Shown: positions 1-64,000 of the stretch, piece after piece
Position numbering within the stretch: the first letter of the stretch is position 1
How the letters are laid out: the number at the start of each line of letters is the position of its first letter
Origin: Entophlyctis helioformis
Lineage: Eukaryota > Chytridiomycota > Chytridiomycetes > Chytridiales > Chytriomycetaceae
Direction: 5' to 3'
Assembly: GCA_025526915.1 (NCBI GenBank)
Contig: JAHLKH010000138.1
Location: forward strand, 1 to 64,000
DNA: 64,000 nucleotides
The notes under the pieces: generated by a model
Databases searched by the model: none
What the model saw: the letters and a program-made list of their open reading frames with translations, nothing else
Told to the model about the DNA's origin: nothing
Position numbers and translations under genes: made by a program

Positions 1-328
1 CTGGCTGGCTGGCTGGGCTGGCTGGTTGGTTGTTGGACCGGCCTGCAGCCTGCCCTGGCTCGCCTGGATGCAGCCAAGTTGTGACCAGTCGTCCAGACCG
101 CGGACGGTGGAGGCCAAGGCAACAGGCGGCACTGACGGCTTTCATGCCCTGCCATGCGAAGCCGTGATATGCAGTTGCCGCACGATAGCAAAAAGACTAT
201 GGCCCGCCTACCCGCCCGCCTACCTGCTTGCCTCTTGCCTGCCCGTCTGTCCGTCTGCCTGCTCGTCTGCCTGCCCGTCTGCCTCTTGCCAGCGTACTCA
301 CACAAGTCGCATCCACGTCGACGTGCAG
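1..328. other. Repeat-rich sequence upstream of the first recognised UBC13 exon
   Basis: It begins with a GGCT tandem run (about 1-24) and contains pyrimidine-rich CTGCC/CGTCTG runs around 210-290. The open frames here are low-complexity and match no family I recognise. It is probably the first intron and/or upstream region of UBC13. Confidence 0.4.
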
Positions 329-1263
329 GAGACCGAGCGGCTGATTGCCGAGCCAGCCCCTGGAATCGTTGCGGTGCCGCATGACGACAACCTGCGCTAC
401 TTTGATGTCGCTATTGCCGGCCCGTCGCAGTCGCCGTTTGAAGGTACGTCATGCTGGCGCCCGGCTCGTTTCCTTGGCCGCCAAGCCGATATGCCCCTGC
501 GCACGGGTTGTGGACGGCAGCCCGGCCACTTTCAATCTTGGCTGAGTCGCGATGCTGGACAACGACCGCTGTTGGACAACGACCGCTGCTGCTGCTGCTG
601 GACTGCGGCTGGAGACTGACGATCGTGTGTATGGTTGCGGTTGCTGTTGCGGTTGCTGTGGCTGTGGCTGGTGGTGGCTAGGTGGCTCGTTCAAGCTCGA
701 GCTGTTCTTGCCCGACGACTACCCAATGGCGCCTCCCAAGGTGCGGTTTCTGACCAAGATCTACCACCCCAACATTGACAAGCTCGGCCGCATCTGCCTC
801 GACATTCTCAAGGGTGCGTTTGTTGGCTCGTTATGGCGCTGTCTCGTGCTTGTGGGCCGAGTGGCCGGCTGACGGTGCACACGGCTGCGGCGTGCTGATT
901 GCAATGGACGCGTCGTGCAGACAAGTGGTCGCCTGCCCTGCAGATCCGCACGGTGCTCCTCTCTATACAAGCACTCCTCTCGGCTCCCAACCCTGGTAGG
1001 TCTGCATGTCGCGATGCCGTATGCGTGCCAGTGCGATCTGACACGCACGCCTTTTCTCTGTTGCAGACGATCCTCTTGCCAACGACGTCGCGCACCACTG
1101 GAAGGAGAACGAGAAGAACGCCATCCAGACTGGTGAGTGGGCATGTGCCATGACGGGATCTGGCTGCCAGTCGCGCGTTGTCCGTTGTGGTGTGTGGCTG
1201 ACAGTGGGTGGTCGATTGCCATGTCTAGCTCGGGAATGGACGCAAATGTACGCAAAGCCATAA
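329..1263 (+). CDS. UBC13: Ubiquitin-conjugating enzyme E2, Ubc13/UBE2N type (5' partial)
   Basis: E2 enzyme that, with an Mms2/Uev partner, builds Lys63-linked ubiquitin chains in DNA damage tolerance and signalling. Exons read 329-443, 682-813, 921-995, 1067-1132 and 1229-1263, all with GT-AG joins that keep frame. The spliced product follows the Ubc13 family closely: the ETERLIAEP start of the core, [13 protein letters not shown], the HPN tripeptide in [18 protein letters not shown], the catalytic Cys in GRICLDIL, and the LLSAPNPDDPLAND helix. It ends [11 protein letters not shown] before TAA. The usual first residues (MxxLPRRIIK) are not found in 1-328, which is repeat-rich (GGCT runs, CTGCC/CGTCTG runs). 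The start exon is therefore either upstream of the window or unrecognised. The family call is very secure; the 5' end is not. Confidence 0.93.
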
Positions 1264-1424
1264 ACAGCGTCGCCCGTGTCGGCCGCCCGATTGCCGTGCC
1301 GCCTGTCTCGTATTCTCGCCCTCCCCATCCTTCCGCAGCCTGCGCTGCGATCTGCCATCTGGTCGCGTCTGTTTGGTTGAATTCGAAAATGAACTGCATT
1401 TGATTTCTTCCACACACATTCAAC

Positions 1425-2259
1425 ATGGTGCGTATGAGACGACAAAATGCGCAAAGTCGCAGCGAGCGCAGAGCGACGAGCAACAGCAAGGCTTGTGGAG
1501 GCCACCGGCGGGAGACGGCCGCACCGTGCTGGAGCAGAATGCGTACCAGAAGCCAGCACCATCCATCCACACCTGCCTGCGGCCTCCCAGACACACCCCT
1601 GGATGGGATGGATGGGATGGGATGGCTGGATGGCTGGATGGATGGCTTGGTCCAACCGATTCGAGTTGCGCCGACTCGATTCACCACCAACTGAACCAGC
1701 AGCCAACGACACTTGCAAACCAGCCGCCCAACACGACGCTGCAACACCAACCCACGGCCGGCTGTTGCTCTCGCTCTGCTCGCTGAGGCTCTCCAACCGG
1801 CCGCTGTTGCAGTCTGTCGCCTCTATGCCAGTGAACTGACGACCGCTGGCTGGCACTCTGGCGGCACTCTGACGGCTGTTGGACATGACAGGGTAAGGTT
1901 CACGGTTCCCTCGCACGTGCCGGTAAGGTCAAGGGTCAGACCCCCAAGGTCGAGAAGGTCGAGAAGAAGAAGAAGGCTACTGGTACGTTGTGCTGCGTCT
2001 GCATGGTCGGCATGGATGATGGCGGCGTTGGTGTCTGGCTGCTGACCGAGCCGGTGTCTGTGTGTGTGGAATTCTAGGCCGTGCCAAGAAGCGCCTCCAG
2101 TACAACCGCCGCTTCGTCAACGTTGTCGCCTCGTTCGGCAAGCGCAGAGTACGTAGACTTGACAATGCTGCACACTCGTTTGTGGTGAGGCGGCCATTGC
2201 AGCAGGCTGACCAGCGAGCACATGTCCAGATGAACCCCTCGCCCAACACGACCAAGTAA
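1425..2259 (+). CDS. RPS30: 40S ribosomal protein S30 (eS30), free form
   Basis: Small basic protein of the 40S subunit. Exons: 1425-1427, 1892-1982, 2078-2148 and 2230-2259. The first exon is only the ATG, followed directly by a gtgcgt donor and a 464-bp intron. The spliced product is about 64 residues: [22 protein letters not shown], a lysine run, then [17 protein letters not shown] and a short tail ending MNPSPNTTK. This matches eS30 end to end, including [12 protein letters not shown] and YNRRFVNV. No ubiquitin-like (FUBI) moiety precedes it, unlike the animal FAU precursor and like the free S30 of fungi. An exon carrying FUBI in place of the single ATG exon was not seen. Confidence 0.95.
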
Positions 2260-2454
2260 ACGGTCTGCCGGATCTCCATCAAATCCCTGGATCCCCACAC
2301 ACACCGCCAGTCGTCTATAAGCCGCCCCATTGGACCTGTTTTCTACCGACACAACAATGGATTGTTCTTCTTTATCTTTCTGTTGAGTCTAGCTGGACTG
2401 CCGCACACGTCCGAGACCGGCCATGGACGCTTGTGATTAGGTTGTGCATTCATT

Positions 2455-3335
2455 TCAGACCGGAAGCGCTTTGCCAGCGAGCTTATCTACGACGAAGCTG
2501 ATGCCCGGCAGATTCAGCAACGGGCCAATAAGAGGCACCTTGCGGAGGAACCCAACGACGACGGGCAGAAAGTCGCTGTTCGCGCACACGGACACAGTCC
2601 ATGGTCAGCCGCACTTGTCCTGCACGCTGATCGCACGCTGATCGCACGCAGGCATACGTACCCAAACAGGTTGACAAAGCCAAACAGCTCGCAGCAGATG
2701 CCCACAAACGGCCACTTGACAAACACGAGCACGACGCCGAGAAAGAAGCACACGGTCCCCCGGATCTTCTCTGGTCTCGAAAAGAACACGAGCGTCTTGG
2801 CCACGCCGATGATGAGCGTCAGGCCGCTCAGAAACAGCACCTGTCCAATGCGCATGCATCATACGTCGTGCATCGTTCAGGGTCAGTATTAGCGGCACAT
2901 TGAGTTTAGCCACACGCACCGCCGTTTGTCATTGCCGAGCGAGGCATTGGCGGCGTAGTCGACGTGACAGGCGAGTGAACAAGGGAACGGGGACGGGGAC
3001 GGAGACGGAGACGGAGACGGACATGCGCATGGACATGGAGATGGAAAGAGAGAGAGGCGTGGCCTTACATTGCCGATGGAGAGGAAGCCCCGGTCAAAGA
3101 AGAAGAGGATGCCAACGAGCATAAAGAAGACGCCAAAGGCTGTGAGGCCAACGCCGATTTCTGTCGTTCATGGTGTGCCGTCAGCAACGTTGATGCATGC
3201 ACCCGCTGTGTGTGGAAGGTGTGTGTGTGTGTGTGTGGTCTGGCGGTGGTAGTGGCGCAGAGTACGCAGAGTGATGCTGCCGAGAGCGGCTGCCGGGTGT
3301 GGGAGCAACGTACTTTGTGTGTCTGTCAACCACAT
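2455..3335 (-). CDS. GOT1: Golgi transport protein Got1 (GOLT1 family)
   Basis: Small tetraspanning membrane protein of early Golgi/COPII vesicles that supports ER-Golgi transport. Exons in transcript order: 3335-3314, 3160-3069, 2840-2662 and 2575-2455, giving 137 residues, the usual family length. The product starts MWLTDTQKIGVGLTAFG, then the hydrophobic hairpin with FFDRGFLSIGN. Next come VLFLSGLTLIIG, FFSRPEKIRGTVCFFLG and VKWPFVGICCELFGFVNLFGD. It ends in a cytosolic tail containing FLRKVPLIGPLL. The first exon is 22 nt and is joined in frame A|AA. Introns carry simple repeats, a GT run near 3220-3238 and a CGGAGA/CGGGGA run near 2985-3022. Every transmembrane block has its Got1 counterpart, so the call is secure. 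Confidence 0.94.
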
Positions 3336-3512
3336 GTGTTGCGTGTGTTGTGTGTGTGCTGGGAAAGCAGCCTCAAAAGCAAGCCGCCGAAACGTGGCGG
3401 ACACGCACAGACACGCACAGACACGCATACAGACACTCGCATTCATTGGGTTGCGACGCAGAGCAGCACAGCAGCCGGATCAAGGCCAGCGCTAGGATCA
3501 GGGCCAGGAGGA

Positions 3513-4515
3513 TCAGCCACTGCCAAGACCAAGGCGCTTGCCCTGCTTTCGCGACTGCTGGATCTGGATCGACTTTTCAAACTGCGACAGCATGTCTGTC
3601 TGGATACGCGCAGCCATCGTCGGGTTGACCGTGCCCGCTGCGACCGGCGCTGCTGCGGCTCCAGCCCCTGCTCCGCCAGCCGCTGCCGCTGCTGCTGCTG
3701 CTCCACCCTTCTTGCCGCCCATCAGACGCATGAATTTCTGTGCATCGCACACGTGTGAGTGTCTGTTTCCGGCCATTGCGATGCAGGCGGCTTACGTTTT
3801 GGAGAGCGTTGTTGCCGGCAAACGCATTGTCCCAGTTGTTCCATGCGCCGGCGACTGCGGCTGCTGCAGGTGCGATCGATGATACCGATGGTGCTGTCTG
3901 TGCAGGTTTGGATCCCGCCTGCTTTGCAAGGTGTCAGTCTCACGTTTGATCGGGCCATCCGTGTGTGCATCTTACGTTCGAGTCGTCGCTGCCAGACTCT
4001 GGCTCGGACTCGGCCGGCTTCGTCTCCTTCTTGCTCTTCTTGCTCTTCTTGTCCTTGCCCTCCTTCTTTTCGGCCTTGTCTGCCTTGGGCTGATCGTCGG
4101 CGTCGCGCTTGCGTTTCTTGGCCGGCTCGCTCGTCTCGGCATCAACGTCAGCCTTGACAGCAGCCTCCTTGGTCTTGTCCTTCTTCTCCTTCTTGTCCTT
4201 CTTGTCCTTCTTGTCCTTCTTGTCCTTCTTGTCCTTCTTGTCCTTCTTGTCCTTCTTGCTCTTGTCCTTGGTGCTGGCAGCCGGCTCCTCTGCAGCAGCT
4301 GTGTCCGTCTTGGCCTCCTTGGCTTCCTTGGCCTTCTTGGCCTTCTTGTCGCCGGCATTGGCTTCAACGCCGGCTTGCTCAGCATTCATCGCATCGCCAT
4401 CCTTCCTGCTCCTCTTGTCCTTCTTGTCCTTCTTGTCCTTCTTGCCGTCGACAGCCTCGGTAGGCACAGTCACAGTCGCTGTTGCAGCTGCCTCGCCATC
4501 CTTCTTTTTTGCCAT
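3513..4515 (-). CDS. Lysine-rich protein with C-terminal small-acidic-protein (SMAP) domain
   Basis: Exons 4515-3976, 3921-3796 and 3737-3513 join in phase 0 to give about 296 residues. The first 180 residues are a highly charged Lys/Asp/Ala tract containing a run of KKD triplets, encoded by a 9-bp minisatellite at about 4190-4257, plus a KKRKRD stretch that could be a nuclear localisation signal. The last part has a Trp-rich segment (AWNNWDNAFAGN) directly joined to KFMRLMGGKKGG, then an Ala/Gly-rich stretch and a Gln/Lys helix. KF(L/M)RLMG after a Trp-rich lead is the signature of the small acidic protein (SMAP, C11orf58-like) domain. Its molecular role is poorly known. The domain call is good; nothing more specific can be said of function. 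Confidence 0.75.
4190..4257. repeat. 9-bp coding minisatellite (cttcttgtc units)
   Basis: About seven to eight near-perfect copies of a 9-bp unit inside the lysine-rich SMAP-domain gene. On the coding strand each copy encodes one Lys-Asp-Lys triplet. Copy number is likely to vary between strains. Confidence 0.85.
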
Positions 4516-4598
4516 GTTGTCGAGGTCAAGGTCAAGATCACACAAAAAGTTCGGGTTTATGTTGGGACATCTCGGCTGCAACTGCTCAGCAGCAGCCT

Positions 4599-6995
4599 CT
4601 AAAAGTCGTCGTCGTTGCCACGGACCACCTCGCCCTCGCGGTATCCATCTGCCTTGCCGGGGATCTTGAACAGATCGCCCTCGGGATCCTCGCACCGCAT
4701 GTGGATGTTCTGGAACCGAATGACGGCGCTCAGCGGCAGCATACCAATCGGCAGCTCGATCTGCACAGGGAACCCGTTGGGCAGCTGCACGTTGAAGAAC
4801 TCCTTGAGTGACCGGATGTGCTCGTTGGTACCCATGCCAATGAGATCGAGCACAGGGATGAGGTCGCTGATCTTGATCGGGAACTCGTCCGACTGGATCG
4901 CAATGGGCGAGTTGTCCGCACGTGGCGCATCGTTCGAGCCAGTGTCGGTGCCTTCGTACATCCAGAGTGTGGCACGGAAAGCACGCTTCTTCTCCTCGAT
5001 ATCGACGGGACGACCCACGTGGAGATACTCGTCCTTCTTGGCCGCGTCAAAGAACTCTTCAAACGAGACGCCAGACGGCGCGGGCTTGTCGAGCGTCGCG
5101 CGGAACTCGGCAAGCTCACGGAACGCGCGCTTGGCAGCACGCCAGTCCTTGTAGTCGTCCTCGGCCGACGGGTCTTGGATGTTGCGGTATCCGGGGCGGT
5201 AGTTGCGGATGCGCGTCTCCTCGTCTTCGCCATCATCGGCTTGCGGCTCAAACTCTGCGTCGCTGTCATCGCTGTAGTCTGGGTTCGAGTCCGGGTTGGC
5301 AATCACAAAGCCGCCCGTCTTCTTGGGCTTGGCTGCCTCGAGCTTGCGCTTCTCCTCCTTCTCGGCGCGCTTCTTGGCCTTCTCTGCATCGCGGATCTCC
5401 TTGAGCTTGAACTCGGGAAGAGGGTTGACGCTGAGGTGCTCCTTGCGGACACGCGACGAGACCTCGAAGCCGTCCACGTTCCAGACGTTGGTGTTCCACG
5501 GTCCAACCTTTTCAATGCGGTCATACTGGCCATGGATATAGAGTCAGCGATCCTGCAATCATGGCGATTACGGCTTGGCCGATGCGAGAGCATGCGTTAC
5601 CTTGAAGGCAAGGAAGCCCTTCTGAGCACGCTTGAACGAAAAGGACGACCAGTCAATGTCGGGTGGTGCATTCTGCCGTTTGCATCGCGCCATGTTAGCA
5701 GAGCATATCCAGCAACAGGGTTCGGTCGACTGCAAGAGCTTACAATGTTGGTGTTGAGGCTGACAGAGAGCTCCTCCTCGACGCCCTGGTCGTCAATCTT
5801 GAAGTCACGCGGCCACACCTGCTGGACAAGTCTGCGCTGGTGGTCGCAAATGACAAGACGCGAGCCTGGCAGATGGTGGGCAAGGAGGGGCATGAGATGA
5901 GTCCATTGGCCAGCGGACGGGGGTGTGCAGCAATGCCGCACTCACTTTCGCCATCATCGCGCAGAATGATGGAAATGTCGCCGCGCAGCCAGTTGAGGCG
6001 CTCAAAGCCAACCAGCGTGGTGTCGATGCGCACAGAGGATCCCTGAGCAGACAGGCGTGAGCAGCATGCTCATCAACATCAGATGCAGCCAAGCCAAACA
6101 AACCTTTTTGTAGATCTGCAGCACAGCGTGGCCAGGAAGGTGCAGTGTTAGTCGATGCGACGAGAGGGGTGGATGCGGCATTGGTGGGCAGACAGCGAAC
6201 CTTGTAGTTGTCCTGTGGTCAGAGGGCGATGCAACAGGGGGTCAGCACAGGGAGCAGGCAAGATGGCGTAGCCATGGCTCGATCACGACTTACCGAGGGG
6301 CAGAGCTGGCTGACAAAGGGGATGAAGGAGCGGAACGACCAGTTCATCTCAAAGGAGATGTCTTGCACGTTCTGTTGGTTCGATGCGTTGTTGCGCACGA
6401 CGATGTGGTGCCGGGGACCGTGTCGATGACGGGCGTCAGTGCAGGCACGTGAACAGCAGCCAGCGGCAATCGCAGATTTGGCGGCGGCGGCGGCGGCGCC
6501 AGCAACGGTAGCAGCGCCAGCAGCGCCAGCAGCGGCATGTCAAATATGAAGTGGTGCGGGACCACACGGCCGCAACATACAGCAGCCGCGGGGGCCGCAG
6601 CAGGAGGGGGGAGGGATTGCGCAGCGGCGCGGACGCACCTTGGACAGCTGCTCGAGCAGGCCCTTGCCCTTGGAGTTGAACCACACGGCCAGCTCCTCGC
6701 GGCGGCGGCGGAAGATGGCCTCCATGAGCACACGGTCGCCGACGGACGTGGCCTCGTGGTACGGGCTCCAGCCGTCCTTGTTGTGCTGCAGCGTCGACGC
6801 ACCCGCCGCCAGCAGCACCTGCGTGCACTCGAGGTGGCCGAGCGATGCGGCGAGGCTGAGCGGCGTCTGCCCGCGGCACAGCTCGGACAGCGATGCGTGC
6901 GGCGTCTGCAGCGTCGAGCCCTCGAGTGCCGCGGCCAGCGCCGCAGCGTCGTTGGTGAACACGAGCCTGTGCAGCGCAAACTCGTCGGTTGTCAT
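4599..6995 (-). CDS. ANKRD13-like ankyrin-repeat protein with GPCR-chaperone domain
   Basis: Exons: 6995-6639, 6371-6294, 6212-6201, 6115-6104, 6042-5946, 5865-5744, 5672-5601 and 5525-4599. All joins keep phase and give about 558 residues. Residues 1-119 hold ankyrin repeats (ALHRLVFTND, TPLSLAASLGHLECTQVLL, GWSPYHEATSVGD). The rest is the GPCR-chaperone region: FEMNWSFRSFIPFVSQLCPS, VRIDTTLVGFERLNWLRGD, and near the C-terminus LPLSAVIRFQNIHMR. Animal ANKRD13 proteins bind ubiquitinated cargo at the plasma membrane and endosomes; I saw no clear ubiquitin-interacting motif here. Two consecutive exons are only 12 nt each (DNYK and IYKK) and are needed to keep the alignment to the family. Family membership is secure. 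Confidence 0.9.
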
Positions 6996-7049
6996 GTTGA
7001 TGGGTTGGAGGACAAGAAGCGGTTCATTCCCTGCCGCACATCTGCACAC

Positions 7050-7157
7050 ATGCCCATCGCAAGTCCATCGCAAGTCCATCGCAAGTCCGTCGCATGCCCA
7101 TCGCAAGTCCAACACAGCACAGGCAGCACAGGCAGCACAAGCCCAGCACAGGCAGCC
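7050..7157. repeat. Short tandem repeats between ANKRD13-like and MAGO genes
   Basis: A run of about 11-bp units around GCAAGTCCATC (7059-7110) is followed by GGCAGCACA-type units (7111-7157). It lies between the start of the ANKRD13-like gene and the stop of MAGO on the same strand. No coding potential is seen. Confidence 0.6.
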
Positions 7158-8199
7158 TCAGATGGGCTTGATCTTAAAGTGCAGCGAGATGAGCGAAAAC
7201 ACGAGGCACTTGAGGTCCTGGATGAGGTAGTAAAAGACCCGCAGACCCTCGGCGTCTTGGCTGTTCTGGACATCGACCAGCGATCCAATCTTGGACGTCT
7301 GTCGCATGCATCCCACCGTCAGCACTCGTGCGCAGCCAGACCCCGATCGCTCTCGAGCGGCTGTCTGCACGCCGCGGCGGAACGAACCGTAAAGGAAATG
7401 TGCTCGTCTCCAAGGACAATCTCGAGCTCTTGGCGTCCAACACGGTCGGGCTCGGGCCACTTGCTGTCGTCCTCCCTGCTCGCATGTAGATCGTCAGCCT
7501 GCGCATGTGCAAGCGTCGTTTGCACACATGCACCCACACTCCACATACACGCCAGCCACATGCCACTCACTTTAAGATCTGGCTGTCGCTGATGATGCGC
7601 TTGAGCTCCTGCATCATCGACTGGCTGACATACACTGCAACCCCAAGCCAGCACGAGCAGACACGCGGCGTTTGTTGGTCAGCCAGCCAGTCGGCCAGTC
7701 GGCGAGTCGGCCGGCCAGTCAGCCCACGGAGGCGCAAGCGTGCAGTGTCTGCGCAGACTGGACACACCTTCCTTGCGGATCATGGTGTCGTTCTTGTAGT
7801 TGGAGTTGTTGGCATATCTGAGCTTGCCGTCTGGCCGGAACTCGAACTCGAGGAACTCGTGGCCAAACTTGCCGTTGTGGCCGACGCTGTGTCCGCAGCC
7901 GCAGTCCCAGTTGCAGTCGCAGTCGCAGTCGTTGTTGCAGTTGCAGTCACCAGCAATGCGTCGTTGGCAACAGTCCAGTTGCAGCCAGGGCCGGGTTGCC
8001 GGTTGTGTTCCAGAGGCCGAGAGTGGCGGGCAGTTGAGCCAGTCAGCGCTCCGAGGTCTGTCTCGTACAGCAGTATCTGCAGGGCCGCTATGCATACAAG
8101 CAGGCAGGCGGGCATCGAAGCAGGCAGGCAGACAGCCATTCTGCAGAGGGCTCGCTCGGCTTACTAGTATCTGACGTAAAAGTCGTTGGTGTCGACCAT
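7158..8199 (-). CDS. MAGO: Mago nashi homologue, exon junction complex subunit
   Basis: Core subunit of the exon junction complex. As a dimer with Y14/RBM8 it locks eIF4A3 on spliced mRNA. Exons: 8199-8165, 7886-7768, 7634-7571, 7475-7388 and 7298-7158, giving 148 residues, the standard length. The product reads [70 protein letters not shown] and ends [19 protein letters not shown]. It is near-identical to the family throughout, so the exon model is well supported. Presence of the exon junction complex fits an intron-dense genome. Confidence 0.97.
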
Positions 8200-8445
8200 T
8201 GAATGTGATGATGAATGGCGGGGCAAGATCAGGTGAGCAGCCTGTAAACGTGGTCAGAGCAGCGACTGTTGGACAGGACACGTTTATTGGCGTGGTGGCG
8301 GCGGTGGTGGTGGTGGTAGTGGCGGCGGCGGTGGTGCATGAATGGACATGATGCTCGATCAACAGAGGCTGTTTGGACGGATAGATGGATGGATGGATGG
8401 ATGAATAAACGGACGGATGGACGGATGGCCGATAATAATAATCTA
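8200..8445. other. Intergenic, simple repeats
   Basis: Between the MAGO start and the DBT stop. It holds GGTGGT/GGCGGC runs (about 8295-8336) and GGATGGAT runs (about 8380-8430). I see no gene. Confidence 0.6.
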
Positions 8446-10524
8446 CTACTTGAGAAGCACAGCGAGCATGGCGGGGTTCTCGAGGTACGACTTCCAGAGC
8501 TGCACAAAGCGGCCGACTGTTGCACCGTCAATGACGCGGTGGTCGGCGTTGAAGCTGACGTTGAGAATCTCCTTGGCAACAACGCGCTCCGTCTCGCGGC
8601 CAGACACGGGATCAAAGACGGTCTCGAAGCGCGGCAGACGCTGCACGCGGCCAATCGCGCCAATGCACACCTCGCTCGACACCAGGACGGGATGCAACAG
8701 CGTGCCGCCAATGTTGCCAATGTTGGACAGCGTGATCGTGCCGCCCTGCAGGTCAGCGGGCGAGATTCCGCCCTTCTTGCCGGCCTGCTTGAGACGCTCA
8801 ATGTCGGCCGCAACCTCAAAGATGGACTTGTCTTGCACGTTCTTGATGTTGGGCACAATCAGACCCTGGGGCGTGTCCATGGCAATGCCAATGTTGTGCG
8901 AGCCACGGAAGAGCAGCTTGGCCTGCGATGCACCGGCCTCGCCGTCAACAACGCATGCGTTGAGGACAGGGAACTCGCGCAGTGCGGTCGAGAGCGCCTT
9001 GAGGAAGATGGGCATGTACGAGATCTTGTTGAACGGGTAGGTTCCGGCGGGAAGCGTCTTGAGGTGCTCGTTGACCGTTTTGCGGAAGGCAGTCGTGGCA
9101 TCGAGCGTGATTTCGTCAGAGAAGCCAAAGTGGGGGATCTGCAGCGACTTGGTCATGGCCTTGAACATGGCCTTTTGGATCGGCGTCAGAGGAACGGTCT
9201 CGTCGGCCGCAGCAGTCGAAGCGCGAGGGGCAGCTGTGGTCAACAAGGTATCCGTGTCAGCACAATGCGTTGCCAGTCGTCCGTCCGCGCGCAGCACAGC
9301 TCACCTGCGGCAGGAGCGTGGGTGGCAGCAGCAGGAGCAGAGGAGGCCTGCTCTCCGTTGACAAATGCAATCACATCGCCCTTGAGCACGCGGCCGTTGG
9401 GGCCAGAGCCAACCACGTCTCTCAGATCAACGTTGTGCTCCTTGGCGACGCGACGCACTGCAGGCGTGGCGTACGTGAGCGCCTTTTCAATGCCCTCGAG
9501 ATCCTTGGGTGCAGATGCAGATGCAGATGCAGATGCAGCCTTGGCAGGAGCAGCACTCTTGGCAGGAGCAGGAGCGGCAGCTTTGGCAGGGGCAGCAGGA
9601 GCCGGTGCAGAAGCGGCCGCAGCAGGAGCGCCGTCCATCTGAATGTCGACAAGCGGGTGTCCAACTCTGGCAACGTCGCCGGTCTTGTAGTAGATCTTCT
9701 TGATGACACCGTCGTAGCGAGAGGTGATCTCGACGGACGCCTTGTCGGACTGCACCTCACAGATCTTGGAGAACTGCTCGACGCGGTCGCCTTCCTTGAC
9801 GAACCTGCAGCGGCGCATGTGTCCAAGCCGGGTCATGTGAGCAGGTCAGGCTGTTGATCTCGCATGTCAGGTGGCCAACGCAGGCGGGATTTTCAAGCAG
9901 GCCAAGGCAGACAGGCCAAGGCAGGCGAACGAGCCAATGGCGCCGTGCATGCCAAGAAGAACGAGCAGCCAGCAGCAGCCAGGAGCGAGCACGACTCACC
10001 ACTGGATCACCTCGCACTCGGTGATGCCCTCACCGATATCGGCAAGCATGAACGGCATCACACCATCGGCACTGACGACGGGGTTGGCCGAGGCCATGGC
10101 GCGATGCTGCTGCACCTGGACGGCCTGCTTGAGGGTCAGGCGGGCGGCGGCGGCGCACTGCTGCGCGGCGGCCGAGCGGACGGCTGCGTTGGACGACAGC
10201 GTGTGGAGGGCGGCGACCGCCTATGCATCCATAGCCAGCCGAATGCGGCCGACAGATGGGCAGCAAGCGAGGATGAGCGACCGACACGACGGCCAGCACG
10301 ACGGCCACGGCGACAAACAAAAGCGCTCGTCAGTCGTGTGCGGATGAATAGAGGCGAGGCCGGCGAGGCTGCTGCACAGATGCAGCGAGCAGCATGCGGC
10401 GGGATCGCGGCCAGACACTCACCGGGCGGGCCATGGCAGCAGACGCAGAAGCGGCTCTTGCGCGCAGGGCCGCAGCCGCAGCCGCAGACGCAGACGCACG
10501 GGTGGCAGTTGCAAGGCGAAGCAT
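8446..10524 (-). CDS. DBT: Branched-chain 2-oxoacid dehydrogenase E2, lipoamide acyltransferase (DBT)
   Basis: Core acyltransferase of the mitochondrial branched-chain 2-oxoacid dehydrogenase complex (Val, Leu and Ile breakdown). Exons 10524-10423, 10220-10000, 9804-9305 and 9233-8446 give 536 residues. An Ala/Arg-rich N-terminus without acids ([20 protein letters not shown]) is a typical mitochondrial presequence. The lipoyl domain begins [20 protein letters not shown]; its lysine lies in [13 protein letters not shown]. After an Ala/Pro linker comes the E3-binding domain ([32 protein letters not shown]). The catalytic domain ends [20 protein letters not shown], containing the DHRxxDG active site. 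The terminal segment [13 protein letters not shown] is characteristic of the branched-chain type rather than the pyruvate or oxoglutarate E2. It is divergently transcribed from the GGA gene, with only 73 bp between the start codons. Confidence 0.96.
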
Positions 10525-10597
10525 CCTCAGGTTGCGTTTGTATGTCGGTGGTGGAAGGAATTTATCATTTTTCGATTCCAAATCGACGAAATCCGCA
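10525..10597. promoter_or_regulatory. Divergent promoter, DBT / GGA
   Basis: Only 73 bp separate the two start codons, which face away from each other, so both promoters and 5' leaders must share or overlap this stretch. It is AT-richer than its surroundings (TTTATCATTTTTCG near 10560). No canonical TATA box is identified. Confidence 0.5.
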
Positions 10598-13500
10598 ATG
10601 TCAGCGGCGCGAGTCACGCAGCAGGCGATCGCCAATCTGAGCGACCTGCTGTCCGAGGTCGGCCTGGACTCGCCCGCCACCATGCTCGAGGAGATGATAG
10701 GTGCGTGCTCGCTCTGCCGTGCATGCGTGCGTGCGTGCGTGCGTGTGCCTCGCCACTGCCTGCGTGTCTGGCTGTGCTGTCGTGGCCTGCGCTGCGTTCA
10801 TCTGACCGGCCGGCTGACTGGTGCTTTGCATCCACTGCGCCGCTCGTGTCGGCGTGCTGGCTTGGCTCGCTGGCATGGCTGGCATGGCTGGCATGGCTCG
10901 CTGGCCGTCTCGAGTGCAGCCCAGGCATGCGACCCGTCCATCGGCCAGCCCAACCTGGCCCTCAACCTCGAAATCTGCGACCTCATCAACAAAAAGGCAA
11001 AGACCTAGTACGTCGGCCCTTGCCCGCATCTGGTTCTCATCCGCCCGAAGCTTGTTCCGCCAGCCACTCGTGCTCGGCCCGGAATCCGGCAGGCTGACAT
11101 CTTGCCTGCACCCCGTCTGTCTGGCGCTCCCAATAGCCCCAGAGACGCTGCCTTTGCGATCCTCAAGCACGTCAACCGCGGCAACACAAGCGCTGCCTAC
11201 ATGGCCATCACAGTGAGCGCCGTCTCTTGCTGTCCGCATCAATGCTGCACATCGCCGGCCTCTGATCACCTCACACCTGCATTGTGCCAGCTGCTCGACA
11301 ACTGCGTCAAGAACTGCGGCTATCCCTTCCATCTGGTACTCGGCTCAAAAGAGTTTCTCAATGAGCTCGTTCGCAGGTTCCCTGAAACGCCAGGAGTAAG
11401 CTGCGCTAGGCGTCCATTCGCGCCATAATGCCATCAACAGTCCACTGACCGCGATCCACTGACCGCGGTGTGCATGATGAACGCTGTTCATCTGGCAGAG
11501 CATCGGCATGACCCAGCACAGGATTCTGGAAATGATCCAGCTGTGGAATGCAACCCTGTGTGTCAATTCGCGCTACAAGGAGGACTTTAAGCACATCAAC
11601 GACATGTACCGTCTGCTCATGTACAAGGGTATGCGGCAGACCATTGTCACTCTCTTGTGCTTTAGGCAGGAGCATGCACTCACATTGTGATTGCAATCGG
11701 CAGGATACCGCTTCCCTGAGCTCAGTGCCGATGCTGTCACGTCGTTTAGCGTCGATGGCGTGAGTGTTTTGAGAGGCAATGCTGTTGCAGACCTCTTCGC
11801 AACGGCTTCTAATCGCGCCTTGTTGAGAAACAGAATGGACTCAAGACAGAGGAGGAGCTCGAGGCAGAGGACAGAAAGGCGCATGGTGTGGTAGGTTTCA
11901 GTATGCACGGTGCTGCTTTCCGCGGCAGCCTTTTGGCGTCTGTCTCGCATGCATTGCTGACTCAATGATGCCATACAGAAACTGGAAGAGCTGCTGCGAA
12001 AGGGCACTCCCGCTGCACTTGCCCAAGCGAACGATCTGATGAAGATCATGGCTGGCTATGTGCGTCTCGCTTGTTTGCCTGACGGCTTGTATACGCAGCA
12101 TCTGTTCATCTGATTGTATCACTAACCTATGCATATTATCCCTCTCTTGCAGGATCCCAATGCAAAGCCCGACTACAAAAAGGAAGTCAACCAGGAGATT
12201 GACCGCATCGAGTCGCGCGTTATCCTACTCAACGACATGCTCAACCAGAAGCGTCCCGGAGACAATCTCAAGAACGACGGTACTATCGAGGAGCTCTACT
12301 CTAACGCCAAGTCGGCGCAGACAAAACTGCAAAACTTTATCGCCAACAATGACGACGAGGACCGCTTAGCCCGCCTGCTCGAGCTCAACGATCTCATCAA
12401 CACCGTCATCCAAAAGCACAGGGACATCCGCCAGGGCAAGCCTGTGCAGCACAACGACATGGACCGCAAGCCGTAAGTGATGACCATCGATCGGCGGATT
12501 GGCATGTGGCGGCAGTGCTCGGTGATGCTGACTGGCGTCCGTTTGTTGTTGCCCTTCCAGAACACCGTCTTCAGCAAACGACAAGTCGCCCATCAAAGCT
12601 GGGCCAATCAATCTCATTGACTTTGACGACTTTAGCATCCCAGCAGCACCAGTGCCTGCACCAGTGCCTGCATCCATGTCTGCGTTTGCGGTCGCAGCAC
12701 CGTCGTCGCAGGCAGCTGGACCAAGCGCATCCAGCAATGGTATTGCCACAAACAGCCTTGGTACGTCCATCACATGCCGTCTGCTGCTCATGGTGTTTTT
12801 ACTATGCATTCAACTCAACCTGCTGCCACTCTGGTCGTGATAGGTCTGCTGGGCGATCTGAACACCATCGCGTTCAACGTAAGCTCTCAAGCTTTTGTGT
12901 GTGTGTCTATGCTATCCATCGCTGACAAGCTGTGCTTGCCATGTTCTGACAGAACGCCCCTGCGAAGCAGACTGGGATGCCCTTGGCAGGCGGATTTAGT
13001 ATGGGAGGGGGCTTTTCTGGATCGTCCATGTCGAGCCAGCCAATGTCGCAAATGCAATCCGGCATGGCAGCTCCCGCCATCAACGCGCCGTCCAACACAA
13101 CCAGCAATCCGTTCGCCGGCCTCGAGAACTTTGGCGGTGTGACGCTCAAACCAGCCTCGTCTGGCTCTGCTGGAATGGGAGGCTTTGCATCCTCAGCCAT
13201 GCCTGCGACGGCCACCATGGGATTGGCGCCGGCCACCATGTCGGGATTGCAAGTCTCGCCCCAACTGTCGGCGGCGCGCACGTCGCCAAACACATCGCCC
13301 ACGTCTGGCCTTGGCTCTGGCGGGCACACCATGCAGCCACAGCTCCAGTTCCAACAGCCGGCTGCGTCGCGTCCTGTCTCTGGCGGCATCGACCTGCTCT
13401 CGGGAAACAACGACCTTCTCGGTCTTGGTGGCGCGTTTGGTGGCGGCGCACCTGTGCAGTCCGGACAGCAGCAAGCTCCCTTTGGACAGTCGGCATATCC

Positions 13501-14031
13501 AACGCAGGCCTTCAACACTAGCCCGACGCAGTCCGCTCTTGCCGGCCCTCGCGAATGTGAGCATTGCTGGCTGTCTTCAGCTGTTTTGCTGCATGCCTTG
13601 TTTTGCCTGATGGCTGATGCTTCCTTCGACTGCTTGCACAGACCAAATGTACGACAAGAACGGACTGCAGATCAAGCTGCGGACTGTCGCTGGTGGCCAA
13701 AAGACCAGCGCGCAGGCCGTGTTTATCAACGTGACGCCTGTCCAGTTTGCCGATCTCAAGTTTGAAGTGGCTGTCCCCAAGGTATGTGTTTGCCCTGCCT
13801 CCCATATGCATCACCCATGAATGCTTACACACCATCCACTGCGTCGGACAGAGCATGACTCTGGCCATGGACAAGGCATCTGGGTCTCTGCTCGCGCCAC
13901 TCAACCAGGCCCAGATCACCCAAAACTTTTCCATCGAGAATCCCTCTGGCGAACAGATCCGTCTCCGATACCGCGTGCAGTACTCGCTTAACGGCGCCAT
14001 TGTGAACGAGACGGGTGAATTCGCTGCCTAA
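10598..14031 (+). CDS. GGA-type clathrin adaptor (VHS-GAT-hinge-GAE)
   Basis: Monomeric adaptor of the trans-Golgi network that links Arf-GTP and cargo to clathrin. Fourteen exons: 10598-10700, 10920-11007, 11137-11212, 11291-11395, 11499-11628, 11704-11759, 11828-11890, 11979-12059, 12153-12472, 12561-12760, 12844-12878, 12953-13556, 13642-13781 and 13852-14031. They keep frame and give 726 residues. The VHS domain reads PNLALNLEICDLINKK, LLDNCVKNCGYPFHL, KEFLNELVRRFPE. A GAT three-helix region follows (NQEIDRIESRVILLNDML, RLARLLELNDLINTVIQKH). The hinge is Gly/Ser/Gln-rich, with LIDFDDF as a clathrin- or adaptor-binding-like motif. A C-terminal gamma-ear begins YDKNGLQIKL and ends LRYRVQYSLNG. 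Domain order and length match fungal and animal GGAs. Confidence 0.94.
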
Positions 14032-14333
14032 CGCGGGCTGTTGCCAAGCACACTCTCGGGCCCTCTTGTCTGGTGCCGGCTGCTTTTCGCGTCGGAACGG
14101 TTTCTGCAGCCATGTATGCATGCTGATCTATAGCTATCTGATTCATCTCTTTCCATCACCTGGCTTCCTCACTCCCTCTCTCATCTCCCCCTCTCTGCCC
14201 TACGTCTACCATTGTCACTCTGTGATAGCGCTTGCTCTCCCCGATTATCCAGCCACTTCAATATCAAACCAACAACTGCCATGCTGATCAAACAACCGAA
14301 GTGCAGAACCGTCGGTGGTCTCCTTTCCGTACG
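14032..14333. other. Convergent intergenic region, no gene seen
   Basis: Lies between the stop codons of GGA (plus) and the LRR gene (minus). It is pyrimidine-rich in the middle (about 14150-14230), consistent with 3' ends. I find no supported ORF or RNA gene. Confidence 0.5.
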
Positions 14334-16516
14334 TCAGTCGACTATTGTGAGCGAACTGCTCTTTTCCTTGCGGATCTCGTCCAGTTTAGCCTGTGTCTCC
14401 TTGGATATGCGGACATGCTGCATCATTCATGCATCGTGTCAGCTGGACCAAGACTCTGACAGCTGAGATGAGATGAGGAGCCAAAGAGCAGCGTTGTGTA
14501 CCTGCATGATAAACTGCTTGATCTTGCTGGCTGCTACCGATTTGAGCAGTCCTTGCACAGCCGCATCCGTGATGGGGTTGCCCGATACATCCAGCTCACG
14601 CAAAGAGTCTGTCTCGTGGTGTTTGTGTCAGCCACATGTGCAGTTGGCGTCGACGACCGCTGGCTTACGGTTGGACTCGACTGCTTTGGCAATAATGGCC
14701 ATGGACGCATCGTCGCACCGTGTGAACCTGCAAATCGTAGTGATCAGCTGTGGCGGAATGCAAGCAGAGTGGCAAAACGAACAACGGCTTACGACATGTT
14801 GAAAGACGATACGGACGAGTTGCGGCCGAGAAACACGCTCACTGGCTGTCCATTCTCGCCAATGCCGTTATACTGGACACGCATTCAAAGGCTGGTTAGA
14901 CGGATCGGACACCGACCACGACGCTTCGAAAAATGACAATGTTTTTCGTGCCTGTATGTTCAGACGTGCAATCGACGTGTTTTCCTTGGCACCGTTGAGA
15001 AGCCCAGCCATGCCGCGATTGCGGATCTGGTTCCAACCCAGGTTGAAGTCGCGCAGCGTCTCGTTGGCCGCAATCGCTGCGCCAAGAGCAATGCCGCCGA
15101 CATCGCCAATCTCGTTGTGGCTCAAGTCCAGTACTGCAGCGATGCATGTGTGTCAATGCGACTGACAGTGCTTATGGACAGAACGGATCGAGCTTGCCTT
15201 CTAGCGTCGAGTTTTGCTTGAGACCGTCGGCAATGAGCGATGCCTCCTTGTCGCCAAACTTGCTGCCTTTGAGAATGAGTGTCTGCAGAATGCCGTTGTC
15301 TGCAATCATCTCTGCAATGTCTTTGCCGCTCTCGGGCCCTGTTTGCAGTGTCAGCCTCGCAACGCGCATGCACACGTGGGTCGCCACAGATTACCCAGCC
15401 GGTTGTCTGACAGGTTCAAGTATGTCAGGGCACGGTTGTAGCGCAGACTCTGTCCGATGAATGCGCCGCCCGCCTCGATGAAGTTGTTGGTCAGATCCAG
15501 ACGGACCAACGTGTTGTTGACCTGCAGCAGGCATCCAGAAGCATCGCTTTAGTAGGCTGAGCAAGCGCTGCCGTCCAGGGCCGGCAAACAGCCGAACCTC
15601 GAGCACTTGAGCCAGTGCCTGAGCGCCACGGACACCCAAACCGTGGTGAGGCATGATGATCTCCTGCTGGCCAACTCGCTCAATAATGAACGACACTGGC
15701 ACAATGCCCAGCGATTTGCAGGCGTAAATGTATGGGTCCTGTGTGCTCTTGCGGTTGATGATTTCTAGTGTCCAGCCCGTTGTCAAGCAGCCATGCGGCT
15801 TAGTGGTTTGGTCGCCAAGGCATCCAGCACTCTGCGGCAAAAAAGTCATTACCGTCAACGTCCAAGTCAGACTCCCAAGCCTGGTCGTCTTCTTCTTCAA
15901 TCATGAGCGCTTGCTCTTCCTGCCGCTTTGCATTCTCCTTCTTGTCGTCCTTGGACCGATCACCGCCAGCAGCATCCTCTTCCTCGCCCGTCTCGGTGAT
16001 GGTGTCTGCAATCACAGCCACTCGTGCGCTCTCTGCGTTGCTCTGCGCCGCCTGCTGCGCCGTGCCCTTTTTGTTGGTGCGTCGACCAGCAGCGCCTTTG
16101 GCACCAGTCGCGCGTTTGGTCGACGCGGTGCCGCCCGCACCGCTGCCCGCTGCTGCACCAGCTCCAGCACCGCGTTTTCCGCCGGTGCCAGCGCCGGTCG
16201 ACGTGCTATTGGCGCCAGCCCCAGACGCACCGCCTTTGCCTGCTCTGCCTGCTGCGCCTTTCTTGCCCGCTGTCACGCCCGTGGCTGCCATGTTGGCGCC
16301 AGACCCCGCGCCAGACGCTGACGCGCCGTACGATGGCGTTGCTTGCTGGAGCTGAGGCTGCGAGTCTTCGTTGAGGTTGAGGGCGACCTCGAGCCGCTTC
16401 TCGGCCTCTTTGAGGGAGGCATTCTGCGTGTCGGCGTCGTCATCGCCCGCGTCGTCTGGCCCAGGCTCTGTCTCGTCTGGGATGCTTGTGTCCTTGGGGG
16501 CAGCCATGGCGTCCAT
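14334..16516 (-). CDS. Leucine-rich-repeat protein, LRRC74-like
   Basis: Nine exons: 16516-15853, 15764-15598, 15521-15395, 15338-15198, 15133-14952, 14872-14793, 14727-14669, 14608-14502 and 14417-14334. They give about 536 residues. The first 220 residues are low-complexity (Ala/Gly/Thr, then acidic). Then comes YACKSLGIVPVSFIIERV followed by MPHHGLGVRGAQALAQVLE, the lead-in of LRRC74-type proteins. Ribonuclease-inhibitor-like repeats follow (LVRLDLTNNFI, LTYLNLSDNRLG, LQTLILKGSKFGDKEA, VLDLSHNEIGDVGGI, LRELDVSGNPITDAAV). Introns 15197-15134 and 14951-14873 need GC-AG splicing (donors G|gcaagc and CAG|gcacga) to keep both frame and repeat periodicity. Function is unknown; relatives are common in flagellated organisms (inference). 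The start could instead be 51 nt further upstream at 16567. Confidence 0.8.
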
Positions 16517-16588
16517 CTCGTGTGTGTTGGTAAGCGACGACAAAACCGCGCGCGCTTTCCTCGGCACTCAACAACCAATCAATCGCGC
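16517..16588. promoter_or_regulatory. Divergent promoter, LRR gene / spermidine-synthase-like gene
   Basis: 72 bp between opposing start codons. It contains AACAACCAATCAATC near 16570, a CCAAT box in the plus orientation. It is short enough that the two genes must share control sequence. Confidence 0.45.
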
Positions 16589-18553
16589 ATGTCGGTCTTC
16601 TCGGGCATTCTCGCTGCTGCCGCTGGTGCGGCCATTGCCGTTGCGGGCGATGCGACGCCGCAGCTGGCCGCGCCGCTCTACGGCCGCTTCCTGGCCTCGC
16701 AGACCGGCGCCGCCGCCCGTGTCGTTGCCATTCTCGCCGCCGCCCTGCTCGTGCGCATCTTCACGGCCATTGGCCGGGTGCCCGTCCCCGTGCCCGTCAC
16801 GACCACCACGACGGGCAGCCGCTTCACCATCATTCTCGTCACGGCCGCGCTGCTCGTTGCGCTGTCGCCCGCTGCGGTGTCCGTGCTGGCCCCCATGAGC
16901 GGCGAGCTCGGCCCGCTCAACGGCCCGCTCGTCGCCGACCTGCCCGTGCTGCTCGCCACCATGCTGCTCGCCTCGTGGATCATCCTCGACTTTGGATACC
17001 TGCATCTCGCTCCCTTTGGCGTCATCTCCTTCCGCTACGCCGACACCATCTCCAACTTTGTGCAGACCCGCCTGCGCACCAACACCTGCGCCTCGTTTGT
17101 GATTGCTACGCTCATCATCTCTGCGATCGCTGCTGCCCAGCTGTACTACCCGCCGGCCCTCTTCCATGCGCCGCAAGCCGTCCAGCCCCCTGCTGCGGAC
17201 ACCCAAGAGCAGCAGCAGCAGACGACCGCCCAGCGCATCAAGAACGCCAAAAAGGGCAAAAAGGCCGCCGCCGACTCGCCGGCCTTCCCGGCAACCGCCT
17301 GGTCCTTGCTTGCGATCCCGATCGCCATCTCGCTCTACATCAACGGCGGCTTCTCTGACCTTGTGCTCCAGTGCTCCAGCTCCCGCCTGCCGCACAATGT
17401 GCCTGCATCGCTCAAGTCATACTCTCTCATCGCCCACGCCGAGTCCGTGTCTGGATTCGTCTCGGTCGTCGAGGCTCCCTCCAAGAACGGCCCCATCCGC
17501 CTCATGCGCTGCGATCACTCGATCCTCGGCGGCATTTATCTCGACCACAACAAGGACTCCATCTTTGGCTCGTTCTATTTCCTCGACTTTGCTCGCTTCA
17601 TTCGCCGCAAGCCCGAGTCTGCTCCGACTCCCGAGTCTCCTGCCCGCGCACTGCAGCTGTAAGACCCCTCTTCCCCCACTTCTGCCACGTTGTGTGGCCG
17701 ATGCATCCGTTGCTCTGCCCCCGACTGACACGCACTGCGCCGTTTAAACAGCGGCCTGGGAATCGGCGTGACCGTGTCGACCATGGCGCGTGCTGGTGTC
17801 CTTGTCGATGTCGCCGAGCTCGATCCCGTCGTCGTCAAGTATGCCACGGACCACTTTGACATGCCCAAGCCAAACTCGGTCTTTATTGGCGATGGCCGCA
17901 AGTTCATTGACGGTATTTCGCCAACCAACACCTACGACTATGTCCTCCACGACGTCTTCACGGGCGGTCTTGTCCCTGCCCATCTGTTCACGGTCGAAGC
18001 GTTCGACAGTATCCGCCGCATTCTCAAGCCAGACGGCATCTTGGCCATGGTAAACTCGCTGCTTTGTTGCTACTCTGACGCACTGGTGCTGACCACACAC
18101 TCTCTTGCTGGACAGAACTTTGTGGGCCGCATCGACAACAATGCCACCATTGGCGTCATCTCCACCCTGCGCCACGTCTTCCCCAACATTGAGTGCTTCG
18201 TCGAGAGCCGCGACATGCTGGGCAAAGGCGACCACATGTACAACATGGTTTTCTTCGCCTCGGCCGATCCGATCACGTTCAAGCCACCGACGTCTGCCGA
18301 TCTCGCCGTCGGCGGCATCTACTCGATCATGCTCTCCAACTTTAACGACTGGCGCGTCACGCCCGAGGAGCTTGACGAGGCTGCCGATGCAGCTGCCGTT
18401 CGTGCTGGCATTGATCCCGAGAGCGAGGAGGCGAACTGGATGGTCACGGACGAAAATAACCCCCTCCAGTCGCTGCAGCTGGAGTCGGCCCACTCCCACT
18501 GGCACGTCATGCGGTCGCTGTTCCCCGCTGCCTTCTGGACTCATATGTTCTAA
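16589..18553 (+). CDS. Multipass membrane protein with spermidine-synthase-like (SAM-binding) C-terminal domain
   Basis: Exons 16589-17658, 17752-18049 and 18116-18553 give 601 residues. Residues 1 to about 260 contain six or seven hydrophobic segments (for example ILVTAALLVALSPAAVSVLA and ATLIISAIAAAQLYY). The rest has a Rossmann fold of the spermine/spermidine synthase type: LGLGIGVTVST (the Gly-rich loop, interrupted by an intron), VDVAELDPVVVKYATDHF, FIGDGRKFI and YDYVLHDVFTGG. True aminopropyltransferases have an Asp-rich catalytic loop (DSSDP-like) where this protein has HDVFTGG, so polyamine synthesis is unlikely. A membrane-bound methyltransferase-like role is possible but unproven. 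Similar membrane-anchored members are known in fungi as uncharacterised proteins. Confidence 0.82.
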
Positions 18554-18677
18554 AGAGCCATTGTCGCGTTGTATTGTGATGTTGTGCTGAGTACGCCATG
18601 TACCACTCTTCGTGATGTCCTGTTGGCATCACCAGTCCCACAACCAATGAACTTGTGGTCAGTAGCATACGCATTCT

Positions 18678-20765
18678 TTAATCGCTGGCACTCGAAGCAC
18701 CGTCGAATTCGCCGTCTCCGGGATCGCTCCCCTCATCACTGCCGCTGTCGTCAATGTCCTCGGCATCATCTGCGGCAACATCGCCGCCACTCTCCTCGCT
18801 GTCGTCATCGCTGACAATGACACGCGCACGCGTCCGTGGCGCAGCAACCTGTCGTGCACTCTGCCGGCTTGTCGTGACTACTGATGTGGTTGTTGTGCGG
18901 CTGCGATGGCTGGAGCTGCTTGAACCCGTCGACCCGGATCGAGCAAGAACACGCTCAATCCTCGACCGCGCAGTCGGTCTGACAATCCTGGCGCTGCTGG
19001 CAGACGGATCGGCATCGTCGCTGTCGCCGTCGCTGTTGCTGTCGTTGCTCAGATCGTCGCTGCTGTTGTCGTACTCGATATCTTCGTCATCAGCAACCAC
19101 AAACCCGTCGTCCTCGTCGTATTCGTCTTCCTCATCACGCATCAGATCGTCATCGTCGCCCTCGTCATCGCCCTCCTCGTTGCTTCTTTGACGTGTATTC
19201 CTCCTGTCTGCGCCGTCATCCTCGCGTGCCTCCAAGATTACATAGTCGCCATCCTCGTCCTCGTCCTCGTCGTCCTCGTCATCATCGTCGTCGTCATCCG
19301 CCACATGCAGCTCCTCAATTCGCCCATCGCTGCGTGCATCGTCGTCGTCGTCATCGTCGCTATTCCCACCACGGAACCCGCGTCCGCAATGCACGCAGAC
19401 ACCTCCGACGACTTCCCATCCACATCCCGTGCACCGCATGACGCCGTCGTCCTCATCGGCCATGCCCTGCGGACTCCACACGCCGCCCCACGGATCCTGG
19501 ATGTCCTTGAACTCGGCCCGGCATTTGGCAACTCGAGCCTTGACTACGCGGGATTCGTGCAGAGGCAAGCGGTCGAGGATCGCGTCGACCTGATGCTCGA
19601 TGGCGAGATTGGTGATGGGTGCATGCGATACGACCGTGCGGCACGAGGGGCATTTTGGGTCGCCCTGCTCAGTGTCGAGGTGCTTGAGCCACTCGCGTAG
19701 ACACGGGTAGCAGAATGTGTGACCTGCGGCATGGTTCATGTGTGAGACATGGCTTTGGTTGGCGTCGAGCAAGGTGCGGAGGAGAGTTACCACATGGGAT
19801 GCTTTGCGGTGCTGCTAGAACGTCCAAGCAGACGGCACAAGACACTGCTGCTCTCAGCCGATCGTCTGTATGGCAGATCCATGTGAGCGCACGGCAGCGT
19901 GAGACGCAGCTGAGGTTGCTGTGAGGCACGGTAGGCAAGAGCGCTGCCTACCATTCGCAGTCAGATGCGCGATCCGTTCGCGAGACTCGCCAGCTTCTTG
20001 CATGGCTGCGCCAAGGCTAGATTCCAGTGTTTGGACTGAATGCACCAGGATGGTCAGCCACCTGCGAGTCCATGGAGGAATGCCAGGATACCAAAGCAAG
20101 CGGCCGGACGCACCTTGATGGCGCAGACGGCCAATGTACTGGAAGATGGACGGGTCGCCGACATGGCCCTCAAGCTTCTGCACATGCTCCCAGATCGTGT
20201 CGAGCGGCGTGCTCTCGCCAAAGACTGGCACAGCAGGTGCCTGATCGACTGCAGCAGCTTTGGCAGGCGCATCAGCCGTGCCTGCATCAGGTGTGTCTGT
20301 GGCCGAGTCCAGCCGCTGCTTCTTCTTCTTGTGCTTCTTGTGCTTCTTGGTGGCCGCCTTGCTGGCATGACTGGGATCTGCAGCCATTGTATCAGGAGCA
20401 GCAACTGCGGGCGGTTGTGCGGCTGGTTGGTGCTGCACGGCTGCCTGGGCAGTCTGCACAGTCTGGCCCACCGTCTTGGTCGTCTTGGTCTTCTTGGCCT
20501 TCTTTCGGACAGAGCCGTCGCCGTTGCTGGACGCTTTGCGGTGCAACAGCGCATCGCCATTCACAGCAGCTGCTGATGGCGCCTTTGGCGTTGCAGAGAC
20601 AGAGGAGGTCTCCGAGACCGCCTGTGCTGCCTGTGCCGCCTGTGCCGCCTGTGCTGCGTGTGCTGCCTGTGCTGCTTCTGCGGCAGCGACCCTTGCACGC
20701 CGCTTCTTGCCCATCTTTGGCCGCGATTTGGCAATCTCGATGAACGCGACGACAAACGGAGGCAT
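18678..20765 (-). CDS. RING-finger protein (C3HC4) with acidic C-terminal tail
   Basis: Probable E3 ubiquitin ligase. Exons 20765-19952, 19865-19791 and 19723-18678 give about 644 residues. The N-terminus is Ala-rich with two Lys-rich patches likely to direct nuclear import. The RING reads CAVCLDVLAAPQSIPCG then HTFCYPCLREW, ending with a CPSC pair; the Cys and His ligands fit C3HC4 and two introns fall inside it. After the RING comes DPWGGVW, then a possible extra zinc ribbon (CTGCGWEV...CVHCGRGF). The tail is roughly 250 residues of Ser/Asp/Glu. A gtgcgt...cag pair at 20113-20062 looks like an intron, but using it breaks the frame, so I read through it. The start may instead be the Met at 20714. 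Confidence 0.8.
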
Positions 20766-22006
20766 GGCGACCGCTGCTGCTGCATCGACTGCATCGCACC
20801 AGACCCAACAATACGCTCATCATCAGCAGCAGCAGCACCAACAACAAGCTCATCAGCACCAACAACAGCAGCAAAGGCAACAGTATCAACAACAACAGCA
20901 GCAGCATCCGTCCATGCCGATGCAGCCAACAACAAAGAACAGGTGAATGCGCTGCTGTTTCTGTTTGGACCGCCATGCTTCTTTGCCAGGCTCTAATGGA
21001 CGCGCTTGCCTATTAACACTGGCCACATTCACTGGCTTCTGCATGTCTGTCTGCCTGTCTGCACGCCTGTCTGCACGCCTGCCTGCCCGCCTGTCTCTGT
21101 CCGTCTGTCTGGTTGTCGTGTTCGCGTCGCTGTCGCGTTTGTGGCTCGACTTTGCCTTGGACGGTCTGCAGCGTGGTCATCAAAGTCGGCATGGTCGGCG
21201 ACAGCCAGATTGGCAAGACGAGCCTGATGGTCAAGTACGTGGAAGGCTCGTTTGACGAAGACTACATCCAGACACTTGGTACGTCCGCATCTTGCCTTGC
21301 CAACTGGTCTTGGGCCAATCATGCCGTGGCAACCGCCAACAAGCAATAACCTGGCTGGAAACTGCGTTGCCAGGCGTCAACTTTATGGAAAAGACGATCC
21401 TTATCCGCAACACAGAAGTCACGTTCAGTATCTGGGACTTGGGCGGCCAGCGAGAGTTTATCAACATGCTGCCGCTTGTGTGCAATGATGCGGTGGCGCT
21501 CTTGTTCATGTTTGATCTGTCTCGCAAGTCGACCCTCAACTCTGTCAAGGAATGGTACCGACAGGCACGAGGCTTCAACAAGGTCTGTGCATGCGCGATT
21601 GTGCTGTTGTTCATGGCTGGCCAAAGGATGTGCTGCTGATCGTCAATCGTCCATGCATTCACAAAGACGGCCATTCCCTTTCTGATTGGCACAAAGTACG
21701 ACTATTTTGCCGCCTTTCCGCGCGAAGAGCAGGAAGAGATCACGAAGCAGGCGAGTCGCTTGCCACAGCCATACTCTTGGCGCTGCTGCAAGTCTGGCTC
21801 TGACCGGAGCGCCACCTTGCATGGTTCCCAACCCAACACAGGCGAGAAGGTTTGCCAAGGCCATGCGGGCACCGCTCATCTTCTGTTCCACGTCACACTC
21901 GATCAACGTGCAAAAGATATTCAAGATAGTGCTGTCCAAAGCGTTTGATCTGCGGTGTACGATCCCGCGCATCGAAGAGACTGGCGCGCCAATCCTCGAG
22001 TACTGA
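20764..22006 (+). CDS. SPG1: Spg1/Tem1-type small GTPase
   Basis: Ras-superfamily GTPase heading the septation initiation/mitotic exit network. Exons 20764-20942, 21172-21278, 21374-21582, 21667-21750 and 21842-22006 give 247 residues. Diagnostic motifs: P-loop [20 protein letters not shown], switch II region [38 protein letters not shown], and G4 as IGTKYD (the Spg1/Tem1 variant of NKxD). The C-terminal helix contains [16 protein letters not shown]. The last intron (21751-21841) has a GC donor (CAG|gcgagt). The first 60 residues are a Gln/His-rich extension absent from yeast Tem1. If that ATG is used, its start codon overlaps the start codon of the RING gene on the other strand. Confidence 0.93.
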
Positions 22007-22256
22007 TCACGCTGCGTGGATGATGAACGGAGTGGGCGAGTTGCATACCCAAGAGGCGGGCGTTGAGACGCGATGATGTGCGATGGCGGTCGCGAACGGT
22101 GCGCGGTGCGACATCCACCCATGCGGCAGGGCCACTGCAAGCACGACGAGTGTGGCGTGGCAAACTTTGGAGGCGGATAGAGAATGGATGGAGAATAAAG
22201 CTCGGTCGATGGCTAATGGAAAGAAAGAGACCAAGTAATTCAAACGATTGGGGGGT

Positions 22257-23540
22257 TTACTGATCAAGGCCCATGGCCGCTTTGAGCCGCTGGGAGTCGA
22301 CCGTTTCTGTCTCGACTGACGCAATCAGGCTCGCAACGTCGGCCGAAAGAGAGTCAAGCGGCACCCAGAACTCAGATCCAAGTGTGGCGCTCGGCTTGCC
22401 AAGGACGGCAATAGACTCGGTAGACGGCAGCTTAGCGAGAGACTCAAAGGCAGTCGCAAGCGCGTTCATGTCCTTGAGACCCAGTGCGATGCGGATGCGG
22501 AACACCGCGGCAAGGGCCGCGTCGGTTGACGCGCTGTTAGAGTCCAACAGAGTCTGGGCCGCTTTGAAGTCGCCCTGCTGGATGTGTGCGTGGACGAGGG
22601 CATAGACCGAGGCGGCGTCCAGCTTCCAGCCAAGAGAGGCAAGCTCGTTGGCCGTGATGAGCGATCGCCGCAGACCTTCTGCAGTACGGCCGTATGCGCC
22701 AGCCGCAATCAGCGACGAATAGTGGGCAGGAGTCGGCAGCATGTCGTAGTAGAGAACGACGGCAAAGCACTTGTACATCTTGTCCAGAGCCTCAATGTGC
22801 AGCGCCTCGGATGCGATGGTGTTGGGCGACAGGGCAGCGGTGCACAGACGATCCAGAAGAGCATGGACGTCGGCGGCAGACGGGATCAGACGGTAGATTG
22901 GACGATCGCAGAGCATGCGCAGGATGGTGTCGTCGGCGCCAGCGTTTCTAAGGGCATCAAAGATGGCAATGCGGTCTGCAGTGGTGTAGGCGTGGCCCTT
23001 GAGACGCCAGTCGCGCAGCATGGTGGCAAACAGGTCGGCGTCGTTCTGGGTCTGGATCTGGACGGCCAGATCACTGATGCCAGCGAGCAGGTGCTTGTTG
23101 ACGTGCATCAGCTCGGCAAGACGGTGGTGCTCGAGATGGAAAGACAGCGAGACGCCGGCGGGAGGCGGCGGCAGCTCGTCGGCCTCTTCGGTCTTTTCGG
23201 TGAAGCCGAACTGCTCGGACATGATGGACTGCTTGCCATTGACGGCCGGTGCCTTGGCGGCTTCTGTCTTGGCGGCCTTGTTTGAGACGGCGGATGCACC
23301 ACGAGCAGCGACGGCAGCAGAGGCAGCAAAGTGTCGTTTCTGATTCTGCAGCTGGAGCGAGGGCCGGACAGCAGGCGCAGCGGCAGACGCAGCGGCCGCG
23401 GACAGCGAGCCGAAAAGGGAGGCATGCGAGGACGAGGCCATGGCGGCGGCAGCCTTGCGCATGCCCGTGGCCATGCCCGTGGCCATGCCAGTGGTCGAGC
23501 ACAGGCGACGAGAGGCGGCTGCGGCTGCTGAGCAGATCAT
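22257..23540 (-). CDS. Unrecognised protein with mitochondrial-type N-terminus
   Basis: Single uninterrupted ORF of 427 residues, the only intronless gene of this size in the window. The first 100 residues are rich in Ala, Ser, Arg and Lys with almost no acids, as in a mitochondrial presequence, with three Met-containing MATG-like repeats. The rest is helical, with a run of two-helix units (for example AIFDALRNAGADDTILRML, ALVHAHIQQGDFKAAQTLL, AVFRIRIALGLKDMNALA), reminiscent of PPR/TPR repeats in mitochondrial RNA or ribosome factors. I do not recognise the family. Its promoter side faces the mobile element, whose left terminus begins 65 bp upstream of the ATG. Confidence 0.7.
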   Translation of the reverse strand: MICSAAAAASRRLCSTTGMATGMATGMRKAAAAMASSSHASLFGSLSAAAASAAAPAVRPSLQLQNQKRHFAASAAVAARGASAVSNKAAKTEAAKAPAVNGKQSIMSEQFGFTEKTEEADELPPPPAGVSLSFHLEHHRLAELMHVNKHLLAGISDLAVQIQTQNDADLFATMLRDWRLKGHAYTTADRIAIFDALRNAGADDTILRMLCDRPIYRLIPSAADVHALLDRLCTAALSPNTIASEALHIEALDKMYKCFAVVLYYDMLPTPAHYSSLIAAGAYGRTAEGLRRSLITANELASLGWKLDAASVYALVHAHIQQGDFKAAQTLLDSNSASTDAALAAVFRIRIALGLKDMNALATAFESLAKLPSTESIAVLGKPSATLGSEFWVPLDSLSADVASLIASVETETVDSQRLKAAMGLDQ

Positions 23541-23599
23541 TTTGGTTTGCGACGACAGGTGCAGGAGCGAGTTGGCGAGATCGCCTTAAACGGACTGTC

Positions 23600-23605
23600 C
23601 GGTTT
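23600..23605. repeat. Target-site duplication, left copy (CGGTTT)
   Basis: Six bases directly outside the left terminal inverted repeat, identical to those directly outside the right one. Confidence 0.75.
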
Positions 23606-23629
23606 GGGCCCGATATTCATACAATTACC
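23606..23629 (+). repeat. Left terminal inverted repeat
   Basis: 24 bp beginning GGGCCCGATATTCATAC. It matches the reverse complement of 32545-32568 at 20 of 24 positions, with mismatches at positions 8, 10, 11 and 18. A 6-bp inverted repeat (GAATTT/AAATTC, 23632-23650) lies just inside. Confidence 0.85.
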
Positions 23630-23785
23630 AAGAATTTTGGAATTAAATTCGACCCGAGAGGCGACGAATGCAAGCCCACATATCACGTGATTCAAGGCTC
23701 GCGTCAGCAACGAGCATGCGACGACGAGCGGGCGATGCACATCCAACGAGGGTCTCACCTTCTATTGAAGTGACCCGTTAGGTCG

Positions 23786-23803
23786 ATCGGGAGGTCCCCC
23801 GAT
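23786..23803. other. Hairpin just downstream of the Fanzor stop codon; candidate guide-RNA end
   Basis: ATCGGG (23786-23791) and CCCGAT (23798-23803) are perfectly complementary around a 6-nt loop, about 50 bp 3' of the Fanzor stop on its strand and inside the left end of the element. Fanzor and TnpB guide RNAs (omega RNAs) are usually encoded at this place, overlapping the 3' end of the gene and the element terminus. Assignment is positional only; a stem this short also arises by chance. Confidence 0.3.
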
Positions 23804-23849
23804 TCCAAAAGTTGGTAGTGGTGGTGCAAGTCAGAGTGCCAAAGGCTTG

Positions 23850-26800
23850 TCATGCGAGACAACACATGGCTGGCAACCAGGCTTGGGCACGACTTGCACG
23901 CCGCTGGATGGCAGTATGCATTGCCTTGATGTCTGCAAGGTGCTCTGGTGTGGCTGGATCGTCACTGGCTGGCGTGTGCGTCAAGTAGAGCGGCCGGTGT
24001 CCAAAGAGCAGATGCCACAGTGCGACCATCCCGATGTTGGTGGCTCCAAGCACGTCGCGGTGGTAGACGGTCGTGCAGTCTGTGCACTCGTAGCGTCGCA
24101 GGTTGGTGCGGTTCTTGTCTGGGATCCGCTGCTTGCACTGCGGGCACATCTGGCTGGTCAGGTTCTCATTGCAGCAGTAGATCTGTGTGTGTGTGTGTGC
24201 ATGATCGTGTGTCAGTTGGTGCACAGATGGATGGATGGATGGACAGCATGGCATCAGACGCACATAGGCATATCCAGACGACCGCAGATGCCTGATGAGA
24301 AACTTCTCAAACACAGCATGCCTGCCACCTTGGCCTGTAAAGTCGATGCCAAATGCCCAGACAACGGGAATGTTGTCCTCTGTCGACTTTGATCGGTCGA
24401 CAGGGAGGCCTTGAGACGCAGCAGATGCGCGCTTGCCAGTGGTCGATCCTGCCAGCTTCATGATGCCCTCAAGAGCCTGTCCGCGATCTGACATGCGCTT
24501 GCAGCGCATGGCAAACCGCTTGGCCTTGACCTTCTGTGGAATGCCATGCCATGCCATGCCATCCAGTGTGATCAGCAGGCGATCAAGCAGCATGGCGGCC
24601 GTGGCAATGGGCATCCAGAACCAGAGAAAACGTACCCATGCATTCAGGAATGGCGAGCAGTACGCACGGCAGCGCAGATCCCAAAAGGCTCTCTCGCCTG
24701 CTGTGGCGTTTGGATCAGCATGCTTTGCTGTCTTGAATGCAATGGCTGCCTGGATGTCGGCTGCCTTGGCATATTGATCAGCAAACCTGGCACAAGAGAC
24801 AGGCACTGTGAGTTGATCTGGTCAAGAGTGCGCATGGCAGAGTCATTGCATACATACCAGTCCTGAAAGATGCGCTCAGCATGTGCCATGCCAGAGGAGA
24901 GCACGTAGTTGGACTCGAGCTTATATGAAAAGTCTCTGAGATCAACCAAGATGCTGGACGCGCCATACATGTACCGCTGGCCCCAATCAATGCCGACAAT
25001 CCGCACAAACCGGTAGCCCTTGTTGGTGAACAGCTTGTTGGCTTTGGGGATGTTGGGCAGTCGCTGCGAGGCGTAAAAGTTGCACTTGCCCTGTCATGCC
25101 ATGGCATGAGTGAGGGATGTGCAATGCATGTGCACCAATGCGCGAGTTTAGCATGCAAGTGGCTTACAGGATTGGGTGCTTTTGGCTTGGTGGCTGTGGA
25201 TGGCATGTCAGTCGGTGCTGGTGCCAAGTGTGCATCATAATGGCACAGCAACTCACATGTGCCATCCATGTGATCATGCCCATCATTGGCCTCATCATCA
25301 TCAGAATCAAAATCATCATCATCATCAACCCACAGCTGCTGGCCTGAAGACACCAGATTGGAGCATGCAGAGCAAGGCGGCAGTCAGAATCAATGTGTGC
25401 ACCATCGCATCCAAGCACGCCACATACAGCAAGGTGACTCTGGACGGTCTGTGCGGCCATTGAGAGCCAGTTGAAAGATGCTGTATCCATCCGTCCTGAC
25501 GCTGCCTGTCAGGATTGCCTTGGTCCGTTTTGCTGGACGTGCCGCATCAATCGCAGCCTTGATATGCTCCTCGCGCTCCTTGCCAACCAGACCCTGCTTG
25601 TCAGCCTCTTGCGTCGCCTTGGCTGTGGCCTTGGCAACCGCGTCCATCTCATCTTTGGCTTGTGCAGGTGTCTGGAAGCGACCTTTCTCAGGGCGGAGGC
25701 CGGGAAGCAGGACGTCGAGAACACAGAGCTCTTGACTTGCGCTGAATGCCGGCTCAATATCCTTGTTGAATGACGCGAGGCCCAAGGTGGCTTTTTGGTA
25801 GTCTTGGATAAAAGTGCAGTGTCAGCATCAAATCATACACATGGCATAAACAAGTGCGACCTACTGAGTGCATCCAGAAGCTCCAGTCGCAATGTCTGCA
25901 AAGCATCACTCTGCTTGCCATTCTTGCGCTCATCCGTGGTCCCCATTACCGCCCAAAAGAGGGTGGCCTCGGTAATGAGGATGAACGGGTCGCGGCTCGC
26001 CGCCTCAGGGCACAACTTGATTGTTGTGCCAACAGCAAGCTTGCGCAGCTCGTAAAAGATCCTGATCTCTGAGAGTGACGCATTGCTCAAGATTGGCACA
26101 AGCACATGCAATGCTTGCGGGATTGTATCAAGACCGCCGTTGTCTGTGGCTGGCAGCGTGCTGGGTGTCGCGGCCGCGGTGGTGGCCTTGTCCTTCCTGC
26201 ACCGTTGCCTCTTGGGTTTGGCACTGTTGGTGGCTGATGAAGAGATGGACCGGTCGTGCTTGAGACCCGAGGCAGGAGGGGCAGCGTCTTGAGCAGCGTC
26301 TAGTGAGGCGTCCTCAGTGGCCGGTGGTGTGGTTGATGCTGGCCCTTTGCGCCTTTGTTTCTTGCGTGTCGGTGGGCTTGGTGTGGCAACCTCGGCAGCA
26401 GTGCGTTTGGCATCCTTGGTGGCGGCATGCTTGGCATCCTCGGCGGCCTTCTTAATGATCCCGATCCACCTGTCAACATCCTTGGCAGACGCACCCTGCA
26501 CCAGGCTGTGAGCTGCATCAACCAACAGCTTGGACTGGTTGGTCATAAAATGGGTGGCCAGCATGCAGCCGACGTCGCGTGCAAGGTTGGTGTAGATGTT
26601 GTGCCTTGCTTTTGCACAAAGGCTGCTATCAAGCCTGTAGGGCAGGACAGCCTCCAAAGTGTCCGTATGCACAGCATCTGCCGTCGGTGCACTCTTCTGC
26701 ATCAAGGCAGACAGATCTGCATTCGCCTGCTCCACAGTTGACTTGAACTTATTGGCCTTGGTTGTCGCTGTCTGCTGCACACGTGCTGTCTGTGAGATTG

Positions 26801-28432
26801 ACTTCCGTGTGCCTGCTTTCCACGTCGCTGCTTGCCGTGTGGTTTTCTGTGCTGCGGATGCCTGCTGTGTCGCGTCCACCTGCCCCTCCTTCCGTCTCCA
26901 TGTCCGATGTATGATCAGCTGCATCACGGTGACGATCCAGCAGTGGACAGGGTACTTGATCGCATGCGGCTGGACCATCTTATCATCCGCCATGATGTAT
27001 CCAATGTGATATAGCAGCATGTCCAAAGCACCCTCGCCACCAGACGTGCTGCTGGTGAGCGCCGTGAGCAGCTCATTTGCAGTTGGGACTGCTGGCGGCT
27101 GGGCGGCTGGCAATGATGCGCCGGCGCTGCTGGCTGCTGTTGCTGCTGTTGCTGTCACAGTCTGCGATGCATTTGCAAAGGTGCAGATCTCAAGCACCGT
27201 GTCGCGCTCGAGAGGCACCAAACTGCCATAGCGAGGTATCTCCGTGTTGCTGCTATGTGGTCCTGTGCCATACATCAGCCATGCATTGATGCGCTTTTGG
27301 AGGATGCACCTGCCCGTTGTCTGCATTGTGCCCTTGCCCTTGCCGAGGTCGTCTGGGTTGATGTAGTAGTATGTTTTCACACTGCCACTAGTGACTTGCA
27401 TCACGCAGTAGTCAAGTGGCAGTGGCGCATCTGGGCTGAGCTTGACAAGAACCTCGACTATTGCGCCGATCAACGCGAGGACAGCACACAAGAGGCCGGC
27501 TGTGTAATCGTACACCGTCAGGAGGGCATCCTTTCTGACCGAAATGGCCGTCTGCTTGGCCAGCGGTGTCTTGGTATGGGTCCCAAAATACTTTGTATAC
27601 TCTGGCTTGTTTGACAGCATCTCCTGCTCATTTCACGAGTGCACCAGTCAGCCTCACAACACCAAGCATCCAGAGCAACATGGCAATCAAACCCCATACC
27701 GCCAGATCCACAATCATAACACGGCTGTTATGCTGTGCCTCATCCTCATCCTCATCCTCATCCCTGCCCTTGCTCTTGCTCTTGCTCTTGCCCTTGCCTT
27801 TGCTCTTGTCCTCATCCTTGTACTTTGGTGCTTTACGATGATGCTGCACGTTTTTCCGACTGTCTGGTGTTTTGACTTTGAGGACCCCATTGACTGTCTG
27901 GACTGGCCCTGATGTCACGCAGCAATTGCCCGCAACATCCAGATGTGTCGCCCATCTATCATGATATTCGTGTCTACCAGCAGAATCCATGTCAGCAAGC
28001 ACGATCAGGGCTCGCAGCATGCCATCTGCCACTTACGTGCTTGTCGTTGTTGGAGATGGGGCCTTCCGGTGGCGTCGCCCTGACTTCTTCTTGTTTTTCT
28101 TGATGGTGTTCTCGGTCGCAGCCTTCTCAGCTTGCTCGGCATTCTCCTTTGCATGTGCAGCCTCTGTCTCCTCAGAGAATTGGAATGGCGCCTGCCGTGT
28201 TGGATGCAGCATCAGGCATCCCTTCCTTGTGCACGCAACACAGTCACAATCACCAACAGTGCCCTGTAACCTACCGTCGTATTAGTGTCATCAAGTACAC
28301 CAACGAGAAGTTTCTTACGGTTTGCTTGTTCAGGGCGATCGTTGTCAGATGACTTGGGCAGCGGTGGAGGAGGACCAGCCTGCGGAGTAGAATGATCAGC
28401 AATCGTGCCAAATCAGTACAGGCACACACCAT
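23850..28432 (-). CDS. Fanzor protein (TnpB-like candidate RNA-guided endonuclease)
   Basis: Confident exons: 28263-28037, 27973-27721, 27623-25865, 25802-25428, 25343-25257, 25193-25168, 25090-24858, 24786-24264 and 24182-23850 (about 1,270 residues). A possible first exon at 28432-28321 adds MVCACTDLARLL and about 26 more residues. The C-terminus holds a split RuvC domain: FVRIVGIDWGQRYMYGAS (first Asp), PVVWAFGIDFTGQGG, then NENLTSQMCPQC, whose Glu sits in the ExxTS position seen in Fanzors. A second Cys pair (CTDC) completes the zinc ribbon, and YHRDVLGATNIG carries the last Asp. Upstream lie a Cys cluster (GDCDCVACTRKGC), acidic and Lys-rich linkers and a 586-residue block that I do not recognise. 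At over 1,100 residues it is long for a Fanzor. Codon use is less GC-biased than in its neighbours. Confidence 0.85.
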
Positions 28433-30852
28433 CAGTGGAAGATGAGATGCACGGCGGCTTGCTCAATGACTTTCTGCAGCAGGGCAATGGCCATTTGACG
28501 CTGATTGACGAGTGTGATTGAATTGCCCTTGCTGATACGTCGATTCTTGAGGCCATTCAACTCATTCAGCAGGTTTGTGGCCTCATCATGGATAACTGCA
28601 AACGTGTCTGCCGGCGCCACTCTTGTGCTGATCCGTCCGCGGTACTCGGTCTTCTTCTTGCCTGTATCTGCAATAGCACATTCAACAAAAACGGCACTGT
28701 GAGTGGATTGCATCAACCATTTCAATGCAAGCAGAATATACTTGGAGTGGCTGTATGCCGGAAGGGGGCATTTTGTGGATGCACGATCTCATCCAGCTGC
28801 GTCTTCATTCTTGGAGCAACAGTCTGTCCAGGAGCAATGGATCGAGTCAGTCACATTCAAGATCAACAACTGTGTGTGGTGCAAGAGCAACGGCATGCAT
28901 CCAAGCCATGCAGCAACTTACAAAAGCATGCCAAATCATCTGATCCGCCTTACTGAGCACCATGTAATCATCTGGCTCGATGGACTGCTCGTGCACAATC
29001 TGCAGCAACTGTGCACTAGCCGCCCTGCAGATGGCTGCGAGGATGTCACGGCTAGTGACTCCATCATACTTGCTCGCAAGGAGATCAACTGTTTGCTCTA
29101 TGATGGCGTCCAATGCCACGTGGCAGCCATTGACCTCCTTGAATGCCACATCCAGCCGCCTGCTGGCAACAATCCCATTGGCAAGCTGTTTGACGCGATC
29201 GCTCGTCAAGTGGACAGGTGGGACACCAGTCTTGGCTTGCTGCTGCAGCTGCTGCGTGGTATGGATCAAACAGCAACCAGGCGATGAGCACCTGCACAAT
29301 AACGAGATCGCAGCATCAGAAACAGGAAAGCCATGTCAGTTTTTGCAGAAACACCACAGATGGCATGCATGCATACTTGGCTCCAGCCGAGGCTGTCACG
29401 TTGACATACATGTGGTTGGCATTGCCTTGTTGAGGCCCAGATCTGTGCAAGGCATGCAATCGTGTCAATGCCAATATGTCCATAAAATCCTTCAAGAATA
29501 GACTTGCCTCGCGACAATCGGGGCTGCAATTGTGCCAACTGGCGCTTTGGGCTCGATTCGGTCGACAAAGACCGAGAATGCATTCTTGAACATTGGTATG
29601 AGGCTCTTGTCATGACTCTTGGCCAAGTCCTTGATGTATGCATCCCTGAGGTCATACATGAACACCTTGGCCTCGTCAGGAGTCTCGAGTTTTCTATAGA
29701 GCTCAGCCTCCTTGCCATCCAACTTGGCCGCCTTGCGATCAAACCACACGTTAATGAACTTGGCAGCGGCCGTGATCCCTGAAGGCAATACAAGCAGAAT
29801 TGCGCATGAAGACAACGAATGGCATGTGAGTCATGACAGACAACAAAACAGGCGCAGCAACTCACCATGGCGATTGCGGCCAAAAAAGTCTGTATGAGAA
29901 AACACTGCAACACCCTGACATGCACCGCGAAAATCCCGCACGCCCAATGCAGACGCGGTTGAGGCGATACCGCCATGGTTGTATGAGCGAGGCTGGTTAA
30001 ACCGCCCATGCTGCAAGTGGGTCACAACGACACCACATTGACCAGCACAATGAGCAACCAGATCAGAGTCATTGGAGACAACAACGACTGGCTTGTCACT
30101 GTCACAAAATGGAGACTGTGAGCCATCAGTCACGGCAGAATGATCCAAGGCAATGTTACCTTGGCTCGCGAACATGGCGGGCAATGCATACATCAGCCTC
30201 ATAATCACACCAGCATACTGTGCATCCCTTCTTTTTGCCAACAAGCTTGTTGAGGGCCTCAACGATGTGCTGTTTGTCCGTCTGCGTCAATGTGAAAAAT
30301 CGGCCGAGAGCATGGGTCTCCTTTCTGAGTGGCCGACAGCAGAAGATGGTTAGTAAGGCAGCCACACAGCAGAGAGTAGCAAACCTACTTGGTCATCAAC
30401 CCAATCTGCTTGTATTCTTGACGGCGGAACGCATACCGCAGGACCTTGACCGCCGCATGCAGCATCTTGAGTGCGCGGTGTCGGTGCTCGATCTTTATAC
30501 CTGCGTCTCCGCGGCGACTGTCGACGTGGAATTTGATGGTGTGGCCATCACCGACCGACGCCATGAACAGCTCGATGGCCGGCTCGATAATGGCCTTCCA
30601 GGCATCCTTGGAGTCGGGCAAGCTGAACGATGCTGAGGCAATGAGCTGCGAGTAGAATACGCTTAGCATGTCAATGTGTAACATGCTGCTGACAAAGTCG
30701 TCTGTTGTTGCTGTTGCTGTTGTTGCTGGTCGCTGTTGCTGCAGTGTGCTGTGGAGCACGTGCTGCATGACCTGGCTGAGTGCTGTGCCAGCAAGGTAGA
30801 GCCAGACGGCACAGCCTAGCTTGAGCATTCTCAAGTAGCCGCGGACCGTCAT
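28432..30852 (-). CDS. XPG/FEN1/EXO1-family (PIN-like) nuclease, possibly frame-broken
   Basis: Exons 30852-30389, 30324-30160, 30098-29866 and 29778 to about 29510; then segments ending near 29370, 29291-28922, and through to 28432. The I-region signature is clear: CTVCWCDYEADVCIARHV (the E-A-D pair of EXO1/XPG proteins), followed 12 residues later by VVVVSNDSDLVAHC (the DSD motif). Together these are the metal-binding acids of structure-specific nucleases. FKNAFSVFVDRIEPKAPVG and, near the end, LLNELNGLKNRRISKGN are conserved-looking but unassigned. The canonical N-region aspartates are not evident. Between about 29530 and 29490 the frame switches from ...VGTIAAP to ...PDCREASLFLKDFM with no convincing splice pair, so this copy may carry a 1-nt frameshift. 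The stop TGA overlaps the ATG of the next frame. Confidence 0.65.
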
Positions 30853-30880
30853 GTTGCGTGGTGCTGGTGCGTGGGATGGG

Positions 30881-30882
<2 letters not shown>

Positions 30883-30917
<35 letters not shown>
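30883..30917. repeat. GT microsatellite
   Basis: About 17 GT units upstream of the XPG-like gene start, within the mobile element, interrupted only at its end by GAGT. Confidence 0.9.
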
Positions 30918-30919
<2 letters not shown>

Positions 30920-31004
30920 TGTGTGTATCTGTTTGTTTGCGGGCAAACATGGTGCGTTCCAAAGTGGCGCGCTTTGATCAGATCTGATGGGCGGAGTTGA
31001 ACTT

Positions 31005-31010
31005 TTTATT
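31005..31010 (-). terminator. Polyadenylation signal AATAAA
   Basis: A perfect AATAAA on the minus strand at the end of an open frame, suggesting that a minus-strand gene lying between about 32400 and 31020 ends here, before the XPG-like gene begins. Confidence 0.4.
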
Positions 31011-32400
31011 GCATGAAAACAGAGAGTGAGTCGACAGAGAGCGAGCATCCAGGCACTCGCCGTCCCCTGCCCAACAGCCATCAAGGAAGCAGCGAGCACA
31101 GCCAACAGCCAGGCATTCAAGATGCGGTTCTGTGTTGCTGGCACAGTCATTGATGAGATGCCACTCAGTGCGCAGCTTGATATGCACCGTGCAGCATCAC
31201 TCTGCGTGTCATGAGCTGCATTGCAGCGAGTCTCTCCAAGTGTCGTCTTCTCAGTCAATGTCCCATTGCATCCAACAATCGTCCTGATATGCATCTGCAT
31301 TGTGACCCAGTGCGATGCAGTTGGTGTTGCCTGACTGGCCAGCTGGTCCATGGACAGGTTGGCCGTTGGCGCACTGTCTGCATCGCCCCTCTGCTCTGGA
31401 TTGTCCTTGTCAACAAACACAGTGCATGCAAGACTGGGATCGTCAGGATTGTCGCCATCATCGTCGTTGTGGTTGTTGAATGAATGGAGGATGCATGGTC
31501 TGTCTGGCCACTCCAGTTGCTGGTCAGTGGGTCGCATCCAAGATGCCATCGCACCAAGTGCAATGTGGCCAGACACGCCTGCCAGCACTCGCATCCTCCT
31601 CACCAATCTCGCCTGGATCAGTGTCGTTGAGTGTGCTGCTCATCGAGTGCGCTGCCACTGTCGAGTTTGGCATCCAAGTCGGCATGCCAATCCAGCTGTC
31701 CAGCAAGCAGTTCCTGCAGCCAACTCCCAAGGATCGATCCATTGAGCACGTCTCAGTGGCTGCTCATCTGCTGCTGCTGCATCCCATGTCGCAGTGAGAA
31801 TGCACCAGGCAGCTCAGTCCTGCGATGCCAACGCTCTCGCTGTCCTCTTGAACAACAACCAGATCGCCCTGTTCACAGCCGTCTTGCCGACGTCCCTTGC
31901 TGTTTGGACCCATCAGACAAGCACACAGTCAGTGCCAAGCCCACACAGACACGGCCGTCAGACTGCTGTGCCGTCGTCGTCAACGGGCAATGGAGCATGC
32001 CTGGACAGACAGCGAGTCAACGCACCTGCTTGCCTGTCTGCAGCCTGCCTTCTGTCCGCCCGCCTTGTTGGGCACGCCTCTCAGACGGCCACGACCACGC
32101 TGCTCTGCTGGATGGCCTGCTGCATGCCACCTTGAGCAGTGAGCCTCGCCATCTCCCCTGAAGGACTCGACCAAGGAGAGCTGGACCATATCCGTGCAGA
32201 TGGGTGAAAGGGTGGCGCGCTGTCTGCTAGGCCGTGTTGAAGGTGTGGTGGAAGTGGTGGTGCTGTCGCCTGCGTCGTTGTCGTTGGGCTCGTTGTTGCT
32301 TGTGTGCAGTTGGGCGGCAAGTGCAGCAGCGTCTGGATCTGGCATGGCGCGTTGCTGCTGTGCTCGCATCGCGCAGTGTCTGCACTTCGCAAGGGCTCTC
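31011..32400 (-). CDS. Unresolved third gene of the mobile element
   Basis: The minus strand has several overlapping protein-like segments in different frames, as in an intron-split gene, but no single exon chain could be established. Protein-like blocks are NEPNDNDAGDSTTTST (around 32290), MARLTAQGGMQQAIQQSSVV (around 32110), DLVVVQEDSESVGIAGL (around 31850), SILGSWLQELLAGQLDWHAD (around 31710) and CTVFVDKDNPEQRGDADSAP (around 31400). The last block is followed by TENLSM-like and Thr/Cys-rich sequence and a hydrophobic segment (NAWLLAVLAASLMAVG, around 31100). A polyadenylation signal follows. No family is recognised and no DDE triad is apparent. It could be the missing transposase, an N-terminal part of the XPG-like protein, or decayed sequence. 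Confidence 0.3.
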
Positions 32401-32402
32401 TA

Positions 32403-32544
32403 GATCGACCAATCACAGCGATCCCGCCAAGATCGGCCAATCACAGCGATTCCACCAAGATCGGCCAATCACAGCGATTCCACCAGGAGTTGACCAATCA
32501 CAGCGATTCCACCAGGATCGACCAATCAGGAATAGTCCACCAGG
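32403..32544. repeat. Five 28/29-bp subterminal direct repeats with CCAAT cores
   Basis: Units at 32403-32430, 32431-32458, 32459-32486, 32487-32515 and 32516-32544. Each starts near GATCGGCCAATCACAGCGAT and ends TCCACCA(A/G); units 2 and 3 differ by one base and the fifth is the most degraded. The array stops exactly where the right terminal inverted repeat starts, which suggests a subterminal binding-site array for the transposition machinery. Each unit also has a CCAAT box, so an effect on RAD21 transcription is possible. Confidence 0.9.
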
Positions 32545-32568
32545 GGTAATGGTATGAGAACCGGGCCC
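32545..32568 (-). repeat. Right terminal inverted repeat
   Basis: Read on the minus strand it begins GGGCCCGGTTCTCATACC and matches the left terminus at 20 of 24 positions. CGGTTT follows directly outside. Confidence 0.85.
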
Positions 32569-32574
32569 CGGTTT
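32569..32574. repeat. Target-site duplication, right copy (CGGTTT)
   Basis: Identical to the six bases flanking the left terminus. Confidence 0.75.
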
Positions 32575-32717
32575 GAACAAGCCAGCCAGCCAGCACAAGC
32601 CAGCCGTGACTTGGACAGACACAGCAGCAGATCCCACAACAACAAGAAGCATAGCAACAAGAACAGCAGCAACAGAAGCAACAGAAGCAACAGAAGCAAC
32701 AGAAGCAGCACAAGCAG

Positions 32718-35459
32718 ATGTTCTACTCCGAGACGATTCTGTCCAAGAAAGGCCCGCTGGCCAAGGTGTGGCTGGCGGCGCACTGGGAGCGCAAGCTGTC
32801 CAAGTCGCAGTTCCTGCAGACCAACATCCAGTCGTCCGTCTGTGAGTGTGCGAGCTATCGTGTCGTGCCGTGCCGTGTAGTGTACTGTGGGCAGAGCAGA
32901 GCAGAGCAAGAGCAAGAGCCGAGTGGCTGGCTGCCTGCCTGTCTGTCTGCCTGGTGGTCGCTTCGTTGCCAGATGCCCGTCGCCTGGTCGCTCAGCAACA
33001 CGGCCACCCAGCGTGTCCGAACCTGCCAGACCGACTGACCGACTGACCGACTGACTGACCGACTGAACCCTTCGACCACAACCTACAGCGGCCATCCTGA
33101 CGGCCGGCGCAGAGCCCATGGCGCTGCGGCTGTCTGGCCAGCTGCTGCTCGGCGTCGTGCGCATCTTCTCCCGCAAGACCCGCTACCTCCTCGAAGACTG
33201 CAACGAGGCCCTGATGAAGATCAAGCTGGTGCGTTGCTGCACGCCTGCCATTCCAGCGCTTCTGGCTGCTGATCTGCCTTGCTGTGACTGCAGGCGTTCC
33301 GCCCAGGCATGGTCGACCTGGCCGAGGAGCAGGCAGTCGCAACCGTCACAAACATCACCATGCCCGAGAGCATGACCGAGTTTGACATTCTGCTGCCAGA
33401 GCCTCGCATCGATCTAAAGTAGGGGGCCGCCAAAGGCCGACCGCGGGATGCGTGTCTGCGTCGACTGACACTGAAACGGCAACGACAGTGCACTGCTGAA
33501 CATTGCTCCCGCAAACACCGCCCTCACCATTTCGCGGCTTCAGGACATCACTCTGGCAGAAACCACCTTCTTCTCAGCCTCGCAGCGTGAAGATCTGCTC
33601 GCAGAGCCCATGGCAGACGTGTCTGCTGCTGGATTCGACCAGGACGAGCCCATGCTCGATCTGCAGTTTGGAGACCCGCCGTCGCTTTTGGAAGTCGAAG
33701 TCGGCCGTGATGCGCCCGCCCCGCTCCCCTTCTCGCCTGGCGGCCAAGATGCAGAGATTGGGCTTGCTGCTGAAAAGACGCGCGATGGAGCAGACCCCCT
33801 CAACGTGCCGCTGGGCCAAGACTTTAGTATCATGGCCCCCAGCACGGTGGACGCTGGAGGTGATCTGTCTCTTGCCATGCCGGATGCAGGACTCGCGCAG
33901 GGGGACGAGTATCAAGACCCGCTCGCATATGCTGCCGATGACAACTACGACTTTGGATTCGGCGAGCCACTCGATCTGTGAGTTGGCATTCATGTCATGC
34001 AACGGTGCTGACGTGCACTGACCCCCCATTCTTTGGGCACATTAACCAACAGCGGCATACCCAACGACGATCTTCAGCAGCAGCAGCAGCAGGACAACGA
34101 GCGGGATCCTGCGCTGGACGCCAACAACGCCGATGACGACGTTGTGTTCAAGGTTCCGCAGCGGCCTGCATTGAAGCGTGCTGGTGATGCCGAAGAGGTG
34201 CCTCGCAAGCGTGCGGCTACACAGCAGCGCAAGCGTAAACTCGTTGTCGACGACGAGATCGATGTGGCAGATCAGATCTTCAGACAGCAGCTTCAAGACA
34301 CGTCGGATATCTGCCAGCCAGTACGTTTGTTTGTATGCACTCTTGCACACCTTGCATATCGAGATTGTCGCCAGCTGAGCATTGTCGATGCAAACAGGAG
34401 CGCTATGTGACCGGCACGCGCACAGACAGTCTTTACCAGGAGTTGATGGGCATGAACAGTCGCTCGTACACGTCCCGCGCTGGCGTTGACGATTTCCCCG
34501 ACGCCCTCCAGGGTCTCTTTTCTGGAACGGATGACCTGCACAGGTTCGAGTTTGCCGTCAGAGGACCTGCTGCTTCTGTCGCGCCATCCGTCCTTGGCGA
34601 TGTTGGTAAGCCGGCCGTGGTCTATCTCCCATGTCGAATGACTCCAGAGTGAGTCCCCAACTGACAATGCCGCGTTCATTGTAAACAGACCACTCGGTCA
34701 TTGTTCCGCAAGACGAGATTGCACCACAGTACAATCATATGGACGGCTATGACAACTACGATCCGTTCCTTGGCGGTGACGACTATGCACCTGTGCCCGA
34801 AGCACTCGACTTGGTTGTGCCCGGAGATGGAGATGATCTTGCTGCCATCCAAGGACACGCAGACGGACCCACGACGCCAAAGAAGGGTGAGGCTGGCGGC
34901 GAGGCTAATGGCGATGCAGAAAACCAAGGTCTCGGCAAGCCCCAGACACTTCTCGACAACCAGTCCTTTGGCAACGACGTGTCCTTGGCCGAAACGGACA
35001 TGGCAAGCTTTGCCGAGGTGTCTGTTGATCTCGGTGTTGCCCGTGCTGGACACGACACATCTGCACTGGGCAGGCCGCAGCCATCACTGTACGAGTTTGA
35101 CGATCCCGAAACAGCGCCAGTCGAGGGCGAAGCAGGCATCAGTCGCCACACGTCCCAGACCATCAAGCTCTTGCAGGACAAGTTTGAGAATCAGCTGGAC
35201 GCGCCACAGGCTCACTACAGCGACTTTGTCAGAGGAGTGAGTGCACATTGCGTCTGCCACGATGGACTGGTCGTTGTTTGTACGGGCCAGCGACTCATTA
35301 TGCTCGTCTTGACAGGCACCCAAGTCTGCACGTGCGCGTTTCTTCTTTGAGTTACTTGTTCTCAAGACCAAGAACATGATCGATGTCGAGCAGCCCGAGC
35401 CTTGCGGCGATATTGCTATTGTCCCACAGCTTGGTTTGTTTGCAACGGCGACAGCATGA
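32718..35459 (+). CDS. RAD21: Cohesin alpha-kleisin Rad21/Scc1
   Basis: Kleisin subunit that closes the Smc1-Smc3 cohesin ring and is cut by separase at anaphase. Exons 32718-32841, 33089-33228, 33294-33418, 33489-33977, 34053-34320, 34398-34605, 34689-35236 and 35316-35459 give 681 residues in one frame. The N-terminal Smc3-binding domain reads [39 protein letters not shown] and [14 protein letters not shown]. The middle is acidic and disordered, with a glutamine run and a [11 protein letters not shown] basic patch. The C-terminal Smc1-binding winged helix reads [20 protein letters not shown]. The ATG begins 144 bp downstream of the TSD flanking the mobile element, so its upstream promoter has been split from whatever lay beyond. 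Confidence 0.95.
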
Positions 35460-35622
35460 AAGCCGCCGCCGCACTCATCCGTCTGTTTCATTTTTGTTTC
35501 TCCCCTTTCGAATGCATGAGGCTCGCTCATCGTGCAACCTCTCCCTATACACGTTGGGTTCATTTGTGCAATCTATGGCTGCGTCTCTGTGTGCATGGCA
35601 TGGGCAGTGGGCATGGTGTCTG

Positions 35623-36621
35623 TTAATGCCCAGCCCCTTGCTTTGCGACATTGCCATCCAGAGACAACCCGATGTGCGGTGCCAGACCGATGCGGCCATC
35701 ATGCTCGTGCGCGCTGGGCCGTAACGACATGTTGCGCATCATGGACCCTCTGTGCACACCTGCAACCGAGTTGCCCATGTCTCGCTGGATATGGCTGTAC
35801 GGCCCACGCTCCATCAGAGGCCCAAGTCCGCCAGATATGAGCGCCACGCCAGGCAGCTTGGTTGTTGTGCTTGACATGGCATCCACATGGAACATGCCAT
35901 GTCTGCCTCCGTTTCCGTTCCCGCTGCCATACGCCAAACCACCTTGCACAGTGCTGCTGCTGTTGGACGCGTAATGTCCGTTCCCTGCTCCTGGTCCAGT
36001 GGCACCCTGCATGCTGGACACATTGGCCATCAATCGCGACGCTGCTGTGAGACTGGCGCCCTGGCCGCCTTGGCCGCCGCCAGGGAATGTAGGTGCCTGC
36101 TGCTGAGACCCCATTTGCGCCTGTGCGACGTGAGGCAGCTTGTCGGTCTGCATGAGCCGGCGGATGCGAGCCTTGCGCTCGGCCTCTTGGAACGCCAGAT
36201 CGGGGTTGATGCCGCATTTGGCAACCGTGATGGGCACGGTCGAGCTGCCCGTCATGGCACTCCAGTTGATCGGCCCTTCGACCGGATCGATGGGCACGCT
36301 GTCTCTGTATCGCCTGGCGGGAACAGCCGCAACGGGAGTGCTGGGCTTTGCTGGTGATGCGAAAATGTCTTCGTTGTCAAATGTGCCACTGTCGGGCTGG
36401 CCACTGCGCGATGGCGACTTGGCTTGGCTCGCGAGGCCGCGTTGGCTGCTGGACATGCTGCCGTAGTTGCCACCAAAGAGTCGGCCGTAGTCGAGCCGCG
36501 AGTTGGGTCGGCGGCTCGAGTCGCCTTGCATGCCGTACGAGTATCCCTGCAGTCCTGCTCGATTGACACGGGGATCGTCCAGCGCCATGCTCTCTCCAAA
36601 CTCTGATGCTTGCTGCGCTGA

Positions 36622-36654
<33 letters not shown>

Positions 36655-38708
36655 ATGGGTCTTCTCTTGGCCATCCAAGATGCTGTTGTTTCGACGGTGC
36701 CGGTGGTGGCCGTGATGCTTGCGATGGTGGCCACGGCGCGTCTGGTGTCCCATGGCATCGACCTCATCGCTGCTCTCGCCGCCGCTCTCTTGGCCTTGTT
36801 GCGAGTGATCGTCTTTTCCATGCACGGGCTGCACAGCTTGGCTCGTCTCGTCCTTGCGATCCGCCTCGCCATTGCCGTTGTGGTGGTCTGCGTCTGCGCC
36901 AAACGGCATGATCGCGCCTCCCATTCCGCCAACAGCACCAAACGGACCCGTAGCAGTCGCAGCAGCGGCTGCTGGCTTGCCCTTGGTCTGCTCATTTGCT
37001 TTTGTAATGTGGTGGTACGCTTTGAGCAGGCCTTCTGTCCGCTGGTTGCGCGATGGGCTTCGCTGGACGCGGCGTGGGTTGGCTGGATCGTGGGCAAGTG
37101 GAGGTTTGGGCCGGCCTTTGGAGTCTGCAATATCCAGTTGCTTAGCCCGAGTGTGCATCAGACTCGGCCAGCCCAGATGACAGACGCACCTAGTTCAAGC
37201 AATCCAAGGCCGAATGCCTTGAACACGACAAAGCTGTTGGGCTGTGGCACAACTGTCGCGATCGCCCTCGTCAGCAACGGCATTCACGCCGGCATGCACA
37301 CCATCGACGCTTACAGTCATGCAGCCCATAGTGCTTGCTCAGAAACGAAAGAAACTTGTCGGATGGGCGATCGTAGCACAGCTGGCCAGGAATCACAAAC
37401 TCAATCTGCGCCATTGGTAACCCAGCCATAGTTAAGCCATCTGAGCACACACATCCCATGCGAAACGTGCACGATCCATTCCAGCGCAAAAGTGCAACTC
37501 ACCGCCAGCATATACTCAAACAGCCGCTTGCCATAGCCTTGCCGCCGGTACGACTCGTGAATATAAAAGTCAAGCACGCACAGCGGACTGATCTCGATCT
37601 GCCGGCCGTACTCGTCCACCAGGAACAGTTTCTTGACGCCGACCTTGAGAAGTCCAACGACGACGTGTTTGCCCATGTTGGTCAGATCGTCGTAGCCAGC
37701 CAGTCCACCGGCATTGAACTGGAATTCGCAGTCATCGTCAACAACGGGTGCTCGCCCCTTTGCGTTGAGCGGCACTCCTGCAGCGTGGCTGTTTGCGACG
37801 CTGCCCGTCTTGTGCCAGTGGTTATCGTGGTACTCGCTGTGCTGCTGACTCCTGCTGTTGCTGCCGCCGTGATGATTGCCGTGGTGATTGTGGCGGTTCC
37901 TTCCGAGCTCAAACGGCTGCTCTGACAGGTCGCCGCGAGTGTCTCGTTCGGGCTCGCCTGGCTCGCCACTGCCGCGTCTGCCTCTTGCTCCGAAGCCATC
38001 ACTTGCTTCAGAATCGCGTCCCTGCATGCCTGCTTTCATGTCGGTATGGCGCTCTTCGCGCATGAGGTAGACGCGCTGATCTGGATGGTGTTTGAGCTTG
38101 AGCGCACTGGTGACGGGAACTCGCAGACCTTGGGACTGTGAAAGGCATGGACCGATCCCATCAGCCATCCGTCCGTCCGACATGGCAAAGCACCAGGCTG
38201 CCGTTGACTTGTCGCGGAGCCTTGAATTGCAAGTCGATGGGCACAGGCAGACATACCTTGGCACTCTCGATTCCAGCCTCGTCGATAATCGCAACCACGT
38301 TTTCAAGACTGCCAATATGGATGGGAGGTAAGGTATTCAGCAGCTGTTAGCCATGTTGCCATTGTGGCAGCTTGGCCGTGCCGCCGGACTGCTGCTTGCT
38401 GGTCTATCGACTAGAATGCTTGACAGCGACGTCGCTGTAAACGCGTCTTTCTGACCAAGTCCAGCTAGCCAGCCAGCAATCCAGCCATCCATCCATCCAT
38501 CCATAGTACGCATCTCGGATCAAGGCTGCCACAGATCCAATGAATCGTCCGCAACTGCCAGCCAAGCAGCAGCATCGCCAGCTGGCCCATGCACGCAACG
38601 CAGGCGACAGGCACCGACTTACGCCTTCTGGTTCCTGGGCATCTCGGAAGCCGAGAAGATGGAGATGGGTTTCCGCAGCACATTGAGTAGGTTGAATGAA
38701 AACTCCAT
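35623..38708 (-). CDS. ATAT1: Alpha-tubulin N-acetyltransferase (ATAT1/MEC-17)
   Basis: Acetylates Lys40 of alpha-tubulin inside microtubules, mainly in axonemes. Exons: 38708-38623, 38343-38257, 38135-37503, 37405-37315, 37252-37190 and 37115-35623. The join between the first two exons does not keep phase, so a small exon may be missing there. The product starts MEFSFNLLNVL (family MEFxF). It continues VVAIIDEAGIESAKSQGL and LKLKHHPDQRVYLM, then an inserted His/Asn-rich loop of about 100 residues. VGVKKLFLVDEYGRQIE and LCVLDFYIHESYRRQGYG (the acetyl-CoA loop) follow, then CYDRPSDKFLSFLSKHYGL and VPQPNSFVVFKAF. A 497-residue disordered tail rich in Gln, His and Gly follows. Implies an organism with cilia or long-lived microtubules. 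Confidence 0.92.
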
Positions 38709-38835
38709 GGTCCATGAAGAGCAGATGAATTGAGGAAACAGTGCTGGAAATGTGGAACAAGAGTTTATTGTGGCACGGACCACGGGCAGATATGCGCGTG
38801 TCCGTGCGGCCGCGGCCGACCTACCAGACAGCCGC

Positions 38836-41800
38836 TCACAGCACAAACGCCGGCGCGTCTGCCTTCATGAATTGGTAATCGCTGTGCGACCGACGGATGG
38901 TGCGATCTGGACGCTTGTGTTTGAGGTTGTACTCGGCCTGCGATTCGGACAGAACATCATCGGCCTCTTCCTTGTTGCCGTCATGGTTGTTGCTTCCACC
39001 GCCCCCGTTGTTGCCGTTGGCGTTTTGCTCAACTTCTTCTTGCGACAGCTTTGAGTTGCTGATATTGGTTGGCTTTGGCTGTCACATTGCCAGCCAAGAG
39101 CGTGCCCGTGTTAGTGTCAGTGTGCAAGAGCTCAGGGAGGGAGACACGCGGTGCATACCATGAGTTTCTTGGTCTCGCTTCTTGTGAGCGGCTTGAGTGC
39201 CCATGGCCGACTAGACGTATCTGCAAGATCACGGAGCTCAAAGTAGTACTTGGCATACAGCGACGCACGCACAGACACGTCATAGTGGATCGCCGCCATG
39301 TAAAAGCGTTCCAGATCGTTGCTGCACAACGCAGAGGTGCCGTGAGTGAGAATCGGTTGGCTCGATGCATGCTTGCCAGCAACAATACAAAGACCGACAT
39401 GGACGACTTACAAGTCGGAAACGTCGACATCGGGGAAGATTTGACAAAAGTCTACGTTCCAGACTGCGTGGTCGTCCCACACCTTGGATGCCAGAATAAC
39501 GCCGCCAAGGACGGTGCGTGCCCAGTTGATTGGCTGCAGCGTCAGGCCGGTATTGCTCAGCATGCGCTGGATGTAGATCTGCAGTCACTTCCTGTTAGGC
39601 CCAACATGCACGCCACTGCATGCATTCGCGCAAGCCTCGTGGCTTGCAACGTACCAGTGTGATGATCACACATTCGACATTGAGCTCGGCAGACTGGAAG
39701 AGACACTCGAGGAATCTGTAAATCTCTTCCGCGGACGGTGCCCTGTGGTAGAATTGGATATGCCGCTGGTGGCGGTTGGTGGTTCGACAAAGATCAGCCA
39801 ACGCTCCGCCGTGCATGCATCCGTTGCTTGCTGGCGCGCGGCACATACCGACAGGATGCGTGTCTTTTCCGAAAGGATCTCGTGTGTCTTGAGCAAGTTT
39901 TCCTGGATGTTCCGATGTATGCAGTTGGACAGATACAGCGAGATGCTGCCATTTTGTGGGATGCAAACAGTGCAGTGCGTCAGATGCATGCATGCGGGCG
40001 GTCACGGCAATGATCAAGAGGCATCTGTGGCGTACTATCTGAGTGACTCGCGCAGATCTGCGTTGACCATGGTCGTGTCGACAAACAATGTCGAGCACGA
40101 GTTGAACTTGACCATGCGAAACTTGGCAATGGCTGCTGCTCGCTTGACCGTCGCGCGCCGCATCCCGTGCTCCTCCGACGGCATGGGCTTCATTGCCAGC
40201 TTCAGGCGTATGGACGAGTCGCTGCCAACGGATCCCTGGAAACCGGTCTGTGTTGCAGTGGTTGGCAGGATTTCAAGGCTCGAGTTGCTGTTGTTGTTGC
40301 TGCTCGCGCCTCGATTTCCTTTGGTGGCGTCTGCCTGATTCCTTCCAGTGGAGACTGCGCCATCATCATGATTGTGGTCTGCTTGAGCAGCGGCTGGTTG
40401 TTTGTTGACCGAATTGTTGCTCTGGAGGCTGTTGATGCTTGACTTGTCGCTCTTGGGAGGCATCTGCTTGCGGCCACCCATTTTGGAACTGCTGTTGCTC
40501 TCGAGCGAGCTCGATGACGAGGAGCGGCTCGAGCTTTTCTTGGGACGTAGCGCATGAACAGCTGGGTTGGGAAGAGGCTTTGCGTCTGCCGATGCTTCAT
40601 ATGGTGCCTTGAGAGGGGTCGCCTTGGCGTTTGGCGTGGTGGTCAATACTGCAGATGCGGATGCTGTTTGTGTCTGTGTCGTTGATGCAAGCGGTGCTTT
40701 GGACGCGGCGGCTTCGTGATCAACACGTGCTGATGTGTTTGTTGCGCTGGAGTGATGATGCCCTTCGTGGCCATGCTTCATGTGCGATCCGCCACCATGT
40801 GCACCATCATCCATCGCGGAACCACGTCCAAACGTGACACTACCCTCTCGCACATCATGTGTCGTTGGTGCACCAGGCTGAGCAACCTGCCCTGCATGGC
40901 TGTGCCCATTGCTTTGGTTTCCGACCGAGACGCCGTTGAGGCTGCTATAGCCATTTGAGATCGGCTCGCCTGCAGCCGTGCGAGCTGCTGCGGCTGTGTT
41001 GGCAGTTGTGTCGTGTGCAGCAGTGGCAACCACCACAACTGATCGTGGCGGGGCAGCCATGTGGTCAAAGGGTGTGTCGGGAAGCATTTTGTTGAGTCCG
41101 CTTTCCATCCGCTCGAGCTCCTCCGAGTCCGGGCTGGATTCCATACGCGCAATGACCCGCGTTGGTGCCGAAAACACTAAGCGGGTCCACCGTGGCGTGT
41201 CGTCGCCAACACATGCAATACTTGTCAGTTGGCAGCCATTCTTGGGCATGCCCGAGATGATGCAATCACGCGCTCACCAGTTTCGTTGCGAAGTGAAGCA
41301 ATCTCGCCAATTTGGCTGCCATCGCCATCTCCATCGCCATCATCGTCAATGTCGTCAAAGTTGCTTGCACCAGTGTAGCTTATTCCAGAATAGTTTGTAT
41401 CGCCTTGACCGCCGGGCTCTCTGGATTCGTCGTCTTGATCTTGCACGTCGCTGATCTCTGCACGACCCACCCCATCTGCCTGCGTATCTTGTGGGACAAC
41501 CGAGTCAACAACAACGCTGCCTGTCGTCACGCCAAGATTGTCGTCCACGTCAATCTCGGATGGACTCAAGTCATCGTCTTGATCGTCATCGTCGTCGCCA
41601 GGACGCGCTTCGGGACGAGATGCCTTGACGGGCTGCGGCTTGCGTTTTCCTTGAGAAAACGGCACAGGAACGAACATGAGAACGCTGTCTTGCTGGTCTT
41701 GGTCTAATGGTGGCTCTGCTACCAGCAAGCATTCACGCGGCCCACGCATGGCACAACGCCGAGAAAGAGCCGAGCGAAACAAGGAGTTTGCAGGTCGCCG

Positions 41801-42340
41801 TATCCGTCCGTGCATTGTGCACACACAAACACGAGGCCAGTGTCAGCGTATCAATGCACTAAACAACGATCGCTTGGCCAGTGCCACTTGGGCTGGTGTC
41901 ACAGGGGCGAGAGGTTTGTCTGCATGCGCCGTTTGCAGTGGCAGCGACAGATCGCATCCTTGCTCTTGCACAGATTGCAGAAACAGCAGCAGACACGGCA
42001 CAAGCCACGAGTGTTGTTTGTTGATCATTGTGCGGTTGCACAACCCAAAAATGCCCAACGCAGCAGCCGCACGCTTCTACAGCAGCCGGCAGCAACACAG
42101 AGACGAGAGAGATGCGAAAGCGCACGTACGGTCAGAGCCCGGAGATCGGGCATCGTCCATTCGCCTTGTGCCGATAATGTGGTGGCCAGGGCCGCCGGCT
42201 TCCATATCAAAGCTGCTTGTTGACTTTTGGTTGCGAAAGAGGCCTGGAAATGAAAGCCGCTTTCGGTGTCGCAGGTCTCCGTTTGGCGATGCAGGGACAA
42301 CGAGCCCTGTTGCGCCAGGAGCCGATACCGTGTTGCCCAT
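38836..42340 (-). CDS. CCNY: Cyclin Y-like protein
   Basis: Membrane-bound cyclin partner of CDK14/16-type kinases. Exons 42340-42130, 41718-41278, 41176-40036, 39945-39849, 39765-39655, 39578-39412, 39321-39159 and 39078-38836 give 857 residues, more than twice animal cyclin Y. It starts MGNTVS, matching the N-myristoylated MGNTTS of cyclin Y. About 560 disordered residues follow. The cyclin box reads FNSCSTLFVDTTMVNADLR, EEIYRFLECLFQSAELNVEC, INWARTVLGGVILASKVWDD, HAVWNVDFCQIFPDVDV and YAKYYFELRDLAD. Near the C-terminus RRSHSDYQF resembles a 14-3-3 site. The first intron (411 bp) and several N-terminal joins rest on phase and acceptor consensus alone. Confidence 0.92.
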
Positions 42341-42899
42341 CAGGGGAGGCTGCTGTGCTGTGTTGTGCTGCGCTACGATCCGTTTCGATCAGTATGCCGA
42401 GCGGATGTGGTGAGATGCGAGAGGAGTGTCCTGGGTTTTGATGATTGTTTTGTGATGGCGACAGAGTGATCTATCCAGGCGTTTGTGGCGTGGATCTGGA
42501 ATCCCTTGCAATGTAAATGACCGAGTTTGAGGGCGTAACACCGAGGGAGGCAAGTGGCTGGAATGGGCGACTCTGGAAAGCCTTCTCAATGCCATCTGCA
42601 ACAACAGACACTCGCAGGTGTGGCATGGAACGGCGGTTGCATGGCTTGATCGTCACATGCCCCGCAAGCCAAGGACAATGGCCGTGTTGCAAGCCTTGGC
42701 GTCGCCCTCGTGTCTGGTTCCTGTAGACCCTTTTCAAGATGCACCACAAGCAAGCATCTTTCTGCACGCTTTGTGATCCACAATACCAGATCAGTGCCAG
42801 ATAGCATTCATTGATGCATTCCCCCTCTTGCTTGCTTCAAGAAGTCTCGCCCCGCCATTCTACTTAAAGGCCGCAATATCCCGACAAGCCAATGAAACG
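42341..42899. other. Intergenic region, no gene seen
   Basis: 559 bp between the cyclin Y start and the AK9-like stop, both on the minus strand. It must hold the cyclin Y promoter and the AK9 3' end. ORFs here are short and without recognisable motifs. Confidence 0.5.
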
Positions 42900-45800
42900 C
42901 TACGACACGGGACCGTTGGTGGAGAATCCAATGTCTGGTCTTGGCCTCAGCTTGAGCAGCTGGTCGAGTTGCTGGTCAAGTCCTTCTGGCCGCTGCTCCG
43001 GTGGGATGTAGTCGTGTGTCTGGGCCAGAGCGGACACAACAGATCGCATGAGGTCGCACTTGTCCTTGAAGACGTCCAGACGCTTTGCATAGCTCCTTCG
43101 TATCCACTCTTTGGATTGTTTGTTGTTTGCTGTGCAGGCCGTTGCCAGTTGGTTAGAAGAGGCAGACCCGCGCAGATCTGCGACACGGTTGGACGCGCAT
43201 GTGCTCGGCATACCTTTGAAATAGAGGGCAAGGAACTCGCATGCCGATGCGTCGAGGCTCTTGAAGGGATACTTTGGCTTGTAGTTGCCCACCACGGTCA
43301 GAGCATCCGAGACAGAGGTTGCAATCGTTTGCTCCAGATATCCCATGATCGGAAGGCCAGCAACAGGGATCGGTGCCTTGGGTGGCGGGAGCTTCTTGGG
43401 AAGGACCAGATCGGTGTACTTCCATGGTGTCCTGGCATGGCGCAACGAGTGAGCATGCGGCCAAGCATATCAGCTCCCCGGACACTGCGCAGCACATGCC
43501 CACCTCATAAACTTGTCCATCTGGATCTCGTCCCGGAGCGCGTAGATCTTGTTGCTGTACTCGACAATGTGGCTGTCTGCACCAAGAATGATGGACGAAA
43601 AACTGGTGTCCAGGCAGTGAATGTTACAGACATGTCTTGGATGAGGCAGCTGCAAGGAACTGAAACCATAATGGACATACCCTGGCGGCCCCTCGGCAAA
43701 CGTCACTGGGCAGTATCCCTTCAGTTCAAGCTGCTTTGGGAACATGGCCTTGACGTCGTTACGCGAACGGCGCATGGGCAGGTCGGCTGGAAGTTCCTTG
43801 CCCTCGATAAACGGCGTTGGATCGCTCAAGAAGAGCTCCATCTCAGCCTGGCCGCACATGCAGTAGAACAGCTCCTGGTACTCGGCCATGTACTGCATGC
43901 TGTTGATGCTGCGACGAAGCTCGTTGGCGTTGATGTAGCTGACCGGGCAGTAGTCTTTGAACTTGCCCAAGTTGTTATTGACGTGCACCTTGCTCAAACC
44001 AATGCCTGCAATCGGCGCCGCTTGACCTGCATGCATACCGCTATGGTCAGCTTGCCACCGTGAAGCTAGCCAGCCAAAGACGACTTGCAAGCAATCTTGC
44101 CTTTGCTTTTGAGGTCGAGATAGACCTGACGACGCTGCAGGCCGTCTTCCACATGCAGTCGCACAGATTCCTTGACCGACCATTTGGAGCGTGTCGCATC
44201 CAGCTGTATCCAGTTGAGATATGTCATTTCAAACAGTTCTTGGATGCGGCCAATGTCCTCGAGGTGTGCCAGATCACGCATCTGGACAATTTCGGGGACA
44301 ACCATTCGCGGCATCGCGCTCCTGCACCACCACATAGGATGGTCAGTTGTCACAAGCATCGGACGAATGGTGCCGTTATGGATGGTCGAAATCATCTCCT
44401 TACTGTCTAGCCTCTTCCATGGACAGCTTTGAGCGATTGTACACTTCTTCCTTGTCGAGGCACAGCTGCACAAACACGTGCGGAATGAAGCCTGCCTTTT
44501 CAAGCTCGACCGCCTGCTCATACGTTGATGGGTACCCATCCAAGATCCATCTGTCAGCAGATTCCGTCACCATCGTTGCCGTGTCAGCCATGATCGCCCC
44601 CTTCGCCCAAGACATTCTGGCCTACCCTTTTCCAGAGTTGATGATGCGCGCCGTGACAAGCAGGATGGCTTCGGTGACCAGCTTGCTGGGGACTGTTTCT
44701 CCGCTTTCCAGGCAGCGCTTCAGCTGTTGAGCGGCGTTGGTGAGTGCCTGTCTGCGTCAATCGGCGTTGCCCTGGGCCAGACGCCGTCATGCAAGCCAAG
44801 GCATTACGAGCTACCTCGTCGAACAGGGCAGTGACTTCCTGTCCGTCCAGAATCGCCTGAAGGATTGCGGGCACAGTCAGGTGGACAGCCTCAATGTCCT
44901 GCGCAAGCTTTGCAGCAAGTGTCGACTTTCCAGAGAGCTCTGATCCCACAATGCAGACGGTCGGTGAGACAAGCGGCTGAGGCGGCTCATCAAAGAGGTA
45001 GTCGAGCGTGTTCAGGACAAACTCCTGTGTGTCCGATCCAAGTCAAGGTCAGCCAGACGAACGGGCAGCCAGACGAACGGGCAGCCAGACGAACGGGCAG
45101 GCAGTCAAGAGGCATACCCGCTTGGCAGCCGAGTCCTTGACATAGTAGATCTGCTCTCCAAACATGATTGGCTTTTTGCCATAATTGTCTGGAGACAGCT
45201 TGTTGGTGCGCTTGAGCGTGACGGGACAGTACTTTCTGATTGTGTCCCGGATGCAAAGCATACATTAGTGCACAGAAGAATGGCAGGGGCTGCCTCTCCG
45301 TCTTACCCAATCATGCTGTAGTACTTGACGCCTAGCCTCAAAAGCAGATCCGCTTGTTTTGGCGAGAGCGAGGTTGCGCTGGACAGCAGACACTTGCGCT
45401 GCATGTGTTGTGCGGTTACCCATGGCATTCGGTTCAGTCGGTCAGCCACGCGATCGGCCATGAGGTGCCAAGATCAGATTGCGCATCAGCGACACCACGA
45501 ACAAACGCACAAACTCAAAGTATCGGCGCAGCTTGCGGTTCATGAACGCTAGGACCGGCCGGAGGCACTTTGTCGAGTTGATTTCAATGACGGGCGTCGT
45601 GCACAGCCCTTCAATCGTCGCGACGTATTCAACGTTCTGTGCCGAATCCTTCTCGACACTAGACGCGATCTCCGTTAGTGCATTTGTGATCAACATTCAA
45701 GCCTCAGCAGGTCAACCGGCTGACGGATAGACATACCCAGAGAGCAGCTCCTCAAACAGCTCGTCGTCTGTGAGCATGAACCGGTGGCTTGTTCCAGAGG

Positions 45801-48800
45801 ATTTGGAGTCGTCCGCCCCCATCTCGCTCTTCTTTTCGTCCGTCTTGTGGTCTTCACCGCCATCATCACCTGCAGCAGCAGCAGCAGCAGCAGCCGCCGC
45901 CGCCGCTGCTTTCTTGGCCAGCTCCTCTGCTTCAACACGTTGAAGGTCCAGTTCACGGCGTCGCCCTGGCAGCGCCCGCTTGGCGCCGACTTCAGAGTCA
46001 ACCTTGAGCACCACAAACACGTCTGGCAAAAGGTTGTTTTTGATGGCAGTCTCCAGATCAAGCTTCGTGTGGGGGAACCCTTCAAGAAGGAAGCCCCGCG
46101 ATGCATATGGCTGTGCGTGTCTGCAGTCAGCTTTGACAACCCCTTTCAGATGCATGCTGCATGCGACACTGCAAACACTGATGACTTGCCTCTGCCATGA
46201 ACAAATACTGCAGAATCTCAATCAGGGTTGGCGTGGCAATGACAACATTGTCTTTGGACAGCGGCATGATCTCTTCGCGAATGTCAGCATCAAGCGTTTG
46301 CGCGTATTCGGCAATGAGGGGCCGGAACTGCACATGAGGGACGCCCCACTTTGCAGACAGTGTGGTGATGCATGTGGTCTGAGGAGCGTTTGTGCAGCAG
46401 CAAGAGCATTAGCAGCCGCTTTGTGACAGCCGACGCAAACGACCGCGGCTGCCAAGCATACCTTGCCTGCTCCAGCAGGGCCAAGAAACACGATGCGTGG
46501 CGGTGGGATCTTTGGGTTTGTGATGTAAAAGTGCGGCTCTTTGCAGAATGCCGTGCGCGACTCTTCTGATACAAAGTAGTACACACGGTTCTGTGGTCAT
46601 TGACGTCAAGGCAAGCGATCAGTCCTTGGGCGTGTGTGATCAGCGTGTGTCAACTGGGGTGCAGGGTTGTGTCTCACCAAGTACTTGGCAGCAATGGCAC
46701 GGTTGCCCTTGACCATCATGTTGCTGGTCTTGAGCGTTACAGGGCAATAGTCCTTGGTGGCACCCAGCTCGCCGTCCGAGCCGCCCTCGGGCTTGACAAT
46801 CATGGGTACTGCTTTTGGCACAAACGGATCAATTGAAGCCACGACTTGGTTGATGACCGATGATATGGGCTGATCCGCAGGCACAGTGACGATGAGGGAC
46901 TCGGCCTCTTCAAGGATCTTGTTCATGTCGGTCAACTCCTCCTTGTAGCCGTAGTACAGTCGCTCGTAGTACGGAAACGCGCTGACGTTGGGAACGCCGC
47001 TGATGGAGCTATCCGTGCCGCTCGACTCTGTCACCAGATCGCCAAAGATGTCTGTCATGAACACGTCGCCTCGCGCCATGACTGCCTCACTCTTCATGTC
47101 TGTCATGTACATTCCGCCGGGTGATATCGTTAGCATCGCGCGAGTTGAGGCGAGCTAGCCTTTCCAGCAAGTCGACCAGAGCGGCGAGCGTTTGCTGACC
47201 ATTTTGCAGATGCACAACGTATTTTGGACAGATTCCTGCAGCCAGCAGTCCTTTTGCCTGATCGACGGTGCGAGGGTACCCATCGAGTATCCAGCCCTTG
47301 GTTGTCTGACGGACGCACCAAGACACACTGTCAGCGACTCGACCCAACTTGATCGCATTGTCAGTGCAAACCCCGCACCTTTCCTTGTATTTCTGCCTGG
47401 CGAAGCCCATACTTGACCACTTCTGTCAAAAGCTCTGTGGGAATCGTGCCGCCCTTTTTGAGCTTGGCCGTGATCTGTATCAAGGAATGTGAGTGCCGAT
47501 AGGGGTAATTGACGAGGTGGCGACCGCCAACAGGTGCACCTTGCTGAACAGGTTATCGGCCTTTTTCTGTCCTCCTTCAGGCGTTCCCTCTTTGGATCCC
47601 TTTGGATCCCTCTGGGGCGTATCCGGCGTTTGTTTCTGCTGCTGCTGTTGCTGCCACTTTGACAGAATACGCTCGACAGATACAAGGCCAAGATTGTACT
47701 TTTGTGCTAGCAGCTTGGCATGCGTCGTCTTGCCCGAGAACGGCCCACCCAATACCGCAACGCGCATGTTGGGGATAATGAGCGGCTTGAGCAGGAATCG
47801 ATCGGGGTTCTGCACAAACTGGTCTGCATACGCTTCGGTGGCAAACACATAGATGCTTCCCTAGCAACTCGGATGATGGGCCAGAAGTTAACAGGACGTG
47901 CAGCAAGGCTTCCTGTTTGATCTGATCTACAAGCACGCATTTCAGCATACCCTGTAGACAGCAGCAAAACTCATGTCGCCATCCACGAGTGCATTGTCGT
48001 TGACAAACGACACAGGGCAGTAGTTGCCAAAGTGGCTCAGCTCTCGTCGTGGCTCGCCGTCCTCGACATTCAGAGCAGCATAGTACTTGACAATGTCGCT
48101 TTCACCAAGACCTGGCGTAGCGATGTGCAGATCGCGTGGATCATGAGTTTGTCATCAGTCAACATGCAAAGCCCGAACGACGCCATGATCAGGGCATACC
48201 TTTGAAGCCGCCTTCGGGAACAACCAGACGCTTGGCGTCGACAGGCTTGCTAAAGAGCGAAAAGTTGCGAGCCTCGAGCCGCTTTTTGAGCTGCTCCACC
48301 ACCATGTCTGGGTGCTGGCTGGCGTCGAGATCGACGACATGCAGCATGTCAAAGTACTTTGCGCGGAACTCCTCGAGAGCCTTGTCGTACTTGGCATACT
48401 CGGCGAGATCGTCGGTCGTGTGCTGCGGATCGTCTTCCGGTTTCTTGACCAGACTGTGTTGCAGGCTCGATGTATGAGCCACCAAGCCATAGCACATGCA
48501 TACAATACCATGGCACAGACACAAGCAAGCGATCGTATGTACCGATTCAGGACTTGCTCGGAAAGAATGGGCCAGGTCGTCTTGTTGCGGATCGTTCCTT
48601 CCAGTTTGACCTTGCCTGCTTTGGCCGCACTGTCGCTCGAGGGCGACGCATCGGCTGCATCAAAGTCGTCGCCATCAAGGTCGTAGTCTTCCTTGTCGCC
48701 GCCCTCCTTTCCAGCCGCACCCGCATCGTCAGCCTTGGCATCTCCCTCTTCGACGCCCTCTTCCTTGTCCTTGTCCTTGTCGGCACCAGCCGCACCTCCG

Positions 48801-49770
48801 CTTGCAGTGGCGCCACCGGCAGCAGCACGAAGCCCAGCCTCGATGATGGCCACGTCGTCGTCCATGCCATCGACCCATCCCTGAGCGCGACGCATGCGTG
48901 AATACAGCACCTGCTGGCCGGGATAGCCGACGTTGGTGACGGGATCAAACCATTGAGCAGCGCGACGGCGAACGAGGTTTTCGTCAGAGATGCGCAGGTG
49001 GACGAGCACAGGGATGTGCGTCTTTTCCTTTTCTTTGAGCAGCTTGTGCAAAAAGAGCATATCGAGCGGAAGCAATTCGAGGTCGATCACTTTCTTGGTG
49101 TTGAGGTTGCATGGTAGGCCGTCCATGACGTATCCTTTGAACTTGGCGTCGTCCGAGTACACCGTCTCTTCCATCATTTTGATGATTTGCTCGGGCGTGA
49201 TGGATCCACCGTTGGACAGATGCTCGAGCAGCTGAGCACGGGCAGGTTGTGCGAGGATGATTCGGCAGTGTCAGTGGATTACTCGCAGCAGGATTGCAAA
49301 CGCATCAATGCGCGTTTGGACGCGACATTGCATATGCCAAACAGAAAGGGGGGTGTTGGAGGGCCGCATGACATGCGATACAAGGGACGCTAGTGATGGA
49401 TTGCGGCGCTCGGAATATGCCTCTGAGGAATGAAGAGGCAGGAGGAAGAGCGAGCATTGATGCATGCGGTGCTTGCCTGCTGTCTGTTTGGAGAAAGCTC
49501 GTCCGAGACGGCCTTCTTGAGCGCGACCTCTGGGCTGACCAGACGCGTGTCGGTGTGGGCAGCCAGCTTGGCAGCCAACGTGGACTTGCCAGCGCCAGGC
49601 TTGCCCACGATGATGTAGACATGCCGTGGCGTGACTGGGACGGCAGGCGGTGGCGGGATGGTTGCAAGAATATCCTTGGCTGCCCTGGGCGACAGGTCCA
49701 TTGGCTGATTAGAATACTGCTTTCGAGACAACAGGGGCACGAATTCAACAGATTTATTGTGTCTGATCAT
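42900..49770 (-). CDS. AK9: Adenylate kinase 9-like protein with four nucleotide-kinase domains
   Basis: Very large multi-exon gene. Four P-loops are visible: GKPGAGKST (about 49580-49607), GGPFSGKTT (about 47720-47750), GPAGAGK (about 46461-46488) and GSELSGKST (about 44917-44950). Each has its NMP-binding motif: MDGLPCN, WILDGYPRT, LLEGFPHT and WILDGYPST. Between them recurs a Y-C-P-V-T/S motif (near 48010, 46740, 45230, 43945 and 43705), a hallmark of AK9. The C-terminal region includes MGYLEQTIATSVSDAL and YFKG. Early exons are firm (49770-49477, 49231-48543, 48453-48200, 48111-47951, 47860-47540, 47474-47379); some later joins are not settled. Two introns use GC donors (49476-49232 and 46189-46111). 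The family has nucleoside mono- and diphosphate kinase activity and is linked to ciliated or flagellated organisms. Confidence 0.9.
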
Positions 49771-49832
49771 GTTCGCAGCCAGCCAAAGCGGGTGCTTTGC
49801 TTGGGTGCATGTCTTGGGCCGTCTTCTTCCAG

Positions 49833-51428
49833 TCAGTTACTAAGCAGCGACGAGAGTGTGGCGGTGAGGGTAAAGTCCTGTGCGGCAGAGAGCGGACGGG
49901 TTTTTGCGCAGTCTGGCTCGTGCTGCGGCTGATGCTGGCTCATGCACTCGTCGCAGCAGTAGTATACAAACACCCGCTGTGCTGCACAGTCCTCGCACTT
50001 GAGCGGGTCGTCGCTGGTGAAGATCATGGAGCAGTAGGCGCAAGGAACCTTGGTGGCAACGGGCGATGCGCCAAGGAACGTGGAGCGTCTGCCACGCGAG
50101 AGCGTGAGACGGGCTGCGCTTGGCAGGCTGCCCTTTGCCTCGTAGACGGGAGCAATGCTGACCAACCGCTTAAATGCCTCGGGAGAATAGACCACGTTGG
50201 CAAACGGCGCAATCATGGACGGCGAGTAGCCTTCGCCGGGCTGGTGCGAGCGGGACCTGCGGCGGTGCTGGTCGAGGTCCTGCAGGTTCGAGTTGTTGAA
50301 GGAATACTCGCGCAGAAGCTCTCTCGCCTTGTCCTCGTCGCGAATCTCGGTGAACAGGATGGCCAGCTGCAGGCCAATGGCACGCTTCGAGTTGGGATCG
50401 GACACGTCGGCGGTGGCGTCGCTCCTCGCGTCTTCGAGAAGCTGGACGGCCTCTTCGAGCAGAGTGCGGATCGACGGGCCCTTTTGGCCTGCGGCCGTCA
50501 CGGTGGCGTCAAGGATGGCAGCGACAGGCGGGCTGGACGCGTGGTCGATGCCGCCAGCAATCTGGAGAACGTACTTGTACACGAGAACACCAGTGCGGAA
50601 CACCAGGCGGACATCGTCCTCGTTGGTGGACACGCCGCTGTCGCTGCCTGGCGAAGATGTGCTGATTTCGCATGCTCTGCGGGCGTACGTGAGCGAGATG
50701 AGGGCATCGCCCTTTGCGTCCTCGTTGGCGTCCACGAGACGGAGACAAATGTCCTTTCTGGTTGCCTGGCGCTGGCGTTTGAAGTCGGTCATCTCGTCGT
50801 TGGTGTCCGCCAGCTCAAGGAGCAGCGACTCTTGCAAGTCAAAGAGCTGGAGAGCACGCGTGTATGCGTGCACGGCGGTGCCAAAGTGCAGTCCCTTGAC
50901 AGCAACATCGGCAAGAAGCAGCTGCGCTGACAGCCGGCTTGCAAGGTCGATCTGGGGCGTTGTTGGCGATGACGAGCGCATGGCGCTCGAGTCGTCGTTG
51001 AGGGACTCGGCGACAGCAACATCGTGCAGAGCAACGAGCTTGGTGGCGTAGAGGACAGCGTGGTCGGCATCGCCGGCGAGAGATGCAATCTGGGCGATCT
51101 CGCGATAGAAGACCAGATAGGCATGGGTGTCGGACAGCTTGTCTTGGCGGGTCCTCTGGGCGGCACGGGCGATGATCTCGTAGATGGTGACAGCGCAGGT
51201 CATCATGTGGTATCCGTGGCGAGGATTGCCTTCCGAGGCCTGGCGAGAGCGTTGCGGTCAGCAGCCGATGCACAGTCGAGTCAGTCTGGTGCGGTTGTTG
51301 GATGGACAGTGTGCACACAGCGGTGCACACAGCGGTGCACGCCTGTGCTGAATCAGCGCGAGATGCAAAGCGGCGTTCAAGCCAGGCGCCACAGCGACAG
51401 ATGCGTGCAGATGGAAGCGAGGGGGCTG

Positions 51429-51463
<35 letters not shown>

Positions 51464-52228
51464 ACGGGCAGGCACGCAGGCAGGCAGGCAGGCAGGCAGG
51501 CAGTGTGGTACGGGCCAACTCACCAGCGTCGAGCCGAGGGCAAAGGCCACCTGCGCCATCACACGGCAAAAGGCGGCGCGGGAGCCGTTGACTCTGCGGC
51601 CAGCAAGCGATTCGGGCACGTTGTCGTCGGCGTCCTCGTCGAGCTCCATGGGGTGATCGAGGATCCAGTGCCGCAGCTCGTCGTTGGGGTCGAGCGCCGC
51701 CATCGTCTTGATAAGGAACTTGATGCGCTCGCTGGGGTCGGCGGCGGCCATGGCGGCAGCGCCGTCGTGCGCCATGGTCAGGGCTGCGATGGGGTCGGCG
51801 CTGCCTGCCGAGCGATGATCGCCGTCGGCCATGTCCTCGAGCCCCTCGAGGTAGTGGTCGTACAGCGACAGGGCAATGCGGTGGGTCTCTGCGTCTGCGT
51901 CTGCGTCTGCCGCTGCATCTGCGTATGCGTCTACGTATGCCCCGGCATCGCGGCCGTTGCCCGAGGCAGCGTTGGTGTCTGCAGCAGCAGCAGCAGCAGC
52001 AGCCGCCGCCAGAGCTGCGACGTTGTCCACGACGTTGTCGACGGGTGCGGCGCCGTCCAGAGCGGCATGTCTGGGCGACGATGGCGATGGCGGCGACGCC
52101 GCAGACGCCTTCTTGAACGGCGAGTGCAGGGGCAGCAGCGGCGGCAGCAGCGCCAGCGTGGTCAGCAGCGAGCGGAAGGCGGCAATCTGCGTGTCTCTGC
52201 GGGACGGGGCGGCGGTCGCAATGGTCAT
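49833..52228 (-). CDS. MYND-type zinc-finger protein with helical (TPR-like) body
   Basis: Two exons, 52228-51524 and 51239-49833, give 703 residues. The N-terminus is Ala/Asp/Pro-rich and low in complexity. The middle is helical, with TPR-like pairs (AYLVFYREIAQIASLAGDAD, GLHFGTAVHAYTRALQLFD). At the C-terminus CAYCSMIF, CEDC, YYCCDEC and the final His...Cys of HEPDC form a MYND-like zinc site, a protein-interaction module. No SET domain is seen, so this is not a SMYD methyltransferase. The intron (51523-51240) contains a long GGCA tandem run at 51430-51503. The gene ends 62 bp before the AK9-like start on the same strand. I do not recognise an orthologue. Confidence 0.78.
51430..51503. repeat. 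GGCA tandem repeat in the MYND-gene intron
   Basis: About 17 GGCA-type units with a few substitutions, wholly within the intron. Confidence 0.9.
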
Positions 52229-52412
52229 TGCCGTGTCTCTATGTGTGCGTGCGTGTGTGTGTGTGTTGGCAGGCAGGCAAGGTGGCTTCAGTTGGCTGGA
52301 TGTGCTGGATCGTCACGACCACCACCAGCGGTGCAAAATTGCCCGGTTGTTTCACGCCTGCACGCCCACACGCCCACACGCCCGCACTCCTGAACGCCCG
52401 AGCGACCCGCCC
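52229..52412. promoter_or_regulatory. Divergent promoter, MYND gene / RINT1
   Basis: 184 bp between opposing start codons. It holds a GT-rich run (about 52238-52265) and CACGCCCACACGCCC units just upstream of the RINT1 ATG. No further motif is supported. Confidence 0.45.
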
Positions 52413-55213
52413 ATGCCCGCCTCGTTCCTGGCCTCGGCGCCCGCCGCCCTCGCCCGCGTGGCCGCAGACGCTGCGCAGCTGCGCGACTCGCACCTGGCTG
52501 CCGTCGCCGCATCCGCCGCCGCGCTGGCGGGCTCGCCCTCGGCCGCCTCGCTTGCCTCAGATCCCTTCCTGCGGCTCGTCAGGGACAAGCTCGCCGTCAT
52601 CGGCCGGCTGGAGACTGCCCGCGCCGCCTTGGCTTCCCTGTCGGCCGTCCACGCCCTGGCTGCCACGGCTCGCTCTCAGCTGGCTGCCGCATCGGCCGCA
52701 CCTGCTCCACCTGCTCCACCTGCTCCACCTGCTCCACCTGCCATGCCATCTCAGTCGCCTCCGTCGTCTCCCTCGTCTCCTTCATCGACTCCATCCCATG
52801 TCGAACCTCAGCACCTTACCGCAGCCATCCAGTCGTATCTGGGTCTTCCTGCTGCCGTTGCACCAGAGATCGCACGGCTCCTTGCAACCGAGTCCAGCGC
52901 AGCGTGCCCCTCGACGGCCAGCCGCCTGCATGCGCTCCGTGCTGTCGAAGCCTCCTTCCTGCCCGTCTATGCCTTTGTGCGCCAGACGGCCGACGCGCTC
53001 TACTCGGACATTCGCGCACACCTGGCATCCATCACAGCGTCTCTTCTGATCGACAAGCTGAACTGGCCCAAGCCAGCTACTTCAGAAGCGGTGGCTGCCG
53101 CATGGCCTGCAATCAGCGCTCTCTTCAGAACATCCATGCTGCTCGTCCATCCGTAAGCGTTGCTGCATCTGTCCAGCTCGGACCGCTTGCACGTGGCTGA
53201 CTGGCAGTCTTACTGGGGGAACGTACATACGTCCGTGCGGCTGCGCTCTCTCAGCGATGATCTTCTGTCTACACTTGCGCCATCCAAGCCACTGCCCGAA
53301 GCTGGTACTTGCAGCCTCTTGCCAGTCGAGTTTCTTCTCGCCCCCATCCGCCAAAGCTTCCGGTTTCACTTTTCTGGAAAGAAGCCCACAAACGATCTGG
53401 ACAGAGTAAGCATGTGATCGCGAATGGCTCTGTCATGCTGCATCCGGCTGACTTGCAGTGTCCGCTATTCTTTCCGGCCCTGCTCTCCAGCCCGAGCTAT
53501 TTTGCAGCTTCATTGTGCGCATCTTGGCCGATCAATGTGACGCAGTTGCATTGCTTGTTCAACCCATTGTCGATCAAGCCTATGCTGTCAGCGTCAGCAC
53601 CGGCAGTGCCGCAGCCGTGTCGACACCCAACGCCAAGGACGTGTTTGTGCGCGGTCTCGCTGATCTAGTGCAGCAGAAAGTCACTCGCAGTCTGCCAAAA
53701 CTACTTGCCAATCCAGCTGCTCTTCTCCGCACGGTGGATGAACTGCTGGCCTTTGATGCAAAGATCCGCGAGTCGTACATCCAGCCTTTAACCGTTGATG
53801 CTCCCTGGCCGGGCTGTGCGGCAGTCATTCTGGGCAACAAGTCTCACTTTGCGACTTGGCTGTCGGTTGAAAAGCAAGGTGCGGTGCATGCATGCATGCA
53901 TGAGACTCGTTCGCGACATCAGCCTCTAATCGACACAAACTCGTTGTCGGCCACGGCCGTTTACAGCTGCATTGGCTCGCTTTGGTGAGCTGGCGGCAGA
54001 TCCAAAGTGTTGGAGCAGGGCCTTTGCGACCATGGCCGATATAGACGACGAGCGCGTCGTGGTCTTTGCAGACCGTTTCAAAAACCTCATGGTCACATTG
54101 CGCGACCAACTCGTCCGGCTGCCCTCGACCCTGCAGCGACTGGCATTTGTGAGCGACATTCTTCTACCGCCCATTGACAAATATGTGGCACAGATCGACC
54201 AGGAGCTGTGGCGACACCAGGCGACCTTTGTGGCCGTGAACGACGCCAACTATACCCTTGAACGAAAGGGGTCTCGGCTGCAGCATCTGGCTCGGTGTGC
54301 CAGCTCTCTCAACGCTGTTCACATGATGATCCGCAGTTGGTGTGATGATCCAGTGCGTGCCTGGCATTCGCTTGATTGTCGTTGCTGGCACTTGCTGATT
54401 GCGTGTTTCCCTTGTGGCTGTGCATGTAGATCTTTCTGGCTCTGTCTCGCGAAGTGTGCGACGACCTCGAGGCAGAGACTAGCGGCGACTACCCGTCAAT
54501 CTTTGCAGACATCGTGTCGCAGTTTCAGGAAAGCACGGACAAGATTGCGCAGACCATTGTGGATGACATCATCCATGATGTTCGCGAGTCGCTCTGGACA
54601 TATCTGAAGAGGCAGGTGGATGCGGCCAATTGGATTTGGACGGCTGCACCGCTCGCCCAGATATGGATCTGGACTGACTGTGCGCGGTGATTACAGACGC
54701 AACTGGCTTGACACGGCAGATGATGTCCAGCAGGCCTCAGCAGGCACCGTCTCTCCAAGCCTACAGGAGGCACTGCGCGTGCTGGGCCACTATCTTAATA
54801 GTGTTTGCGAGGACATGCCGCGTGCACTGTTCCGCTCAGCCGTCCTTCGTCCAGTGGCGTCTCAACTGGACGACCATCTGTGGTCAAAGGTGGTTATCCG
54901 CAGTCAGTTCTCCTGTTTGGGAGGCTGCCAGCTCAAGCAGGATGTACATAATGGGCTGCATCGAGTCTTGCGCACCTTCCACGCATCCCCAGCACGCCTG
55001 CTGCCAAAGGTTTCTGACGCAGTCGCTATTCTTGGCCTTGATCGCGAGGCATCTGGGCCGGATGGCATCGACATATACTCGGTCATGCTAGCCGCGATCG
55101 AAGAGGACGAGACCCTGCCTGCGATCCTTGAGCAGATTGGAGTGTTCCACCTGGATGCCAAGGATGTCCGCGAAGTCGTTGGTCGGCGCATTGAGGCCAT
55201 GGGCGACTTCTGA
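52413..55213 (+). CDS. RINT1: RINT1/Tip20 subunit of the Dsl1/NRZ ER tethering complex
   Basis: Tethers COPI vesicles at the ER. Exons 52413-53152, 53177-53405, 53491-53878, 53967-54352, 54430-54611 and 54697-55213 give 813 residues. The N-terminal third has a coiled-coil start and an Ala/Pro linker encoding four APP repeats. The RINT1/TIP1 domain reads APIRQSFRFHFSGKKPTNDL joined to PELFCSFIVRIL; then LADLVQQKVTRSL, TVDELLAFDAKIRESYI and SHFATWLSVEK. After that come DRFKNLMVTLRDQL, QELWRHQATFVAVNDANYTL and a terminal helical bundle. Intron 54612-54696 uses a GC donor (AG|gcaggt); reading through it instead hits a stop. Family order and length fit well. Confidence 0.9.
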
Positions 55214-55326
55214 ACAGAGCTTGTCCAGAATGAAAGCACCAGAGTCTCGGTTTTATTGCAACTCGGAGGGGACCAGTGTATGCCGCCAGATTGCGTGGCA
55301 CAAGTCAGGTGGCCGACACCACATAA

Positions 55327-57083
55327 TCACTTGACGTGGCTCTTGGAGCCCGAAGAGGCCGCCACCTTGTCCGCAATGATGCCGTCACTCAGCTCGCGGT
55401 GCTCAGAGCACGTCAGGTCAACGTGGAAGGGCGAAAACTGCTCAACTAAAGCTCCCTTGTGCGTGCTGATCTTGGCCTTGTTCATGACTACAAGGCATGA
55501 TCAATGTCAGCATCAGAACAAGAAGACGAGCTGCTTGTACCGTGAAAGAATGCAAGGCTGCATGTTCGCCAGTAACGTACTCGAGACAGCGCTTCCAATC
55601 CAGCTGATGTGAACAAACTTGACGGTTGGGTGGCCGTCAATGATGTCCGTCTGGTAACGCACGCAGATGTTAGTACAACCCCCCATCTGCCCCGAAAGCG
55701 TTGCCATCCGTGTCAAAACTGCACATACCACTCGCATGATGCCATACGCAATGATGTTTGGAGTCAGCAGCGCCTTGAACTCATCAACACCGTGCTCGCC
55801 CTTGCCAAGCAAACAAATGGGGTTGTTGATATTGGCGCCTTCGTATGTTGCAAGTGCCCTGTCCAATCAATCCGAGCCGTTGCAGGTCATTGCAGGCCAC
55901 CTTAAGCATGACGCAGAGAGTCATCCTTAGGCCGGTGCTTACCATCGCGTCGACTGCTTGTCGTTGCGAACCTCGCCAATGGCTGCAATGACATCCGCTG
56001 AAAACTTGATGCCCTGGCTTTGTGTTGCTACGACGCCGACAGTTGGCTTCCCGGGGGCAAATGCACCTGCTTTGCCGCTGCTGCTGCCCGACAGATCGCC
56101 TTTGGATCCCATTGGACTCGCCAGGCGTTCGCGACTCGCGCTCAGGGCTCCCTGGCCGTCCTCGGGGCTAGACAGGTTCTCCTTGGACGAGCGTGTTGCG
56201 CCGCTTGCACCACCTGCCCCGATGCTCATGAAGGGCGTGTACCCGCGCTCTTGGCGGCCTTGGATAAAGGCGGCATCACGGACGTGGTTGGCATTCCCTT
56301 GAAGCATGCGGTGCATGCACACACACGCTCGAGCTAGTCAGGGGACGGTGATCACTCTGATGGAGGCTGTGACGGCTGCTTACCGGCTGCGCTTTCAACA
56401 AGCTTGGTAATGATCTGAGCGCACGTTCGCAGGGTATCTGCCCGTCAGCTGAATACCTGCGATGGAGCCTGCTACGGTTGGCAGCATGCCAGACAAACCT
56501 CCTCTGTCAGCTCGCTTGGGTTGGTCATTTCAAAGTCGACGTGGAACGGCTGGAAGTGCTTGGTGACATCGCCCTTGACCACACCGAAGCGGCCCTTTTT
56601 GGCAAACCCAAGCCCCTCGCCGAGATTCTGCAGTGTGGCACGGCATGCGCCGATCAGACAGATGGTGGTGGCACAGCAAAGCGGTCAGCACTTGAACAGA
56701 CCAACCAAGGTGCTGGAGGCACCTCCAACGCAAGCAAGACTGCCTCACGTAGATGTATACAAACTTGACCGTCGTGCTGAGGTCCACCTTGGTAGTCACA
56801 CGCACTGTTGCAGTGCCCGTGGTGTTGGCTGCGAGTCTGCCGTCTCCATCGACATTCAGGCGAGGTGGCTCCACTTACGCAGCGCATACTGCACCTGGTC
56901 AACAGCAAAGCGGCCAGCGAGACCTGCAAAGCCATCCGTGCCTGTTGCCTGCACCTCAATGGCATTTGGGTCGCCGTTGACGTGCCCGACAATGACCCAG
57001 TTGGTCGTGTTGCTGTCGTCTCTGACCGCCTTGATGGCACTGAGAAGCTTATCCTTGTCCGGCACCTGCGCTTGCACCGACAT
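55327..57083 (-). CDS. Tandem ADF-homology (coactosin-like) actin-binding protein
   Basis: Exons: 57083-56879, 56804-56749, 56627-56499, 56437-56384, 56297-55943, 55858-55729, 55650-55581 and 55487-55327. Two ADF-homology units are seen. The first begins DKDKLLSAIKAVRDDSNTTN, with KFVYIYNLGEGLGFAKKGRF and KGDVTKHFQPFHVDF. The second begins FSADVIAAIGEVRNDKQSTR, with NPICLLGKGEHGVDEFKALL, KFVHISWIGSAV and EQFSPFHVDLTCSEHREL. A Gly/Ser-rich linker joins them. The paired layout differs from single-domain coactosin and cofilin, and no SH3 or Pro-rich tail typical of Abp1 is present. Twinfilin is the other two-domain ADF protein, but these units read as coactosin-like. The exon 3 to exon 4 join (56499 to 56437) does not keep phase by consensus splicing and is uncertain. 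Confidence 0.82.
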
Positions 57084-57288
57084 GGTCTTTGCGGAATGCA
57101 GGCAAGATCCAGCCCAGTTCACGACCAGTGATCACCACGCGTCGCCAACACCACGCGTCGTGACAGGCTTGGCCAGTGTGCTTCAGTGTCATTGGCACAG
57201 ATGAGGGGCAGGCAATCGGTTTATTCGTGTCGCTTGCTCTCGACCCATCCCACACTCCTTTACTGTTTGTCGTCGAGATCCATTCATG

Positions 57289-60200
57289 TCAGATGCGCTC
57301 CACATAGCTTGCTGGGAATGCACCCGTCGCGCCATTCAGCTCGCCATCCCACCAGTCTGCATCTGAGCTTTGCGTAACATTGACAATATCTCCAGCCTTG
57401 AACGAAAGCTCGCCAGCTGCTGTGGACGCAAAGTCGTACAATGCGCGAACCTGGGCTGTTTCCTTGACAAGACTCATTGGAGCCTTGGTCTGTTGCCAAG
57501 CCGATTGAAAGGTGAAAAGCTCCAGTTAATGCAGGTGCGGATCGTCGCATGCCAGACAGCACGGCCTACCTCTCTCTCCTTGACTGGACTGGACGCCACG
57601 TCGTCGTCAAGAACCTGCACGTAGTTGACGGGAAACTGGCCACGGCCATGGTGCCCCTCGCCCTCCCACCACGCATCGCTGCCGGTCTTGGTATTGGTCA
57701 CTGTGAGCAGCTCTCCAGCATCAAACGTCAACTCGCCCTCACAGGTCGCTTCATACGAGTAGAGTGCCTTGACTATTGCATTGCAGACCCGACTGTCAGT
57801 GCGGCAATCAACACACTCCCGACAAGTGCAGAGCATACACACCTTTGATGGATTTAGCATCTCCAGCACTAGCGGCGCTTCCACCTGCATGTGCACTGGC
57901 GGCACGATTCTTGAGGCTGACAGATGGTGCGCGGCGCGTCATGCCACGCGACACCTTGATGGGTTTGTTGGCATTGGCTGCGGCCACCGCCTCCCATCCC
58001 TGAGTAAGATGTACGCTGAATGTGCCGCTTTGGCCGGTGCGGACAACACGGCCGTCCCACCACTCTTCATCGGCATAGATTCCGTCCAAGCATTCAATCT
58101 GGTCGCCAGCTAGGTTTGGTGGATACAAGGAGTTAAGAACACAAGCATCGCTGCACAGCTCTCTCCATTGTACTTACTCTTGAATGAAAGCTCTCCTTCG
58201 TCTGTAGCTTCATAGTCTGTGAAAGATAACAATCATTGTCAGCCTCACACAGGATCGACCTGGCGCAATGGCATCGCGTAGCAGCACCTTGTGTGGCAAT
58301 GACGATGTTGGTGGGTGCTTGGGCAGAGGCTGACGTGCCAGAGGTGTATGTGCTTGCGTGATCGGTGTCTTGGGCTGGCTTGATGACCGACGAGGAAACG
58401 TAACCAATGGCGCCCGACACCGCGTGCCGTACTTTGGTGCGTCCGTCACTGCTTGGCAGAATGACCTCGACTGCATCTCCTGCTACTACGGCAATCTCAT
58501 CGGGAGACTGAGGTGCGTAATCGGCAGAAACAACAATTTGCCGGCTGCCAGCCTTTGCCGCATTTGACGTTGTTGGAAGCACGGGATTCTCCTCTGGCAC
58601 TACGGGCATGATCGGCACGACTAGGGGGATGATATTAGCCCGAGTTTATCTTTTGTTCAGCGGTAGACTCTGCTGACGCTACTAAACTTACTGCTCAGCT
58701 CCTTGAGCTTTGCCATCTGCTTGGCGATACGCGTGCGTTGTGCTTTGATGAGATCAATCGCATTTTGAGTGTCCTGCTTTTGCTGTGTGTGTGTGTGCGT
58801 GCGTTTCAGCACAGGTATCACAACATATTGGTATCGCGCAGACTGAAGCCACTCACCTCAAGAGGCGAAGCTGCATTGCCAAACTGCGGCGTGGCAGTGT
58901 ATGCCTCGGCCATCTGGATGATGCCTGCAAGCTCCTTCTCGCGCTGGATCAAGAGAGCGTCGAGCGCATCGTGACGAACAATCAACTCTCCAAGACGCTT
59001 GCCCAGCGGCTCTTTTGTGGCATCGTCGACAACCATCTCGATGACCTGTCCAACGATAACAGAAGGCCATATCTGTCAGATGAGTGCCAATGACCGCCAC
59101 GTTTGCGATTGCATCGCGACACCGCATAGCAAGCCGCATACCTCGTCGGTCGGCATGGGATCAAACGCAAATGTGGACGGCTCGTTAAACGTTTGCGAAT
59201 AGTCCTTTAGAAACACAGCAATGTCTGCCTGGCGGTCAATCTTGGAAACCTCGGAGCTGACACGGTCAACACTCGACTTGAGAGAAGCAGAAAAGGCAAC
59301 CTCAAGATCAGTGTAAGCAGTGAGCAAGCTCTTGAGTGTGGCGTAGTATTCGCCGTCGAGTTTCTTTCGAAGAAGCAGGTTAGCTTCCCTTCATAGACGC
59401 GCACATCCAAAATAGCAACTCACTTTCATGATGATGGGCATATCGTCTGCAGTTGCGCCGTTAGTCAGCCAGTCAATTTGATAAGATCTGCAACCGTGCG
59501 CCATAGGTCTGAACCAACCAACCTTGGTAGTAGAGATCTTGAATGGCGTTTGTGCCCATGAGTGCCAGCAAGTAGTCATTGCGTGCGTCGTTGAGCTGGC
59601 GCGTCTTGGTCTTCCACTTTGACTTGAGCTGTCGATTCGAATGAGTTGTGTTGTCCAGCCAGGCAAATCAACTTCAATGCACAAGGCCGTGTCATCAGAC
59701 ACCGTCATCAGACATCACCGGTACCTTTTGGATGCGCTCTTCTGCGTCTTTGCCAGTGACCAGATTCTTGAGCGCCTGCAACCCAGACTTGGGACGCTTG
59801 ATGGCATCGTCATGCTTCTTCTGGGCCGCGTCTGCTTCCTTGGCGGCCTTTTCATACACTTGCTTGTGCTGAGAAAGGTTGTAATGATGGGCATGAGAGT
59901 TGGATACACACGCCGTCGACAGGGTCTGGTACTTGCCTTGTCCAGGTCTTCGTATGCCAGCCAAAGCTCCTGCTGGTACTTTATCTGTGTAGGGTCCGTA
60001 CATTTGGTCAGATGCTGCCGAGCTTGTAGCATGCATGACCCAACAGGATTTGCACTTACGCAAAAGTCCAAGTTCTGGTCATGGCAAACCCCGACGATCA
60101 TGGCAGTGGCATTGGCAAGCACGCGCATGTCAGACAATGCGATCTGGTCCAGCGTACAACGGATGCATCTCTGCAATGAATCAAGAGAAACCTCGCGCGA

Positions 60201-61238
60201 CCTTTTTGCAAGAGAGCGTCTTCTCTTTGTTAAAGTCCTTGATGACATCTGAGATGGACGCAACCAGCTTGTCGCCAATTTGGCTGCGTGACTTTGCCTG
60301 CACCTCTGACTCGTTGAGCAGCGATGCAAACGCCAGGTAGGTCTCCCTATGTGTTGGTAAACCACACAATAGATTGTGAGTGGCGACACCACCGAGTTTG
60401 CAGTCCAGACGAATCTCAAACCTCATCCGATGGCATACCTTGCAGCAGCATCGGCTGCATGGGTTGGGGATGGGATCTCTGTCGGCGCATCCGTTGCAGA
60501 TTCCTGTGTGGGAGATGCGGGTGTTGCAGTGGCCGATGCAGGAGACGCGCCGGCCGGAGGACCCGGGGCTGAATGAGAGCCGCCCAGCGCAATGGGGGTT
60601 GTGCCGAGATACTTGCGGAATCGGCGTTGGAGCACTGTCTTGCCAAGCTTCTCCACAGACTACTTCATCGGCACGTGTCGCCCATATCAGCATCGATCCT
60701 AGCCCATCCCACGAAACGTAAGCCAGCGCACCTTGCTGTACTGGTGCTCCAGCTCAGAGCGTTTCTGGTTGACAGCGGCCAAGGCAGCACCGTGTGAGAT
60801 TCCGTGATCAAGTACGCGCGCCGAGTTGTGGCTTCCAAGATACATGCGGATGGGTCGCCAGAATATCTCGTGTTGGGTAGACCGAGCCGAGCCCCAGAAA
60901 GAAGCCCCAAGACAGCATGTCTTTGGACTGCATGCCTTGCCTTGCAAGCCCCTCCAAAGCCAAGTGTCTTGGCCAGCTCGGCCCAGGGTGGCCAAAGTCG
61001 AAGCGGTATGAATGGGTGGTGGTGGATGTCTGCATTCGGCCGCGGAACAGGCACATCCGCAAGCGAGCGAGAAGAGGCTGCAGCATACCTGCATGTAGTC
61101 GCGGATGGCCTCGAGGAGCTCAGCCTCGGACTCTGACTTGAATTGCAGCTTGGCGACCTGGCCCTGCTGCTGGATCTTGATGGACTTGATGACCGTCTTG
61201 AGCTCGGTCGCACCGGCTGGCTTGGCGACGTCGGTCAT
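57289..61238 (-). CDS. F-BAR and multi-SH3 protein, Bzz1/FCHSD-like
   Basis: Membrane-bending adaptor that couples endocytic sites to Arp2/3 activators. The N-terminal half, split over many exons between 61238 and about 58690, is an F-BAR-type coiled coil: AALAAVNQKRSELEHQYSK, ETYLAFASLLNESEVQAKSR, HKQVYEKAAKEADAAQKKHD, LKSKWKTKTRQLNDARNDYL and YYATLKSLLTAYTDLEVAFS. The C-terminal half has four SH3-type units: VVSADYAPQSPDEIAVVAGD (degenerate), DYEATDEGELSFK with EEWWDGRV, VKALYSYEATCEGELTFDAG with AWWEGEG, and VRALYDFASTAAGELSFKAG with DWWDGELNG. The gene ends at 57289. The last exon is 57477-57289. Exon joins in the F-BAR half were not all checked. Bzz1 has two SH3 domains, so four is unusual. 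Confidence 0.85.
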
Positions 61239-61986
61239 CTGACTGGTGGTGGTTCGTTTGTGAGTGGCAACCGCTGTTTCTTCGCCTCCGACAAACCACA
61301 ACATTCCAACACGATCAATCCTCACTCCACATCTGAGCGCGTTGGTGAGTTTGTGACGGCAGCGAACGTGCCGTGGCAACTGTCCGAGTGTCTGCCTGTA
61401 GCCTGGGCTGGGGTATGCGCCCGAGGCGGTGTGCGTGGCGGTGTGCGCCAGAGCCTGCTGTCGCCGCGAGCCCTGCGTCTCTGCTGCGTGTCTTTGTCTC
61501 GCTGCTGGGCTGTGCCGCCATTGTCTTCACCCTGCGCCATGCCATCTGCTGCGCGTTTGTTGCCAGATGTCGATGCTGTGTGGGAGGCGAGTGGCCAACA
61601 CCGCACCACAGGCGTGCATCTCCTGCAAGTCTAGCGGAGGCAGCAGCAGCATCGGCATGCGGAAATCCAGTCGTGTCCACCACACAACGCTGCCCACAGC
61701 CGCGCAGCCAGCATCGCATCAGCCAACAGTGCCAAACGCATCACCCATGCTCGACGCGTCAGGGATTGCGTGTCTGTCCCATCGGCATCCACAATGGCCC
61801 GCATCGAGCAGGCACAATGTTGGCGCCGAGCCCCTTGTCCCCTCCGCATCACGTTATTTTGCATGATGGATGCTGACCGACGCCTTTTGTTTTGTCTGCC
61901 CACTGCTGCTTTGCAGAATACAAGACCAACTGGGAAATCATCGCAAGCACACACACACGCCATCCGAGGACATCCAAGATACAGCA
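61239..61986. other. Divergent intergenic region between the F-BAR gene and myosin II
   Basis: 748 bp with no supported gene. A pyrimidine-rich stretch ending TTGCAG (about 61890-61916) followed by AATACAAGACC could be the acceptor of an intron in the myosin 5' leader. Low-complexity CA repeats lie at about 61948-61960. Confidence 0.45.
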
Positions 61987-64000
61987 ATGGCGAGCCAGTT
62001 TCTCGAGCGCGTTCGCCCCACGGCTGCAAACGATGCCCTGACTCAGTCGCAATGGGCAGAGAAGAAGTGGGTGTGGATTGTCGACAAGGAGCAGGCTTAC
62101 CTGCAGGGATCTATCATCAAGGAGAATGGCGACACGGTCGAGGTTCAGCTTCTCGACGACTCGGTAAGAGGCACCCCCCTCGTCCAATGCAACTTGCTCG
62201 ACCGCGGCTAACTCGTGCTCGTAACTCAACGTCACCTGTTATCTCTATGGTCTATTCGCCACACACAGAAACGCACTGTAAACATCAACGACACGGAGAA
62301 GATGAACCCGCCAAAGTTTGACAAGGTCGAGGACATGGCCGATCTCACCCATCTCAACGAGGCCTCAGTCGTCCACAACCTGCGTCTAAGATACCTCTCC
62401 AACCTGATCTACGTACGTCCTTCTGCTCAAACACGACTCGATATGCATCCATTGTCCTTTGCTGACAGCCGTCCTTCGTGGCATTGGCCCATCGTGCAAA
62501 CCTACCCTCAGACGTACTCGGGATTGTTCTGCGTGACAATCAACCCGTACAAAAAGCTGCCCATCTACTCGGATGATGTCATCAAGGCGTACAAGGGAAA
62601 GAAGCGCAGTGAAATGCCCCCGCACGTGTACTCGATTGCAGACACGGCCTATGTCGATATGGTCAACAACCGCGAGAACCAGTCCATTCTTATCACGTAC
62701 GGTGCCGGCATGCCACTAATCGCTACTGGAACAGCCGAGCGTCTTGCTGACACCTGCTGTCTGCACCCATTACACATTCCACATCATGAACATTCAGCGG
62801 CGAATCTGGTGCAGGCAAGACGGAAAACACCAAAAAGGTTATCCAATACCTTGCCTCTGCAGCCAGCGCCGGAGGACCAAAGAACCTCGGCAAGATTGAG
62901 CAGCAGATTCTGCAGGCCAATCCAATTCTCGAGTCGTTTGGAAATGCCCAGACGATCCGCAACAACAACTCGTCGCGGTTTGTAAGTCTGCCAATCATCT
63001 CCCTCACCAATGCCTGCGGGTGCAGAGATCTGACAATGCTCAACCAAACAACATGGGGTGCCTTTCTTTCTGCTGCTTGTTCATCACTGCCGCATGGCTA
63101 CAGGGCAAGTTTATCCGCATCGAATTCAACCCCTCTGGCGGGATCTCGGGTGCAAACATCGACAAGTACCTGCTGGAAAAGTCGCGTGTCACGCACCAAA
63201 CCACAAAGGAGCGAAACTACCACATCTTTTACCAGCTTCTCAAGGGCTCGACTCCTGACCTCAAAAGTAAAATCTGGCGTTCCAGACGAGCTGATAGCTC
63301 ACCAGCATGGCCCCGAACTGACACTATCCCACAACCGCCGCACCACCTGCAGAAACCCTCGTCCTTGAAGGCACGGCTTCGGACTACCGATTTACCAAGA
63401 ACTCGAACAAGAACATTGACGGCGTCGACGATGCCATTGATTTCCGCCAGCTGCAGGTGTGATCTCATTATGCAAGCCGCTAGACAGTCTCCCTGTCGGG
63501 CATTTGCATCCATTGCGGATCTAACCCAGTGTTACGATTGGTTTCGTGCAACCTTCAATGCTGTTCTTCATTATAGGAATCCTTCAACGTCATGGGCTTC
63601 TCAAAGGACGACCAGCTCAACTTGTTCCGCGCAGTCGCCGCAGTTCTCCATCTGGGCAACATCACCCTCGAGCCAGACCGCGAAGACAATGCCAGCTTTT
63701 CTGCAACCGCATCCGCCGTCGCAGAAAAGGTGTGCCACGTCCTTGGCATCCCCGTGGCCGAGTTCACTCGCAGCCTGCTCAAGCCACGCATTAAGGCTGG
63801 CCGCGACTGGGTCACGCAGGCTCGAAACGTCGAGCAAGTGTACTATTCGATCGAGGCACTGGCGCGATCTCTCTACGAGCGCATGTTCAGCCAGCTGGTT
63901 GACCGCATCAACGAAGCCTTGTACACGCCGTCCCAAAAGGCAACGTTTATTGGCGTGCTTGACATTGCCGGCTTTGAAATCTTCGATGTAAGTCATGGGC
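61987..64000 (+). CDS. Myosin II heavy chain (3' partial at window end)
   Basis: Start of a conventional myosin heavy chain. Exons 61987-62163, 62269-62412, 62512-62696, 62798-62981, 63104-63266, 63353-63456 and 63577-63987; a donor at 63988 leads out of the window. An SH3-like N-terminal domain ([17 protein letters not shown]) precedes the motor: [30 protein letters not shown]-loop [19 protein letters not shown], switch [37 protein letters not shown] and switch [11 protein letters not shown]. The N-terminal SH3-like fold, the ASAAS-type loop 1 and absence of an IQ or kinase fusion so far suggest class II, but the rod is not visible. The ATG was chosen as the first in frame after a non-coding leader. 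Confidence 0.93.

Follow-up and report, generated by a model that had tools for sequence, protein, structure and literature searches.

An XPG and Fanzor-type nuclease gene, predicted as a single fusion, in a high-copy family of transposons with 8-bp target duplications in Entophlyctis helioformis

Fanzor genes of fungi and algae are described in a passage of Bao and Jurka (2013, PMC3627910) as residents of TIR and other DNA transposons, which encode a TnpB-like protein and often lack a transposase. SPu-1 of Spizellomyces punctatus, as that passage presents it, is an element of about 2.1 kb with one ORF of 633 aa and putative TA duplications, while the MuDR-like ROr-4, PBl-3 and MCi-4 are transposase-less TIR elements of early-diverging fungi with MuDR-like termini and 9-bp duplications; MuDR-like Fanzor elements without a transposase are mentioned there for Mucoromycota. 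Another transposase-less Fanzor element is SfAV (an excerpt of PMC10711439). Duplications of 8 bp are given as usual for hAT and Zisupton/Dileera (KDZ) transposons (in the pertinent section of PMC12730594). The element analysed here lies in a stretch of 64,000 nucleotides from the genome of the chytrid fungus E. helioformis (the window). It shares with the described elements a Fanzor-type gene between inverted termini and, as far as recognised, the lack of a transposase, but differs from SPu-1 in its length (9 kb), in its 19 exons, in its predicted product of 1,874 aa with an N-terminal 5'-nuclease domain, and in its 8-bp target duplications (TSDs). The MuDR-like elements are set apart by their termini and 9-bp duplications, and a MULE domain was not found in the E. 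helioformis genome.

The window element belongs to a high-copy family of TIR DNA transposons in E. helioformis, with 8-bp TSDs. The initial annotation had read a bounded transposon carrying a Fanzor gene, which the comparison of copies supports, with the extent corrected to 23607-32567 (8961 bp; TIRs of 23 bp, 19/23 matching). The inverted repeats of 24 bp (20/24) that it had placed at 23606-23629 and 32545-32568 are present as counted, but the outermost base (23606, 32568) is G, T, C or A among copies and was therefore assigned to the duplication. Likewise, the flanking direct repeat is real, but its supposed length of 6 bp is ruled out, as other copies show 8 bp; and the duplication, for which it could name no superfamily with confidence, has the usual length for the hAT and Zisupton/Dileera transposons mentioned above. 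Copies ending elsewhere would have spoken against these borders; within this genome the other copies have the same ends. The features are collected in Table 1.

Table 1. Features of the window element, with positions in the window
Feature	Position	Strand	Basis
TSD, left copy, CCGGTTTG	23599..23606	.	comparison of copies
Left TIR, omegaRNA side of gene	23607..23629	+	copy comparison, genome pattern search
Conserved non-coding block, stop codon side to terminus, candidate omegaRNA scaffold	23607..23805	-	24-copy alignment, hairpin variants, weak covariation
Predicted gene, 19 exons, 1,874 aa: XPG/FEN1-type nuclease, middle part, Fanzor-type nuclease	23850..30852	-	splicing prediction
Exons 13-19, Fanzor C-terminal part; RuvC D1581, E1770, D1807; C4 zinc ribbon	23850..25802	-	domain scan, motif check
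Exon 12, aa 790-1383; without a family match	25841..27623	-	domain scan
Exons 5-11, middle part, aa 379-789; scanned ORFs without a family match	27700..29442	-	domain scan
Exons 1-4, XPG/FEN1/EXO1-type nuclease domain, aa 1-378	29508..30852	-	alignments, fold of relative P0001, subthreshold XPG_I_2
Subterminal tandem repeat of 28 bp, ~4.5 copies, promoter-side end	32402..32528	.	repeat search
Right TIR, promoter side of gene	32545..32567	-	copy comparison, genome pattern search
TSD, right copy, CCGGTTTG	32568..32575	.	comparison of copies

The terminus pattern, allowing at most two mismatches, has 251 matches in the genome (none for the reversed-pattern control), which corresponds to roughly 125 elements; a single-copy or stray insertion is ruled out by these matches and by the other genome copies. 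A perfect 8-bp TSD flanks 10 of the 22 two-ended copies and no recognisable duplication 5 of them, the control with mispaired ends giving 1/462. None of 3,000,000 random window pairs, 5-11 kb apart, combined an 8/8 direct repeat with an inverted match of at least 19/23; 89 pairs had the 8/8 direct repeat alone, with a best inverted match of 12. The left terminus starts with GGCCCG in nearly all copies (C37 is the exception, and the sequence of C58 stops short of the terminus). The right one is less constant, its first base being T or A in C5:119k, C219, C43 and C193, while two bases differ in C7 and the terminus of C348 is damaged; C5:119k, C219 and C193 also have displaced or longer duplications. 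All 19 facing end pairs among the matches listed enclose an XPG-part match, and the window and C102 copies show no stop or broken codon across the codons of the window gene model, insertions being left unscored.

As to the Fanzor-type part of the gene, it matches PF07282 (TNB/zinc-ribbon) with 37.1 bits against a cut-off of 26.3, and the NCBIfam TnpB model at 3.6e-6, below the cut-off of the latter. The C-terminal motif of Fanzor and TnpB proteins, quoted from a passage of PMC3627910 as D-X(125,275)-[TS][TS]XX-[C4]-X(5,50)-RD, is found as D1581, 191 residues, T1773-S1774, cysteines 1777, 1780, 1797 and 1800, five residues and RD. The alternative RuvC-II glutamate, by which Fanzor is told from TnpB, is E1770, six residues ahead of C1777; this position is E in seven of the eight spliced copies and K in L038. 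At RuvC-I, where DPG occurs "near exclusively" in Fanzors according to an excerpt of PMC10711439, all eight spliced copies have DWG, and we therefore speak of a Fanzor-type protein and not of a typical Fanzor. The RuvC profile retrieved no Fanzor chains from PDB, its matches being at chance level (best E 0.46); with the single RuvC-part sequence the best PDB match was a phosphatase (0.013), and two RNA-guided nucleases appeared at E 0.24 and 0.41.

The part encoded by exons 1-4 resembles the XPG/FEN1/EXO1 5'-nucleases in its predicted fold, seen in the model of its relative P0001 (mean pLDDT 54), and in the order of its conserved acidic residues (D61, D111, E197, D199, D220, D222, D280), which we take to be that of the XPG/FEN1/EXO1 active site. 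Five of them (D61, D111, E197, D199, D280) are invariant in 6/6 alignment rows, and D220 and D222 in 4/4 rows of another alignment. It differs from these nucleases in its Pfam scores, the best match of P0001 and P0002 being XPG_I_2 with 17.2 and 15.5 bits, below the cut-off of 24.2, and in being transposon-borne here and, by prediction, fused to a Fanzor-type part. The XPG profile found no XPG chains in PDB (chance-level matches, best E 0.27), and the four places in the genome matched by PF00867 are not among the XPG matches of the elements. An exon of this part has 148 genome matches, 147 of them without stops, and purifying selection acts on the XPG-like part as well as on exon 12. In the near-identical copy L017, dN/dS over 248 codons of the XPG and middle parts is 1.08.

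Relatives of the Fanzor part were not found among the 7,999 protein database candidates scored, within length limits; profile searches of the same kind (~8,000 length-limited candidates scored each) gave six proteins for XPG and four for RuvC, all from E. helioformis. Among 29 and 19 pattern stretches in viral contigs there was no relative, and the pairing of XPG with Fanzor was not found in the open-licence PMC papers searched.

The non-coding block that lies beyond the stop codon and extends to the left terminus is sharply conserved in an alignment of 24 copies and is a candidate omegaRNA scaffold, probably structured. Its hairpin and loop variants still fold; both-sided changes occur in 1 of 37 pairs of the consensus structure, which is almost no covariation, and the folding of a 202-nt stretch has a z of -1.41. 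The guide would correspond to the host DNA that flanks the element on its left, in the minus-strand reading. Flanks on this side (34) show a weak A preference at TSD positions 2-4, and 23 promoter-side flanks contain no strict TAM motif. The repeat units at the promoter-side end contain CCAATCA (CCAAT-box-like).

Divergence between subfamilies is near saturation along the gene (dS >1, distances that come from poor alignments) and drops to about 0.2 at the RuvC end. Because this drop includes the introns, the RuvC end appears to have been exchanged between subfamilies. Purifying selection behind the similarity is ruled out, as the introns are more alike than the exons and the synonymous sites of the RuvC end show much less divergence than those elsewhere in the gene.

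Taken together, we give a probability of about 60% to the reading that this high-copy TIR family, encoding an XPG-Fanzor fusion, moves by cut-and-paste of a DDE transposase, with Fanzor-guided cutting favouring its copying. In this case the element would be inserted, with a staggered 8-bp cut, by a DDE-type transposase that escaped recognition in it, being either supplied in trans or too diverged, and a transcript with its 3' end running through the terminus and the TSD into host DNA would be the omegaRNA. The Fanzor part would then cut the matching empty site, be it the donor after excision or a sister or homologous site, and the XPG part would resect or trim the ends in such a way that the element is copied back during repair and its copy number rises. 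Breaks at the omegaRNA end may lead to the exchange of RuvC exons, their introns, the omegaRNA and the left terminus between subfamilies; such breaks would account for exchange at this end alongside saturated divergence in the remainder of the gene.

An ordinary non-autonomous Fanzor element, mobilised in trans by a KDZ, hAT or MULE transposase, with the XPG part as a passenger and the RuvC end homogenised by ectopic recombination without Fanzor cutting, is unlikely, yet deserves serious consideration. The precedents of transposase-less elements cited at the outset, MuDR-like ones and SfAV, speak for it, as do the 8-bp TSDs, which have the length expected of hAT and Zisupton/Dileera elements. 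Like KDZ transposons, the family has 8-bp duplications, and the genome holds KDZ transposase pieces at three loci (C334, C271, C396); however, three of the four pieces contain stops, no KDZ match was found in the window ORFs scanned, and none of the loci was placed inside an element bounded by such termini. The C334 locus (6404-7253) lies ~8 kb before a right end (C334:15197), which faces away, and thus outside an element. Five Pfam families were searched genome-wide, and no transposase was recognised in the minus-strand ORFs scanned in the element. The genome gave no matches for MULE (PF10551; control positive in 4/14), for IS1595 and DDE_Tnp_1 (controls positive), or for the hAT dimerisation domain, the control of which was silent. 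A passenger role of the XPG part is also at odds with its purifying selection and the near absence of stops in its exon.

The reading that we prefer includes a single protein. Exons 1-19, as spliced by us, make one open frame without an internal stop, and the product is predicted, from the gene model and modelled fold, to be a fusion of an XPG/FEN1/EXO1-type 5'-nuclease with a Fanzor-type RNA-guided nuclease. Two adjacent genes, one for an XPG-type nuclease with its end at about 28.4 kb and another for a Fanzor of 1,084 aa that starts from the ATG of exon 12, seem rather improbable to us. In their favour, this ATG, the second codon of exon 12, is shared by the window and 8 of the 9 diverged copies that cover the position, and an open frame runs on from it; the public annotation models short hypothetical proteins, each separate from the others, which counts against the fusion; an in-frame TGA follows exon 8 when its intron stays unspliced; and exons 9-11, which join the two halves, are the least constrained among the first twelve (pN/pS 0.65). 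The acceptor immediately 5' of the ATG, however, is retained in 10/10 sequences, introns 8-10 keep their GT/AG in 8 or 9 of these 10, introns 8-11 keep theirs in most diverged copies, and the single frame spans both halves. Conservation of the exon 12 ATG is the pattern expected of a separate Fanzor start and as such counts against the fusion; an upstream untranslated exon could still account for the acceptor. The AlphaFold2 model of exon 12 is uninformative (pLDDT 40.6, pTM 0.30).

We consider it doubtful, even more so than two genes, that the fusion of guided nuclease and 5'-nuclease is the sole enzyme of an element with no DDE transposase of its own, acting by cutting, resection and copy-back, with the cutting driving the cassette exchange. 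That this protein would be the entire mobility machinery, with no DDE transposase at all, is very unlikely, although no large gene other than the one encoding it could be recognised in the window element, its XPG part is matched in every facing end pair among the matches listed, and no transposase family searched matched the element: 8-bp duplications with inverted termini are a hallmark of DDE enzymes, no XPG or RuvC-type guided nuclease is known to join DNA ends, and the search covered five Pfam families, exon 12 and the middle part having no usable model.

The setting bears on what a Fanzor does for its transposon, with ~125 elements with matching ends in one genome and with guides that can be deduced, since many copies have TSDs. 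That the predicted protein contains a further nuclease suggests a cut-and-resect function, and the exchange polarised towards the omegaRNA end is the footprint expected of Fanzor-induced breaks. If the fusion is true, it would be a natural design joining a programmable nuclease to a 5' resection enzyme.

The inverted termini and the flanking direct repeat described in the initial annotation are present in the window sequence, and none of 3,000,000 random pairs of places in the window had both features (direct repeat and inverted match). Their exact extent had to be corrected. The first base assigned to the terminus varies among copies (G, T, C or A at the junctions) and lies outside it, whereas nearly every left end, on the putative omegaRNA side of the gene, opens with GGCCCG (the copy on contig C37 deviates and that on C58 stops short of GGCCCG); because of this the element has the limits shown in the table, with 19 of 23 terminal bases matching. 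The right, promoter-side ends vary more than the left ones: their first base is T or A in C5:119k, C219, C43 and C193, that of C7 has two changes, and that of C348 is damaged. Likewise, comparison with the junctions in other copies puts the duplication, given as 6 bp, at 8 bp, CCGGTTTG. Among 22 elements with both flanks, the duplications agreed at 8/8 positions in ten, 7/8 in two and 6/8 in two; two had 8-9 bp shifted by 2 bp, one an 11-bp repeat and five none (mispaired flanks: 8/8 in 1/462).

Features of the window copy and its right-hand neighbour
Feature	Window position	Strand	Remarks
Element	23607-32567		
Predicted gene	30852-23850	minus	19 exons, one open frame, 1,874 aa
28-bp tandem repeat	32402-32528		CCAATCA in units; promoter-side end
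RAD21/REC8 cohesin gene, first exon	32718-32840		Rad21_Rec8_N, 5.2e-16

Some 140 bp separate the right end of the element from the start of the first RAD21/REC8 exon; the insertion thus occupies the upstream region of this gene. The number of 28-bp repeats seemingly differs among other copies.

All ten protein database matches to the element proteins (10/10) came from Entophlyctis helioformis, the host chytrid. In its genome, the terminus pattern had 251 matches (0 in the control), that is, roughly 125 elements, assuming two ends each. The whole-element search returned at least 56 matching pieces (28 of 531 candidates scored), several copies being nearly full length at 93-96%; a 259-aa Fanzor query gave at least 349 (147 of 625 scored), and an XPG-part exon matched 148 times, 147 without stops. 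The 100 terminus matches listed of the 251 include 19 pairs that face each other at distances below 16 kb, and 18 of these enclose an XPG-exon match (C2 weakly, 3.1e-5); for the 19th, C67:108802-116163, a separate comparison showed it. Longer elements of 14-16 kb share these termini (C12:37207-51106, C69:71859-85752, C2:172903-186939, C297:448-16378), and the copy at C5:189422-205272 is interrupted, between query positions 2998 and 2991, by ~6.5 kb of non-element DNA, probably a nested insertion.

The C-terminal domain is Fanzor-type by its sequence: its TNB zinc ribbon scores above the cut-off, the Fanzor/TnpB motif occurs with its spacing, and it has the alternative glutamate, a Fanzor feature according to a passage of PMC10711439. 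Its RuvC-I is unusual, reading DWG rather than DPG in 8/8 spliced copies. From sequence, a fusion is predicted in which an XPG/FEN1-type nuclease precedes this C-terminal one. Splice sites of the model were picked by hand, by frame and conservation, and the introns are GT-AG, except one GC-AG. The GT and AG of introns 8-11, which link both halves, have the same alignment positions in 8 to 10 of 10 sequences (the window and nine diverged copies; exceptions, L031 and L029), despite the surrounding DNA being only about half identical between window and diverged copies. Every codon of the model is present without stops or broken codons in the window and C102 copies, insertions not being scored; many other copies are damaged or incomplete against it. 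Against the fusion, however, codon 2 of exon 12 is an ATG that 8/9 diverged copies conserve, exons 9-11 are under weak constraint (pN/pS 0.65, compared with 0.26 for exons 1-4 and 0.38 for exon 12), and the public models have several shorter hypothetical proteins in place of one gene. A structure model of exon 12 was uninformative.

Scans of the minus-strand ORFs and public proteins revealed no transposase, and MULE, IS1595 and DDE_Tnp_1 profiles had no genome matches while their controls responded; the hAT profile gave none either, but its control was silent too. The KDZ profile matched four pieces at three loci, and a passage of PMC12730594 ascribes 7- or 8-bp duplications to KDZ elements; movement by a trans-acting KDZ enzyme is possible.

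In an alignment of 24 copies, conservation sets in sharply shortly past the stop codon and continues to the terminus. One hairpin of this block varies in the sequence and length of its loop; two of its variants are long and differ in their paired stems, and the five variants tried fold better than most shuffles. RNA structure is only suggested, since 1 of 37 consensus pairs changed on both sides and a 202-nt stretch had a folding z of -1.41. Fanzor1 RNAs extend ~15 nt past the duplication, as a passage of PMC10711439 has it; by analogy, the guide of the window copy would be the minus-strand sequence of the host DNA to the left of 23599. Within each of two pairs of copies, L016/L038 and L035/L070, the host flank on the omegaRNA side is near-identical, as if they had inserted into the same repeated sequence or been guided there.

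Between the window and ten diverged copies, dS falls from 1.07-1.39 in the XPG and middle exons (measurable in nine; near-saturation values from poor alignments) through 0.69-1.18 in exon 12 and 0.41-0.94 in the next exons to 0.16-0.25 in RuvC, and non-exonic distance is 0.03-0.07 in RuvC vs. 0.35-0.54 in XPG and middle. Near-identical copies have the opposite order, with mean distances of 0.057-0.079 for 23607-25802 vs. 0.017-0.027 for 25841-30389. FastTree trees of both gene parts, read by eye, differ in depth to match. The diverged copy C168 also has its far promoter-side region in common with the window (94.6% over 800 bp). In the RuvC part (window 23850-25167 and copies), non-exonic sequence is 93-97% alike between subfamilies, and exons less so, 85-89%. 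Judging from these sequence distances, the putative omegaRNA end appears to behave as an exchangeable cassette. The element is a variant Fanzor-bearing transposon, marked by duplications of 8 bp, a very high number of copies, a predicted XPG/FEN1-Fanzor-type fusion and an apparently exchangeable putative omegaRNA end.
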